Source: Thermococcus gorgonarius
GTDB taxonomy: Archaea > Methanobacteriota_B > Thermococci > Thermococcales > Thermococcaceae
Reading direction: 5' to 3'
NCBI RefSeq assembly: GCF_002214385.1
Contig: NZ_CP014855.1
Coordinates: 62,001-126,000, forward strand
Length of the DNA stretch: 64,000 bases
Within the stretch, counting starts at the first letter, position 1, and each line of letters begins with the position of its first letter. A program made the translations under genes and the position numbers. The notes under the pieces are model-generated. The model had not been told where the DNA came from and searched no databases. It was given only the letters and a program-made list of their open reading frames with translations. Below are positions 1 through 64,000 of this stretch, in pieces.

Positions 1-150
1 GAGCAGATGCGGCATCGAACCGGTTTTAGCGTAGTGCTTGAGCCTCTTGACGATGTGATCCTGACCCACTATGTCATCAAGTCTTTGGGGTCTGTACTTC
101 TCGACCCACGGCTTCTCAAGTACCTTAACCTCCCTTGGTTCCTCGGGCAT
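1..150 (-). CDS. rfcS: Replication factor C small subunit (5' part only)
   Basis: Translating the minus strand from the ATG at 150 gives 50 residues that run off the window edge. They begin [20 protein letters not shown] and continue with [10 protein letters not shown] and GSMPHLL, the hallmark N-terminus of the archaeal clamp-loader small subunit. RfcS is an AAA+ ATPase that assembles with RfcL to load the PCNA sliding clamp at primer-template junctions. The Walker A loop would follow directly after the last visible residue. A GGTGA ribosome binding site lies 5 nt before the ATG. The gene is divergent from the membrane hydrolase at 199, and the two starts are only 48 bp apart, so their promoters overlap. 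Whether the gene carries an intein, as some relatives do, cannot be seen. Confidence 0.93.
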
Positions 151-198
151 GGCTTTCACCTAAAGGCTTATTTTCTCGAAATGTTTAAGGCTTTTGCC

Positions 199-657
199 AT
201 GGACCCGCTTGAACATGCCTCAATTCCAAGTCTGGTTTATCTTGCCCTCTCACCCGAACAATCCTTAGGCTTTATGATGGCCCTAGTCGTTGGAGCGGTC
301 TTTCCGGACCTCGACGTTCTAACTAAAGAGCACCGCTCATACCTTCACTCACTCCTCCCGTTCCTCCCTGCTTTTGTTGTGGCAGTTCTACTTGGGGGTT
401 GTCCCCTGGCCTTCACCCTCGGTTGGCTCAGCCACCTCTTTCTCGACTTCTTCACTGGAGTGATTCCCCCGGCTTATCCCCTTTCGAGGAGGGGCTGGGG
501 GTTGTCAATTACAATCACCGGGCCGAGGAATTTTGGGATTGAGGTGAAGCTAATCGAAAGATACCCCGAGAAGAGGCACGATTACAGGCTGGAAATCGGT
601 GGAAGTTTCGCGCTCGCCCTTTTAACGCTCCTGACGGCGATAATTAGACTGCACTAA
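199..657 (+). CDS. YdjM-like membrane-bound metal-dependent hydrolase
   Basis: The protein has about 152 residues and several hydrophobic segments. The conserved pattern of the YdjM/DUF457 family is present: an early MDPLEH, then PDLDVLT, HRSYLHS and SHLFLDFF, whose His and Asp residues are thought to bind metal. Substrates of this family are not established. The open frame extends back to position 7, but that upstream part lies antisense to the rfcS coding region, so the ATG at 199 is the natural start; the in-frame ATG at 181 is possible. It stops 55 bp before kbl, which has its own promoter. Family assignment is good, function open. Confidence 0.8.
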
Positions 658-670
658 CATGCCCACTGCA

Positions 671-684
671 AAACTTTTATACCT
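671..684 (+). promoter_or_regulatory. Promoter of kbl
   Basis: The sequence AAACTTTTATACC is a strong archaeal BRE/TATA match. It is centred about 35 bp before the ATG at 713, leaving a short leader with the GGTGG ribosome binding site at 703-707. Confidence 0.7.
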
Positions 685-712
685 CGATGTCCAACTACAA
701 CCGGTGGTTCTC

Positions 713-1900
713 ATGGGGAAGCTCGACTGGATTAGGGAAGAGCTCCAGGAGCTTAAGGAGAAGGGGCTCTACGTGACCATAAGAAAGCTTGAAAGCGCCC
801 AGGGCCCGTGGGTCGTGGTTGATGGCAAGAAGGTTCTCAACATGTGCTCCAACAACTACCTAGGTTTGGCAGCTCATCCAGAAATCAGGTACGCGGCCAT
901 AAGGGCAATTCTCGACTACGGTGTCGGTGCAGGAGCTGTTAGGACCATAGCCGGAACGATGGACCTCCACGTTGAGCTCGAGGAGAAGCTCGCCAAGTTC
1001 AAGAAGAGGGAAGCGGCTATACTCTTCCAGAGCGGCTACAACGCCAACCTCGGAGCGATAAGCGCCCTCCTCAAAAAGGGCGAAGACGGTGTCTTCATAA
1101 GCGAAGAGCTGAACCACGCGAGCATAATAGACGGAATGCGCCTCAGCGGCGCGCCGAAGGTTATCTACAAGCACATAGACGTGGAAGACCTTGAGAGGAA
1201 GCTGAAGGAAAACAAGGACAAGAAAAAGAAAATCATCGTAAGCGACGGTGTCTTCTCGATGGATGGTGACCTCGCTCCTCTCCCAGAGATGGCGGAGCTG
1301 GCCGAGCAGTACGATGCCATACTCTACATAGACGATGCACACGGGGAGGGCGTCCTCGGTGACAGCGGAAGAGGTATAGTTGACCACTTCAAGCTCCACG
1401 ACAAGGTTGACTTCGAGATGGGAACTCTGAGCAAGGCCTTCGGTGTCATAGGTGGCTACGTAGCTGGTCCTGAGGAGGCAATCGAGTACCTCCGCCAGAG
1501 GGCGAGGCCGTTCCTCTTCTCAAGCGCTCCGAACCCGCCTGACGTCGCCGCGGCCATAGCGGCAGTTGAGATACTCCAGAGGAGCGACGAGCTTGTTAGA
1601 AAGCTCTGGGACAACACCCACTTCCTTCAGAACGGATTACGCGAGTTAGGCTACGACCTCGGCAACACCAAGCACCCGATTACCCCCGTTATGCTCTACG
1701 ACGAGAAGCTTGCCCAGGAGTTCTCAAGGAGATTATACGACGAGTACAACATCTTCGCCCAGGCGATAGTCTATCCGACCGTCCCGCTCGGAACGGCTAG
1801 AATAAGGCTCGAGCCTTCGGCGGCCCACAGCAAGGAGGACCTCCAGTACGTGATAGATGCCTTCGAAGACCTCGGAAAGAAGACCGGGTTCCTGAAGTGA
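713..1900 (+). CDS. kbl: 2-amino-3-ketobutyrate CoA ligase / glycine C-acetyltransferase family PLP enzyme
   Basis: This 395-residue protein is a full-length alpha-oxoamine synthase (class II aminotransferase fold). Visible marks are the N-terminal [12 protein letters not shown], the [10 protein letters not shown] segment that contacts the PLP ring, and [11 protein letters not shown], where the Lys forms the Schiff base. Family members join acyl-CoA to an amino acid with decarboxylation, or cleave 2-amino-3-ketobutyrate to glycine and acetyl-CoA in threonine breakdown. Glycine/Kbl activity is the usual assignment in Thermococcales, but BioF-like or other acyl-CoA specificity cannot be excluded. 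No threonine dehydrogenase gene is adjacent. The start at 713 is set by the TATA box and GGTGG site; the frame upstream of it is not family sequence. The stop is followed by T-rich DNA. Confidence 0.9.
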
Positions 1901-1936
1901 CTTTATTCTTCTTTTCTTCTCATAAATCCCAAAATT

Positions 1937-3694
1937 CTAATCCTCTTGGGAGAGATAAATCCTAAAGGTTAGGTCTAATAGCTCTTTGTGTCTTTTTTGA
2001 AAAGCCTTTTTGTCCCATACCTTATACTCCCTAAGCATTGAAGTGATAGCGAAAGGACTACGTTCAACCTCAAAATATTTCTTCTTTTTCTTTGAAAACT
2101 CATAGTTAGAAGCTCTAGAATTTTTCCTTTTATTAAGGAGGGTTAAGTTGCCTAGTTTGTGCACAATATCTTTAACCTCATCCTCACTAAAGATCTCTAA
2201 CCATTTATCGTTAGGGGATCTGGGAAGAATATGCTCCACCGTGATAGTTCCAATATTAGCATACCCTGGAAAGTTCTCTTCTTGCATCTCCATGTCCAAC
2301 CTCAGGAGAAGATATCTCGCCATTTTTCCTCCTTTTAGAGTGTAAAATTGAGAATCATCAACTTTTGATAATAGTATTTTGCGAACTAATTCTTTGTCAT
2401 TAAAGTCGATTTTTCTCCGCTCACGGCCCCTTCTGAATTCTTCTGTATGTTCAAACATTTTCTCCAAAACATCTTGAGGGGAGTTAGAATTTTTAATAAG
2501 CCGTATGAGGCTTATAGCACTAGTGGTTCTTTCTGTGGCAGTAAAGTCCGCACACCACTCAATAAAGAGCTTTCTCTCTAGCATGAATGCAAAGTTATAG
2601 AGTGATTCTTCATCTCTGAACTTCTTGTAGAAAAGTAGAAGTGGTGATACCCACTCAGAAAACGGCAAAAATCTGTTCATTATGTCAATTAGTGTTATGT
2701 ACCTAACTTTCTTCCACGGGATTAGACCCACGATTTGAGGATCGAGGATTTTGTCTCTATAAATTTCTCCATACTCAAGCACTAGTTTAAAGAATCCCTC
2801 GCCTTTTTCAATTTTATTTTCCTTGAAGAGTTTCTCAAATTCTTCAACAAGTTCTCGCTTAGCTTTTTCCTCAGTGTAAATAGCTCTTATCCACCCCAGC
2901 AGGTTTTCAAGGCCTTCACGTCCAATATCCTCCTCTAGATTTCGCCACTTTCGGAAATATTCTTCCCTTGCTTCCTCTGGGAGAGGTTCTAGGTTCATAC
3001 TCTTAAGTACATCTGCAGATGAAAGAGGCAAACCTCTAGTATTTAGAACATTAAATAATCTAAATGCCGAACTGCGATCGGTTGTGATGATGCGAACAAA
3101 GTAAACATTTTGAAACAAATATTTTAAGAATCTTCTCATGGTTTCCCTATCGAGGCTCTCAACAAAGTTCCTGAAAGTTGTTATTGCCTCGTAGGGGTGA
3201 TAAGCTGGGGAATCTTTATCAACAAGTATTATTCTCCTGTTCTTCACGTCATCAATAAATTTGCTAGTTCCCCCAATTTTGTAAATGTACTCTGAAAAGA
3301 GCTCCTGAAGGTCACTCCACACTTTAATTTTCTCCCGAGGAGGAATGCCTGCGTACTCATTGCCCTTACTCACAATCCAGTCCCAGTGAAGACCTTCATC
3401 ATTAAGGTAATCTCTAAACACGGATAGTAAAACTATCAAAGATGTTAGTCGTTGCTGACCATCAACAATTTCATAAGTCATTCCATCATTTTCGCTTCTC
3501 AGGAGGATCGACCCAAGAAAATAACTTGGTTGATCGTCTTCTATAGCATCTAAAATATCCTCCACAAATTCTTGAAAGTTTTCCTCCTTCCAGCTAAATG
3601 GTCTTTGATAAATGGGGATTCTATAAAACTTATTGCTCAAGAGTTCAACAACATTGACTTCTTTGGCCTCAATTATTGGTTTATTCTCTGACAC
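1937..3694 (-). CDS. DUF262/DUF1524 protein (GmrSD-like nuclease)
   Basis: The 585-residue protein combines an N-terminal DUF262 (ParB/sulfiredoxin-like) domain and a C-terminal DUF1524 HNH-type nuclease domain. In the first, IPIYQRPFSW, YFLGSILL and IVDGQQRLTSL (about residues 26-90) are the diagnostic motifs; DGQQR is the presumed nucleotide-handling motif. In the second, TVEHILPRSPNDKW and KLGNLTLLNKRKNS carry the His and Asn of the HNH site. In characterised GmrSD and BrxU proteins these domains recognise and cut modified phage DNA; that role here is inference. Initiation is at GTG 3694 after GGGTG, with a TATA box at 3729-3741. The gene is AT-rich and uses codons unlike its neighbours, which suggests horizontal acquisition. 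No partner methylase lies next to it. Confidence 0.88.
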   Translation of the reverse strand: MSENKPIIEAKEVNVVELLSNKFYRIPIYQRPFSWKEENFQEFVEDILDAIEDDQPSYFLGSILLRSENDGMTYEIVDGQQRLTSLIVLLSVFRDYLNDEGLHWDWIVSKGNEYAGIPPREKIKVWSDLQELFSEYIYKIGGTSKFIDDVKNRRIILVDKDSPAYHPYEAITTFRNFVESLDRETMRRFLKYLFQNVYFVRIITTDRSSAFRLFNVLNTRGLPLSSADVLKSMNLEPLPEEAREEYFRKWRNLEEDIGREGLENLLGWIRAIYTEEKAKRELVEEFEKLFKENKIEKGEGFFKLVLEYGEIYRDKILDPQIVGLIPWKKVRYITLIDIMNRFLPFSEWVSPLLLFYKKFRDEESLYNFAFMLERKLFIEWCADFTATERTTSAISLIRLIKNSNSPQDVLEKMFEHTEEFRRGRERRKIDFNDKELVRKILLSKVDDSQFYTLKGGKMARYLLLRLDMEMQEENFPGYANIGTITVEHILPRSPNDKWLEIFSEDEVKDIVHKLGNLTLLNKRKNSRASNYEFSKKKKKYFEVERSPFAITSMLREYKVWDKKAFQKRHKELLDLTFRIYLSQED

Positions 3695-3728
3695 TTAACG
3701 CACCCACGAGACATTCTTGCAAACTACC

Positions 3729-3741
3729 ATATAAAGATTTT
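3729..3741 (-). promoter_or_regulatory. Promoter of the DUF262 gene
   Basis: Read on the minus strand the site is AATCTTTATATGG, a near-ideal Thermococcales TATA element, about 40 bp before the GTG start at 3694. It lies just past the 3' end of endA. Confidence 0.65.
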
Positions 3742-3746
3742 CCGTG

Positions 3747-4253
3747 TTAGAACTTTGTCCATTCTATTTTGTAGTATACAATGTCCCCGTCGTCGTCAAC
3801 GACGGCCATTATCATCTCCTTCCTGACGCCGTGAGCCACCCTAACTCTGGCCGTTATGTCGTTGGGGGCTATTGTCTTGTTCTCTGGAACGACCCAGACG
3901 AGCCACTGTGAATGCTCGTCCATTCCGCGCCTGTAAACCCTGAAATGGGAGCCGAACTTTAGGCCGGATTTAACCGTGTAGCCCCTGTCCCTCAAATCCT
4001 TGTAGACGAGGTACTTGGCATCGAACAGCTCGTCTTCTTCCCTCCCGAGCTTCATGACTTCCTCTAAGGTTAGCCTCCTTTTCCCGTCCCTTACCTCTAT
4101 CTTGCCCCTCTCCACCAGATAGGCCGCCTCGAGGAGTGAGAGAAAGACCTTCCCGTTGACGAGCTTACCGTAGTGGCGGTTGTTGTGGAGGCCGTCTATT
4201 GCGTTCTTATCGGTCGAGAAAACCCTGTTCCCGCTGAGGTAAAAGACTATCAT
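3747..4253 (-). CDS. endA: tRNA-intron (splicing) endonuclease
   Basis: EndA cuts bulge-helix-bulge motifs in pre-tRNA and pre-rRNA; in this lineage it is a small homodimeric enzyme. The protein is 168 residues from ATG 4253. The C-terminal catalytic half contains YLVYKDLRDRGYTVKSGLKFG, HSQWLVWVV and VRKEMIMAVVD, which supply the Tyr, His and Lys of the catalytic triad. The ATG at 4253 overlaps the rimI stop (TGATG) and follows a strong GGAGGGGGAGC; an in-frame ATG at 4268 is less likely. It is translationally coupled to rimI. Its expected substrates include the pre-rRNA processing stems of the rRNA operon in this window. Confidence 0.95.
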   Translation of the reverse strand: MIVFYLSGNRVFSTDKNAIDGLHNNRHYGKLVNGKVFLSLLEAAYLVERGKIEVRDGKRRLTLEEVMKLGREEDELFDAKYLVYKDLRDRGYTVKSGLKFGSHFRVYRRGMDEHSQWLVWVVPENKTIAPNDITARVRVAHGVRKEMIMAVVDDDGDIVYYKIEWTKF

Positions 4254-4753
4254 CAGCTCCCCCTCCATTCCTCTGCAGGCAAAATCATGTAATAGGCGTC
4301 CTCGCCGTCGGAGTAGTAGCCTATTATCCTCTTCACTTTCCTGAAGCCGAAGCGCTCGTAAAGTCTTATCGCCTTTTCGTTGCTGACCCTGACTTCGAGA
4401 CCGATGTATCGTGCCCCTTTCTTTATCAACCTATCAATGACCTCCGTGAGAAGTGCTGAGCCTATGCCGTTGCCCCTGTACTCCCTGTCCACGGCTATGC
4501 TCATTATGTGGCCCTCAAGGTCCGGCCTCAGGTAGGCCATCACATAGCCGATGACCTTCCCGTTGTATTCCGCAACCAGAAATGTATCCGGATTGTTCTC
4601 AAGGAAGACGAGAAAAAGCCCCCTGGGATAGGCTTCGCTAAAGGATTCACGCTCAATTCTCATTATCTCGGGGATGTCAAAGAGCTTCGCTGGCCTTATC
4701 ACGACCATCGCCAGCGGTATTCTCCTGGTTACTTCTCTGGCCGAAGTACTCAT
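4253..4753 (-). CDS. rimI: GNAT N-acetyltransferase (RimI/Ard1-like)
   Basis: This 166-residue GNAT protein matches the archaeal RimI/Naa10-like family that acetylates protein N-termini. The acetyl-CoA site is REYRGNGIGSALL, preceded by the beta strand HIMSIAVD and followed by ARYIGLEVRVSNEKAIRLYERFGF, the typical motif B. The first ATG is used here because a TATA-like AATCTTTTAAGG (4774-4785) sits about 25 bp upstream, which would make the mRNA essentially leaderless. An internal ATG at 4708, where conserved sequence begins, has an AGGAGAA upstream and is an alternative. It forms a two-gene unit with endA. Confidence 0.88.
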   Translation of the reverse strand: MSTSAREVTRRIPLAMVVIRPAKLFDIPEIMRIERESFSEAYPRGLFLVFLENNPDTFLVAEYNGKVIGYVMAYLRPDLEGHIMSIAVDREYRGNGIGSALLTEVIDRLIKKGARYIGLEVRVSNEKAIRLYERFGFRKVKRIIGYYSDGEDAYYMILPAEEWRGS

Positions 4754-4805
4754 GATCTCATTTTCTCCCGAAACCTTAAAAGATTAAGGGGGCTGATATG
4801 GATGA

Positions 4806-4868
4806 CTTTCGTGATGAGCACTCTCGAACCTGACCGTGGGATGATGACCGGATTCCTGGCTGATTTCT
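4806..4868 (+). ncRNA. Double-guide C/D box sRNA
   Basis: All four boxes are present with ideal spacing: C box GTGATGA at 4811-4817, D' box CTGA at 4830-4833, C' box ATGATGA at 4841-4847, D box CTGA at 4860-4863. Each guide is exactly 12 nt. The D guide (4848-4859) pairs over 10 Watson-Crick pairs with 23S at 20958-20967; the fifth-nucleotide rule puts the 2'-O-methyl group on G20961. The D' guide (4818-4829) pairs over 10 contiguous pairs, one of them G-U, with 23S at 20926-20935, predicting G20928; its two bases next to D' do not pair. Two targets 33 nt apart in one rRNA are typical of double-guide sRNAs. It would work with fibrillarin, Nop5 and L7Ae. Ends are approximate. Confidence 0.92.
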
Positions 4869-4930
4869 CCTTCTTTACTCCACTCGCAGGAGTAAAGTTT
4901 AAAGCCACCAGACTGGAATCCATCCGATAG

Positions 4931-6709
<1,779 letters not shown>

Positions 6710-6718
6710 GGTGTTGGT

Positions 6719-8083
6719 ATGAAGTTCGCCCACATTGCAGATGTTCACCTCGGCTTTGAGCAGTACCGACTGCCTTACCGGGCCGAGGAGTTCGCAAAGG
6801 CCTTTCGGGAGGCGATTGAGAAGTCCGTCGCTGAAAAGGTTGACTTCATACTCATCGCTGGTGACTTATTCCACTCCAGCAGGCCAAGTCCCGAGACCCT
6901 GAAGCAGGCTATGGACATCCTTTCGCTCACAAAGGAGAAGAAAATTCCCGTCTTTGCAATTGAGGGGAACCACGACAGGACCCAGAGGCGGGTTTCCGCG
7001 TATCACCTCCTGGAAGAGCTCGGCCTTCTCAGCCTCATCGGGATTAGGAGTGAGAGGATTGAAACCGATTATTTGACCAGCGAGAGGACGGAGAGGGGAT
7101 GGCTGGTTAAGGGGATATTTGAGAAAGGCGGTAAAACCGTTGAGATACACGGCATGAAGTACATGAGTGCCGCCTGGCTCGAAAAGAACCCGCTGAAGGA
7201 CATATTTCACCCCGAAGGAGACTCGATACTCATGCTCCACCAGGGGGTTCGGGAGCTCGTGGAAGAGATGACGGGGAAACTCCCTGAAAGCCAGAGGGAC
7301 TACTACGAGGTAAAGCTTGGAGACCTCCCAAAGGGCTACCTTTACTACGCCCTCGGGCACATTCACAGGGCTTTTCTGACGAGCTACGACATAGGAAAAC
7401 TCGCCTACCCCGGCTCGCTCCAGCGCTGGGACTTCGGTGACTATGAAATAAGATACCGCTGGGATGGAAGGACATTCAGGCCGATAACCGGCAGTCAAAA
7501 GGGCTTCTACATAGTCGAGGACTGGGAGCCTAAGTTCGTCGAGCTCGAGGTAAGGCCGTTTGTCGATGTCAGCATCAGCGCGGACGAGGAGACCGCCGCG
7601 AGGGAACTCAAGCGCCTCTCGGTTAAGATACCGGAAGAGGCCTTCGTAAGGCTTGACATTCGCTGGGAGAGGCCCTACGACGTGTCAAAGCTCACCGGGC
7701 TAATCAAGGCGCGCTACGTTTACGTGAGAACCCGGTTCGAGAGAAAGCTCGGCGGGAGAACGCCTTCCGGCGAGGTTCCCAAACCGGAAGAGTACTTCCT
7801 TCCCGTGGAACTAAAGGCCATAACGCTGACCGGGGAGAGGAGCGTTGAAAACATCGAGGACGTTGTGAGCCTTTTCCTCGGCAGTGAGTGGGACGAGAAA
7901 AGGATTAAGCAAAAAGAACCTGAGAAAAAGCCCGCTGAGAGCGGAGAGAACGACCTCAAAATTGACGGTGAAAAAGAGGCCAGGGCGGAAAAAAGTGAGA
8001 AGCCGGCAACAGAGGAGAAGAAAACTCCCAAAAGGCTTTCAAAGGGTTCTAACCTTTTGGCGTGGCTCGGTGGTGGGAGATGA
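6719..8083 (+). CDS. mre11: DNA double-strand break repair nuclease Mre11
   Basis: The 454-residue protein is a calcineurin-like phosphoesterase with exo- and endonuclease activity at DNA ends. Metal ligands are where expected: D8 and H10 in HIADVHLG, D49 in LIAGDLFHS, N84-H85 in EGNHDRT, then the later MLHQG and GHIH motifs. The C-terminal region after about residue 380 is rich in Glu and Lys and low-complexity, followed by the conserved tail that binds Rad50 coiled coils. It starts 9 bp after the herA stop, with a GAGGTG site, and its stop overlaps the rad50 start by 4 bp (ATGA), so the complex partners are translated together. Confidence 0.97.
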   Translation: MKFAHIADVHLGFEQYRLPYRAEEFAKAFREAIEKSVAEKVDFILIAGDLFHSSRPSPETLKQAMDILSLTKEKKIPVFAIEGNHDRTQRRVSAYHLLEELGLLSLIGIRSERIETDYLTSERTERGWLVKGIFEKGGKTVEIHGMKYMSAAWLEKNPLKDIFHPEGDSILMLHQGVRELVEEMTGKLPESQRDYYEVKLGDLPKGYLYYALGHIHRAFLTSYDIGKLAYPGSLQRWDFGDYEIRYRWDGRTFRPITGSQKGFYIVEDWEPKFVELEVRPFVDVSISADEETAARELKRLSVKIPEEAFVRLDIRWERPYDVSKLTGLIKARYVYVRTRFERKLGGRTPSGEVPKPEEYFLPVELKAITLTGERSVENIEDVVSLFLGSEWDEKRIKQKEPEKKPAESGENDLKIDGEKEARAEKSEKPATEEKKTPKRLSKGSNLLAWLGGGR

Positions 8084-10731
8084 AGATTGAGAAACTCATA
8101 ATAAAGGACTTCAGGTCGCACGCCCTAACCAAGGTAACCTTCTCGAGCGGGATAAACCTGATAATCGGCCAGAACGGCTCCGGCAAGAGTTCTATCCTCG
8201 ATGCGATTCTGGTTGGCCTCTACTGGCCGACAAAACCAAAAGACCTCAAAAAGGACGACTTCTCACGCATAGGCGGAGGCGGAACCGAAATCACAGTCTT
8301 CTTCGAGAAGGGGAACGTAAAGTATCAGATTCACAGGAACATAACTAGGGGAATAGCGTTCGTTCGCTACCACGATGGAAGCTCCTGGAAGACCCTGGAG
8401 ACGGGGCAGAAAGGAGTGCGCGAATGGATGGAGAAGCTCGTCCCCTACGATGTCTTTCTGAACGCGGTCTACATCCGCCAGGGTGAGATTGACGCGATCC
8501 TTGAGAGCGACGAGAGCAGGGAGAAGGTAGTCAGGCAGGTTCTCGGGCTCGACAGGTACGAGAACGCCTACAAGAACCTTCTGGATGTAAGGAAAGAAAT
8601 AGACGCGAGAATAAAGGCGACGGAGGACTACCTTAGGAGCACCGAAAACATCGATGAGCTAATCGGAAATCTGGAAAAAGAGCTGGTTTCCATCCTCGGG
8701 GAGATAAACGAGCTCTCGCCAAGGATCCCAGTGCTCAGAAAGGAACTTGAGAAGCTCGAAGAAGAGCTGAAAGAACTCGACAGAAAAGCCGAAGAACTAT
8801 CAAAAATCAGGATCGGGCTGAAGGAGGTAGAAGGCCTGCTGAGAGGACTCAGGGCGGAGGAATCGGGCCTCGTAAGCAGGATCGAGGACGTTAAAAAGAG
8901 AATCGAGAAGCTCAGGGAAAAAGTAAAGGAATTCAGCGAAGTGGAGCCAAAGGCGGAGGAATACAGGAAGTTGTCTGACTTTTTGAAGAGATTCAGCGAT
9001 AGCATGAACAGGATAGAGAAACTTCTGGCCACTTACTCCCAGCAGGCTGAGAACCTCGAAGAGCGCCTCCGTGAGCTTGGAGACAAGGAGGAGAGAATGA
9101 AAAAGCTCGCCGATGAGAAAGAAAAACTGCAAAAGGAGCTTGATGCGCTTGAAGATGACGTTACTGCCTACCAGAAGGCAAGGGAATTGATTGCAAACCT
9201 GGAGAGGCTCAGGAAGAGGCTCACACTGAGCGAGGAGGAAATAGAAAAGCTGGAAGAAGACATCAAGAGAGCTAGGGAGAGAAAGGAGGAGATAAACAGG
9301 GAACTCGAGGAGATAGGCTCCAGGAGGGGAGAGCTGAAGAGCAGGGCTGGAGAGAGAAACAAAGCCATAATAGAGCTCAAGAAAGCCAAAGGCAGATGTC
9401 CTGTATGCGGCAGGGAGCTAACCGAGGAGCACAGAAGGGAACTTCTCGAAAAATACACGGCAGAACTCAAGGATATATCGAGCGAGATGAAAAGCCTCGA
9501 CGAAAGGGAGAGGGAGTTAAGGGCCGAGCTGGTTGAGGTAGAGAAGACATTAAAACGTGAGAGAGATCTCTTCGCCCTCAAGGAAATCCTTGGACAGATA
9601 AAGGAGATCGAGGAGAAGCTGAAGGAGTACGACATGGAGCGCCTTGAAGGGGCCAGCAAGAGGGCCGAGGAGCTGAAGAAGAAGCTCTCCGAAATCGAGG
9701 GTAAAATACGGGAGCTTGAAGACGAGCTGAAGAGGGGAGATGCCCTGAGGAGGAAGCTTGAGGTTATTAAGAGGAAGATCAGCGAGCTTGAGGAAGAGAA
9801 AAAGGTCCTCCTCAATGAGTTGAAAGAATTTGGGTTTGAAAGCGTTGAGGATGTCAACTCCAGGCTGAGGGAGCTCGAGCCGTATTACAACCGTTACCTC
9901 GAGCTGAAACCGGCCAGAAAAGAGCTCAAACAGGAAGAAGAGACCCTCAAAGCCCTGAACCTGAAGCTCGGCTCCGTTAAAGGGGAGATCTCCAAGACCG
10001 AGAAGAACCTCCGGGCCCTTCAAGAAAAACTTGAGGAGGTTGAGAGATCCTACGATAGGGAACGACACGAGGAGCTGAAGAAGAGAACAAAGGATCTCTC
10101 AAAGGAGCTCGCGGGTCTTGAAGCCCGTCTAAGGGCCCTGGAGGAGAGAAGGGACGAAGTAAAGGGTAACCTGGAAAAGCTGAAGGAAGAAAAGGAACTC
10201 AGAAAGAAGAAAGCCAGCGAACTTGAAAACCTCAAGAAGGCCAGGGAGAGAGTTCAGAGGCTCAGGGAAAAGGTCAAGGCGTACAAGAACCTTCTAAAGG
10301 AAGGGGCTTTGGCCAAGGTCGGTGAAATCGCCAGCGAGATCTTTGAGGAGCTGACGGAGGAGAAGTACTCAGGCGTCACGGTTAAAGCAGAGGAGAACAA
10401 GGTCAGGCTGGGCGTGGTCTACAACGGGAAGGAATACGGTCTCGGCTTCCTGAGCGGCGGGGAAAGGATAGCCCTTGGCCTAGCCTTCCGGCTTGCTTTA
10501 TCGCTTTATCTGGCAGGTGAGATAAGCCTCCTTATCCTCGATGAGCCGACACCTTATCTGGACGACGAAAGGCGGAGAAGACTCGTTGACATAATGCAGC
10601 GCTACCTCAGGAAGATACCGCAGGTTATAGTCGTTTCCCACGATGAAGAGCTCAAAGACGCGGCCGATAGGGTCATCAGGGTGAGCCTTGAGAACGGTGT
10701 TTCAGTTGTGAGGGAAGTGGAGGTGAGCTGA
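8080..10731 (+). CDS. rad50: DNA double-strand break repair ATPase Rad50
   Basis: Rad50 is the SMC-like ATPase of the Mre11-Rad50 complex. From ATG 8080 it has 883 residues. The N-terminal Walker A is [13 protein letters not shown], followed by the Q-loop region. A long antiparallel coiled coil, rich in Glu, Lys and Leu, is broken at the tip by the zinc hook [10 protein letters not shown] (Cys440 and Cys443). The C-terminal half has the signature [18 protein letters not shown], Walker [14 protein letters not shown] and the VVSHDEEL switch. The frame opens at 8062, but the ATG at 8080 overlapping the mre11 stop is the family start. Its stop overlaps nurA (TGATG). Confidence 0.97.
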
Positions 10732-12062
10732 TGTACAGGCTTATTGACAGGGGGAGCGTGAACAGAATAAAGGCCCTCCTTGAGAGGGGCTACCGCGAGG
10801 CGGAGGGGAAGTTGGCTGAAATTCAGTGGATGCCCTTGCCCAAGGAAAGGAGAAAGACGAGGGTCTACGCCATAGACGGTAGTCAGGGGAAGCAGAGACT
10901 CAGCGGGACGATATTCTACGCGGTTTCAAGCTACGCCTTCGGCAACGGGCCCGCTTACAGGCTGGTCTATACCAACGCCATGCTCTACAACCAGGGGATT
11001 TCAGACCAGATTATAAGGCTCCAGATGGAAACGCTGGAGAACAAGCTCGGCTACCTTGCCGCCAAACTTGGTGAAGTCGACTACGTGATGATGGACGGGA
11101 CTTTAACGGGCTCCTTAACGAGGCCACCCGTTTATCCCGAGAGTGTGAAGGGCCTGACGACCATAGAGAACGCCCTCGGTAAAGAGAAGCTCAAGGAGCT
11201 CATTAAAAAGTTCGTTCGCCTTCTTGATGAGCATTACAAAGAACTTGGAGACCAGCTTCAGGATAAGGGAAAGGTTAACGGCGGTGTGATCCTTGCCGAT
11301 GAAAAACTGACCGATTTCGAGGAGTTCTACTCCGCCATGGAGGGCTACAAGGTCAGGGACTTCGCGGGAACTACGCCGAGGAGCGTTAGAATCTCCGGAA
11401 AAACGCTGGATCAGTACCTGAAAGGGGAGAAGACCGCCGAGGAGATATTCCAGGAGCTCTTAAACGAGTACGGTGAGGAGAGGGAGCTTTCCCTCGACGA
11501 TGCCCGCAACGCCGTTCACGTGGTTCTTAGTTATCTCGAATACCTCTACTCCCTTGAGAAGCTCCTCAGGGTTAGCTTAGTTTACGTGGCCAAGAGCTTT
11601 TACAACAGAAAGCTGACCGGAAAGCTTGGTATTGACATCGTTGACGTTCCCTACCTGGATGCCTACCTGAGAAAGCGCTTTGGTGAGGAGATTCCCGGTT
11701 ATTACGTCATAACACAGGGAGGAAACGCAATAAGCCACCGGATGCCCAAGCCTCTGAGGGACACCTTCCCTCTGGTTGAACATTACATCGAGCACGGTGT
11801 CCCGATGGCTTACATAAGGACGATGAAAGGCGGAGTAATTTACCTCCTCCAGAGCAACAGAGAAATCAACGACGAGCTTTTGAGTGAAATCCTCTGGCAT
11901 GAAAGCAACGGCTACTTCAGGCCGCTCCAGAGGGCCCACGAGGGGGTTAAGATAGAGAAGAAGGCCTTCGAGGCCGAACTTAAGGCTTTGCTCAACATCA
12001 TAAAGGCTGAGAGGCCAGAACTGAGGGTCTTCCTGAAGTATGGTAGAAGTCCTCTGGAGTAG
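10731..12062 (+). CDS. nurA: DNA end-resection nuclease NurA
   Basis: NurA is a 5'-to-3' nuclease whose dimer docks on the HerA hexamer. The 443-residue protein shows the RNase H-like core: [14 protein letters not shown] with the metal-binding Asp near residue 49, [12 protein letters not shown] with a second acidic residue, and the distal YYVITQGGN and [17 protein letters not shown]. It is the last gene of the resection operon; ATG 10731 overlaps the rad50 stop. After its stop a new promoter drives the ABC transporter. Confidence 0.96.
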
Positions 12063-12098
12063 CGAAAGGTTTAAAGAATGGACATTTAATCCACTCGC

Positions 12099-13109
12099 AT
12101 GAGGGACTCGAAAGTTGTTTTTACTGGCCTTGCGGTTTTGTCGCTCCTTTCTCTATTCCTGAGTCTCTACATAGGGCCCGTTAGAATAAGTCCCCTGGAG
12201 GTCTCCAAATGCCTGCTCTATGGCCTGAAGTCTTCCCTGGGTCTGGGAGGAGAATTGAAACCCAAGTATTTCTTCATAGTATGGGAGCTGAGGCTTCCGC
12301 GAACTCTTCTGGCATATCTCGTTGGCATGTCACTGGCATCTGCCGGCGTGGCTTCCCAGGCCCTTTTTAAAAACCCCATGGCTGACCCGTATATAATCGG
12401 TATTAGCGGTGGTGCTTCGATTGGGGCAGTCCTGGGCTTTATATACGCCCCTTCCCATATCTCGGAGTTAGCATTTCTCTTCGCTCTGGGATCCGTGTAT
12501 CTGGTCTACCGCGTTTCTAGGGTGGACGGAAGGGTTCCAGTTGATACGCTCCTCCTGGCAGGGATAGCCTTTGGCTTCATGGCGGGAGCAATAACCTCTT
12601 ATTTAGTGCTCACCCTTGGCTCAACCGCTCACCTGACTTACATGTGGCTGATGGGGAGCTTCAACGGTTCCGATTGGAGTAAAGTACAGGAAATGGCTGT
12701 GGTTACCGCTTTCGGCCTCGGTTTTCTCTTGTGGAAGTGGAGAGAACTCAATCTTCTTCTTTTAGGCGAAGAGGGGATTGCCCTTGGCCTTGAGGTTGAT
12801 AAATTCAGGAAGCTTTTGATAATCGTTATCTCCCTCATGACGGCCGTGGCAGTTGCAACGGCAGGTATAATTGGGTTCGTTGGTTTGATAGGCCCCCATA
12901 TAGCCAGACTCCTCGTGGGACCCAATCACAAACGATTAACCCTCAATGCCGCCGTTTTTGGTGGTTTTCTCATGGTCTCCTCTGATATAATCGCACGGAC
13001 CGTTGTTAAACCCGATGAAATTCCCGTGGGAATAGTGACCTCAATCATCGGGGGAGGGTTCTTCCTGTACCTGCTCATAAAGCACAAGAGGGGTGAGCTG
13101 AGGGCATGA
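12099..13109 (+). CDS. FecCD/BtuC-type ABC transporter permease
   Basis: This 336-residue integral membrane protein has about nine or ten hydrophobic segments and the FecCD/BtuC motifs LRLPRTLLAYLVGMSLASAG, GISGGASIGAVLG and IGFVGLIGPHIARL. Such permeases import iron-siderophore, haem or cobalamin across the cell membrane. Substrate cannot be told from this sequence, and no solute-binding protein is adjacent. A TATA-like GGTTTAAAG about 25 bp before the ATG and no ribosome binding site suggest a leaderless transcript. It overlaps the ATPase gene by 4 bp (ATGA). Confidence 0.92.
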   Translation: MRDSKVVFTGLAVLSLLSLFLSLYIGPVRISPLEVSKCLLYGLKSSLGLGGELKPKYFFIVWELRLPRTLLAYLVGMSLASAGVASQALFKNPMADPYIIGISGGASIGAVLGFIYAPSHISELAFLFALGSVYLVYRVSRVDGRVPVDTLLLAGIAFGFMAGAITSYLVLTLGSTAHLTYMWLMGSFNGSDWSKVQEMAVVTAFGLGFLLWKWRELNLLLLGEEGIALGLEVDKFRKLLIIVISLMTAVAVATAGIIGFVGLIGPHIARLLVGPNHKRLTLNAAVFGGFLMVSSDIIARTVVKPDEIPVGIVTSIIGGGFFLYLLIKHKRGELRA

Positions 13110-13822
13110 TGAGGGTGGAAGTATCTTTTTCTTACGGCGAGAGAAAAGCCCTTGATGGTGTCGATTTCAGTGCCGATAAAGGAAGGCTTCTAGCGGTTAT
13201 AGGCCCCAACGGTTCTGGCAAGAGCACCTTACTCAAGTGTATAGCCGGGATCCTGAAGCCAGAGGGAAGGATTGAACTGGACGGCGAGGACATAACTGCA
13301 CTTTCCCCCCGGGAGAGGGCGAAGCTCGTTTCGTACGTTCCACAATCGTCCTTTCCAGAGTTCGACTTCACCGTTGAAGAGTTCGTGGAGATGGGAACTT
13401 ACTTCACCGGTGGCAGTGTAGAGAGGGCCCTGAAGGAAGTTGGCATGTGGGAAAAGAAATCGGAATCAGTCCTCAAGCTTTCTGGCGGGGAGTATCAGCT
13501 GGTTCTCATAGCCAGAGCCCTTGCACAGGGTGGAAGGGTTCTTCTCCTCGACGAGCCGACCAGCCACCTCGATGTGAACCACGCCCTTGAAGTTATGGGT
13601 CTCATCAAGTCCCTCAGCAGGGAAAGAATCGTTGTTGCGGTTCTCCACGACCTGAACTTAACCCTTAGGTACGCTGACGATGTACTCGTACTTAAGAACG
13701 GGAAGGTAATCTGGTTTGGGCCAACTGAGGAGTTAACCCCGGATGTTCTTCAGAGAGTTTACGGGATCAAGTTTGAGTTCGTTAGGGGTAATTCCGGAAC
13801 CGCTGTTGTGCCTTCCCTCTAA
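13106..13822 (+). CDS. ABC transporter ATP-binding protein (FecE/BtuD type)
   Basis: The 238-residue ATPase powers the preceding permease. It has Walker A IGPNGSGKSTLL, the Q-loop VPQSSF, the signature LSGGEYQLVLIARAL, Walker B LLLDEPTSHLDV and the H-loop VLHDLNLT. Two adjacent ATGs (13106 and 13109) can serve as start; the first overlaps the permease stop. The Q in SGGEYQ and overall length fit the iron/B12 uptake subfamily. Psm beta follows with its own promoter. Confidence 0.93.
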   Translation: MMRVEVSFSYGERKALDGVDFSADKGRLLAVIGPNGSGKSTLLKCIAGILKPEGRIELDGEDITALSPRERAKLVSYVPQSSFPEFDFTVEEFVEMGTYFTGGSVERALKEVGMWEKKSESVLKLSGGEYQLVLIARALAQGGRVLLLDEPTSHLDVNHALEVMGLIKSLSRERIVVAVLHDLNLTLRYADDVLVLKNGKVIWFGPTEELTPDVLQRVYGIKFEFVRGNSGTAVVPSL

Positions 13823-13830
13823 ACACACCA

Positions 13831-13842
13831 AACCTTTAAATT
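13831..13842 (+). promoter_or_regulatory. Promoter of psmB
   Basis: AACCTTTAAATT resembles the Thermococcales TATA element and lies about 40 bp before ATG 13877, behind which stands a strong GGAGGTGA (13863-13870). Confidence 0.55.
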
Positions 13843-13876
13843 CTCCAATCTCTATCGCTTACGGAGGTGAGTGGTT

Positions 13877-14482
13877 ATGGTGGGAGAGAAAAAAACCGGC
13901 ACCACTACAGTAGGGATAAAGGTTAAAGACGGTGTTGTCCTCGCCGCTGACACTCAGGCTTCCCTTGACCACATGGTAGAAACGCTCAACATAAGGAAGA
14001 TCCTCCCGATAACCGATAGGATAGCCATAACAACGGCAGGGAGCGTTGGCGACGTTCAGGCCCTGGCCAGAATGCTCGAGGCAGAGGCGCGCTATTACCA
14101 GTTCACATGGGGAAGACCGATGACGACGAGGGCAATGGCCAACCTGCTCAGCAACATACTCAACGAGAACAAGTGGTTTCCATACATGGTTCAGATCCTC
14201 ATCGGAGGCTACGTCGATGAGCCTGAGCTCGCCAGCTTGGACGCCCTCGGCGGCTTAGTCTTCGAGAAGTACATCGCAACCGGTTCTGGAAGTCCGTTTG
14301 CGATAGCCATACTAGAGGACGGCTACAGAGAGGATATGAGCGTTGAAGAGGCGAAGGAGCTTGCAGTAAGGGCCGTGAGAACCGCCGGAAAGAGGGATGT
14401 CTACACTGGAGACAGGAAGGTTCAGGTCGTCGTCATAACCAAGGACGGAATGAAAGAGGAGTTCGTCGAGTTCAAGGAGTGA
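13877..14482 (+). CDS. psmB: Proteasome beta subunit
   Basis: Beta subunits form the inner proteolytic rings of the 20S proteasome. With ATG 13877 the precursor has 201 residues. Autocleavage of the eight-residue propeptide between Gly8 and Thr9 in [12 protein letters not shown] would expose the catalytic N-terminal Thr; the Asp and Lys of the active site lie in ADTQAS and NIRKILP, and GSGSPFA is the conserved C-terminal loop. GTG 13871 is in frame but falls next to the GGAGGTGA site, so 13877 is preferred. Thermococcales usually have two beta paralogues; only this one is in the window. The alpha subunit is encoded at 29514. Confidence 0.95.
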
Positions 14483-14487
14483 TGGTG

Positions 14488-14844
14488 ATGAAGGGGCTCA
14501 TAGTTAGGCGCCCCTTTGCAGACTGGCTCGTTGAGGGCAGAAAAAGGTGGGAAATACGGAAGTCCAGAACAAGGGTTCGTGGAGAAATCCTGATCCTCAG
14601 TGAAGGCTACGCCCTGGGTAAAGCTGAACTGGTTGACGTTGTTGGCCCCTTCACCCCGAAAGAACTGGCCAGGCATAGGGAAAAACACCTCGTTGATTAC
14701 AACTTCCTCCGGGAGTACTCCAATGGAAAGCCGCTCTACGCCTGGGTGTTTGACAACCCTGAGAAGTTTGAGGAGCCCATAAAGGTCAACATCAAAAAAG
14801 GTGCCCAGGTCTGGGCAAACGTTGAGCTGGTGGGCGGGCTATGA
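14488..14844 (+). CDS. ASCH-domain protein
   Basis: A small protein of 118 residues with the PUA-like ASCH fold: KGLIVRRPFADWLVEGRKRWEIRK, then GEILILSEGYALGKAELVDVVGPF. ASCH proteins are predicted RNA-binding or nucleotide-modifying proteins; the role here is unknown. Three in-frame starts cluster at 14479-14488; ATG 14488 has the best-placed site (GGAG at 14476). It directly follows psmB and overlaps the next gene by 4 bp. Confidence 0.82.
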   Translation: MKGLIVRRPFADWLVEGRKRWEIRKSRTRVRGEILILSEGYALGKAELVDVVGPFTPKELARHREKHLVDYNFLREYSNGKPLYAWVFDNPEKFEEPIKVNIKKGAQVWANVELVGGL

Positions 14845-15542
14845 GATACCGCTATCTTTTTCCACCCATAGCAATTCCCTTTGTGTTCTTATTTCTCCTT
14901 CTTCTCCTGCTTTTCTTTACGATCCTTTCGGGGATTGTGACGGCGGCCTTTCAAAAACTCGGGCTCCCCTTACCTGTTGCTTACTCACTCTTCCTCTTTT
15001 CCCTGGTCGGGAGCTTCATAAACATCCCGATAGCAGAGGAGAGATCGTACGTACCGGTTATGAGAGTGAGGGAAGTTAGGTTCTTTGGGATTACCTATCC
15101 CGTCCCCTACTTTGATTGGGCTGAGCAGAAGGTCGTTATAGCAATCAACGTTGGAGGTGCTTTGGTCCCGTTGAGTCTCGTTACCTATGAGGTTGTGAGA
15201 TTATACCAACTGGGCGCCTACTCTGCCTTATTTAGAATGGCCGTTGCAGTAATCATAGCGGCCTTGGCCAGCAACATGGTGGCCAGGCCCGTCCCCGGGG
15301 TGGGGATAGCCCTGCCGACTATCATACCCCCACTCATAGCGGTTTCTCTTGCTGTTCTTATCGGGGGACAGTACAGGCCTCTGATAGCCTACGCAAGTGG
15401 AACAATGGGAGTTCTCATCGGCGCTGACCTGATGAACTGGAAAAAGATAAAGAATCTGGGGGCGCCAATGGTGAGCATAGGCGGCGCGGGAACCTTTGAC
15501 GGTATATTTCTTGCAGGAATATTGGCGGTGCTCTTGGTTTGA
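14841..15542 (+). CDS. DUF1614 membrane protein
   Basis: This 233-residue protein has six or seven hydrophobic segments and matches the archaeal DUF1614 family, recognisable by [18 protein letters not shown] and the C-terminal [10 protein letters not shown] plus [15 protein letters not shown]. The conserved Gly, Asp and Asn in membrane segments suggest a channel or intramembrane enzyme, but no function is known. Translation is coupled to the ASCH gene (ATGA). Confidence 0.85.
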
Positions 15543-15559
15543 CATGTATTTGAATGGGT

Positions 15560-15573
15560 CATCTTTAAAAAGG
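15560..15573 (+). promoter_or_regulatory. Promoter of prs
   Basis: CATCTTTAAAAAGG is a good TATA element lying 20 bp after the DUF1614 stop and about 45 bp before the prs ATG. Confidence 0.6.
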
Positions 15574-15609
15574 TCGAAGTTTTACAGGTTTGCGGCAAAG
15601 GTGGTGAAC

Positions 15610-16452
15610 ATGATAATAGTGGGATCGGGTGCCGTTCATCTTAAGGATGAGCTACTCAACTTTGGAGCAGAGGTAGGGGAGATAGAGATAAGCCGTTTCC
15701 CCGATGGGGAGAAGTACGTCAGGGTACCTCTCTGTGGAACAGAGGCGACGGTTGTTCAGTCTACCTACAAGCCTCAGGATGAAAACCTGATTGAGGCCCT
15801 TCTGATAGGAGATGCCCTCCGGGAGAGGGGCTTTGAGAAGCTGAAGTTGGTTGTTCCATACTTGGCCTATTCCCGCCAGGACAGGGTAACGAAGGAAGGC
15901 GAACCCATAAGCGTGAGGGCCGTAATGAGAACGCTTGGTCTTTACTACGATGAGCTCTACGTCGTGGACATTCACAATCCCAAAACACTTGACTTCTTCC
16001 CAGGTAAAGCCTTCAACGTCTCCCCGGCCAGGTCAATAGCGGACTACTTTGGAGACAAGCTGGGAGAGGGCATAGTTCTTTCCCCTGACAAGGGTGCTCT
16101 ATCCAGGGCCAGGAAAGTTGCAGAGGAACTTGGGGTTGAATACAGCCACTTTGAAAAGCGCAGAATTTCGCCAACACAAGTGGAGATGAGACCGGTTGAA
16201 ATAGACGTCAGTGGGAAGAACGTTCTGATAGTGGACGACATAATAAGCACAGGTGGGACGATGATAAGGGCTGCTGAAATCCTTAGAAAGTTGGGGGCAA
16301 GGAAAATCTTCGTTGGCGTTACCCACGGGGTTTTTGCCGAAGGTGCTGTGGAGAAGGTGAGTAACGCTGTGGACGAGCTGGCTGTGACCAACACCATACC
16401 CACTCCTGTCTCGAAAATCAGCGTTGTCCCAGAGATAATCAGGGTTCTCTAG
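15610..16452 (+). CDS. prs: Ribose-phosphate pyrophosphokinase (PRPP synthase)
   Basis: Prs transfers pyrophosphate from ATP to ribose 5-phosphate, giving PRPP for nucleotide, histidine and tryptophan synthesis. The 280-residue length fits the short archaeal form. Visible motifs are [13 protein letters not shown], the ATP site [19 protein letters not shown], the flexible-loop region FEKRRIS and the PRPP loop [14 protein letters not shown]. The start at 15610 follows GGTGG; the frame upstream to 15496 overlaps the previous gene and is not family sequence. The transcript ends at a clear hairpin and T-run. Confidence 0.95.
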
Positions 16453-16460
16453 CTTTTCGC

Positions 16461-16506
16461 TTTAACATTTTAATGTTAAATTTTTTTTGTAGCTTTTTTT
16501 AGTTTT
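16461..16506 (+). terminator. Hairpin and T-run after prs
   Basis: A perfect 9-bp inverted repeat (TTTAACATT at 16461-16469, AATGTTAAA at 16472-16480) is followed at once by eight T and then more T-rich runs to 16506. Archaeal RNA polymerase stops at T-runs; the extra hairpin makes this a particularly clear boundary before the rRNA operon. Confidence 0.75.
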
Positions 16507-16830
16507 TGAGTGGTTTATTTTCAAAAAACGGGCCCTTTCAGTCATTTTGCAAAAATTTTGTATCACAAGGGTCTGCCACTATTGGGTGGAGCGCCCGAAC
16601 AGGGCGCGAGAAACCCGGGCGCCAAGACGGCGGCGTCGGGGGGAACGGGTGCAAAGCACCCAATATGAACCCCGCCCTCCAGCCCGGGTCACAAAAAGGT
16701 GCGCTCCCGAGGAAACGCCGAAAGGCGGACCCCTCGGGGGTAAGGCAGGCCCGACATCCCGACCAAACCCCGGACGGGAATTTTGGTACTTCCCGCTAAG
16801 GGAAGTCCCACCGGCCGTACTCCTTGCTCA
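16507..16830 (+). promoter_or_regulatory. rRNA operon promoter region and 16S leader
   Basis: There is no gene in these 324 bp. The best TATA-like stretch is AAAATTTTGTAT around 16551-16562, weak as a match, which would start transcription near 16587. The leader then has a hairpin with six-base arms GCGCCC (16591-16596) and GGGCGC (16602-16607) around loop GAACA, a hairpin GGGTGC-AAA-GCACCC at 16647-16661, and the upstream arm of the 16S processing stem (16744-16779). The long frames that cross this region are shadows. Confidence 0.6.
16744..16779 (+). other. 16S processing stem, upstream arm
   Basis: Bases 16744-16760 are the exact reverse complement of 18350-18366, and 16765-16779 pair with 18331-18347 apart from two extra G on the downstream side. 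The bulges between the two helices fit a bulge-helix-bulge, the substrate of the EndA splicing endonuclease, which excises and circularises pre-16S in archaea. Confidence 0.88.
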
Positions 16831-18320
<1,490 letters not shown>

Positions 18321-18330
18321 TCGCCGGAAA

Positions 18331-18366
18331 TCCCGTCCGGGGGGTTTAAGGGATGTCGGGCCTGCC
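18331..18366 (+). other. 16S processing stem, downstream arm
   Basis: This arm pairs with 16744-16779 around the 16S gene. The two helices are 17 bp (18350-18366) and about 15 bp (18331-18347) with small bulges between them. It ends 6 bp before tRNA-Ala. Confidence 0.88.
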
Positions 18367-18372
18367 ATAGGT

Positions 18373-18450
<78 letters not shown>

Positions 18451-18550
18451 CGAAGAGGTGCACATCCCGAGCCCAGCTCGGGGTGGAAGGGCCTGAGACC
18501 CCGAACAGGGGTCACGATGAGGGCCGTGCATAGGCGAGCTGGTCCAGAAA
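18451..18550 (+). other. tRNA-23S spacer with hairpins and upstream arm of 23S processing stem
   Basis: The spacer holds hairpin CCCGAGC-CCA-GCTCGGG (18466-18482), hairpin GACCCC-GAACA-GGGGTC (18497-18513), and at 18517-18542 a 26-base arm that is the perfect reverse complement of 21602-21627 beyond the 23S gene. The long stem brings the ends of pre-23S together for excision. Confidence 0.85.
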
Positions 18551-21593
<3,043 letters not shown>

Positions 21594-21601
21594 CTGATAG
21601 G

Positions 21602-21627
21602 CCAGCTCGCCTATGCACGGCCCTCAT
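21602..21627 (+). other. 23S processing stem, downstream arm
   Basis: A perfect 26-bp complement of 18517-18542. No 5S gene follows, and the next gene starts at 21709, which fits Thermococcales, where 5S lies elsewhere. Confidence 0.9.
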
Positions 21628-21708
21628 GTGACTTAACTCATGTCTCTTCTATTGAACCTAAACCGCAAGAATTAAAGTCCTTCAATCGCTTTATCTCCGG
21701 TGATTCTT

Positions 21709-22185
21709 ATGAAACTGCTCGTTCTTGATCTGGACGGAACGCTATGGGATCATGAGGATGCATCCCGCCTAGTTCCTCCTTTTGAATTCCACAGTGATTA
21801 CCTGGTCGACGCCTACGGGGATGAGCTTCACCTTTTTCCTGGCGTGCGGGAGTTCCTTGAATGGGCCAGCTGGCGCTTTATCCTGACGATAGCCAGCTGG
21901 AACGTCGAGGAGAGAGTTAGACCTATTCTTGAGGGCTTCGGCCTCTGGGACTACTTCCTGTTCCCTAAGATAGAGGGCCACCCAAACAAGGCCGACATGA
22001 TAAGGAGAACACTTGAGGAACTAGCCTCAATCGGCTACACTGTTGAGGACGTTATCTACGTGGACGACAGGGAGCTTCACGTGGACGAGACTAAGATGAC
22101 TCTTCCAGAAGTCGACTTCATCCACATGTGGGTTGATGTAAATTCTTTTGAAGAGCTTAGGCAACTTCTCGAAAAGATGAGGTGA
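21709..22185 (+). CDS. Magnesium-dependent phosphatase-1 family HAD protein
   Basis: The 158-residue protein is a compact HAD phosphatase. LVLDLDGTLWDH holds the nucleophile Asp and acid/base Asp, LTIASWN motif II, PNKADMI supplies the motif III Lys, and VIYVDDRELHV the acidic motif IV. The short cap between motifs matches MDP-1, which in animals removes phosphate from tyrosine or sugar-like substrates; the archaeal substrate is unknown. ATG 21709 follows GGTGA by 5 nt. It is coupled to the DUF366 gene. Confidence 0.86.
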   Translation: MKLLVLDLDGTLWDHEDASRLVPPFEFHSDYLVDAYGDELHLFPGVREFLEWASWRFILTIASWNVEERVRPILEGFGLWDYFLFPKIEGHPNKADMIRRTLEELASIGYTVEDVIYVDDRELHVDETKMTLPEVDFIHMWVDVNSFEELRQLLEKMR

Positions 22186-22190
22186 TCGCG

Positions 22191-22757
22191 ATGGAACTAC
22201 TGGTCGTTAAGGATAAGCGCATTGACTACGACGGCTCGGCCATCCAGAGCCATTGGGCCTACAGGAACTTTGGAATCCTCGGGAATTCGGTCGTCGTCTT
22301 CCGCGGAAAGTGCGACGTCAAGGTCGAGGAGATGATAGACATAGAGGATCTTCGCCAGAGCAAGGAAATTAAAAGCGACGACATGGTGCACTACATAATC
22401 GAGGTCTTCGACCTCGTAAACACTCTCTTTGCCTCAACCCTTCAGAAGCTCTTCATAGCGAAACTCTGCGAGGTTCTTGGGGAATACGGCGTGAAAACAA
22501 ACAGAAAGGGCGACGACATCTACGTGAACGGCAAGAAGCTCAGCATCTCTATAGCTACTGTTTCACCTGTAAGCGTCAAGATTCACATCGGAATAAACGT
22601 CGAGGCTAAAGGAATTCCCAAGGGCGTCGATGCCATCGGCCTCAAAGAGCTCGGCATCACCGACATCGAGGACTTTATGGAGAAGACTGGAAAAGCCCTC
22701 GTTGCTGAGTTTGAGAAAGTGAAGAAGGACAGCCTGAAGGTCAGATGGGCTCAGTAG
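22191..22757 (+). CDS. DUF366 family protein
   Basis: A 188-residue archaeal protein of the DUF366 family. It opens with ELLVVKDKRIDYDGSAIQSHWAYRNFGI and has ISIATVSPVSVKIHIGINV in the middle; no catalytic motif I can name. The GGTGA that serves it (22181-22185) contains the stop of the upstream phosphatase gene, so the two are likely co-translated. Its last 7 bp overlap the convergent membrane gene. Confidence 0.82.
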   Translation: MELLVVKDKRIDYDGSAIQSHWAYRNFGILGNSVVVFRGKCDVKVEEMIDIEDLRQSKEIKSDDMVHYIIEVFDLVNTLFASTLQKLFIAKLCEVLGEYGVKTNRKGDDIYVNGKKLSISIATVSPVSVKIHIGINVEAKGIPKGVDAIGLKELGITDIEDFMEKTGKALVAEFEKVKKDSLKVRWAQ

Positions 22758-23359
22758 AGGGGGTAGAGCAAACCTCCAACGAGAGGAACGGCCAAGTTGT
22801 CGTCGAGCAAGCGCTGATACTCTGCGAGGGTCAGCATAGCCGCCCATCCTATTTTTTCAACTGTTCCTGCATTGAGAAAAATGAACGCTATTATTACTGC
22901 CGTGACGAAGTAGCCCAGGCTCCCGGTCCAGTGCTTCTTGAGCTTTACATTAAAGCCGTGCCTTTTGAAGTAGTAGTGTCTTATTATTCCCGTAACCCCG
23001 TCGCTTATCGCCATTGCAAGCAGCAGAGCGGTAGCGTATTCAATCGGGAGTGTGGCTGAAATAACGGATGCCGAGAGAGCAAAGAAGACCTCGCCGTAGT
23101 TGTGCTCTAACTGGTACCAGCTCAGCTCCCTTCTTCTCAGGTGAGGCCACAGCTGGATTAAACCAATGAGAAATGCCGCCCCGCTGAAAATCCACCGGGG
23201 GATAAGCCCCCAGTAGAACATCAGTATCGCGGGCACGACACTGAGATGTATCAACTTCCTGTTGATCCACGCCCACTCCTGCCCGAGCTTTTTCGTGAAG
23301 GCGATGGTGCCGATGATAAAGAGCACGCCTATTGTAACCGCTTCGGGGATGTTGATCAT
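22751..23359 (-). CDS. SEC59/dolichol kinase-like membrane protein
   Basis: The protein has 202 residues and five or six membrane segments. It resembles the SEC59/DGK1 group of CTP-using lipid kinases, often labelled phosphatidate cytidylyltransferase: NRKLIHLSVVPAIL near the N-terminus, AISDGVTGIIRHYYFK and KKHWTGSLGYFVTA. In archaea such enzymes may phosphorylate isoprenoid alcohols such as dolichol or geranylgeraniol for glycosylation or salvage. This is family-based inference. A TATA element (AGATATATAACT on the minus strand near 23395) and GGTGA precede ATG 23359. Confidence 0.78.
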   Translation of the reverse strand: MINIPEAVTIGVLFIIGTIAFTKKLGQEWAWINRKLIHLSVVPAILMFYWGLIPRWIFSGAAFLIGLIQLWPHLRRRELSWYQLEHNYGEVFFALSASVISATLPIEYATALLLAMAISDGVTGIIRHYYFKRHGFNVKLKKHWTGSLGYFVTAVIIAFIFLNAGTVEKIGWAAMLTLAEYQRLLDDNLAVPLVGGLLYPLY

Positions 23360-23404
23360 ACCGATTTCACCAAAAATGAAAGAGGAGTTGAGAGTTATAT
23401 ATCT

Positions 23405-24277
23405 TTACCCGAAAGCCGTCATCACCTTGTGGAGCGCGCCCGCGAAGTCCTCCGCATGGACTACAACATACCAGTCGTCGGTTCTCGTCAGTTCCCCGCG
23501 CGACTTCCCAATTAACTCGCCGTAGAGCCCCTGGATCTTAACCCTCGGCTCTGTAGTTGAGAGCTTCAGCGTTATCTCGTTTGGCTTCCCGTTCTCCCAA
23601 ACCACTCCAACCTTCAGGCCCGCTTTGGTCTCCTTTCTCTTCCTGAGGCCCAGCTTAAGGTAGCGGAGCCTCTCCTTAGGAACACCACTCTCCTCTGCCT
23701 TATCACGGAGGTATTCGTTCGCAAGTGTGAGGCCGTGCAGGCCGAGAGCGTAGCCGAAGACGGGAATTCCGAGGTCTTTTCTGGTTCTCCCCTTGTAGGC
23801 GTAGACCTCTATCTTCCTCCCCGCCCCGCGGGAAGCGAGGTAGAGGCCGTTCGTCTCATCCCTCCTGAACTCGCTCAAAAAGTCTGCCAGCGTTTCGTAG
23901 AACGAGAACGGTATCGAGAAGCTTGCCCACGTTCCCCATACCCTCGGCGGGGCCGAGACGAAGCCCATCTCTTCAAGATGGTATTCGAGGGGCTTTAGCC
24001 TCAGTATCAGGAAGCCTTTCTCTGTAAGCTCCATCTCCATGATTGCCCTCTCTCCAGGCACCAGAGCAAACTTTCCATCGCTTTCAAAGTCCTTCGCCTT
24101 TAGCAGTCTGTCCCTTCTTAGCTTTCTCTCTTCCTTTGAACTTACCACGACGGGAATCGGCGTTTTCCTCCCCGTTTCTTTGTCGTACGGAACCTTAAAG
24201 CCAGCCTTCAGTAGCTCTTCCTGAATTTCGAGCGATGCTGGAAAGAAGGCCTGCATCCTCTTTAGTTCAACTTCCAT
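23405..24277 (-). CDS. Hypothetical protein
   Basis: I do not recognise this 290-residue protein. It is soluble, basic and rich in charged residues; it has no signal peptide or membrane segment. Its promoter is strong: on the minus strand AAGTTTATAAG at about 24325 and a near-perfect AGGAGGT ribosome binding site before ATG 24277. The C-terminal part has beta-rich segments such as LKVGVVWENGKPNEITLKLS and DDWYVVVHAEDFAGALHKVM. Composition matches the neighbours, so it is probably a real, lineage-specific gene. Confidence 0.8.
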   Translation of the reverse strand: MEVELKRMQAFFPASLEIQEELLKAGFKVPYDKETGRKTPIPVVVSSKEERKLRRDRLLKAKDFESDGKFALVPGERAIMEMELTEKGFLILRLKPLEYHLEEMGFVSAPPRVWGTWASFSIPFSFYETLADFLSEFRRDETNGLYLASRGAGRKIEVYAYKGRTRKDLGIPVFGYALGLHGLTLANEYLRDKAEESGVPKERLRYLKLGLRKRKETKAGLKVGVVWENGKPNEITLKLSTTEPRVKIQGLYGELIGKSRGELTRTDDWYVVVHAEDFAGALHKVMTAFG

Positions 24278-24405
24278 GGGGATACCTCCTTACATTTTGC
24301 AGTAGTTTTTACTATGTTTACTTATAAACTTTTCTTTATGATTCGTTGCAACTGGACAAGCTTAAGCTTAAAAGGGGCTGAGAGGAGCTAGGCCAGGTGG
24401 TGAGA

Positions 24406-25986
24406 ATGGTTCACTGGGCGGATTACATGGCCGAGAAGATAATCCGGGAAAGGGGCGACAAGGAGGAGTACGTCGTCGAGAGTGGCATTACTCCGAGCGG
24501 TTACGTTCACATAGGCAATTTTAGGGAGTTCTTCACGGCTTACATAGTCGGCCACGCCCTCAGGGACAGGGGGAAGAAGGTTCGTCACATCCACATGTGG
24601 GACGACTACGACCGCTTCAGGAAGGTCCCGAAGAACGTTCCACCGGAGTGGAAGGAACACTTGACGAAGCCCGTCAGCGAGGTTCCCGACCCTTGGGGAT
24701 GTCACAAGAGCTATGCAGATCACTTCATGGAGAAGTTCGAGGAGGAAGTGAGAAAGCTCGGCATAGAGGTTGATTTCCTCCACGCAAGGGAGCTTTACAA
24801 GAGCGGTGAGTACGCGGAGAAGGTGAAGCTTGCCCTTCAAAAGCGCGATGAGATAAAGGCAATCCTCGACAAGTACCGCGAGAGGGCCAAACAGCCTCCC
24901 CTTGAGAAGGACTGGCAGCCGGTTATGATCTACTGTCCGCACTGCAGGAAGGAGGCCCAGTTTATTTCGTGGGACGGCGAATGGAAGGTTAAATACCGTT
25001 GCGAGCACTGCGGCAGGGAAGGCGAGACCGACATAAGGGAGGGTAACGTTAAGCTCCGCTGGCGCGTTGACTGGCCGATGCGATGGGCGCACTTCAAGGT
25101 TGACTTCGAGCCAGCTGGAAAGGACCACTTAGCCGCTGGAAGCTCCTACGATACCGGCAAGGAAATATCTGAGAAGGTCTTCGGCTGGAAGGCCCCTATG
25201 ACCCTCATGTACGAGTTCGTTGGAATCAAGGGGCAGAAGGGCAAGATGAGCGGTTCAAAGGGCAACGTTATCCTCCTCAGCGACCTCTACGAGGTTCTTG
25301 AACCCGGGATAATCCGCTTCATCTACGCGAAGGCGAGGCCCAACAAAGAACTGAAGATTGATCTCGGTTTGGGCCTTCTCAACCTCTACGACGAGTTCGA
25401 CAAGGTCGAAAGGATATACTTCGGCCTTGAGCACGCCAAGAACAAAGAAGAGGAAGAGGAACTCAAGAGAACCTATGAGCTTTCCATGCCAAAGGTTCCC
25501 GAAAGGCTTACGGCTCAAGCCCCGTTCCGCTTCCTTGTTACGCTCGTCCAGATGCCCCACCTCGACGAGGATGGCATAATCCGCGTTCTTCAGGAGCAGG
25601 GTCACGTTCCCGAAGAGCTCACCGATGAAGACATTGAGAGAATCAAGCTCCGCATTAGGTTGGCCAAGAACTGGGTCGAAAAGTACGCTCCCGATGATGT
25701 CAAGTTCAGCCTGCTTGAAAGACCACCCGAGATTGAGCTCGAGCCGGAAATCAGGGAGGCAATGCTCGAAGTGGCTGAGTGGCTGGAAAGGCACGAGAAG
25801 TTCACCGTTGATGAGCTCAACAACGTTATCTTCGATGCCGCCAAGAAGCGCGGAATCCCGAGCAAGAAGTGGTTTAAGGCACTCTACAACGTCTTCATCG
25901 GCAAGGACCGCGGGCCGAGGCTTGCCCCATTCTTGGCTTCACTCGACAGGGAGTTCGTTGTGAGAAGGCTTCGCCTCGAGGCCTGA
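24406..25986 (+). CDS. lysS: Lysyl-tRNA synthetase, class I
   Basis: This is the archaeal class I LysRS that charges tRNA-Lys. From ATG 24406 it has 526 residues. The class I signature is HIGN in [12 protein letters not shown], the second is KMSGSKGN near residue 280, and CPHC with CEHC form a zinc site around residues 175-205. The in-frame GTG codons at 24397 and 24400 form the GGTGGTGA ribosome binding site, which fixes the start. Its last 48 bp are overlapped by the convergent methyltransferase gene. Confidence 0.97.
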
Positions 25987-26673
25987 TTTACTTTTTGGAA
26001 TGTAGATCTGGAAGTAGCTGTGCTCGTTTATTTTTTCACTGTGTATTTCTTTGAAATATAGCTTCGCCAGCAACTCGACTGCAGTTTTGCCCCATATGTT
26101 AAAGCGGACCCTGAACGTGTCTTCCTCGCTCTGGAACTCTATCACAACGGTTTTTTCGTCCTTATCTATCAAGACCCTGCTTATCCAGTATTCCGCACCA
26201 ACAACCTGGCCGTTCATGAGAACCGGAAGGAGCTCCCTTAAATCCGTGAACTGCAGAATAAACCTTCCCCCTGGTTTCAGTACTCTGGCTATCTCCCTGA
26301 ATATCTGGTTTAGCTCCTTCGGCTCAAAATGAACGAGGCTGTCGATGAAAAGGACGTAGTCAAAGCTGTTTTCTCTGAAGGGGAGGTTTTTAGCATCTCC
26401 CTCCACGAATTCTACCTTTGAGCGCTTGTCCCTCGCGAACTCTCTAGCCTTTCTGATCATCGAAGGACTGTAGTCCAGCCCAACAACTTCGAAGCCAAGA
26501 TCCTCCAGCAGGAAGGAGAATCCGCCAACCCCACAGGCCAGGTCAAGAACCTTCCCCCTCTCGGGCATGTGCTTGAGGAGGAGTGGCTCCAGAGTCTCCA
26601 GCCTCTTCTTGTACTCTTCGGAATAGATGTCACTATAGGCCTTGAAGACCTCGTAGTACTTCTCGAAGGACAT
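25939..26673 (-). CDS. SAM-dependent methyltransferase
   Basis: A 244-residue class I methyltransferase with motif [17 protein letters not shown], the acidic end of beta 2 in [10 protein letters not shown], the adenine loop EGDAKNLPF and motif [13 protein letters not shown]. The substrate is unknown; the general pattern is close to UbiE/MenG-like and small-molecule enzymes. A TATA box (AAATATTTAAGG on the minus strand) and GAGGAGAA precede ATG 26673. The last 16 codons are encoded opposite the end of lysS, an unusually deep convergent overlap. Confidence 0.88.
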
Positions 26674-26925
26674 ATTCTTTGATTCTCCTCACACCTTAAA
26701 TATTTGTCCATCTCTATTCCCGGTATTGGGGCTCCGTTGAGGGGAGCTTAACACTCTCGAAAGACATGGCTGGTGTCTGAACGTTTTAGCTCGAAAGAAC
26801 GCTTTGGTTCTATCTTTGACTGGGTAAAACTGAATGGGAATGATCTTCGAAGAGCTAATACTCTGGGCGAATTTTTTTGAGCTTAGGTTTTTATTTCTCA
26901 CCTCCAATCTTCTCCGGTGGTGCTC
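26674..26925. other. Intergenic region between divergent genes
   Basis: About 250 bp between the methyltransferase and iorB starts. It holds the promoter of each gene (minus-strand TATA near 26698, plus-strand GGTTTTTATTTC near 26886). Between them are two weak 5-bp hairpins and no convincing ORF, tRNA or C/D box RNA. Confidence 0.5.
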
Positions 26926-27510
26926 ATGGAGTTCAATCTCATAATAACCGGCGTCGGTGGTCAGGGTGGATTGACACTCTCGAGGATAATCGGGAACGCT
27001 GCTATGGTTGAAAGTTACAACGTCAGAATCGGCGAGACCCTTGGAATGAGCCAGCGCTACGGTAGTGTTCTCAGCTACCTTCGCTTCGGCGAAGAAGTTT
27101 ATTCTCCCCTAATCGAGGAGGGTGAAGCCGATTTAATGCTTGCACTCGAGCCTGCTGAGGCCTTGAGAAACGCGCGCTTCCTCTCAAAGAAGAGCGTTGC
27201 CATAATCAATGCCTACCCGATTCACACGGCAACTACTTTGGTCGGCAAAGAAAAGTACCCAGAGCTCGATGAGATAAGGGAGGCCATTGAAAGAATCTGC
27301 CCGGTTCATATGGCCAACTTCCAGCGCGAGGCGGACAAGATAAACCCGAGAACGCTTGGCGTTCTGATGCTCGGCTACGCCTACGGCAAGGGGCTAATCC
27401 CCCTCAAGCGCGAATCCCTGACCGAGGGCATAAAGCTCACCCTCCGCGAGAAGCTCTGGGAGATGAACTTCAAGGCCTTTGAGCGCGGCGAGGAACTGGC
27501 TAAGGAGTGA
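26926..27510 (+). CDS. iorB: Indolepyruvate ferredoxin oxidoreductase beta subunit (orphan)
   Basis: The 194-residue protein belongs to the gamma-type pyruvate/ketoisovalerate oxidoreductase family. IITGVGGQGGLTLSRIIG is the signature loop, followed by GETLGMSQRYGSV and the acidic EADLMLALEPAEALR. With its alpha subunit IorB oxidises arylpyruvates from aromatic amino acids to acyl-CoA and reduces ferredoxin. No iorA lies beside it here: the left neighbour is a divergent methyltransferase and the right one a convergent MFS gene. It could be a paralogue serving another 2-oxoacid oxidoreductase. ATG 26926 follows GGTGG; the upstream GTGs belong to the site. Confidence 0.85.
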   Translation: MEFNLIITGVGGQGGLTLSRIIGNAAMVESYNVRIGETLGMSQRYGSVLSYLRFGEEVYSPLIEEGEADLMLALEPAEALRNARFLSKKSVAIINAYPIHTATTLVGKEKYPELDEIREAIERICPVHMANFQREADKINPRTLGVLMLGYAYGKGLIPLKRESLTEGIKLTLREKLWEMNFKAFERGEELAKE

Positions 27511-27521
27511 GCTTTTCTTTT

Positions 27522-28688
27522 CTACTCATTGTGCTTGATGAAGAAGGCGTAGAAGATGGCCGTCGCCACTGCGTAGAGGAGCGCGGTGGCGTAGAACGGG
27601 TAGGCCAAGGAAACCGCGAAGAGCATCCCGCCGAGGGAGTTGCCAACCCCTCGCATGAAGGTCGAGAATGCCTGCTGGATTCCGTTGGCTGTCGCCTTCT
27701 CCTCCGTCCTGAAGAACCCCATCATGAAGGAGCTGTTTATGGGCCAGATTATGTTCATGAGTATGGCCCTGAGGACGTAAACTGCCCCCGCCAGGACGAA
27801 GGTCTCTATTGAGGGGAAAATTGCAAAGAGGAAGGTTGCCGCCCCCTGAAAGAGGGTTATAACCTTCACCGGCCCGTATTTCCTGACGAGTTCTGGAAGG
27901 CCAAAGGAGCCGAGTCCCATGGCCAATTGCTGGAAGAAGAAAATCCCGCTTATTGCCTGTAAGGTCTCCCCAAAGCGTAGCTTGAAGTAAAGGCTCATGA
28001 AGGGTATCGTTATCCCCGCGCCAAGGCCTATGAGGGCACTCGGGAGGGAGAACTTGAGGATTTTGAGGACGAGACCTCTGTTCCACCTTATTTTCTTCTC
28101 CCTGACTTCCACGTCCCTCACGATTAGCAGGGCCGGAATGACGAAGAGGAACTGGAGGAGCGAGAGGGAAAACGTTATCCTGTAGGCCGTTTCTTCAGCA
28201 AGCGACAGTCCCGTCAGGTATCCCGGGAGGAAGCCGGCCAGAAGGACACCCAGGGAGTTGAATAAGGTTCCCAGGCCGAAGCTTTTCGAAAAGGCCTCGT
28301 GTCTCCTCTCGTCCGGGACGAGCTCGCTCAGGTAGGCGTTGTAGTTCGGTTGCCTTAGTCCCATGTTTACCCCGACGAGCACGAATCCAAGGAAAAGAAC
28401 GACAGCGTTTATCGCCAGCACCTGGAGAAGCCTTCCGGCGAGACCCAAAAACGCGCTCAGGAGGAGGCTTTTTCTGTAGCCGAGGCGCAAAGATATCGGC
28501 CCTGCCAGGAGGAAGAAGAGCCCGCCGACAATAGTCTGGGCCGAGAAAAATGCCCCCATGGCCTTCATGTCGTAGCCGAGGGCATTCAAATAGAACGGCA
28601 TGATGAAGAAGGAGAACCACATGAAGGTCTGGCCTAATGCATTTGCCCCTATGAGTATCCTTGCATCCCTGCCGTACTCGGAGAGCAT
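27522..28688 (-). CDS. MFS transporter
   Basis: The 388-residue protein has about twelve membrane segments and major facilitator motifs, for example LRLGYRKSLLLSAFLGLAGR in the loop between helices 2 and 3. Substrate is unknown; the sequence resembles drug/sugar exporters of the DHA type. It starts 2 bp after the HIT gene stop, so the two are one transcription unit. Convergent with iorB, 11 bp apart. Confidence 0.86.
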   Translation of the reverse strand: MLSEYGRDARILIGANALGQTFMWFSFFIMPFYLNALGYDMKAMGAFFSAQTIVGGLFFLLAGPISLRLGYRKSLLLSAFLGLAGRLLQVLAINAVVLFLGFVLVGVNMGLRQPNYNAYLSELVPDERRHEAFSKSFGLGTLFNSLGVLLAGFLPGYLTGLSLAEETAYRITFSLSLLQFLFVIPALLIVRDVEVREKKIRWNRGLVLKILKFSLPSALIGLGAGITIPFMSLYFKLRFGETLQAISGIFFFQQLAMGLGSFGLPELVRKYGPVKVITLFQGAATFLFAIFPSIETFVLAGAVYVLRAILMNIIWPINSSFMMGFFRTEEKATANGIQQAFSTFMRGVGNSLGGMLFAVSLAYPFYATALLYAVATAIFYAFFIKHNE

Positions 28689-28690
28689 GG

Positions 28691-29164
28691 TTAAACGTCT
28701 CTCATAGCGTTTATAAGCTTATCGAAATGGTGTTTTAGCTTCTGGATCTCATTGCCGTTTAATCTGTTCCTTTCCCACCTTTCCTTCATGCTAAGGTTCT
28801 CGTCCTCAAGATCGAGAACGGCCTTTCTGACGCCTCCTCTCGGACTTTTGCAGTCCCCTTTCCATCTGGGAATAACGTGGACATGGAGGTGCGGAACCGT
28901 CTGGCCGGCGGCCTCTCCTAGGTTTATCCCGACGTTGAAACCATCTGGTTTAAGACTATCTTTAAGGGCTTTCATTGCCAGTTCTATTCCCCTGAGAAGC
29001 GCTTCTTTTTCTTCCCATCTGATCTCGTCCCAGCTCTCCACGTGCCGCTTTGGAACTACTAACAGGTGTCCCCTGCTGGCAGGATAGCCGTCGAGTAGGA
29101 TCCTTACCAGCTTCCCTTCGTACAGGACACTTCCTCTATCCGGGTTGCAGAACGGACACTTCAT
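28691..29164 (-). CDS. HIT family nucleotide hydrolase
   Basis: A 157-residue histidine-triad protein. TVPHLHVHVIPRWKGD carries the HxHxH triad, the middle His attacking the alpha phosphate of AMP-conjugated substrates; GHLLVVPKRHVESWDEI and the N-terminal CPFCNP are also family marks (the Cys pair may bind zinc). Members hydrolyse Ap4A or AMP-lysine type adducts. ATG 29164 follows GGAGGTGGTGAA. The downstream MFS gene is cotranscribed. Confidence 0.92.
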   Translation of the reverse strand: MKCPFCNPDRGSVLYEGKLVRILLDGYPASRGHLLVVPKRHVESWDEIRWEEKEALLRGIELAMKALKDSLKPDGFNVGINLGEAAGQTVPHLHVHVIPRWKGDCKSPRGGVRKAVLDLEDENLSMKERWERNRLNGNEIQKLKHHFDKLINAMRDV

Positions 29165-29222
29165 TTCACCACCTCCAAACCCTTAAAACTCCTTACCGTT
29201 AATTCATTTTTGGGTGGGAAAA

Positions 29223-29450
29223 ATGGTTGAGCTTGAGACCATGCAGAGGGAATACCGAAAGCTCATGCTTTCGGGTCTGTTGATACTCCTGGTGGCCTTT
29301 GCCCTTTTGATATTTGCGCCATTTGGCAGGCTCTCACTGCTGATCGGACTGGTGCTCTTTCCTGTAGCGTTGGTTCCCCTTGAGCTGGCGAGAAGAACTG
29401 CTCATAGAATGGCCCTGCTGGCCCTCAGTGAAGGTGATGGAAAAGCTTAA
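29223..29450 (+). CDS. Small two-helix membrane protein
   Basis: 75 residues with a charged N-terminus (VELETMQREYRKLM), two hydrophobic segments (LLILLVAFALLIFAPFG and LSLLIGLVLFPVALVPLEL) and a basic turn between helix and tail. No known domain. ATG 29223 lies 4 bp after GGTGGG; the GTG at 29214 is part of that site. It may be the first gene before psmA, though 63 bp and a fresh ribosome binding site separate them. Confidence 0.7.
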   Translation: MVELETMQREYRKLMLSGLLILLVAFALLIFAPFGRLSLLIGLVLFPVALVPLELARRTAHRMALLALSEGDGKA

Positions 29451-29513
29451 TTACACTTTGCGGTGAAATCGTTTGGGTTAAAAAAGAAAAGATAGATGAT
29501 GAGGTGATGAGGC

Positions 29514-30296
29514 ATGGCGTTTGTACCACCACAGGCTGGCTACGACAGGGCGATCACGGTTTTTAGTCCCGATGGAAGGCTCTTCCAGGTGAACTATGCA
29601 AGGGAGGCAGTGAAGAGGGGAGCAACCGCTGTCGGCGTCAAGTGGAAGGAGGGCGTTGTCCTGGCCGTCGAGAAGAGGATAACCAGCAGGCTCATCGAGC
29701 CCAGCAGTTACGAGAAGATCTTCCAGATAGACGACCACATAGCGGCGGCGCCAAGCGGTATAATAGCTGACGCTAGAGTTCTCGTGGACAGGGCCAGGCT
29801 GGAGGCTCAAATCTACCGCCTCACATACGGCGAACCGGTTCCGCTCACCGTTCTGGTGAAGAAGATCTGCGATCTAAAGCAGGCCCACACCCAGTACGGG
29901 GGAGTTAGACCATTCGGTGCGGCTCTGCTCATGGCAGGCGTCAATGAGAAGCCTGAACTCTACGAAACCGACCCGAGTGGAGCCTACTTCGAGTGGAAGG
30001 CAGTTGCCATAGGCAGCGGAAGAAACGTTGCCATGGCAATCTTCGAGGAGCACTACAGCGATGATATCGACATGGAGGGGGCAATAAAGCTGGCCATACT
30101 GGCTTTGGCAAAGACCCTCGAGGAGCCCAGTGCAGAAGGAATAGAGGTTGCCTACATCACCACCGCGGACAAGCTGTGGAAGAAACTATCAAAGGAAGAA
30201 GTCGAGAAGTATCTCTCCGAGATCCTGGAAGAGATCAAGGAAGAAGAGGTCGAGGAAAAGGAAGAGGACTACTCCGAACTCGACCAGAACTACTGA
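29514..30296 (+). CDS. psmA: Proteasome alpha subunit
   Basis: Alpha subunits form the outer gate rings of the 20S proteasome and dock the PAN ATPase. The 260-residue protein begins with the gate segment [21 protein letters not shown] and has no N-terminal Thr nucleophile. The lysine in pocket-forming [16 protein letters not shown] is present. The C-terminus is strongly acidic ([17 protein letters not shown]). It starts the psmA-sbds-rrp4-rrp41-rrp42 superoperon that links protein and RNA degradation in euryarchaea. GAGGTGATGAGGC precedes the ATG. Confidence 0.97.
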
Positions 30297-30307
30297 GGTG
30301 ACGGGCG

Positions 30308-31018
30308 ATGCCCATAAGTGTTGATAAAGCCGTCATCGCCCGTCTTAAAACTCACGGCGAGACCTTCGAGATACTCGTTGATCCATATCTGGCCAGGGAC
30401 TTCAAGGAGGGCAAGGACGTTCCCATTGAAGAGATCCTCGCCACTCCCTACGTTTTCAAGGACGCTCACAAGGGTGACAAAGCGAGCGAGCATGAGATGG
30501 AGAAGATCTTCGGAACGAGCGATCCCTACGAGGTCGCTAAGATAATACTCCGTAAGGGTGAGGTTCAGCTGACGGCCGAGCAGAGGAGGCAGATGCTGGA
30601 AGACAAGAAGAGGTACATAGCAACCATAATTCACAGGCACGCCGTCGATCCTAGAACTGGCTATCCTCATCCGGTAGACAGAATCCTCAGGGCCATGGAG
30701 GAAGCAGGGGTTCACATTGACATATTCAAGGATGCCGAGGCACAGGTTCCGGCAGTGATCAAGGCAATAAGACCACTCCTTCCGATAAAGCTTGAGGTGA
30801 AGGTTATAGCGGTCAAGATACCGAGTGACTACGTTGGAAAGGCCTACGGCGAAGTTAGGAAGTTTGGGACGATAAAGCGCGAAGAATGGAGCAGTGATGG
30901 CTCTTGGATGTTCGTGATAGAGATTCCTGGAGGAGTTGAGGAGGAGTTTTATGAAAAACTCAACGCCCTCACCAAGGGCGAAGCTTTAACTAAACTGTTA
31001 GAGAGGAAGGGACTATGA
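30308..31018 (+). CDS. sbds: SBDS ribosome maturation protein
   Basis: The 236-residue archaeal SBDS orthologue helps release anti-association factors from the large ribosomal subunit. The N-terminal FYSH domain is recognisable by [18 protein letters not shown] and [15 protein letters not shown], then come the helical domain ([23 protein letters not shown]) and the C-terminal ferredoxin-like domain. It follows psmA by 11 bp and overlaps rrp4 by 4 bp. Confidence 0.97.
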
Positions 31019-31779
31019 GGAGAGTTTTTGTAAAACCAAGGGAATTGGTTGTTCCTGGAACTCTGCTTGCGCAGGGACCCTTCCAGGCAGGTAGAGGAAC
31101 GTTCAGGGAAGGCAACAGGATATACTCAACAGTTGTGGGGCTCGTTGAGATCAGGGGCGATACAATAAGGGTTATCCCTCTGGAGGGCCCCTACATACCT
31201 GAGGTCGGAGACAACGTTCTTGGAAAGATCGTTGACGTGAAGTTCTCCAGCTGGACAGTGGACATAGGCGCTCCGTACCAGGCAACTCTCCGCGTCCAGG
31301 ACGCGGTGGAAGAGAGGATAGATCTGCTGAAGACGGACCTTAGGAAGATATTCGACATCGGGGACATAATCTACGCCAAGGTTAAGGCGTTCAATGAGGT
31401 GAACCAGATCGACCTGACCACTAAGGGAATGCCATTCAACGGCGGTCCGCTTAGGGGAGGTCAGCTGGTAACGATAACCTCCTCTAAAGTGCCCAGGGTA
31501 ATCGGAAAGGGTGGCTCGATGATAAACATGATCAAAAAACTCACCGGAACGAGGATAATAGTTGGCCAGAATGGCTGGGTATGGGTAAGCGGAAAGAACA
31601 GGGAACTGGAAAAGCTGGCTGTAGAGGCGATACTCAAAGTGAACAGGGAAAGTCACACCAGGGGATTAACCGACAGGGTCAAGGAGTTTCTCCTCTCCCG
31701 GCTTCAGGATCTCAAGGAGAGGGGGGTAATAGACGAGATCCCCGATCTTGATGAAACGGAGGGTGGTGAAGGGCAATGA
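31015..31779 (+). CDS. rrp4: Exosome cap protein Rrp4
   Basis: Rrp4 forms the RNA-binding cap of the archaeal exosome. The 254-residue protein has an N-terminal domain, an S1 barrel ([20 protein letters not shown] onward, about residues 65-135) and a KH domain with [20 protein letters not shown], whose GxxG loop is GKGG. It gives the Rrp41-Rrp42 ring affinity for RNA, especially A-rich tails. ATGA overlaps tie it to sbds and rrp41. Confidence 0.97.
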
Positions 31780-32525
31780 TGGGTAGGCCAGAGGGATTAA
31801 AGCTCATCGATGAGAACGGAAGGAGAATAGACGGTAGGAAGAAGTACGAACTCAGGAAAATTCATATGGAAGTAGGTGTTCTAAAAAACGCCGATGGTTC
31901 GGCTTACATTGAATGGGGGAAGAACAAAATCCTAGCTGCCGTTTACGGTCCAAGGGAAATTCATCCAAAGCACCTCCAGAGACCTGAAACAGCTGTTCTG
32001 AGGGTTCGTTACAATATGGCTCCCTTCAGCGTTGAGGAGAGAAAGAAGCCCGGTCCTGACAGGAGAAGCGTCGAGATAAGCAAGGTCATCCGCGGTGCAC
32101 TCGAACCAGCCCTAATACTCGAGATGTTCCCCCGGACTGTTATAGACGTTTTCATTGAAGTTCTTCAAGCCGATGCCGGAACTAGAGTGGCCGGAATAAC
32201 CGCGGCTTCCCTTGCCTTGGCCGACGCTGGAATACCCATGCGCGACCTCGTAGCAGCTTGTGCCGCAGGAAAAATAGACGGCGAGATAGTCCTTGATCTG
32301 AACAAGGAGGAGGACAACTACGGAGAGGCCGACGTTCCTGTGGCCATAATGCCCATGAAGAACGACATAACCCTGCTTCAGATGGATGGGTACTTAACCA
32401 GAGACGAGTTCATCGAGGCAGTTAGGCTCGCAATAAAGGGTGCGAAGGCCGTTTATCAGAAACAAAGGGAGGCTTTGAAGGAGAAGTACCTCAAGATCTC
32501 CGAGGAGGTGGGTGACAATGAGTGA
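31776..32525 (+). CDS. rrp41: Exosome catalytic subunit Rrp41
   Basis: This RNase PH-like subunit carries the exosome active site for phosphorolytic 3'-to-5' decay and for tailing. Of 249 residues, [14 protein letters not shown] opens the fold; [22 protein letters not shown] has the RNA-binding arginines, GTRVAG the phosphate site, and [10 protein letters not shown] the catalytic Asp pair. It alternates with Rrp42 in the hexameric ring. The start codon overlaps rrp4; a second ATG follows immediately. Confidence 0.97.
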
Positions 32526-33348
32526 CGTTGAAATAATGGCCGGCATCATGCGCGACAGGATACTCAGTCTGCTCAAAGACGGAAAAAGACTCGATGGCAG
32601 GGGTTTTGAAGACTACCGGAACATAGAGATCCAGACCGGTGTCATTGAAAAGGCAGAGGGCTCTGCATTAGTTAAGCTTGGAGACACAATGGTGCTCGTT
32701 GGCGTTAAGGTCGACTTTGGGGAGCCCTTCCCGGATCTGCCCGAGAGGGGAGTAATGACGACTAACGTAGAGCTTGTTCCACTCGCTTCACCGACCTTTG
32801 AGCCGGGCCCTCCAGATGAGAGGGCAATCGAGCTGGCCCGCGTTGTGGACAGGGGAATAAGGGAGAGCAACGCCGTTGACCTCGACAAGCTGGTTATAGT
32901 GCCTGGAAAGCTCGTTTACGTCCTCTTCATCGATGTTCACGTCCTCGACCACGACGGAAACTTAATCGACGCAACAGGATTGGCGGCGATGGCTGCCCTA
33001 ATGACCACCAGAATTCCCAAGGTTCAGTATAACGAGGAAACAGGAGAGCTGATAAAGCTGGACGAGTTTGAGCCTCTGCCGATTAATCACGTCCCAATTC
33101 CCGTGACCTTCGCCAAGATCGGCTCTTCAATAGTTGTTGATCCCAACCTGGACGAGGAGACCGTCATGGACAGCAGGCTGACTATAACGACTGACGAGAC
33201 CGGTCACATCTCCGCCGTTCAGAAGGGAGAAGGCGGTGCCTTTAAGCTTGAAGAGGTCATGTACGCTGTTGATACCGCCCTCAAGAAGGCCTCAGAAATT
33301 CGTGAAATCCTGCTCAATGTCACGGGGTTCGAGCTCCCCCAGGCGTGA
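32518..33348 (+). CDS. rrp42: Exosome non-catalytic subunit Rrp42
   Basis: The 276-residue RNase PH-like protein completes the exosome ring and helps bind RNA, but lacks the catalytic aspartates of Rrp41. Characteristic are [39 protein letters not shown], and [19 protein letters not shown] 32518 follows GGAGGTGGGTGA and overlaps the end of rrp41 by 8 bp; the in-frame GTG 32512 belongs to the ribosome binding site. It ends the superoperon; sepF has its own promoter 40 bp on. Confidence 0.97.
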
Positions 33349-33378
33349 GCTCTTTTCTTTTTGCCGTTTCAAATGGGA

Positions 33379-33391
33379 AAGAAATATAAAC
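33379..33391 (+). promoter_or_regulatory. Promoter of sepF
   Basis: AAGAAATATAAACG is a plausible TATA box about 60 bp before ATG 33445, giving a leader of some 30 nt with GGGGTGAAAGCC. Confidence 0.5.
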
Positions 33392-33444
33392 GTTAACACT
33401 TAAAATGCTTTAGCTTTCATTATGATCAAGCTGGGGTGAAAGCC

Positions 33445-33867
33445 ATGGGCCTGTTTGACGGCATTTTAAAGAAGGAGAAGGATAAACCCAAGAGAACAGT
33501 TCCAGTTAAGGAGGTTTCCTCCTCGGCCAAGAAAAAGGAAGGATCCTCTCAGGTGCACCGGGAAGTAGACGTTATCCCCCTTGAGGAGGACGTCCTCGCC
33601 AGGGAGATCGTAAAGCCTCAGGTTAGGTACGTCAAGAAGGTTGTCGTAACCAGTTACTCTGACCTTGAAAAGATATCTGAGGAACTTCAGAACGGTAACC
33701 TCGTCCTTGTGGATCTAAGCCCCCTTGAGGTGAAGCCGGATATCCTGGAAAAGGTGGCCGAGCAGGTCAAGGGAATGACAACGGCTCTCGGTGGCCAGCT
33801 GGCAAAGATCTGCAAGAATGAAATAAGACTCTTACTAGTCCCGGAGGATATAAGATTCGTTAAGTGA
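33445..33867 (+). CDS. sepF: Archaeal SepF-like cell division protein
   Basis: Archaeal SepF anchors FtsZ to the membrane. In the 140-residue product MGLFDGILKKEK is the amphipathic membrane-targeting helix, followed by a flexible linker rich in Lys, Ser and Glu, and then the SepF core (VRYVKKVVVTSYSDLEKISEELQNGNLVLVDLSPLE and GGQLAKICKNEIRLLLVPEDIRF). Start ATG 33445 is fixed by the helix and the upstream GGGGTGAAAG. No ftsZ is in the window. Confidence 0.88.
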   Translation: MGLFDGILKKEKDKPKRTVPVKEVSSSAKKKEGSSQVHREVDVIPLEEDVLAREIVKPQVRYVKKVVVTSYSDLEKISEELQNGNLVLVDLSPLEVKPDILEKVAEQVKGMTTALGGQLAKICKNEIRLLLVPEDIRFVK

Positions 33868-33898
33868 TCCCAATTTCCGATTTTCCTTTATGGATACC

Positions 33899-33911
33899 AA
33901 TTATTTATAAA
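33899..33911 (+). promoter_or_regulatory. Promoter of the ZPR1 gene
   Basis: AATTATTTATAAA lies about 40 bp before ATG 33943, a strong TATA match in the 75-bp gap after sepF. Confidence 0.65.
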
Positions 33912-33942
33912 CTGGCTTTTGCTTCTTTTCTCGGTGGGCGAT

Positions 33943-34611
33943 ATGAGTGAGAAGAGTGAGAAGAAGGAGAAGGTTGAATTTCACGAGGAAGTGGGCGAGG
34001 TTCAGGTTATAAGACTTGGCGATTGCCCAGTCTGCGGTGGAAAAGGCACGCTCAAGGCTATTCAGCACATCCACGAGATTCCCTACTTTGGAAAGGTCAT
34101 GGAGAGCACTATAATCTGTGAAAAATGCGGCTACAGAAACGCCGACGTCATGATCCTCGAGGACAGACCGCCGAAGCTCTACACCGTCAGGGTCGAAAAC
34201 GATAGGGATCTCTTCACGCGTGTTGTCAGGAGTAAAAGCGGAACCATTGAGCTCGATGAGATCGGGGTTAAGATAGAACCGGGTCCGGCTGCGGAAGGAT
34301 TCATAACCAACGTTGAAGGCGTCCTTGAGCGGGTTAGAGAGACCCTCCTCATGGCCAGGGAATTCAGACTGCAGGAGGGAGACGAAGAAGCGGTTAAGAA
34401 GGCCGACGAGATACTGGAGTACATTCAGGACGTCAAAGACGGGAAAAAACCGCTAACAGTCAAAGTAATGGACCCCCTCGGAAACAGCGCTTTGATCGGC
34501 GAAAAGGTCAAGAGCCGGCTCCTCACGGAGGATGAGATACGCAAGCTCAGCCTTGGGCCTTACGTCCTCCTTCCTGAGCAAGAAGAGAAGACTTCGGAGA
34601 ATGAGGATTAG
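33943..34611 (+). CDS. ZPR1-type zinc finger protein
   Basis: The 222-residue protein is a single-copy archaeal ZPR1 module. The C4 zinc finger is CPVCGGKG with CEKCGYRN, enclosing the conserved HIHEIPYFGKVMES; the beta-barrel part has KLYTVRVENDRDLFTRVVRS and GPAAEGFITNVEGVLERV. Eukaryotic ZPR1 is a chaperone for elongation factor eEF1A; archaeal ZPR1 may do likewise for aEF1A. The ATG follows GGTGGGCGAT. The last 4 bp overlap the convergent DUF365 gene. Confidence 0.93.
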   Translation: MSEKSEKKEKVEFHEEVGEVQVIRLGDCPVCGGKGTLKAIQHIHEIPYFGKVMESTIICEKCGYRNADVMILEDRPPKLYTVRVENDRDLFTRVVRSKSGTIELDEIGVKIEPGPAAEGFITNVEGVLERVRETLLMAREFRLQEGDEEAVKKADEILEYIQDVKDGKKPLTVKVMDPLGNSALIGEKVKSRLLTEDEIRKLSLGPYVLLPEQEEKTSENED

Positions 34612-35132
34612 AGGTGGATTGTCTCCCGGGTCAGGAGGTCCTCTATCAGGGCCTTTACCCAGGGCTTTCTGGTTTTTCTCGATAGGTGTATTATTCCCTC
34701 CACGTGGATACCGTACCGCTCCTTCATTTCTTCTCTGCTCATGGGTTCCTTAAAGAGGAAGGGTCTCTCTATGGTAAAGGCGTAGCCGTATTCTCGTATG
34801 TATTCCCCAAGCCACTTCTTCCCGTTCTCGCCGTGGACCAGTGTCAGACCGCTTGTCTCCTTCGTTATCTCCCACAGTGTATCTAAGTCGGCTTTGATAA
34901 CCTCTCCTACCTCGAAGCCGCCAGCTATCGTTCCCCTCTGGGTCAGGGTCTGCTCCTCGTGGAGGCCGAGCCTTCTGAGGGTATCGCGAAGCTCGTAGGG
35001 GTTGCCCCTCGCGACGTAGAGGAAAACCAGGTCTCCTTCCTGAAAAGCACGGCTCTTCCTTATCTCAACGGTCTTGAGGCCCCGGAATATCAGTTCAGCA
35101 TAGACCTGGTGGAGCGCTATGACGTGCTCCAT
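34608..35132 (-). CDS. DUF365 protein (PUA/ASCH-like)
   Basis: A 174-residue archaeal protein with an ASCH-like start (ALHQVYAELIFRGLKTVEIRKSRAFQEGDLVFLYVA), followed by a helical tail (KPWVKALIEDLLTRETIHL). The family is known as DUF365; an RNA-binding role is presumed from the PUA-like fold only. GGTGGTGA precedes ATG 35132. A TATA-like element within 35153-35170 may be shared with the divergent gene at 35189. Confidence 0.82.
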   Translation of the reverse strand: MEHVIALHQVYAELIFRGLKTVEIRKSRAFQEGDLVFLYVARGNPYELRDTLRRLGLHEEQTLTQRGTIAGGFEVGEVIKADLDTLWEITKETSGLTLVHGENGKKWLGEYIREYGYAFTIERPFLFKEPMSREEMKERYGIHVEGIIHLSRKTRKPWVKALIEDLLTRETIHL

Positions 35133-35157
35133 GCTTTCACCACCAAGGGCTCGAAAA

Positions 35158-35170
35158 AGGGTTAAAAAGG
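35158..35170. promoter_or_regulatory. Shared divergent promoter element
   Basis: GGGTTAAAAAGG reads as a TATA element on the plus strand (about 25 bp before GTG 35189) and as CCTTTTTAACCC on the minus strand (about 30 bp before ATG 35132). One TBP site may serve both genes. Confidence 0.45.
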
Positions 35171-35188
35171 TTATGGCAATCCGTTGCT

Positions 35189-35599
35189 GTGAAGCTCGAG
35201 AAAATCACCCTCAGGAACGAATTGTTCTGGAAGGCTGGTGTGGCCTATTTGGTTCTGTCTGTGATACTGCTTGTGGTTGAAGTGATGAGAAGGGGCACTT
35301 TGTTTTCGCTGCTCAATGTCTTTGTTGGGGTCGTCTTTATTGTTATGGCCAACAGATTTCGTGCAGTTAAACTTGAGTGCGATGGGAAAACGTTTTTCAT
35401 TATCCCTGATTATGCTACCTCATCCGTCATCCTGAAGGACTCTGGTGAACAGGTTCTCCTCAAGAGGCCTTTTCCTATTTTTGAAACGGAAGAGATAGAA
35501 ACTCCGTGTGGAATGGTAAAAATTCAGGCTATTAATCATCGCTTCGGAAAGATTGAGCTGATCATATGGAAGGAAAACAAAAAGATCACCCTCCCGTGA
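35189..35599 (+). CDS. Small membrane protein with cytosolic beta domain
   Basis: 136 residues: two hydrophobic segments (AGVAYLVLSVILLVVEVM, LLNVFVGVVFIVMAN) and then about 80 residues of alternating strands (VKLECDGKTFFIIPDYATSSVILKD). The layout resembles small PH-like membrane proteins, but no family is certain. The start is the GTG at 35189, with no ribosome binding site but a TATA box at leaderless distance. It runs 14 bp into the convergent homoserine dehydrogenase gene. Base composition is a little AT-rich. Confidence 0.65.
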   Translation: MKLEKITLRNELFWKAGVAYLVLSVILLVVEVMRRGTLFSLLNVFVGVVFIVMANRFRAVKLECDGKTFFIIPDYATSSVILKDSGEQVLLKRPFPIFETEEIETPCGMVKIQAINHRFGKIELIIWKENKKITLP

Positions 35600-36593
35600 T
35601 GGTGAGAGCAGCCTTCACGATATCGCTCACGACCCCGCTGGCGGTTTCTTTCAACCCCGCACCCGCTCCCTTTATCACCAGCTCCCCGAGGAGGTCAGTC
35701 CATATCACCGCCGCGTTCTCGTGGCTTTCCACTGCCAGCGGACTATCCAGCGGCACCTCCTTCGGCTCAACGGTTATGCTTCCCCTCTCGATAGTTGCTA
35801 CCAGTCTTATTGTTTTTCCTTTCTTCCTGGCTCTCTGGACTTCTCCAAGCGTTATCTCGGCTATGCCCTTTACCCTCGCTTCGTCGAAGGTTTTCGGTCC
35901 AAACGCGACGCAGTGCAGAATTGTAGCTTTATATCCAGCGTCTATGCCGAGTATGTCCCCGCTTGGATCCCTCTCGGCTATTCCAAGGGATTGGGCCTGC
36001 CTCAGTGCCTCCTCGAAGTGGAGCCCCATCTCCATCCTGCTTAGGATGAATGTTGTCGTCGCGTTCAGAACCGCTTCTATCCTCTCGACGGTGTCCCCGA
36101 GGAGGTTCTCGCGGAGAAGGCCGATGATCGGCGTCCCGGCCATCACCGTCGCCTCGAAGAGGTAGGGAACGTTTCTCCTCTCCGCCTCACCAATAAGTTC
36201 CGCATAGTGAAATGCCAACGGCGGCTTGTTGCTGGTTACGACGGCCTTCCCTTCTCTGAGCGCGGTGAGGTGCCACCCGTGGGCATTCTTGTCGTTGGTC
36301 ACGTCGATAACGATATCAGCGTCAATTTCCTTCACCGCTTCCTCGAGAGTGAAATTGTAGACCTCGTAGTCGTTCGTCCAGGAAGAAAGCTTTCCAAAGG
36401 TCTCCTTTACCAGGAGGGCCTCCCTGAGATCAACTCCCTCAGGAAGCCAGAGCGTTCCGCTCGTGTCCGATATGCTGACTACTTTAAAGTCCAGTCCATA
36501 CTTTTCCCGGAAGAACTTTTTCTTCTCAACGAGAACCCTTGCAACAGCTTTTCCGACGTTCCCAAAACCAAAGAGCTGAACTTTCACATCCAT
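35586..36593 (-). CDS. hom: Homoserine dehydrogenase
   Basis: The enzyme reduces aspartate semialdehyde to homoserine, the branch point to threonine and methionine. The 335-residue protein has the NAD(P) loop LFGFGNVGKAVARVL, SNKPPLAFHY and GTPIIGLLRENLLGD, and ends without an ACT regulatory domain. The Lys and Asp of the catalytic site lie in DPSGDILGIDAGYKATIL. It follows the CBS-domain gene by 37 bp on the same strand. No aspartokinase or threonine synthase is adjacent. Confidence 0.95.
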   Translation of the reverse strand: MDVKVQLFGFGNVGKAVARVLVEKKKFFREKYGLDFKVVSISDTSGTLWLPEGVDLREALLVKETFGKLSSWTNDYEVYNFTLEEAVKEIDADIVIDVTNDKNAHGWHLTALREGKAVVTSNKPPLAFHYAELIGEAERRNVPYLFEATVMAGTPIIGLLRENLLGDTVERIEAVLNATTTFILSRMEMGLHFEEALRQAQSLGIAERDPSGDILGIDAGYKATILHCVAFGPKTFDEARVKGIAEITLGEVQRARKKGKTIRLVATIERGSITVEPKEVPLDSPLAVESHENAAVIWTDLLGELVIKGAGAGLKETASGVVSDIVKAALTITGG

Positions 36594-36630
36594 CGAACCA
36601 CCTGAAGAAAAAAGAGAGGAGGAGCTTAAA

Positions 36631-37473
36631 TCACTTGTTGAGGATGACCTTTATGAGGTCCATGTCCCTGACGATGCCGACGAGCTCGTCTTGGCCTCTA
36701 ATGACGGGAAGCTGTTCTATCTCGTACTTCACCATCTTCTGAGCGACGTCGTAGACGCTCATGTGGGGTGTGGCAACGACAACGTTCGGGTTCATTATCT
36801 CCTCAACCGGCTTCTTGGGAAGCTGAAGTTCAGCTTTCTCAAAGAGGAGCGTTGGATGGCTTTCAAGAATCCAGTCTTCTTCACTGGAGGCGGCTAGCTC
36901 AGTGCTCTTCATTATCCTGATAACTTCACTGTCCTTGAGGATGTCCGTCTCATCAACCATCCCTATCAAATTCCCGTCGTCGTCTATAACTGGTATTGCC
37001 ATGGAGTTGGAGAGTAGAAGTGCCTTGAGAGCGGCTTTTAGCGGTGTCCCCCTCCACACAACGCCCACGTTTCTCTGGTAGTACGGCTCTATGGTAACCT
37101 CCTTGAGTTTTTCGTTTTTCGCCAGATAGCGCCTCACTATGTCGCCGACCGTTAGTATTCCTACTGGCCTGTCCTCGTCATCCACAACGACTACCCTGCG
37201 GTAGTCCATCTCAAGCATCTTCCTGACGGCTTTTTTGAGGTCGTCTGTGGCCTTAACTGTTGGCACTTCTCTCCTTATCAGCATTGCCAGCTGGTCCTCG
37301 TCAGGGTGAAGAAGGACTCTCTTTATGCTCACTATTCCCACTAGCTTGCCGTCCTTTCCGACAACGGGGAAGGAACGGACGTTGTGCTTTCTGAAGAGCC
37401 CAATGGCGTATTCCCTCGTCGCCGGGAGCTGGATGACGACCGGGTCCTTTGTCATCAGTGTCTTGACTTTCAT
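36631..37473 (-). CDS. Protein with four CBS domains
   Basis: 280 residues made entirely of four CBS motifs (two Bateman modules), for example TLMTKDPVVIQLPATREYAIG, VGDIVRRYLAKN, GMVDETDILKDSE and EIMNPNVVVATPHMSVYDVAQKM. Such modules bind adenine nucleotides or SAM and sense energy state; no attached enzyme domain exists, so this is a stand-alone sensor. ATG 37473 follows GGTGGTGA; the frame opens at GTG 37482. It lies between the decarboxylase operon and hom, either of which might be its regulatory target. Confidence 0.9.
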   Translation of the reverse strand: MKVKTLMTKDPVVIQLPATREYAIGLFRKHNVRSFPVVGKDGKLVGIVSIKRVLLHPDEDQLAMLIRREVPTVKATDDLKKAVRKMLEMDYRRVVVVDDEDRPVGILTVGDIVRRYLAKNEKLKEVTIEPYYQRNVGVVWRGTPLKAALKALLLSNSMAIPVIDDDGNLIGMVDETDILKDSEVIRIMKSTELAASSEEDWILESHPTLLFEKAELQLPKKPVEEIMNPNVVVATPHMSVYDVAQKMVKYEIEQLPVIRGQDELVGIVRDMDLIKVILNK

Positions 37474-37531
37474 CTTCACCACCGCTCAACCTAAAGCGGG
37501 TTCCTTCTATTTTAAGTTTTTGGAAAAAAGG

Positions 37532-38725
37532 TCAGCCCAAGAGGGCGAGGAAGACACCCGCAACAACCGCGGTTCCTATAACGCCGGCGACGTTTGGGCC
37601 CATAGCATGCATGAGGATGAAGTTGCCGGGGTCTTCTTCGCTTGCTATCCTCTGAACAACCCTTGCGCTCATTGGAACTGCTGAAACTCCGGCCGCGCCT
37701 ATCATCGGGTTTATTCTGCCACCGCTGATCTTCATCATGAGCTTTCCGAAGAGCACTCCACCCGCGGTAGCGCTGGCAAAGGCCACGACACCCAGTCCAA
37801 GTATCATGAGGGTCTGTGCCGTGAGGAAGCTTTCAGCCCTCATCGTTGAACCAACGCCGAGGCCGAGGAAGATTGTGACGATGTTCATGAGCTCTTCCTG
37901 AGCAGCTTTACTTAAGCGCTCGACGACACCGCTCTCCCTGAACAGGTTGCCTATCATGAGCATTCCTATAAGCGGTGCCGCGCTCGGAACAAGAAGGCCT
38001 ATGACGATCATGGTGATCACGGGGAAGAGTATCTTCTCGCGCTTTGAGACCGGCCTGAGCTGCTCCATCCTTATCTTCCTCTCCTCGGGTGTCGTCAGTG
38101 CCTTTATGATAGGGGGCTGTATCAGCGGAACCAGGCTCATGTAGGAATAAGCAGCAACCGCTGTCGCAGCGAGTATCTCGGGTGCGAGCTTCGTCGTCAG
38201 GTAGATGGTTGTTGGCCCGTCAGCACCGCCGATGATACCTATGCTCGCCGCTTGGTGGAGGTTAAAGCCCAAAGCCAGAGCCGTGAGCATGGCAACGAAA
38301 ACACCGATCTGGGCCGCCGCTCCGAGTAAAGCCGTCTTTGGATCAGCTATCATCGGTCCGAAGTCCGTCATTGCTCCGAGACCGAAGAATATCAGGAGCG
38401 GGACGACCTCGGTCTTGACGAGGAGGTAGTAGATAAGGTCGAAGAGTCCAGGCTCCCCATAGTGATCGCTCATGTATGCGATTGTCTTGAAAATGCTGTC
38501 GCTCACGTTCTCCGGCAGATTCACTGCCACAGGCCAGTTTGCTATACCGCTTAGAGGGAGGTTTACCAGCACCGCTGTTATGCCTATCGGCAGGAGGAGC
38601 AGGGGCTCCATCTCGTACCTTATAGCTAGGTAGACCAGCGTTAAGCCGACGAGGATCATTATGACGTTCCCCACTGTGAGGTGGAGGAGTCCAAGGGTGT
38701 TGAGGAAGTCTATGAACGTTGCCAT
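37532..38725 (-). CDS. mmdB: Sodium-pumping decarboxylase beta subunit
   Basis: The 397-residue membrane subunit couples decarboxylation of carboxybiotin to export of sodium. Family marks are [20 protein letters not shown] (sodium/carboxybiotin channel Asp), [18 protein letters not shown], and [20 protein letters not shown] followed by the C-terminal [17 protein letters not shown]. About ten hydrophobic segments. It is the last of four genes, 6 bp after the biotin protein. Oxaloacetate decarboxylase is the alternative, but the alpha subunit indicates methylmalonyl-CoA type. Confidence 0.94.
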
Positions 38726-38731
38726 GGCGCT

Positions 38732-39190
38732 TCACCCTATTTCCATTAGTGGGTCGCCCGTGTTCACGGTGTCGCCTTCCTTGACGAGGATCTTCTTGAC
38801 TACCCCGTCTTTCGGCGCTGGAATCTCATTCTCCATCTTCATAGCCTCGAGAATGAGCAGTCCTTGGCCCATCTTTACTTGCTCCCCCTCTTTGACGAGT
38901 ATTCTGAGAATCTTGCCCGGCATTGGAGCCGTGACGACGCCCTCGCCAGCCGGAGCTGGAGTCGGTGCCGCTGGTGCGGCAGGAGCAACTGGTGCCGGAG
39001 CCGGAGCGGGCGCTGGTGCTGGCGTCGAAACCTGAGCCGGAGCGCTTAGGGCTCCAACGTCTATTCCGAGCCCCTTGGCCTCGACCTCGTAGCTCTTGTC
39101 CTCAAAGCTTACCTTGAATTTCCCTCCTGGGAGCTCCTCAACCTCGACTTCGTACTCAACACCATCAACGATGACCTTGACCTTCGCCAT
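38732..39190 (-). CDS. mmdC: Biotin carboxyl carrier subunit of methylmalonyl-CoA decarboxylase
   Basis: 152 residues. An N-terminal beta domain (VKVIVDGVEYEVEVEELPGG) is joined by a long Ala-Pro linker to a C-terminal biotinyl domain; the biotin is attached at Lys in EAMKMENEI. The carrier swings CO2 from the alpha to the beta subunit. ATG 39190 follows AGTGGTGAAA; the in-frame GTG at 39199 lies in the overlapping mmdD end. Only 2 bp separate it from mmdD. Confidence 0.95.
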   Translation of the reverse strand: MAKVKVIVDGVEYEVEVEELPGGKFKVSFEDKSYEVEAKGLGIDVGALSAPAQVSTPAPAPAPAPAPVAPAAPAAPTPAPAGEGVVTAPMPGKILRILVKEGEQVKMGQGLLILEAMKMENEIPAPKDGVVKKILVKEGDTVNTGDPLMEIG

Positions 39191-39192
39191 TT

Positions 39193-39573
39193 TCACCACT
39201 TCCCAATCTCGTAGTTGAAGTCCTCAACATCTTCCATCTGAGTCTGAAGGCCGTAGAGGCGCCAGGAATCGGAAACCTTCCTCCTGAAGGGCAGGGGTCT
39301 GAGCTGGCTGGCCTTTTCTGCGGTATAGGCCAAAATCGCGGCCGTAATAACGGCAAGATCCCTCGGCGGTATAGATGGCTTCTCCTCTTTCACCTCTGCG
39401 GCCGGTGAAGGAGTAGCTGTAGGCTGTGCAGCCGGTTTTTCCCTCTCGACGAGCCTCCTCTCAAGCCATCCCACGAAGTAAAGAACTAGGGCCAGTATTC
39501 CAAGGATAGTAAAAACGACCGTAACGCCTATTACTGTTATCCAGCCGCCTTCGATGACCTGTGTTACGTCCAT
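39193..39573 (-). CDS. mmdD: Decarboxylase small membrane (delta/OadG-type) subunit
   Basis: The 126-residue protein has one N-terminal membrane helix (WITVIGVTVVFTILGILALVLYFVGWLE), a Pro/Ala-rich linker and a C-terminal segment ending in RKVSDSWRLYGLQTQMEDVE, as in OadG/MmdD subunits that hold the complex together. Position between mmdA and mmdC matches the standard operon order. Confidence 0.87.
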   Translation of the reverse strand: MDVTQVIEGGWITVIGVTVVFTILGILALVLYFVGWLERRLVEREKPAAQPTATPSPAAEVKEEKPSIPPRDLAVITAAILAYTAEKASQLRPLPFRRKVSDSWRLYGLQTQMEDVEDFNYEIGKW

Positions 39574-39582
39574 TTTCCCACC

Positions 39583-41151
39583 TCACAGCGGTATGTTGCC
39601 GTGCTTCTTCGGCGGGAGCTTGACGCGCTTGCTCTCCAGGGCCTCGAGCGACATGATTATCTTCGCTCTTGTCTCAGCTGGATCGATGACGTCGTCGATG
39701 TAGCCCCTTGCTGCAGCAACGTACGGGTTGGCGAACTTGTCGCGGTACTCCTTGATCTTCTGCTGGCGAACCTCCTCCGGGTTCTCTGCAGCTGCGATCT
39801 CCTTCCTGAATATGATGTTGGCCGCTCCCTCCGGCCCCATAACCGCTATCTCAGCTGTTGGCCATGCAAACACGAAGTCGGCACCGAGGTGCTTGCTTCC
39901 CATCGCGAGGTATGCTCCTCCGTAGGCCTTCCTGAGGATGACGGTAACCATCGGGACGGTCGCTTCAGCGTAGGCGTAGAGAACTTTTGCACCGTGCCTT
40001 ATGATTCCCCTATATTCTTGGTCGGTTCCTGGGAGGTAGCCGGGGACGTCGACAAGCGTAACTATTGGGATGTTGAAGGCGTCGCAGGTTCTTACAAACC
40101 TCGCTATCTTGTCCGAGCTGTCTATGTCAAGAACTCCAGCCAGGTGTATTGGGTTGTTGGCGACTATACCAACTGTCTGTCCGTTCATCCTTCCAAAGCC
40201 CACTACCGCGTTCGGGGCGAAGTACGGGAGAATCTCAAGGAAGTCCGGGTTGCCGTTCTCGTCGCGGTCGACTATCTCGTAGATTACCTGCCTCACGTCG
40301 TAGCCCTTGTTCGGGTCGTCCGGGACGATGCTGTAGAGACCCTCGGTCTTTCTGAAGGGCAGGTCGTTGGTCTTAACCCTCGGCGGCTTCTCCATGTTGT
40401 TTGACGGCAGGTAGCTCAGGAGCCTCCTTATAAGGGCCAGAACCTCCTCGTCGCTTTTTCCTATCAGATGGGCCTGACCGGAGCGCTGGGCGTGGACCAT
40501 TGCCCCACCGAGCTGTATCGGCGTAACCTCGACGCCGGTAACTGCCTTAACGACCTGCGGGCCGGTGATGAACATGAAGCTGGCCGGGTTGTCAACCATC
40601 AGAATGAAGTCACCTATGGCCGGGCTGTAAACAGCTCCGCCGGCACAGGGACCCATAATAGCCGTGATCTGCGGAACCACACCGCTCAGAAGGGTGTTCA
40701 TCTTGAATATCTCGCCGTAACCCTTGAGCGAATCAACACCCTCCTGAATCCTTGCCCCACCTGAGTCGTTGAGGCCTATGACCGGTGCTCCAGCTTCGAG
40801 GGCCAGCTCCATAATGCGCTTTATCTTCGCCGCGTGCATCTCGCCGAGAGAACCGCCCATGACTGTAAAGTCCTGGGCGTAGACGAAGACGAGCCTTCCG
40901 TCAATGGTTCCGTAGCCTGTTATGACGCCATCGGCTGGAAGCTCCTTCTTGTCGAGACCGAACTCGGTCCCACGGTGTTTAACAAACATTCCGATTTCCA
41001 CGAAGCTCCCTGGGTCAAGGAGCTTTTCAATCCTTTCGCGGGCGGTAAGTTTGCCCTTGGCATGCTGCTTCTCAACGGCCTGTTCGCCGCCCATTTCAAG
41101 AATTTTCTTTTTCCTTTCGTACAGCTCATTGAGCTTTTCCTCCATGCTCAT
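39583..41151 (-). CDS. mmdA: Methylmalonyl-CoA decarboxylase alpha subunit (carboxyltransferase)
   Basis: The 522-residue cytosolic subunit transfers the carboxyl group from (S)-methylmalonyl-CoA to biotin, giving propionyl-CoA. It has the two crotonase-like halves of acyl-CoA carboxyltransferases: FVYAQDFTVMGGSLGEMHA and GGARIQEGVDSLKGYGEIF in the first, VTLVDVPGYLPGTDQEY and RKAYGGAYLAMGSKHLGADF in the second. First gene of mmdA-D-C-B; the complex pumps sodium. A minus-strand CTTTTAAACTTT near 41195 is the likely TATA box. ATG 41151 follows AGGGGGAA; ATG 41145 is an alternative. Confidence 0.95.
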   Translation of the reverse strand: MSMEEKLNELYERKKKILEMGGEQAVEKQHAKGKLTARERIEKLLDPGSFVEIGMFVKHRGTEFGLDKKELPADGVITGYGTIDGRLVFVYAQDFTVMGGSLGEMHAAKIKRIMELALEAGAPVIGLNDSGGARIQEGVDSLKGYGEIFKMNTLLSGVVPQITAIMGPCAGGAVYSPAIGDFILMVDNPASFMFITGPQVVKAVTGVEVTPIQLGGAMVHAQRSGQAHLIGKSDEEVLALIRRLLSYLPSNNMEKPPRVKTNDLPFRKTEGLYSIVPDDPNKGYDVRQVIYEIVDRDENGNPDFLEILPYFAPNAVVGFGRMNGQTVGIVANNPIHLAGVLDIDSSDKIARFVRTCDAFNIPIVTLVDVPGYLPGTDQEYRGIIRHGAKVLYAYAEATVPMVTVILRKAYGGAYLAMGSKHLGADFVFAWPTAEIAVMGPEGAANIIFRKEIAAAENPEEVRQQKIKEYRDKFANPYVAAARGYIDDVIDPAETRAKIIMSLEALESKRVKLPPKKHGNIPL

Positions 41152-41248
41152 GAGAATTCCCCCTGAATTTGCTGAACCTTGTAGTTTGTAAAGTTTAAAA
41201 GGGTTTTTAGGGGTTAGAGAAACCTAAAAGCCAAAAATGAAGAAAAGT

Positions 41249-41680
41249 TCACAGGTGTTGTATTGGCGTTTCCGCACCGCAGGCCTCGCACTTGAGGAAG
41301 TGGAAGCGTCCCTTCTTGATTATCTTCGTGTCCGGTGAGCCACAGACCGGGCAGATAACGAACTCCTTGAGGTACTTCTTCATCTTGTTGGCTATGAGGT
41401 AGGGCGTGAAGCGTCCCTGAAGGATTGCCCTTCTCCCCTCGAGTGTTCCGGCAGTTGCCACTTCCCTCAATATGAACTTGAGGAGATGGTTCGGATCGCG
41501 GTTCATTGCCTCGGCTATGTCCACGAAGTTCTCGATTATCGTCCTGTTTCCTGCTATGGTAACCTGCGCAGGAGGAACCTCGAAACGGGAAGTGTGATGC
41601 TTGACGTTCTCAGGGAGTTCATCGTAAGCTTTGTCAAGCAGGCCTTCGAAATCGTAAAAGTCAATCTTCTTCTCGCTCAT
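41249..41680 (-). CDS. Translation initiation factor 2 subunit beta
   Basis: aIF2-beta supports delivery of initiator tRNA by the heterotrimeric aIF2. The 143-residue protein has the N-terminal helix that contacts aIF2-gamma ([13 protein letters not shown]), the alpha-beta core with [27 protein letters not shown], and the C-terminal C4 zinc ribbon CPVCGSPD with CEACGAE. It lies 44 bp behind mcm in the same direction. Confidence 0.96.
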
Positions 41681-41724
41681 GATCTCACCCCATCCTACAT
41701 CTCCAGCTGCCTTTATAACCTTTG

Positions 41725-44700
41725 TTAGAGCACCCTGTAGAATCCCGCCCTCGGTTCATATATCCTTGCTTCTCTCTTTAGGTCGTTGAGAAGCTTTTTA
41801 ACGTCGTTCTCGGTTCCAAGTCCGGCTTGTCTAGCGGCCTCGATAACTTTATCCTCAGGAGCCCCGAATTCTCCCTCTCCCTCCAGGGATTTTATGATGT
41901 CGAGGAGCTTCTCTATCTTGTTCAGCTTCTTCGTGCTCTTTCCGACTTCTAAGATTGCGGCGTCAACCATTCCCTCTTCGTCCACCGCGATAGTCCTCAG
42001 CATTTCCTCCATGATCTCTATTGCTGCCCTCGCGTCTTCTCTTGTTACCGTCTCGCTCAGGCGCATCCTCGCGTGGGCCTCACTCAGACGGATCAGTGCC
42101 TCAAGCTGCCTCGCCGTTATCGGTATCGGCTGCAATCCCTCGTCCTCACCTTTTCTCTTGAAACCCTTCCTCATTCTGACGTAGTAGTTTTTGATTTCCT
42201 CCATCGCCTCCCTGCTGAGAACGGGGTGAACGTTCTTCCTCGCGTAGGCTATGTACTTCTTGAGGAGGTCGTAGGGTATCTTCGGCGTAACTACTTCTGC
42301 CTCGCCCCTTCTGACCCTGAGGATGTGCTCCGCTATGCTGGCATCAACTTTCTCGTCGGGCTCGTCCAGCAGGAGGAATATAAGGTCGAAACGGCTAAGG
42401 AGCGTTGGCGGGAGGTCAAGCTGTTCCGGAAGGGACTTCATCCTGTTGAACCTTCCGAACTTCGGGTTTGCGGCTGCTATAACGGTTGTTCTGGCGTTGA
42501 GAGTGGCCGTTATACCTGCTTTGGATATGCTTATCGTGTTGTGGAGAACCAGTCCGTGGGATACGAAGAGGTGGTAAGGCTCGACGGTAACGTCGTAGAC
42601 CCACTCCCAGCGGTCGTTTGGGATTCTCTCCACCTTCTTGACTCTGAGGAAGTTTACGTTCGCGTTCCACCAGCTGTAAAATTCTTCCAGGTGCTCTCTG
42701 GCCGATTTTGTCATCCCACTTACAATGTCCCTTATCACTCTGACGGCTGCTTCGTTTCCTTCACTCAGCATCTTCCTGAACCTGTTGTACGTTATTCCCG
42801 ATCTCGGATAGATCCAGCTTTTTGGAATATTCCTCAGCGCCTTGGCAGGTTCTTCCTCAGCAATCTTCTCGAGTTCGGCTATTTTTCTTTTGATTTTTTC
42901 CAGTATGGCCCTTATGTAGCTCTCCTTCACCAGCGGCTGGTTGAGTCTCATACGTTCCTTTGAAGTCAGTCTTATGTTTAGGGCCCTGCACGCCTTTAGG
43001 AGGGGTTTTACGAGCTCCTTTGGAAGTGCTCTCTCCGTCTCTTTTACCACAAAGTTTGCTCCCGTTTTCATTATCTTCCCAACAATGCCCCTGGAGTACA
43101 GGTAGTCATGGTAGTCCTCCGCCTCCTTCCTGTCCCTGTAGACGCTCTTGAATTCCGCTCGTATCTCCACTGGATACTCCCTAACCCCGAGCGCTATGTC
43201 CCCCGGGAAGATTTCATCGGCGGGCTTTTCCCTTATCTCCCCTTTCTCCCACACCATTATTGGGTGCTCTGGAGTTACCGTTATCTCCCTGCCGTTGGAG
43301 AACCTTATGCGAATAAACCTATCCGGCGCTTTGTGCCTGCTCACGCGGTCGGCTTTTACCTTCACGATTTTCTTTTCCTCAAGGTCGTAGGCGAGGAGTT
43401 CGATATCATCAACGGGCAGTATCTCGGTGTCTTTGCCGATTATAACCTTATCGCGGTTTCTCTCGATGAGCCCATCTACCAGCTCGCCAATCTTCATCTT
43501 CCTGCCATCTGCGAGCAGAAGCTCGAAATCGTGGTGGTAGCTCTGCTGTTCCAGTGCCTCGTGGATCGCACTCCTGTCGCGATCGCTCATCTTGTCGAAC
43601 TCGTCGATTAGGGCAAACCCGCCATCAGCAAGAACCAAAACACCAGCTTCGAGAACCCAGGAGCCAGTGAACTCGTCTCTCACGGCAGCTGCCGTAAGAC
43701 CGGCCGCAGAACTGCTCTTTCCACTCGTGTAAATCGCCCTTGGGGCCAAATTGGCCACGTAACGGAGAATTTGAGATTTGGCTACTCCCGGATCTCCCAC
43801 AAGCAGGACGTGGCTCTCTCCCCTCAGTTTTGTCCCATCTGGGAGTGTCCGCTGGACTCCGCCGAACAGAGCTAAGGCTATGCCCTTCTTCACGATCTTG
43901 TGGCCCCAAATGGCGGGGGCGATGGAATCCACTATTGCATCGACGATGTCCTTCCTCTTGGCCAGCTCGCGAATCTTCTGCTCGTCCTCTGGCGAGATTT
44001 CAAGTTCCTCTATCTCTTTGCTCAGCTGTTCAATGTGGTTAACCTCAAGAACTTTCTTGAAGATCGGTCTCTTTTCCCTCTGTTCGAGAATAACCCTTAG
44101 AATCCCAGTTGCCAGGACCCTATCACCGGGCAAGGCTGTGTCAACGAGGTCATCAAGGAGTATTGCATCGACGAATCGAGGCATCTGGCCGCCTTTAAGG
44201 CTCTCGGGCCTGTCCTGGAGGCGGAAGCTCTGGAAGTTGATGAAGCGGCTCTTCTCAACGTCGAGTTCGATGTTCCTTGAGCCACAGGCGTCGCACTTTG
44301 CCGGCTTGACGAGGTTCTCGTAGGGCCTCTGGAGCCTTATCATCTCGTTGCCGCAGTCCTTGCAGACGAAGACTGCCCTCTCGACGAAGGGCTTTACCTC
44401 GCTCACGCGCGTGATGATTCCCTCAACCTGGATAAACCTGTTTATGTGCTCGCTCCCGAGTTCCTTGACGAGTAGTGTATGGGGCAGGTTGTAGAACCTC
44501 GCGTGAATCTTAAGCTCTCCATCGTACATAAGGTCTTCGCGCAGAACTATCTGGATCGCGTCCTCGGCGCTGGCTATCACTTCTTCTGGGTTGTTTATTA
44601 GCTCTTCTCCAAGCTCGGGATCAAAGGAGTTTAGGTGAGTCCAGTCTATAGTTAGCGATCTTTTGGGGACTACTGTGAGCAGATCACGGAGCTTGTTTAT

Positions 44701-44778
44701 GTACAACGGGTTACCGTCATCGTCTTTGTATTCCCTCAGGAAGGACGAGAACCGTGATATCATATCCTCTCTCTCCAT
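41725..44778 (-). CDS. mcm: Replicative helicase MCM, with intein
   Basis: MCM is the hexameric 3'-to-5' replicative helicase. The translated precursor is 1,017 residues; removing a 335-residue intein leaves 682, normal for archaea. N-terminal zinc motifs are CKDCG and CDACG near residue 140-165; the AAA+ core has Walker [10 protein letters not shown] (about 329), Walker B ALIDEFDK, and after the intein [16 protein letters not shown] (sensor/hairpin region) and [16 protein letters not shown] with the Arg finger. A winged-helix region forms the C-terminus. ATG 44778 follows GGAGTGAGG; the frame opens at GTG 44799 within gins23. It is coupled to gins23, its helicase partner. Confidence 0.97.
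42538..43542 (-). other. Intein within MCM
   Basis: The insertion splits EALEQQ from TISISKAG in the AAA+ domain, a known MCM insertion point. It is 335 residues (413-747 of the precursor), starts with Ser rather than Cys ([20 protein letters not shown], block A), has the block B TxxH in [12 protein letters not shown] and ends with [19 protein letters not shown], with Thr as +1 nucleophile. Splicing motifs are thus complete. The middle section of about 170 residues is long enough for a homing endonuclease, but no LAGLIDADG motif is visible, so it may be a decayed endonuclease or another domain. Confidence 0.95.
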
Positions 44779-44783
44779 ATTCC

Positions 44784-45275
44784 TCACTCCCCGAGCCACT
44801 CATTTCTTATCCTGGAGAGCTCCAGGTAGATCCTCCTCTCCTCCGGAGCGAGCCTCCCGAGGACTTCCAGACTGTTTGGCCTGAGCCTTACAGCCTCGAG
44901 TATCTTTTTGAAGCGTAGCTCCTTTAGATAGAGGTACTTCCTCTTAAGGTTGGCAAGCTTGGTCATCTTAACCCCGAGGACGTCTATGCTCTCTCCGGAG
45001 TTCTTTCTCACGTAGTTCTCAAGGTAGTACATGTAGAATTCCGCCCTCTCGTAGAGACCTTCGGGAATAGCCGTTAGGGGCTCATTCTCCCTTTCCTGGG
45101 CTATGATCCTGTCAATCTCGCCTATGATTTTATCTGTCTCGTCAACTACTTCTCCTACTCCAGCTTCCCATAAGATCTTGGCCTTCCAGTCCTCAACGAG
45201 GGTTATGTCCCCTGGATTCCAATCTTCGAAGGGTTTGAGTATCTTCACCGGTATGAGTGCCCGGCCCGTGAACAT
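44784..45275 (-). CDS. gins23: DNA replication GINS complex subunit Gins23
   Basis: GINS joins MCM and the RecJ-like Cdc45 homologue in the replicative complex. The 163-residue protein has the small B domain first (GRALIPVKILKPFEDWNPGD) and the helical A domain after (LYERAEFYMYYLENYVRKN to the C-terminus). That order marks Gins23, as opposed to Gins51, which has A before B. Its stop lies 5 bp before the mcm ATG, the classic Thermococcales pairing. GGTGA precedes its ATG. Confidence 0.9.
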   Translation of the reverse strand: MFTGRALIPVKILKPFEDWNPGDITLVEDWKAKILWEAGVGEVVDETDKIIGEIDRIIAQERENEPLTAIPEGLYERAEFYMYYLENYVRKNSGESIDVLGVKMTKLANLKRKYLYLKELRFKKILEAVRLRPNSLEVLGRLAPEERRIYLELSRIRNEWLGE

Positions 45276-45461
45276 CTCACCACCTCATCATGGTTGGGCA
45301 ATGGTCTAATAAACTTTGGGAGTACGCTTTGGTGTCTCGTTGTACCTTTCTTGGAGTTCTTTTCCCTTTCCAATGTGTTCATGTATTCACCTTTGACAGT
45401 CTCCAGAGTCGTGCACGATAAGCCTATAAACCGTTGGGCTCACCAGAACATAGGTGAGAGC

Positions 45462-45974
45462 ATGCTGATAGGAATAATGAGCGATACCCATGACAACCTT
45501 CCGGCTATAAGGAAGGCCGTCGAGTTTTTCAACGAAAGGAACGTTGACCTCGTTATACACGCCGGAGATTTCGTCGCTCCCTTCGTCGCAGGGGAGCTTA
45601 AAAAGCTAAAGGCCCCGCTCAGAGGAGTTTTCGGCAACAACGACGGTGAGAGGAAGGGTCTGTACGAAGCTTTAGGGATTTACGACGAGCTTATAGAGTT
45701 GGAAGCTGATGGGATGAAGATAGCCGTAACCCATGGGACTAATGAGGTTCTGGTTAGGGCCCTGGCCCACAGCAGGCTTTACGACGTGGTTGTGGTTGGG
45801 CACACCCACCGCTACGAGATAAGGGAAGTTGGCAGTACGGTTCTTGTCAATCCAGGTGAAGTTTGCGGCTACGTTACCGGCGTAAAAAGTGTTGCTCTCC
45901 TCGACACCCGCATGAGGGAGGTCAGGATAATAAACCTCGACACGGGTGAGCTTTTAGGGGCGATGAGCCTCTGA
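45462..45974 (+). CDS. YfcE/MJ0936-like phosphodiesterase
   Basis: A 170-residue calcineurin-like phosphoesterase. Metal-site motifs are MSDTHDNLPA, HAGDFVAP, GNNDGE, VTHGT and VVGHTHRYE. Relatives cleave phosphodiesters including model cyclic substrates; the true substrate is unknown. ATG 45462 lies after AGGTGAGAGC and a TATA box, AAGCCTATAAAC (45419-45430). The longer frame back to 45294 overlaps the promoter and is not conserved sequence. Confidence 0.92.
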   Translation: MLIGIMSDTHDNLPAIRKAVEFFNERNVDLVIHAGDFVAPFVAGELKKLKAPLRGVFGNNDGERKGLYEALGIYDELIELEADGMKIAVTHGTNEVLVRALAHSRLYDVVVVGHTHRYEIREVGSTVLVNPGEVCGYVTGVKSVALLDTRMREVRIINLDTGELLGAMSL

Positions 45975-45999
45975 CCTTTTTATCATAACTCCCGCGGCG

Positions 46000-46845
46000 A
46001 TGGAGATGGATGACATTCTCATCCCCAAGGAGCGGCGTGATGCGGTCGTTCTGATTGGGGTTGATGACAGAGATAGGGTTGAGTTCGTCAGGGTATATGC
46101 TCTAACAGAGGAACTCGCGATGCAGGCCCTTGAGGAGTTCTTTAATGCTAAGGGCCTGTTCCCCACAGATTACCGGCTGGTGAGCCGGGGTAATGAACCC
46201 GTTGGGGGCAGGAAGGCGATAACTACGAGGAGCGAGGTCTCCCTAAGTTCTGCACTTGCCAGACTGGGCCTCAAGTTGCTCTCCAACGGGATCCTTTATC
46301 TGGAGGGTGTTAACACGATTTATCAGATAACCCTCGTCAGCGAGGATCTCTATTCGACCATTCTCTCAGGCCGGGAGAAGGAGGTTCAGGGTAGTGATGA
46401 AAATCTGAACCCGGAGGATGTCATTTCTCTCGGTGTTGACGTTCTCGTAGAGAATCTTTCTGGAAGGGACATTTCAGATCTTTTGCCGGAAAACGCAGTT
46501 CTTCTTCGCGAACCACCGCTCGAAAAGGTTGCCTCCCTTTTGAATGAGGAGAGGGATTATCCTCTGGTCGTTGAGACAAAAAACGCCGGAAAGTACGCTG
46601 TCCTTGACTTTCCCGTTGTTGTTAGGCTTCCCCCTCTAACGGCGGAGGAATTCGCCGCTGAACTGTCTTCCCGGCTGGGCATCGATGTTGATCCGGGACT
46701 TTTCTCTGGGTACCTCCCTGAAAAGCTCAACCTGAGGAACGCTAAAGCCTTGGTAAAGCTCGTTGAGGCCATTGTTGAAAAATGGAATCTCGGAAGGGAG
46801 GAGGCGCTTAAATTGGCCATTAAACTCAACCTTGAAGGGCTTTAA
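46000..46845 (+). CDS. Hypothetical protein
   Basis: I do not recognise the 281-residue protein. Most of it is soluble and acidic. The last 75 residues (LTAEEFAAELSSRLGID, then LNLRNAKALVKLVEAIVEKW) resemble the helical lid of an AAA+ ATPase in pattern, but there is no P-loop. Two ATGs (46000 and 46006) follow a TATA-like CTTTTTATCATAA at about 45977 without a good ribosome binding site, so it may be leaderless from the second. Its end overlaps the convergent gene at 46826 by 20 bp. Confidence 0.75.
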   Translation: MEMDDILIPKERRDAVVLIGVDDRDRVEFVRVYALTEELAMQALEEFFNAKGLFPTDYRLVSRGNEPVGGRKAITTRSEVSLSSALARLGLKLLSNGILYLEGVNTIYQITLVSEDLYSTILSGREKEVQGSDENLNPEDVISLGVDVLVENLSGRDISDLLPENAVLLREPPLEKVASLLNEERDYPLVVETKNAGKYAVLDFPVVVRLPPLTAEEFAAELSSRLGIDVDPGLFSGYLPEKLNLRNAKALVKLVEAIVEKWNLGREEALKLAIKLNLEGL

Positions 46846-47416
46846 AGTATCTTTTGGCCATTTCCCTGTACTCATGATTATGCTTCCCAAGCGCTGAATT
46901 AACGAGCTCTTTTTCCTTTTCGTCCTTTGCCAGATAGCCTAGCAATAGTCCCTGGTCTAAGGTTAGCTCGTCCACAAAAGAGGATCTTTCCAGGTATTCC
47001 CTTCTGTTACCACTGGCTTCCAGGGAGTCTCTAAGCTTCTTGAGATAGGGTACAACCTTCTCTTTCCTTCTCTGAAACTCGAGCCAATCAATCGAGAGTC
47101 CTGATGAGGGGGATATAAAACGGCCCGGACTGGTCATGTACTGCCTGAGGGATCCCCCGAGCTTCGATGAGAGCAGTTTTTTCTTGAACTCGTTCAGCCC
47201 TTTGTAGTCCGCTTCCAGTCTTCTTTTATCGACTTCATCGAGGGCATCGAAGATGGCCACTCCGACCAAATAGCAGAGAGCCCCAAACGGGATGTCCGGC
47301 AGTGTTATCGTTTCAGTTGAGACCTTTACACTTTCTCCTTTTCTTCTTTCTTTCCCCTCGAGGAGCATCCCTAGGGGATAGCTTATTGATTTCAGGCAGA
47401 ATTCCAGCTCGTCCAT
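46826..47416 (-). CDS. Hypothetical protein
   Basis: 196 residues, helical, with no domain I can name. The first part includes TITLPDIPFGALCYLVGVAIFDAL, one moderately hydrophobic helix; the rest is rich in Lys, Glu, Arg and Leu. GGTGAAAGA precedes ATG 47416. Convergent with the unknown gene at 46000, with a 20-bp tail overlap. Confidence 0.7.
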   Translation of the reverse strand: MDELEFCLKSISYPLGMLLEGKERRKGESVKVSTETITLPDIPFGALCYLVGVAIFDALDEVDKRRLEADYKGLNEFKKKLLSSKLGGSLRQYMTSPGRFISPSSGLSIDWLEFQRRKEKVVPYLKKLRDSLEASGNRREYLERSSFVDELTLDQGLLLGYLAKDEKEKELVNSALGKHNHEYREMAKRYFKALQG

Positions 47417-47478
47417 TCTTTCACCGTTCTGAGTTATGCCTTCTTGGGCTAAAATCCTTTCGTCAGGTTTTTAGATGA

Positions 47479-48540
<1,062 letters not shown>

Positions 48541-48590
48541 CGAAGGATTAATATATCCCAATTTGTATTCATACTAGTAGGTGCTGGATG

Positions 48591-49436
48591 ATGAGTTTTG
48601 ATCTTCAGACAACTATTAGTATTGCTATGGTTGTTGTGAGCATATTCTCTTTGGGATTGACTTATTACTTAAGCCAGCATGCTCCTTGGGAAAAGTATCG
48701 AAAAAATGTTTTAGTACTTTTAACGGATTTGTTTAAAATTTCATTTGAACCAAAGATTTTTTCACAGTTGCAGCCTGATCTAGGGGAATTGTTTGGCAGG
48801 CCTAAGATGTGGCATATTCTGATTGGGTTTGTACTCCCGATTTTTATTTCAGGAGCACTATCTCTTTGGTCTTTTCACTCCAAAGGTACTCTTCCACGTT
48901 TGACTGATTTTCTAGTGTTGTACTTTCTATTGGCGTTGATCCTGTTTTATCTTGTGATGTTGGTGTGGAGCCTTATTTATCTAATCAAGCCTAAAGCTGC
49001 AGGACCAGTATATGGGATTTATACCGGAACTGCAATGAGTTTAATTTTCTCCCTCGGTATTGTGACCAGTGTTAATCCTGTATCTTACAGCGGGCGAGGA
49101 ATTATGATTCTGATAAGTCTATTTGTTGTGGGATTAGTATATCTTGTGATATGGATAATGTCGAAAAAGCAGGAAAGCATATTTTATCAGAAATGGAAGA
49201 AAATGCGGAAAGATATTGAGCCCCAAATTCCTTTCGTCACAGTTTATACACTAAGTGGCACAAAGTTCCAGGGAAAAGTTTGGGAGTTTGATTCTGCTTG
49301 GTTAAAGCTAAAAACAGATGATAAACTTGGTAATATCTCTAATATTATTGCTATCGATTGGAAATCTATAATGGCAGTAGAGCTTGAAGAGAACCATCAA
49401 ATATTGATAATTAGTCAGTCAACATCGACCTCATAG
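48591..49436 (+). CDS. AT-rich hypothetical membrane protein
   Basis: 281 residues with an N-terminal hydrophobic segment, four or five more membrane helices between residues 75 and 195, and a C-terminal cytosolic part that has an SH3-like run of strands (PFVTVYTLSGTKFQGKVWEFDSAWLKLKTDD). The gene is clearly AT-richer than its flanks (many TTT, ATT, AAA codons), which suggests recent acquisition. ATGs at 48588 and 48591 both fit GGTGCTGG. Its 3' end overlaps the convergent TatD-like gene by 22 bp. Function unknown. Confidence 0.75.
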   Translation: MSFDLQTTISIAMVVVSIFSLGLTYYLSQHAPWEKYRKNVLVLLTDLFKISFEPKIFSQLQPDLGELFGRPKMWHILIGFVLPIFISGALSLWSFHSKGTLPRLTDFLVLYFLLALILFYLVMLVWSLIYLIKPKAAGPVYGIYTGTAMSLIFSLGIVTSVNPVSYSGRGIMILISLFVVGLVYLVIWIMSKKQESIFYQKWKKMRKDIEPQIPFVTVYTLSGTKFQGKVWEFDSAWLKLKTDDKLGNISNIIAIDWKSIMAVELEENHQILIISQSTSTS

Positions 49437-50257
49437 ACCTTCCTCGGGTTCTCCACGTGAATCCTGTAAACGTCCTCCTCCGTGAAGATGCCATTCTGGA
49501 GGAAAGCCTTCGTCCTCTTCGGCACGGTTTTCGGTCCTAAAACCGCGCCCGGACGGCGTTTGTCGTCTATGTAGTCGGTCTCCATCATAAAGCGGTTACC
49601 CTGTTTGATTGCTTCCTCGATGTTCTTCCTGCTGGCTATTATGCTCGGAAAGACGCCTACTTTTTCGGCAACCTTCACCAGCGGCGGCGAGAAGTGCTTG
49701 ACAACCTTGTAGGGCTTTATTCCGACTTCCTTAACGTACTCTCCCAGCTCCCTGAATTTTGCTTCGTCGAAGCTTTCAGTGTGAAGCTGAACAGCACAGT
49801 CGGCCTCCTTCGCCAAGGCCATTCCATACTTCATCAGCTCTATGCTGGCCTCCCAGATTTCCGGAGGAACCTCGTAGTGGGGTCTGCCTATCTCACCTAT
49901 TCCTATCGCCTTCCCCTCAAGGCACAGCTTTTGGGCATACTCCAGAGCTTTCATGACTTCACTCTTCGCGTATTCGAGGCCCTTCTCTCTAGCCAGGTAA
50001 TCAAACTCGGCCGGATGGACTCCAACGACTGCGTAGGCCTTCACCGGCGTCTCCCTGTTGATCTTTTCAACAAGCTCAATGTGAAAGTCCATCGCTTTGA
50101 TGAAGTCCTCAGCCTTGAGGCCCGGAAAGCCGTAGTCGTGGGCCGTCTTGTAAACAACGACTAGGTGAGTTCCACCTGCCCTGTGAAACTGCTTCACCGC
50201 CTCAAGGAAGAGCCCGTGGTACGGATCGACGTGGAAGTGGTCGTCCCAGATTCTCAT
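49415..50257 (-). CDS. TatD-related metal-dependent hydrolase
   Basis: A 280-residue TIM-barrel amidohydrolase relative. Metal ligands appear as DDHFHVD (HxH), GEIGRPH (Glu), QLHTESF and KHFSPP (His), and ETDYIDD (Asp). Members of the TatD family are 3' exonucleases or phosphoesterases; this archaeal branch is less studied. It lies 9 bp after the gene at 50267 on the same strand and starts at ATG 50257 after AGGTGATGGC. Confidence 0.87.
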   Translation of the reverse strand: MRIWDDHFHVDPYHGLFLEAVKQFHRAGGTHLVVVYKTAHDYGFPGLKAEDFIKAMDFHIELVEKINRETPVKAYAVVGVHPAEFDYLAREKGLEYAKSEVMKALEYAQKLCLEGKAIGIGEIGRPHYEVPPEIWEASIELMKYGMALAKEADCAVQLHTESFDEAKFRELGEYVKEVGIKPYKVVKHFSPPLVKVAEKVGVFPSIIASRKNIEEAIKQGNRFMMETDYIDDKRRPGAVLGPKTVPKRTKAFLQNGIFTEEDVYRIHVENPRKVYEVDVD

Positions 50258-50266
50258 GCCATCACC

Positions 50267-50590
50267 TCATGACTGATAGACTTCGATTTCATCGTTTTTC
50301 TTCACTTTTATCCTGCCCTCGAGGATGAGTGCCACCCTGTCACCGGGAGCGGCAAACTCGACATCCCTGTGCTCCTTCTCGATGCGGTAGATGATGGCAA
50401 CTTTCCTGTCTGCTTTGACCTTGTAAGCGGGGTAAACAACCCCCTCAAGAACCTCACCGATGAGAACTTGCCTCCCCCAAACGGTTAGGCTTTTCTCTAC
50501 TCTGAACTTTCCCACTGGCTTTCTGGAGACTATCTCCAGGGGATTTTCATCTTTACTCCCTCTCCTAAATAACCTGTCCAGGAATCCCAT
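50267..50590 (-). CDS. EF-Tu domain 2-like small protein
   Basis: 107 residues. After an amphipathic N-terminus (MGFLDRLFRRG) comes a beta barrel like domain 2 of translation GTPases: VEKSLTVWGRQVLIGEVLEGVVYPAYKV, then FAAPGDRVALILEGRIKV. Thermococcales have tRNA-binding proteins of this type (Pbp11-like). No GTPase domain is present. ATG 50590 follows GGTGAGAGTC; the frame opens at GTG 50599. It sits between a DUF257 pair and the TatD-like gene. Confidence 0.7.
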   Translation of the reverse strand: MGFLDRLFRRGSKDENPLEIVSRKPVGKFRVEKSLTVWGRQVLIGEVLEGVVYPAYKVKADRKVAIIYRIEKEHRDVEFAAPGDRVALILEGRIKVKKNDEIEVYQS

Positions 50591-50614
50591 GACTCTCACC
50601 TGGTTATCTTTGTC

Positions 50615-51283
50615 TTACTCTGAGAAAACTTCCCTTAGATCAACCTTTATGGCATTCACGTTCGTTCTTAATGCCGAGGGATCCTTTATAATGCTTACGA
50701 TTAGCATGCGCCCTTTCTGCTTCAGTTCAAACACCGAAGTAGCTAGATCTTCGAGAGCTGGAAGGGGTCTCGTTCTGAGGTTTTCCATTATCGCGGACTC
50801 CAGTATGTAGAACGCGGTTCTCTTCCTGTTGGTGACGATAGGCTTCATGGCGCGCAGGGTGGTCCCAATTCCCAAGGGGTTGTCCTGGAAAACGAAAAGC
50901 CTGTCAATGCCAAGTACAATGTTGATGAATTCTTCTTCTGGAGCTACCGAGGAGAAGAGCTTCTCATAATGGTTCATATACACATTGGGGTCCATATCAA
51001 AGCGTCCCCTGTTGACCACGTTTCCAGCGGTTTCATTCCCACCCATTTTGAGAACCCTGACGCTTGAGAGATTCGGGTTTATCCCCATGAGGTTCAGGTG
51101 CTTGACGTAGAGGGGGAAAGCATCAAGGATGTCGTCAACAAGGACTGGAATTTCCCTCTCGCGGATGTACCTGAGGAGGACTGCCAAGAATGCCTCCGCA
51201 CCCAGGGGAGCGCGGTTTTCCACAATGACAGTGCTGCCGAACTTCATCCCGTCGAGGAGGTTAAAGAGATCGGAAAGGCTCAT
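50615..51283 (-). CDS. DUF257 family protein (copy 2)
   Basis: A 222-residue member of the Thermococcales DUF257 family, with a RecA/KaiC-like layout (GSTVIVENRAPLGAEAFLAVLLRYIRE, VLVDDILDAFPLYVKHLNLMG) but no canonical Walker A. It is a diverged tandem paralogue of the upstream gene: both share the order DD-near-40, GNVVxR, HPD/MDPxVYxxxYEK and a C-terminal strand. ATG 51283 overlaps the stop of copy 1 by 4 bp. Function unknown. Confidence 0.82.
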   Translation of the reverse strand: MSLSDLFNLLDGMKFGSTVIVENRAPLGAEAFLAVLLRYIREREIPVLVDDILDAFPLYVKHLNLMGINPNLSSVRVLKMGGNETAGNVVNRGRFDMDPNVYMNHYEKLFSSVAPEEEFINIVLGIDRLFVFQDNPLGIGTTLRAMKPIVTNRKRTAFYILESAIMENLRTRPLPALEDLATSVFELKQKGRMLIVSIIKDPSALRTNVNAIKVDLREVFSE

Positions 51284-51948
51284 AGTTCACCACCTATGTC
51301 GACTTTTAACTCCTCCCCGAGTAGATCCACGTCGGTGCTCTTGACAAAGCGGAGTATTGCACCTGTAGGATATGGAACCATCTCGACAACCGTGCTGGCC
51401 ACCCTTTTCATCTCGCTGGAAACAATCGGACTTAGGGATTCGAGTATTTTCTTGTTGAACAGGTAAAACGTCCTCCTCCTGGTATTCCCAAGGAATCTTT
51501 GAAGGATCCAAATGGTCAGGTAAATATCTGATGGACTTGAGAGGGTTTTGAGGAAGTTTTCGAGGCCGAGAACCAGGTTTATTGAATCCTCAACCTCTTC
51601 GAAGACCTTGCTGGCCTCTTTCTCGTAGTTTTTTATGTAAACCCTGGGGTCGGGATGGAAGGGAACCCTCGCCACAACGTTGCCCACATCTATTCTGCCG
51701 CCGGTCTTTATGACGTAGACCCCGCTGAAGTCCACTTTGATCCCGAGGTTTTCTATGTGGGCCGCTATGACAGGTAGAGTGTCGAAGTTGTCATCTATTA
51801 TGAGGGGTATTTTCATCTCCTCCGAGTATTCCATAAGCTTTAGAAGCGTGAACTCCGGGATGTACGAAGGCAAGTACTCAAGAATGGCAGTCTCGCCGGG
51901 CTTAACGCTCTCGATTATTCCGAGGACGCTTGTGTTCACAACTCTCAC
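51280..51948 (-). CDS. DUF257 family protein (copy 1)
   Basis: 222 residues, same length as the copy that follows. VKPGETAILEYLPSYIPEFTLLKLMEYSEEMKIPLIIDDNFDTL replaces the P-loop region of KaiC-like ATPases, and GNVVARVPFHPDPRVYIKNYEKEA is shared with copy 2. GGTGAGAGTT precedes ATG 51948. The pair likely makes a heteromeric complex, as inferred only from overlap and equal length. Confidence 0.82.
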   Translation of the reverse strand: MRVVNTSVLGIIESVKPGETAILEYLPSYIPEFTLLKLMEYSEEMKIPLIIDDNFDTLPVIAAHIENLGIKVDFSGVYVIKTGGRIDVGNVVARVPFHPDPRVYIKNYEKEASKVFEEVEDSINLVLGLENFLKTLSSPSDIYLTIWILQRFLGNTRRRTFYLFNKKILESLSPIVSSEMKRVASTVVEMVPYPTGAILRFVKSTDVDLLGEELKVDIGGEL

Positions 51949-52044
51949 CTTAGTTAAATTCTGAAAAAGATGGATATAAGGGTTTCGAGAGATCTTGGGA
52001 AAATTCTGTTCTTAAAAATTGGTGTAAATGTTTCGATAAGCTTC

Positions 52045-52956
52045 TTAAATAACCGCCGGAATCCCTGGAATCCTCGGGAAGGGCTGCACCTCGGCTATGT
52101 GCTCCGCACCGACAATGTAACGGACGAGCCTCTCAATTCCTATTCCTGCTCCTGCGCTGGGCCTCAGCAGGCCGGCCTTTGCAACTTCGAGGTAAGGTCT
52201 GAACGACTCTTCGCTCAACCCGGAGGAGCGTATCTTCGCAAGTATCTTCTCGTACTCCCACTCTCTCTCGCCGCCGCTCGAAACCTCGCCGTAGCCTTCT
52301 GGCAAATAAAGGTCGTAGTTCCTGAAGTGCCCGGGCCTCTCAGGGTCTTCCCTGTCGTAGAACTCCCTTTTAATGTCCGTTACCCAGAAAGGCTCATCCA
52401 AGACTCTGCTCGCTTCCTCTTCGCTTCCAAATTCTTCCCGGATTTCTTCGAGGGTAAAGCGCCTGAAAGGTTTCCTGACCCTTGGGAGTTCCCTTTCGAA
52501 GGTTTCCCATACGAGCGGCCTGAGCTCGCGGAAGAGATCCGTTATTAGCCCCTCAATCAGGCTCATAACGTCGTCCATGCTCGCGTAGGCGATTTCAAAG
52601 TCGAGCTGGGTAAACTCGTATGCGTGCCTCCCGTCGTCCGCTTCCCTGCCTTCGAGCCTCACGTTCGGCGAGAGGATGAAGAGCCTGTCTATACCCATAG
52701 CCACTGCAATCTGCTTGTGGAGTATCATGCTGTGCATCAGCCTGAGCCTTGAGCCGTAGACCTCAACCTCCAGTGGCTTCAACGCCTCCCCCGCCGCTGG
52801 GTCTGGCCAGAGCGGGTCGGTTATCGAGCTCAAAACCACAGGGAGCAACCAGCGAAAACCTCTCTTTGAGAGCTCACCCGTAAGGTAAGCTATTGCCCTC
52901 GTCTGAACCTCTGTTATTGGTTCAATTTTTCTGCTTACAATTTGGAGAGCGTTCAT
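52045..52956 (-). CDS. Archaeal asparagine synthetase related to AsnRS
   Basis: The 303-residue protein is a class II aminoacyl-tRNA synthetase catalytic core without the N-terminal anticodon-binding domain. YEFTQLDFEIA matches motif 2 surroundings and AGIGIERLVRYIVG motif 3. In Pyrococcus abyssi the equivalent enzyme makes asparagine from aspartate by ammonia-dependent ligation rather than charging tRNA; that role is inferred here. ATG 52956 follows TTGGTGA; a TTG at 52968 opens the frame. A minus-strand AGATAATAAACC near 53000 is the likely TATA box. Confidence 0.9.
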   Translation of the reverse strand: MNALQIVSRKIEPITEVQTRAIAYLTGELSKRGFRWLLPVVLSSITDPLWPDPAAGEALKPLEVEVYGSRLRLMHSMILHKQIAVAMGIDRLFILSPNVRLEGREADDGRHAYEFTQLDFEIAYASMDDVMSLIEGLITDLFRELRPLVWETFERELPRVRKPFRRFTLEEIREEFGSEEEASRVLDEPFWVTDIKREFYDREDPERPGHFRNYDLYLPEGYGEVSSGGEREWEYEKILAKIRSSGLSEESFRPYLEVAKAGLLRPSAGAGIGIERLVRYIVGAEHIAEVQPFPRIPGIPAVI

Positions 52957-53166
52957 ATTAATCACCAACTTTTCGTCAAGATGCTCAGGGTTTATTATCT
53001 TTGTGCAAAAATCTTTGAATTCTTGCCAAATAATGACAAGATTAAAGTCAGATTTTTGCCTAAAATTCTAAACTTTTTAATTTAGATTGGCATAACTCCA
53101 ACCAAATTTGAAGTGGCCAAACGGCAGAGTTATAACTCTTGGAACGGAATACCTGCGGTGGAAGCT

Positions 53167-53748
53167 ATGGGCGTCTACATATTCAAGCCAGAGGATTTGA
53201 TACGCTACGGCTCTGCCAGACCGGAGCAGATGGAGCTCCTGAAGGAAGCGATACTTGCAAAGAAGGACATACTGATTGTCGGCACGAGCAGGAGCGGAAA
53301 AACAAAACTCGTTGAGGCCCTCCTCCACTACGTCCCAGATGACTGGAAAGTCGCCGTTGTGACGGCCTACAGCGAGTTCAAGCCGTTCCGGAAAAACATT
53401 GAAGTGATTGACACCGCCTTCGACCAGAGAAGCACAGACGAAAGAACCGAGGAAGTCATTGAGAAACTGAAAGGCCTGAAACCAGACTACATTGTGATAG
53501 ACACCATCCACACCATCAGCGTTCCAAGGGTTTTGGATGAACTGATCGATGATTATGCTTTCATAGTAACCTCCCTCGCCCTGACGGACGACATAAAGGG
53601 CGAAGTAATGCACTGGCTCAGGATAGACGAGAAAACTTTTGACCGCTTTGACGTCCTAGTCGAGCTTAGCAGAGACTGGAGAACCGGCATGAAGAAGATA
53701 AACGGGATTTACGAAATAAAAAACGGGGAGCTTAAGCCCCTTCTCTAA
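53167..53748 (+). CDS. P-loop NTPase of unknown function
   Basis: 193 residues. Walker A is VGTSRSGKTKLVEAL (about residue 38-52) and Walker B YIVIDTIHTI, with the layout of secretion-type (PilT/VirB11-like) ATPase cores but far shorter. PDDWKVAVVTAYSEFKPF and the C-terminal EIKNGELKPLL complete it. No pilus or secretion genes are nearby. ATG 53167 follows GGTGG; a TATA-like AGAGTTATAACTCT is at 53127-53140. The frame to 53113 is probably untranslated. Confidence 0.75.
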   Translation: MGVYIFKPEDLIRYGSARPEQMELLKEAILAKKDILIVGTSRSGKTKLVEALLHYVPDDWKVAVVTAYSEFKPFRKNIEVIDTAFDQRSTDERTEEVIEKLKGLKPDYIVIDTIHTISVPRVLDELIDDYAFIVTSLALTDDIKGEVMHWLRIDEKTFDRFDVLVELSRDWRTGMKKINGIYEIKNGELKPLL

Positions 53749-53831
53749 ACCTGTTCCTTTTTCTCCTACATTTCAGCATCAAAAGAAGAACGAGGTTGAA
53801 AATAGTGGAAAGGGAACCTAAGCTTAACTCC

Positions 53832-54992
53832 TCAGGCCCTCTTCTTGAGGTCCTCAATGACCTCGCGGAGGTTGGCGAGCATCTCTTCTATGTCATCAAA
53901 GGTCATGTAGCCCATGTTTCCAATCCTGAAGGTCTTCTCGGCGACGCTTCCGTAACCCTTAGCCAGCTCGAAGCCGCGCTCGCGCATCGCGTTGTAAACG
54001 TCAACGCCCTTCATGCCCTCGGGGACGACGACGGCGGTAATAGTTGGGCTCTCATAGCCGGGCTCTGCCAGAATTCCAAGGCCCATCTCCTTAACTCCGT
54101 TCCTTATCATCTCGCTCCTCTTTCTGTACATTCCGAGCCATTCTTTCTTGCCGCCCATCTTCTCGACTATCCTCAACACGACGTTGAGGCCGAATATCTG
54201 CGGGAGCGGCGGGGTTGAGGGCGTTCCCTTCTTCTTCTCGTTGAACTTCTTGTAGAGCGGGAGATCAAAGTACCATCCTCTCTCAGGCATCTTCTCGGCT
54301 ATCTCAAAGACCCTCTCGCTTACTGCCGCAACCGCTAATCCCGGGGGAACGCCGAAGGCCTTCTGGCTGCTCGCGAAGACGAGGTCGATTCCCCACTCGT
54401 CGAACTTTATATCGGCACCACCCATCGCTGAAACGGCATCGACGAAGAGGAGCTTGTCGTGCTCATGGACGACCTTTGCCAGCTCTGGGAGCGGGTTGAG
54501 GACACCCGTTGAAGTCTCGTTGTAGGTTATCGTTACCGCGTGGACATCAGGGTTTTTCCTGATGGCATCGTCAAGCTCCTCCGGCTTAACAGCCTGCCCA
54601 GGTTCCTTCTCGAAGACAACGGCCTTTCTGCCGTTGGCCTCGACAACGTCGGCAAAGCGCTTTCCGAAGGCGCCTATGACAGTAACCAGAACCTTTCCGC
54701 CACGCGGGACGGTGTTTCTAACAGCTGCCTCCATGAAGCCTGTTCCAGAACTCGGGAAGAGGATTATCTCGCCCTTATCGGCCTCAAGGAAGGCCTTGAG
54801 CCTGTTGAGGGTATCAACGTGAACTTCCTTGGCCTCGGCAGAGCGGTGGCTGAACATCTGGACGCTCATTATCGCAAGAACCTCGGGGAAGCAGGCGACG
54901 GGACCGGCGGTGAAGAGCTTGTATTTGGGCTTCACCATCTCGTAAACTTCCCTGTAAGCGTCCTCGTACTGCATGTCAAACCTCAGCTCCAT
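53832..54992 (-). CDS. Serine-pyruvate / alanine-glyoxylate class aminotransferase
   Basis: A 386-residue class V aminotransferase. KLFTAGPVACFPEVL opens the domain, FPSSGTGFMEAAVRN is the phosphate loop, VDAVSAMGGADI the ring-contacting Asp, and ASSQKAFGVPPGLA holds the PLP Lys. It may make serine or glycine from hydroxypyruvate or glyoxylate with alanine; the exact pair cannot be read. The long N-terminal frame to 55115 crosses the promoter (minus-strand CCTTTTATAGC at about 55022-55032), so ATG 54992 after GAGGTGA is taken. Confidence 0.92.
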   Translation of the reverse strand: MELRFDMQYEDAYREVYEMVKPKYKLFTAGPVACFPEVLAIMSVQMFSHRSAEAKEVHVDTLNRLKAFLEADKGEIILFPSSGTGFMEAAVRNTVPRGGKVLVTVIGAFGKRFADVVEANGRKAVVFEKEPGQAVKPEELDDAIRKNPDVHAVTITYNETSTGVLNPLPELAKVVHEHDKLLFVDAVSAMGGADIKFDEWGIDLVFASSQKAFGVPPGLAVAAVSERVFEIAEKMPERGWYFDLPLYKKFNEKKKGTPSTPPLPQIFGLNVVLRIVEKMGGKKEWLGMYRKRSEMIRNGVKEMGLGILAEPGYESPTITAVVVPEGMKGVDVYNAMRERGFELAKGYGSVAEKTFRIGNMGYMTFDDIEEMLANLREVIEDLKKRA

Positions 54993-55020
54993 TAACATCA
55001 CCTCGGCGGGAGTTGGCGCG

Positions 55021-55033
55021 AGAGCTATAAAAG
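55021..55033 (-). promoter_or_regulatory. Promoter of the aminotransferase gene
   Basis: Read on the minus strand, ACCCTTTTATAGC is a strong TATA match about 30 bp before ATG 54992. Confidence 0.65.
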
Positions 55034-55156
55034 GGTTCTCTTCAGCTGGAGGTTTGGTTTTTGAAGCTTTTTTCTTATGGATGTCCGATAAATGAAAAGT
55101 TTTCAACCCGACCAATACTTTTTAAAATTCCACACTAACGTTCAGAAGGTGGTCTG

Positions 55157-56323
55157 ATGGAACTGCGACGCCTTGCTGGAATCATCCTGCTGATTATCTC
55201 CGCTTTCACCGGCACGATAGCCTTTCGCCTGGCAACTCCGGCCATAGCGTTTTACACCCGTGATATTCTCAAAGCAAGCATGCTGTCCGTTTCAATTGTA
55301 TCAATGTCCTTTGTCCTCGCTAGGGCTTTTTCCTCGGTTCTGGGAGGTCTGATGCTTGAGAGAGGTAAAAAGCTTGTTTACGTTGGTGCCCTCGCAATGA
55401 TGAGCAACGCGCTGGCCGTTCAACTCTACCCACTCACCTCTACATGGGTTCAGGTGGCTGGGATAAAGCTCCTCAACGGCTTCCTCAACGGTCTGAGCTG
55501 GCCGATGGCCCAGTTCGTCATAGCCGTGGCGACGCCCAACGAGATAAGGGCGAGGGTGACCTCGGTGTACTTCTTCTTTGGGAGCATAGCCTCACTCCTC
55601 GGGAACTACGTCTATGCCTATACCGCTAGCTGGGGCCTGTCGGAGCAGATGTGGATTTCCTCAGCTTTCTTTGTCCTGACGGGTCTGATAATGCTCCTAA
55701 GCTACTACCTCCTCTACGCCGAGATAACGCCGAGGCGGAAAAACACAGTCGAAGGTGAAAGACCGAGTCTGGACCCGAAGAGGGTTCTCGTAATTGCCTC
55801 CCTGATGGCGGTCATAGTCGCCTTTACCTCGGGGGAGATAACCTACGTCTACGTCTCTGAGGCTCTGGGGATGGACAAAGCAACGACCGCAACGCTCGTA
55901 GGCTGGGCCGGTTTTCTTGCCGCCATGCTGAGCTACGGCATCTCGTGGCTCGCCGACGTGAGGAGCGAGAGAAGAATGGTGGTTCTGACCTCTATCATGG
56001 TCGCCGTTTCCCCGCTTCTCGCGGCGGTGAAAACGGCCCCGACGGTGTTTCTTGGCATCTTCCTGGCCCTCTTTGCCTTCCAGAGCTTTCGTCCGATTTC
56101 GAGGAAGGTTTTAGTGAGCTACCATCGCTCTTCCCTAGCCATCGGTGGAATGAACGGGGTGCAGAACCTGTCCACTTTCCTTGGGGGAATGCTCTTCGGC
56201 TTCGCCTACTCCCTCGGGGAGCTTCACGGAGTCATAACCCTCAATCTTGCCTTGCTTACCTTTACACTAGTCTCCCTCCTGCTTCTCTGGGAGGCAGTTA
56301 AGCTTAAAGGCGGTGAAAAATAA
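55157..56323 (+). CDS. MFS transporter
   Basis: 388 residues with about twelve membrane helices in two sets of six and a polar middle loop (RRKNTVEGERPSLDPKR). SVLGGLMLERGKKLVYVGAL matches the loop 2-3 motif. Substrate is unknown; it is only a distant relative of the MFS gene at 27522. A TATA box (ATACTTTTTAAAATT near 55117-55130) and GGTGG precede the ATG. Confidence 0.86.
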   Translation: MELRRLAGIILLIISAFTGTIAFRLATPAIAFYTRDILKASMLSVSIVSMSFVLARAFSSVLGGLMLERGKKLVYVGALAMMSNALAVQLYPLTSTWVQVAGIKLLNGFLNGLSWPMAQFVIAVATPNEIRARVTSVYFFFGSIASLLGNYVYAYTASWGLSEQMWISSAFFVLTGLIMLLSYYLLYAEITPRRKNTVEGERPSLDPKRVLVIASLMAVIVAFTSGEITYVYVSEALGMDKATTATLVGWAGFLAAMLSYGISWLADVRSERRMVVLTSIMVAVSPLLAAVKTAPTVFLGIFLALFAFQSFRPISRKVLVSYHRSSLAIGGMNGVQNLSTFLGGMLFGFAYSLGELHGVITLNLALLTFTLVSLLLLWEAVKLKGGEK

Positions 56324-56345
56324 CAACCCACTAAGAGACCGTCCA

Positions 56346-56359
56346 AAACTTTTATAAAA
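56346..56359 (+). promoter_or_regulatory. Promoter of rpl10e
   Basis: AAACTTTTATAAAAG is one of the best TATA matches in the window and fits strong ribosomal-protein expression; start of transcription would be near 56380. Confidence 0.75.
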
Positions 56360-56367
56360 GGGGGGTC

Positions 56368-56389
56368 AAGCTAAGTTTAGGCTTAGCTT
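56368..56389 (+). repeat. Inverted repeat in rpl10e promoter/leader
   Basis: AAGCTAAG (56368-56375) and CTTAGCTT (56382-56389) form an 8-bp inverted repeat across the predicted start site of rpl10e. It could be an operator or a short leader hairpin. Confidence 0.6.
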
Positions 56390-56411
56390 ACGCTCATTTG
56401 GAGGTGAGAGT

Positions 56412-56960
56412 ATGGGACTGAGACCAGCAAAGATTGATAGGGACGTTGACAAGCCCGCTTACACGAGAAGGGAGTATATACGCGGTGCTCCGGGGCCGAA
56501 GATAACGATATTCGACATGGGCAACCTCTCCGCTGAATTCGAGTACGAGGTCAGCCTCCACGCCGAGCAGGCCATGCAGATAAGGCAGAACGCCCTTGAG
56601 GCCATTCGTATACAGGTCAACAGGTACCTCCAGAAGAACGTCGGAAGGAGCAACTACCACTTCAAGATAAGGGTTTACCCGTTCCAGGTGCTTAGAGAGA
56701 ACCCGATGGCAACCGGTAGGAAGGCAGACCGTTACGGAAACGGTATGCGCAGGCCCTTCGGAAAGCCCATTGGACTCGCTGCAAGGGTCAAGAAGGACCA
56801 GAAGATCCTCACCGTCTGGGTGAACGAGGCCCACCTCAAGTTCGCCCTTGGAGCGATGCACAGGGCCAAGATGAAGCTGCCCTACTCAGCTTACTACAGG
56901 ATCTACGACAAGGAAGGCAACGACATCACCACCAAGGTTCTTTCCACGATGAAGCTCTGA
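56412..56960 (+). CDS. rpl10e: 50S ribosomal protein L10e (uL16)
   Basis: The 182-residue uL16 protein lies close to the A site and peptidyl-transferase centre. [46 protein letters not shown] and [16 protein letters not shown] are unmistakable. It is transcribed alone from its own strong promoter, after GGAGGTGA. A compact hairpin follows the stop. Confidence 0.97.
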
Positions 56961-56970
56961 TGTGCATGCT

Positions 56971-56993
56971 GAGCCCCTAGGGCTCTTCCTTTC
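56971..56993 (+). terminator. Hairpin after rpl10e
   Basis: GAGCCC-CTA-GGGCTC (56971-56985) and a pyrimidine-rich TTCCTTTC follow the stop. A candidate end of transcript; the T-run is weak. Confidence 0.45.
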
Positions 56994-57087
56994 ACAACTT
57001 TTGTGCGCTTCCCATGGCGAATTTTTGTGCCGGGTTCGGGATCATAATGATTATTAACGATGCCGCCCTATTCTCCCCGGTGGGAAG

Positions 57088-58230
57088 ATGGTAAGCTCAC
57101 AGTTCAGGGATCTGCTCCTCAAACTTGGCGTTCCCGAGGACAGGCTTCTCGTTCTAGAGGGTAAGGGAGGCATCGTTGAGGACGAGTTCGATGGCATCAG
57201 GTACGTCCGCTTCCGCGATTCCGCCAGGGGGTTTCGCAGGGGAACGGTGGTCTTCGAGAACGGCGAGACAGTCCTCGGCTTTCCCCACATAAAGAGAATC
57301 GTCCAGCTTGAGAACGGGGTAAAGCGGATCTTCAAGAGCAGGCCGTTCTACGTCGAGGAGAAGGTGGACGGCTACAACGTCCGCGTCGTTAAAGTTGAGG
57401 ACAGGGTTCTTGCCCTTACCCGCGGCGGCTTCGTCTGCCCGTTCACGACGGAGAGAATAGAGGACTTTGTGAACTTCGAGTTCTTTAAGGACTATCCAAA
57501 TCTAATCCTCGTTGGAGAAATGGCCGGGCCCGAAAGCCCTTACATAGTCGAGGGACCGCCCTACGTGAAGGAGGACATAGAGTTCTTCCTCTTCGACATA
57601 CAGGAGAAGGGAACCGGAAAGAGCCTGCCAGTTGAAGAACGCTATAAACTCGCGGAGGAGTACGGGATTCCGCAGGTCGAGCGCTTCGGCATGTTCGACC
57701 GCTCCCGCCTGGATGAGCTCTACGACCTGATAGAGCGACTCAGCAGGGAGAAGAGGGAAGGCATCGTCATGAAGAGCCCGGACATGAGGAAGATAGCGAA
57801 GTATGTGACGCCATACGCCAACATCAACGACATAAAGATAGGCTCGCACATATTCTTCGACCTCCCCCACGGCTACTTCATGGGAAGGGTAGAGAGACTC
57901 GCCTTCTACCTCGCCGAAAAGCACGTCAAGGGAGAGGAGTTCGACGAGTACGCCAAAGCCCTCGGAAAAGCCCTGCTGAGGCCATTCGTTGAGAGCATCC
58001 ACGAAGTTGCCAACGGCGGAGAGGTCGAGGAGACCTTCACTGTGCGGGTCAAGAACATAAGCACCGCCCACAGGATGGTCACCCACTTCGAGAGGCTGGG
58101 CGTGAATATTCACATCGAGGACATCGAGGATTTGAAGAACGGTTACTGGAGGATAACCTTCAAGCGGGTCTATCCCGACGCGACGAGGGAGATAAGGGAG
58201 CTGTGGAACGGGTTGGCGTTTGTGGACTGA
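57088..58230 (+). CDS. ATP-dependent RNA ligase, Rnl3 family
   Basis: The archaeal homodimeric Rnl3 ligase joins, and can circularise, RNA. In its 380 residues the adenylated Lys is K92 in VEEKVDGYNVRV (motif I), followed by LALTRGGFVCPF (motif Ia/III region), ILVGEMAGPESPY (motif IIIa), EGIVMKSPD (motif IV) and KIAKYVTPYAN (motif V). A C-terminal dimerisation domain follows. GGTGGGAAG precedes the ATG. It is transcribed alone. Confidence 0.93.
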   Translation: MVSSQFRDLLLKLGVPEDRLLVLEGKGGIVEDEFDGIRYVRFRDSARGFRRGTVVFENGETVLGFPHIKRIVQLENGVKRIFKSRPFYVEEKVDGYNVRVVKVEDRVLALTRGGFVCPFTTERIEDFVNFEFFKDYPNLILVGEMAGPESPYIVEGPPYVKEDIEFFLFDIQEKGTGKSLPVEERYKLAEEYGIPQVERFGMFDRSRLDELYDLIERLSREKREGIVMKSPDMRKIAKYVTPYANINDIKIGSHIFFDLPHGYFMGRVERLAFYLAEKHVKGEEFDEYAKALGKALLRPFVESIHEVANGGEVEETFTVRVKNISTAHRMVTHFERLGVNIHIEDIEDLKNGYWRITFKRVYPDATREIRELWNGLAFVD

Positions 58231-58277
58231 GGTTTCTGTTTTTGAAGCCGGTGATTTCTTTTTTAAATTCGCTGAGA

Positions 58278-58328
58278 ATGATAATCGCCGTTATGATAAC
58301 CGCGGTTATTATCTCGCTGGCCGTTTGA
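58278..58328 (+). CDS. Possible 16-residue hydrophobic micro-ORF
   Basis: ATG 58278 to TGA 58328 encodes MIIAVMITAVIISLAV, a membrane-like peptide, within a 140-bp gap. No ribosome binding site is clear and the coding DNA is itself largely palindromic (perfect palindrome ATAACCGCGGTTAT at 58296-58309), so a DNA or RNA structure may explain it better than a gene. Confidence 0.2.
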   Translation: MIIAVMITAVIISLAV

Positions 58329-58340
58329 AGAGTTCGAAAG

Positions 58341-58350
58341 GCTTATAAGC
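58341..58350 (+). promoter_or_regulatory. Promoter of the ATPase gene at 58371
   Basis: GCTTATAAGC, a TATA element that is also a perfect palindrome, lies at leaderless distance from ATG 58371, and there is no GGTGA-type site. Confidence 0.55.
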
Positions 58351-58370
58351 ACCAAAACCTACTCACGAGT

Positions 58371-59759
58371 ATGATACCCACAAGTAAGTTTGTTGATAGG
58401 GAGGCCGAGCTGAACTTCCTCAGGGAGCGATATCGCTCGGGAAAGGCGGAGCTGATAATCCTCTACGGCCGGAGGAGGATCGGGAAGACCTACCTCCTGC
58501 GGAAGTTCCTTGAGGAAGTCGGCGGGCTTTATCTCCTCGCGGAGGAGAACGAGACGAATCTGGAGGACTTCTCCTCAAGGCTGGCCGACTACTTCAACGA
58601 TCCCTTCTTGAGGGAGAACCCGATCCGGAGCTGGGGGGCGTTCTTCACATACCTCGCTGGAAAGAGCTCCGAGAGGCTCGTGGTTGTTATCGATGAAGTT
58701 CAGTACCTTGCCAAGGCAGACAAGGGTTTTCTGAGCACGATCCAGAAGTACTGGGATTTGTATTTAGCCGACACGAAGATAATGCTCATCCTCTGCGGTT
58801 CGCTCGTTTCCTTCATGGAGGGCATGCTCTCGGCGAAGTCGCCGATATATGGCAGAAGAACGGGAGCGTGGAAGGTGGAGGAGATAGGCTTCTTTGACCT
58901 GCTCGAATTCCACCCCATTGACTTTGAGACCGCGGTTAAGGTATACAGTGTCTTCGGCGGAGTCCCCCAGTACTGGGCGGACTACAACCCGGAGAAAGAC
59001 TTCTGGGACAACATTAGGGCACTAATCCTCTCCAAGGGGGCCAAATACTACGACGAGCCCAAATACCTCCTCAAGGAGGAGCTCAGGGACGTTTCGAGGT
59101 ACTTCTCGGTTCTCAGGGCCATAGCTCTCGGCTACACGCGTTTCGGCCAGATAGCGGATAAAGCAAGGATAGAAACCAAAAGCCTCGGCAAGTACCTCAA
59201 CGTTCTGGAGGAGATGGGCTACATCAGGGAGGAGAGGCCCGTTTTGGGGAAGGGAAGGGCCGTTTACAGGATAAACGACAACGTCTTTGCCTTCTGGTTC
59301 CGCTTCGTCCTTCCGAGGAGGGACGAGATAGAGATGGGCTTCGACGTGGTGGATGAGATAAAGGGCGAGTTCAACGACTACCTCGGCTTTGTCTTTGAGG
59401 ATGTGGCGAGGCAGTTTCTGGTTGAGATGAACAGAGCCAACAAGATGCCTTTCAGGTTCACAAAAATTGGCCGCTGGTGGCACAAGGGCGAAGAGATTGA
59501 TTTGGTTGCTTTGAACGAAAGGGAGAGGAAGGCCCTCTTCGTCGAGGTGAAGTGGAAAGACCTGAGCGAGAGGGAAGCGCGGGGAGTTTTAAGGGACTTG
59601 GAGAGGAAAGCTGGGCTTGTTGGAGTTGAGGACTGGGAGAAGGCCTACGGACTGGTGGCTAAAAAGGTCGAGGGGAAAGAAGAGCTGAGGAAAGAGGGCT
59701 TTTTGGTCTGGGATTTGGCCGACTTCGAAAGGCTTATCTCCTCCAAAGGTGAAGTTTAG
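58371..59759 (+). CDS. Archaeal ATPase (STAND-like AAA) with DUF234 nuclease-like domain
   Basis: 462 residues of the archaeal ATPase family expanded in Thermococcales. FVDREAELNFLRERY is the usual lead-in, LYGRRRIGKTYLLRKF the Walker A variant, VVVIDEVQYLAK Walker B, ILCGSLVSFMEGM sensor 1 and PIYGRRTGAWKV the arginine finger region. After a winged helix, the C-terminal DUF234 part ends in a restriction-like pattern (GEEIDLVAL then ALFVEVKWKD), which holds the acidic and Lys residues of a PD-(D/E)XK fold. Role unknown; defence, mobile-element maintenance or toxin function are possibilities. Confidence 0.9.
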   Translation: MIPTSKFVDREAELNFLRERYRSGKAELIILYGRRRIGKTYLLRKFLEEVGGLYLLAEENETNLEDFSSRLADYFNDPFLRENPIRSWGAFFTYLAGKSSERLVVVIDEVQYLAKADKGFLSTIQKYWDLYLADTKIMLILCGSLVSFMEGMLSAKSPIYGRRTGAWKVEEIGFFDLLEFHPIDFETAVKVYSVFGGVPQYWADYNPEKDFWDNIRALILSKGAKYYDEPKYLLKEELRDVSRYFSVLRAIALGYTRFGQIADKARIETKSLGKYLNVLEEMGYIREERPVLGKGRAVYRINDNVFAFWFRFVLPRRDEIEMGFDVVDEIKGEFNDYLGFVFEDVARQFLVEMNRANKMPFRFTKIGRWWHKGEEIDLVALNERERKALFVEVKWKDLSEREARGVLRDLERKAGLVGVEDWEKAYGLVAKKVEGKEELRKEGFLVWDLADFERLISSKGEV

Positions 59760-59762
59760 CGG

Positions 59763-59888
59763 GTGGTGGCGTTGTCGCTCTTGCCATTGGCCGGGATGTT
59801 CATATTCGGAGGTAAGAAGAGGAATAAGAAAAAGGAAGAGTGGATGAAAAAAATGGGGCTTAGTAAAAAAGAACTGGAAAAATACTAG
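59763..59888 (+). CDS. Possible 41-residue small protein
   Basis: From GTG 59763 an open frame encodes VVALSLLPLAGMFIFGG followed by a very basic tail ending KKMGLSKKELEKY. GGTGA at 59748-59752 lies about 10 bp upstream, inside the end of the ATPase gene, and the next gene starts 5 bp after its stop. One hydrophobic helix plus Lys-rich tail suggests a small membrane protein; it may equally be a gene remnant. Confidence 0.4.
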   Translation: MVALSLLPLAGMFIFGGKKRNKKKEEWMKKMGLSKKELEKY

Positions 59889-59893
59889 CCCTG

Positions 59894-60766
59894 ATGATTG
59901 AATTCAGAGGGTATGAAACGCACAAGAAGATTTCTAGACTCACAGGAGTAGATGCAGAAAAAATCGATCGTGTTCGAAGAGATGGTCCGGTCACACACAC
60001 ACTTAGCAGCACGTTCTCCGATGATATAGATAATCCGCACAACACGTTCTTCATATTCTTCACAGAAATGCTGATGCCACTAGCAGCGGAACTATCAGGA
60101 AAACAACACCCGATCGTAGGAAAGAAGGTTGTAAAAGCTGTGGAGTCGCTTGTAGGGAGTGATCCCAACGCAACCTTCGATAAAATACTAAACATGGAGG
60201 ACCACAAAATAGCTAAAGTTATTGGTAAGCACATAGAGGATGTCAGAGATAGGCCACTATCGAACGAAGAATGGGAGCAACTGGAGAAAGCAATAAGTGC
60301 AATAAAGAAGATATCTGCAAAGGTGTATTCCAACGGGCTCCAAGCGCCCGAAGCGCTGTACCGGGCAGCAGAGAGAAATGATTTTGATAGGGCTCTGGTC
60401 GAAGAGGGCATACTCGACGAGAAAGATGTAGCTATGATCAAACAAGTTTTCGCCGAGATCAGCAGTAAGAAGATAGAGGAAAAGCCAAAGCTCAAGCAAG
60501 CTCAGAAGCAGGTTAAGGAAGAGCCCAAGAGCTTACCCGAAGATGCCAAGCTCGAAGTCCTCTCCATCCTTCAGGCCTTGGAGTTCGCCGACTACTCCGA
60601 AAGCGCCAAGGAAAAAGCCCTTCAAAAGCTGGCCTCGATGCTCGAAGAGCTCTCGAAGGAAAAGCTCACGGCAGAAAACCTTCAGAGAATCGGCCTCGTG
60701 GCCTTCGCGCTCGAAATAATAAAGCGGGGCGAGTTTGAAAGGGCGGAGGAGATAAAGAGGCTCTGA
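59894..60766 (+). CDS. Hypothetical protein of split composition
   Basis: 290 residues, not recognised. The first two thirds (to about 60480) are AT-rich with codons unusual for the region; this part has THTLSSTFSDDIDNPHNTFF and GKQHPIVGKKVVKAVESL. The last 95 residues (from KPKLKQAQKQ) are GC-rich and typical in codon use, helical, and end GRRGE-like in IKRGEFERAEEIKRL. No ribosome binding site is visible. The gene may be a fusion of a foreign N-terminus with a resident C-terminal helical module. Its stop is 5 bp from the convergent ATPase stop. Confidence 0.7.
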   Translation: MIEFRGYETHKKISRLTGVDAEKIDRVRRDGPVTHTLSSTFSDDIDNPHNTFFIFFTEMLMPLAAELSGKQHPIVGKKVVKAVESLVGSDPNATFDKILNMEDHKIAKVIGKHIEDVRDRPLSNEEWEQLEKAISAIKKISAKVYSNGLQAPEALYRAAERNDFDRALVEEGILDEKDVAMIKQVFAEISSKKIEEKPKLKQAQKQVKEEPKSLPEDAKLEVLSILQALEFADYSESAKEKALQKLASMLEELSKEKLTAENLQRIGLVAFALEIIKRGEFERAEEIKRL

Positions 60767-60771
60767 GGGCT

Positions 60772-61854
60772 TTAAAGCTCCCTAAAAACTCTCTCAAGGA
60801 CCGGATCCGAAATCCTGTACCTCCCGTTTTTCTTCTCGACGTAGCCCGACTTAACGAGGTTCTCAAGCAGGGCTGAGAAGTTGGAGTCGTTGACGTAGCC
60901 GAGCTTTAGCGTCAGGTAATCCTTGATGTCCTTCCAGCGGGAATAGCCGAGGCTTATGGCCTTCAGTATCACCCTGTACCTCGGACTGTAGGCGAAGAGC
61001 TTTGACAGCTCGCTGTTCACAACTGATTTCGCCTCCCTAAGAACTTCCTCGATGGCGTCTTCGTGGCCTACCCCTCTCGTAACCCTGACGTAGCCATAGA
61101 GGGCCAGCCAGCCTACTATTCCGTCGAGCTCCTCAACGGCTTTTTCAATCTCACGCTCGCTTACCCCAACTTTCTCCTCCTCGAAGCCCTTCCGCAGGAA
61201 TTCGGCGCTCAGCTCCGGACTGAACCTGTTGAGGGTTATGTCGTGGTGGTACCTGCCGAAGAGCGGAGCCTCTGGGTCGTTGAACTTGAGGAAGTCGAAG
61301 AGCAGGCCCACTTCGGAACCAGTCAGGACAAAGCTCAGGTTCTCAAGGTTGTCGATTGCGTAAGCCAAAACCCCATCGTACTTTGTCGCCCCGCCAAAGC
61401 GGAGGTACTGGGCCTCGTCGAACGCTATGATGATTCTTCCTGCCTTTTCTCCGTACTCGTTGAGGGCCTCAAGCAGTTCAGTTATCGAGAACTCCTTTGA
61501 GGTTACCTCAACCCCAACCCCTGAGATGCTAACTCCTCTAACCCTTTCGAGGAAGACTCTCGCCTCCTCGATGATCCTCCGCTTTCCGCTCATTGCAGAG
61601 AGCAACATCTTTCCGATGACGTACCTGTTTACGGAGGAGAACTCGGAGTAGGTTTTCCGCACGTCTATCTTGATTGACGGGTTGGGAAGCTCGTTGAGGG
61701 CGACGTTCAGGAGGGAGCTTTTTCCAAGCCTCCTGAGCCCGAGAAGAAGGATTAACCTCTCCCCGCGACCTATTGCCTCCTCAAACTCTCTAAGCTCCCG
61801 CTCCCTGTCGAACAGCTCTTCCTTCTTCGTCTTTGGATAGGGGGAGAACAGCAT
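60772..61854 (-). CDS. Archaeal ATPase (AAA, STAND-like)
   Basis: 360 residues from ATG 61854. ELFDRERELREFEEAIGRG is the lead-in, LLLGLRRLGKSSLLNVAL the Walker A variant, RIIIAFDEAQYLRF Walker B, LSFVLTGSEVGLLFDFL sensor 1 and PLFGRYHHDITL the Arg region; the C-terminus is a winged helix (LENLVKSGYVEKKNGRYRISDP). It lacks the DUF234 tail of its paralogue at 58371. The frame extends to 61938 but crosses the tandem operator and TATA, so 61854 is the start; GGGGGTG within the repeat is the likely ribosome binding site. Confidence 0.9.
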   Translation of the reverse strand: MLFSPYPKTKKEELFDRERELREFEEAIGRGERLILLLGLRRLGKSSLLNVALNELPNPSIKIDVRKTYSEFSSVNRYVIGKMLLSAMSGKRRIIEEARVFLERVRGVSISGVGVEVTSKEFSITELLEALNEYGEKAGRIIIAFDEAQYLRFGGATKYDGVLAYAIDNLENLSFVLTGSEVGLLFDFLKFNDPEAPLFGRYHHDITLNRFSPELSAEFLRKGFEEEKVGVSEREIEKAVEELDGIVGWLALYGYVRVTRGVGHEDAIEEVLREAKSVVNSELSKLFAYSPRYRVILKAISLGYSRWKDIKDYLTLKLGYVNDSNFSALLENLVKSGYVEKKNGRYRISDPVLERVFREL

Positions 61855-61856
61855 TA

Positions 61857-61894
61857 ACTTGCACCCCCACAAGTTACTTGCACCCCCACAAGTT
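61857..61894 (-). promoter_or_regulatory. Tandem palindromic operator of the ATPase gene
   Basis: Two perfect, abutting 19-bp copies (61857-61875 and 61876-61894) of ACTTGCACCCCCACAAGTT. Each contains inverted arms ACTTG/CAAGT around a C-rich centre. They fill the space between the TATA-like GGCTTTTAACTTG (61890-61902, minus strand) and the start codon at 61854, and overlap both the likely start site of transcription and the ribosome binding site. Binding of a dimer pair here would block expression; autoregulation by the ATPase's winged helix is a natural guess. Confidence 0.75.
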
Positions 61895-62651
61895 AAAAGC
61901 CTTTCCCCACAACCTTTGCTCGCGCAAAGGTTGACCAAATGGCTCTGACTCTATTTAATCGCCTTGGAGTAGTTCGTACGTGTTTCGTTATGTAAGGGAC
62001 TTTTAGTGGCTTTCTTGGGCAGGTAGTTGATGCCTGTTGGGGTTATCTCCTTCGCGCCCTTCGGGCGCTGTTAGAAGTAAACCCTTATCTCTAAAAAGCC
62101 AGTTTAAGTTTGAAAGCCACTGAAAGCAAGAGCACTCGAAAAGCACGTACAAACTTTGATGAAACTTTGCGAAGGCAAAGTTTCCCTCCGTGGGGCGAAG
62201 CCCCACTTCGGGGGTTTGAGAGTACAGAGCAAGCTTTAGGAAAGCTTGACCAAAGTTCGTAGCTCTCGTTCTGAAAGTTAATCTGGGCGGGTGATCCCCT
62301 CTACTGGTCGCTTTAATTCTGTGGAATTCACAAAGGCAAGTCGCTAAGAGTGAGTTCACTTTAAATCGACGCCCGAAGGGCGTCAGTGGGCAGGAACTCC
62401 TAATAGCACTTGCCCGTTGAGTTGAATTCCGTTTTTGGAATGGGCGTTTGGGGAGGGATCACACTCTTAGCTCCGGAAGTTCAGCGATGAGCTACCAACC
62501 TTGATCAAACTTCACGGAGGTGAAGTTTGCTTTGCAAAAAAATTTCACACTTCCCAAACCAAAAAAGGGTGGAAAGGTTCGAAAGCCTTTTAAATAGTCT
62601 CCATAGACCCCACTTCAGCGTTGAAGTTAGCAGAGCTAAGGATGACGGAAA
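61895..62651. repeat. Hairpin-rich non-coding region
   Basis: No credible gene occurs in these 757 bp. Perfect hairpins with 6-10 bp arms and 3-4 nt loops lie at 61911-61932, 62054-62068, 62161-62184, 62190-62206, 62230-62248, 62368-62384 and 62506-62529. Longer-range arms nest them: 62005-62014 with 62112-62121 (10 bp), 62152-62158 with 62251-62257 (7 bp, enclosing three hairpins) and 62343-62352 with 62462-62471 (10 bp). A 118-residue frame on the minus strand here has no coding character. The right end carries the SPOUT-gene promoter. Confidence 0.8.
62585..62597 (+). promoter_or_regulatory. Promoter of the ribosomal protein operon
   Basis: GCCTTTTAAATAG is a strong TATA element about 60 bp before ATG 62652. 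A hairpin ACTTCA-GCGT-TGAAGT (62612-62627) straddles the predicted start of transcription. Confidence 0.65.
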
Positions 62652-63422
62652 ATGGCCTGGCACGTCTTCATTCCAGATTCACTCCTCGAAGAGAGCAACG
62701 ACCCGAAGATCAGAACCTACAAAGTTGGGCAAATTGCTAGAGCCTGCTCGATATTTGGCGTCGAGCACATCTGGATTTACAGGGCCGGCGGAAGGGACGG
62801 GAAGTTCATCAAAACGATCCTCGAATACGCAGAAACGCCGCAGTACCTCCGCAAAAGGCTGTTCCCCCTGATGCCAGAACTCAAGTACGCCGGCGTTATA
62901 CCGCCGCTCAGGACACCGCACCACAAGCTCAAGGGAAAACCCAAGGTGGGCGAAATCCGTGAGGGCTTTGCCTTCAGGAAGGGCAAAAGGGTTTACGCGG
63001 ACATCGGGCTTGAAGAACTCGCGATGGTTGAAGGGGATGTTGAAGGGCGCGCAACGTTCAGGATCGTATCGATAAGACCGCTCAGAGTGGTGCCAGCGAA
63101 GCCAGCTGAATACTGGGGGTACAGGGTGCACCTGACTCATAAGTCCCTGGCGAAAACACTTAAAAAGGCCGGGCTGGATCTGGTCATCGCGACCTCTAGG
63201 AAGGGTCGCGATATTAGAGAGGTGGAGCTTCCCCCGCTGGAGGGGGAGATCGGTTTCGTGTTCGGCTCACCGAGGAAGGGCGTGATGGAGCTCCTCGGCG
63301 GGGAGAAGTTCAACTTCGATCTAATCCTTAACACGATCCCTAATCAGCGGACTGAAACCGTCCGCACCGAGGAGGCGCTCCTCGCGACTCTCGCAATATT
63401 TAATCTCATAAGGAGGGATTGA
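62652..63422 (+). CDS. SPOUT-class RNA methyltransferase (DUF171 type)
   Basis: 256 residues. This family heads the archaeal ribosomal-protein operon before rpl3 and is predicted to methylate rRNA uridines. The N-terminal [15 protein letters not shown], the OB-like insert ([22 protein letters not shown]) and the C-terminal knot segment [15 protein letters not shown] plus [25 protein letters not shown] are typical of SPOUT enzymes; the Gln-Arg-Thr-Glu-Thr-Val-Arg stretch is the cofactor loop. GGATGAC lies before the ATG. The rpl3 ATG follows the stop by 1 bp. Confidence 0.92.
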
Positions 63423-63423
63423 G

Positions 63424-64000
63424 ATGGGAAAAGTACACAGGCCTAGGAGAGGTTCACTGGCATATTCCCCGAGAAAGAGGGCCAAGAGCATAGTGCCCAG
63501 GATTAGAAGCTGGCCAAAGGACAGTGAGGTCAGGATGCTGGGCTTTGCAGGCTATAAAGCCGGAATGACCCACATCCTCATGATAGATGACAACCCTGGA
63601 CTCACCAAGGGAAAGGAGATATTCGCGCCGGTCACAATAGTCGAGGTTCCGCCGCTCTTCGTCTACGGGATAAGGGCCTACAGGCAGGGCTACCTCGGCC
63701 TTGAAACAGCGACAGAGGTCTGGTTCCATGAGCTGAACGACTACGTCAAGAGAAGGATAAAGACCCTGCCCAAGGACTACGGCGAAGACGCATTCCAGGC
63801 CAAGCTCGGCCAGCTTGAAGACCTCGTCAACGACGGCGAGATAGTTGACGTTCGCCTTCTCGTCCACACCCAGCCGTGGCTCATCAAGCTCAAGAAGAAG
63901 CCGGAAGTCATGGAGTACGCCATAGGCGGCGACGACGTCAAGGCCAAGTTCGCCTACGCCAAGGAGAAGATCGGCAAGGAGATAAGGGCGAGCGAAGTTC
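63424..64000 (+). CDS. rpl3: 50S ribosomal protein L3 (5' part only)
   Basis: The frame from ATG 63424 is open to the window edge: 192 complete codons. It begins [20 protein letters not shown] and continues [19 protein letters not shown], the classic archaeal/eukaryotic L3 (uL3) start, which nucleates 23S domain VI and reaches to the peptidyl-transferase centre. GGAGGGATTGAG serves as ribosome binding site. Second gene of the large ribosomal-protein operon, which continues beyond the window. Confidence 0.97.

What the first reader, a model, noticed from the sequence alone, without database searches (positions are those of the whole stretch)
4806..4868. C/D box sRNA upstream of herA guides two neighbouring 23S sites in the same window
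All four boxes and two 12-nt guides are visible. The D guide matches 23S 20958-20967 over 10 Watson-Crick pairs (predicted 2'-O-methyl at G20961). The D' guide matches 20926-20935 over 10 pairs with one G-U (predicted G20928). Independent matches only 33 nt apart support both. The gene sits in the short gap between divergent rimI and herA and may use or share their promoters.
Basis: partly seen in the sequence, partly recalled or inferred. Interest (0 to 1): 0.72.

Follow-up and report, generated by a model that had tools for sequence, protein, structure and literature searches.

The report
sR5 C/D box methylation guide RNA
This is the gene of a small RNA that tells an archaeon's methylating enzyme which two nearby letters of its ribosomal RNA to modify; it is an ordinary member of a catalogued family (Rfam sR5), and its second guide has changed in step with the ribosomal RNA in related genera.

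Summary
Window 4808-4864 (+) matches Rfam RF01304 (sR5, archaeal C/D box sRNA) at 51.8 bits (cut-off 40; E 5.7e-9), and it is the only full C-D'-C'-D pattern in the 64 kb. The two guides find exactly the claimed 23S sites as their best matches in 16S+23S: D to G20961, D' to G20928 (E. coli 2309 and 2276). In 20,000 shuffles of both guides only 3 gave two matches this good within 40 nt. In the window's family, 60 of 94 genomes hold an above-cut-off sR5. The D guide and its target are nearly invariant. The D' guide differs between genera and follows changes in its rRNA target hairpin in three genera, the strongest evidence for the weaker D' prediction; it fits with one defect in a fourth genus and fails in the one genome checked of a fifth. 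sR5 has its own TATA-like box, probably shared with divergent rimI; herA has another. sR5 stays beside rimI where herA is elsewhere, and is absent from several near-complete genomes with unchanged targets. Methylation itself is inferred, not shown. A known kind of gene doing a known job; dual guides to close sites are usual in archaea. Low interest.

The parts
4808..4864 (+). sR5 C/D box sRNA (RF01304), full-length model match
4811..4817 (+). box C, GTGATGA
4818..4829 (+). D' guide GCACTCTCGAAC, targets 23S 20926-20935, N+5 = G20928
   Evidence: changes with the target in related genera
4830..4833 (+). box D', CTGA
4834..4840 (+). variable D'-C' linker
   Evidence: differs between genomes
4841..4847 (+). 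box C', ATGATGA
4848..4859 (+). D guide CCGGATTCCTGG, targets 23S 20958-20967 (G-U at 20957), N+5 = G20961
   Evidence: nearly invariant in the family
4860..4863 (+). box D, CTGA
4775..4782 (.). TATA-like box CTTAAAAG, placed for both sR5 (+) and rimI (-); function inferred from position and conservation
4864..4876 (+). pyrimidine/T-rich run directly after box D, possible archaeal terminator (inferred)
4896..4904 (+). TATA-like box of herA, also present in relatives that lack sR5
20924..20935 (+). 23S target of the D' guide, 3' strand of a hairpin (E. coli G2276 = G20928)
20957..20967 (+). 23S target of the D guide, loop and 3' strand of the next hairpin (E. coli position 2309 = G20961)
4253..4753 (-). 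rimI, divergent neighbour
4940..6709 (+). herA, downstream neighbour (ATG at 4940)

Best explanation
The stretch encodes sR5, a free-standing dual-guide C/D box sRNA. It is transcribed from its own TATA-like box (probably shared back-to-back with rimI) and bound by L7Ae, Nop5 and fibrillarin. Its D guide pairs with one hairpin of 23S domain V (H84 in E. coli terms) and directs 2'-O-methylation of G20961. Its D' guide pairs with the 3' strand of a neighbouring hairpin (H81) and directs 2'-O-methylation of G20928. Each guide takes the place of the opposite rRNA hairpin strand, so binding may also hold the two hairpins open during early 23S folding. Shown here: boxes, guides, matches, family, conservation, guide-target co-change, protein partners encoded. 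Inferred: transcript, RNP assembly, methylation, any chaperone effect.
For: RF01304 match 51.8 bits against a cut-off of 40. Both guides have their best rRNA match at the two neighbouring sites, jointly 3 in 20,000 by shuffling. Above-cut-off sR5 in 60 of 94 family genomes. D guide core and its 23S target nearly invariant. D' guides of other genera pair at the same register with their own altered hairpin: g13 GCGCTTCCGATC with TATCGGGGGCGC, g14 GTGCCCTTGATC with TATCAGGGGCGC or TATCGAGGGCGC, while the window's guide has one or two mismatches on those targets. Fibrillarin, Nop5 and two L7Ae-family proteins are encoded in the same genome. The N+5 rule and box consensus are as in PMC4644070.
Against: No RNA or methylation data for this organism. 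In the Pyrococcus-like genus g12 the D' guide has one internal mismatch or a bulged A, and in the one genome of genus g11 with an above-cut-off sR5 (G062) its D' guide does not fit. In g14 the D' guide has an equally good second match 51 nt downstream. Several near-complete genomes lack sR5 though their targets are unchanged, so the modification is dispensable or supplied otherwise.
Confidence: 0.9

Rival explanations
1. sR5 is real but only the D guide directs methylation; the D' guide binds rRNA as a folding aid, or is inactive.
For: The D' match alone is not unusual (10% of shuffles). Positions 1-2 are unpaired and there is a G-U. The Pyrococcus-like D' guide carries a mismatch or bulge. 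PMC4644070 describes guides that pair without methylating.
Against: The D' guide changes with its target in g13 and g14 and keeps the register that puts a paired nucleotide at N+5.
Confidence: 0.2
2. The element is a kink-turn leader of the herA mRNA through which L7Ae or the C/D proteins regulate herA.
For: It lies on the same strand 76 nt upstream of the herA ATG. PMC4247193 notes sRNA-like sequences in 5' UTRs that may be regulatory.
Against: herA has its own TATA-like box between the two, also in genomes without sR5. In many genomes sR5 sits beside rimI with no herA downstream, or beside neither. Guides, not only boxes, are conserved.
Confidence: 0.04
3. Chance resemblance in intergenic DNA.
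For: Single guide matches of this quality arise in 4-10% of shuffles.
Against: Rfam E-value 5.7e-9, conservation in all six genera of the family, joint match 3 in 20,000.
Confidence: 0.01

Closest known systems
Rfam RF01304 sR5 (archaeal C/D box sRNA family)
   Same: Full-length match above the curated cut-off; same boxes, same D guide.
   Different: Longer D'-C' linker (7 nt here; a 4-nt insert against the model) and a D' guide fitted to the local rRNA hairpin.
Dual-guide archaeal C/D box sRNAs in general (PMC4644070; PMC7994747)
   Same: Two guides, N+5 rule, two targets close together in one rRNA; PMC7994747 reports that most rRNA-targeting sRNAs in Pyrobaculum are dual guides with sites within 100 nt of each other.
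   Different: Nothing of kind.
Other archaeal C/D sRNA families (sR7, sR51, sR33, snoPyro_CD)
   Same: Same box layout, weak sub-threshold matches from the shared boxes.
   Different: Different guides; all below their cut-offs.

Membership tests
C/D box sRNA | Boxes C and C' RUGAUGA, D and D' CUGA in order | tested here: met
C/D box sRNA | Guides of 10-12 nt between C and D' and between C' and D, complementary to a target with a pair at N+5 | tested here: met
C/D box sRNA | Short transcript of about 60 nt | not testable with these tools
   No RNA data for this organism
C/D box sRNA | Bound by L7Ae, Nop5 and fibrillarin | not testable with these tools
   All partners are encoded in the genome; binding not tested
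C/D box sRNA | 2'-O-methylation of the N+5 nucleotide | not testable with these tools
   Needs RiboMeth-seq or low-dNTP primer extension
Rfam RF01304 sR5 | Covariance model score at or above the gathering score of 40 | tested here: met
   51.8 bits, model positions 1-53 of 53
Rfam RF01304 sR5 | Conserved D guide CCGGATTCCTG and a single above-cut-off copy in the genome | tested here: met
herA 5' leader regulatory element | Linked to herA wherever it occurs | tested here: not met
   Beside rimI without herA, or beside neither, in many genomes

The most novel reading that the evidence does not exclude
Beyond methylating, the sR5 RNP may act as a paired strand-exchange chaperone: its two guides each mimic the 5' strand of one of two neighbouring domain V hairpins, and the D' guide changed as the hairpin changed between genera. 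Lineages without sR5 would then have to fold this region without it, a natural knock-out set.
Probability: 0.2. Interest if true: 0.35.

Novelty: already known. Interest (0 to 1): 0.2.

Why it matters
It is a housekeeping gene. The useful additions are the cross-genus co-change of the D' guide with its target hairpin, which supports a target that one genome alone could not settle, and a list of near-complete genomes without sR5 but with unchanged target sites, in which the effect of these two methylations could be compared.

Tried and rejected
A coding role: the plus-strand ORF 4508-4930 overlaps rimI on the other strand; what is conserved is boxes and guides. A herA leader element: rejected because sR5 occurs beside rimI without herA downstream. 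Other targets: no better match for either guide in 16S or 23S, and none in the tRNA between them. Extra D-guide-like hits in G001, G013, G032 and G096 lack the other boxes and look like one conserved stretch, probably coding. Literature: searches for sR5 in Pyrococcus gave no paper with its targets. The T. kodakarensis table of circular RNAs (PMC9014305) does not list the coordinates of the copy in G011 (contig length 2,088,737 and rRNA coordinates as in that paper, so very probably T. kodakarensis KOD1); C/D sRNAs were identified there but only circular ones are printed. RiboMeth-seq data for P. furiosus exist (GSE153501, cited in PMC7758197) but could not be read here. The bacterial sigma-70 scan does not apply to archaea.

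Full report
What was checked. The window was scanned against Rfam. It holds an archaeal rRNA operon (16S 16831-18319, 23S 18558-21587), an H/ACA sRNA (Pab19) and, at 4808-4864 on the plus strand, RF01304, sR5, at 51.8 bits against a gathering score of 40, E 5.7e-9, over the whole model. No other full C-D'-C'-D pattern occurs in the 64 kb on either strand.

Targets. The best match of the D guide in 16S+23S is 23S 20957-20967: ten Watson-Crick pairs (20958-20967) and a G-U at guide position 1, with G20961 at N+5. The best match of the D' guide is 20926-20935: nine Watson-Crick pairs and one G-U, with G20928 at N+5. By alignment to E. coli K-12 23S these are positions 2309 and 2276, in the domain V hairpins usually called H84 and H81 (helix names from general knowledge). 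Shuffled guides reach these scores alone in 4% and 10% of trials. Both together within 40 nt were reached in 3 of 20,000. Local folding shows that each guide pairs with the 3' side of a hairpin.

Comparative evidence. Of 94 genomes of the family, 60 have an above-cut-off sR5, and 62 have the C'-D guide core. The D guide core CGGATTCCTG is almost unchanged across all six genera, and so is its target where read. The D' guide is GCACTCTCGAA plus one variable base in nearly all sR5 copies of the window's genus, GCGCTTCCGATC in g13, GTGCCCTTGAT(C/T) in g14 and GCGCCATC(C)GAT(G/A) in most of g12. The target hairpin also differs between genera, mostly with matching changes on both strands. In g13 and g14 the own guide pairs without mismatch at positions 3-12 with the own target at the same register, while the window's guide would have one or two mismatches on most of those targets; it fits only the G100/G101 variant, with two G-U. 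In g12 the guide has one internal mismatch or a bulged A. In the one g11 genome with an above-cut-off sR5 (G062) the D' guide does not match. So the D' target is supported for the window's genus and two others, is doubtful in g12 and fails in G062. These guides share ancestry, so the co-change is qualitative evidence and no probability is attached.

Gene context. rimI (minus strand, ATG at 4753) and herA (plus strand, ATG at 4940) are confirmed by curated models. A TATA-like CTTAAAAG at 4775-4782 lies about 22 nt from the rimI start codon and 28 nt from box C of sR5. PMC4247193 gives a median TATA-to-start distance of 23 bp in T. kodakarensis. Relatives keep a similar box there. herA has its own AGTTTAAAG at 4896-4904, kept in relatives whose rimI-herA gap has no sR5 (G007, G019). 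Of the 43 sR5 loci examined, most have rimI beside sR5, and a smaller set also has herA. In most Pyrococcus-like genomes sR5 is beside neither. sR5 is therefore its own gene and not a herA leader.

Losses. Several genomes rated 99% complete (G007, G022 and others) show no sR5 by model or by D-guide pattern, and in G019 only a weak sub-threshold model match elsewhere. Their targets, where read, are unchanged. In G088 the rimI-herA gap holds what looks like a decayed copy with the D' guide remnant CCCTCTCGAACCTGA, and in G016 a copy without a recognisable C box. The modification is thus not universal in the family.

Mechanism. Fibrillarin, Nop5 and two L7Ae-family proteins are encoded in the genome. 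With the N+5 rule (PMC4644070), the RNP should methylate the ribose of G20961 and G20928. Two close targets per sRNA are usual in archaea (PMC7994747). A folding role has been proposed for such sRNAs (PMC4644070) and fits the hairpin-strand mimicry seen here, but nothing here tests it.

Verdict. The thing is a member of a catalogued family, sR5, with ordinary function, and the methylations are predicted, not shown.

Noticed in passing
L016, L020, L008 and others, 1-4 nt upstream of the sR5 C box: A perfect palindrome GGGTGGCCACCC occurs in 27 of 94 genomes, nearly always once, and in about 20 of them directly before sR5, near the expected transcription start. It is missing in the window's genome and outside its genus. 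It could be a 5' leader hairpin or an operator.
   Followed up: partly
G005, G009, G010, G015, G018 and others compared with G000: Within the genus the best HerA match is either 67-94% or only about 47% identical, and in the second group herA is not beside rimI and sR5, as if the herA locus had been replaced or moved.
   Followed up: no
L036 (G088) and L059 (G016), rimI-herA gap: Apparently decaying sR5 copies: one keeps only the D' guide region, the other lacks a recognisable C box.
   Followed up: partly
window 16591-16693: H/ACA sRNA Pab19 just upstream of the 16S gene (103 bits); PMC4247193 reports a snoRNA at the same kind of place in T. kodakarensis.
   Followed up: no
L262 and L266 (genus g14): The D' guide of g14 has a second, equally good 23S match 51 nt downstream of its main one, GTGCAAGGGCAA.
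   Followed up: no
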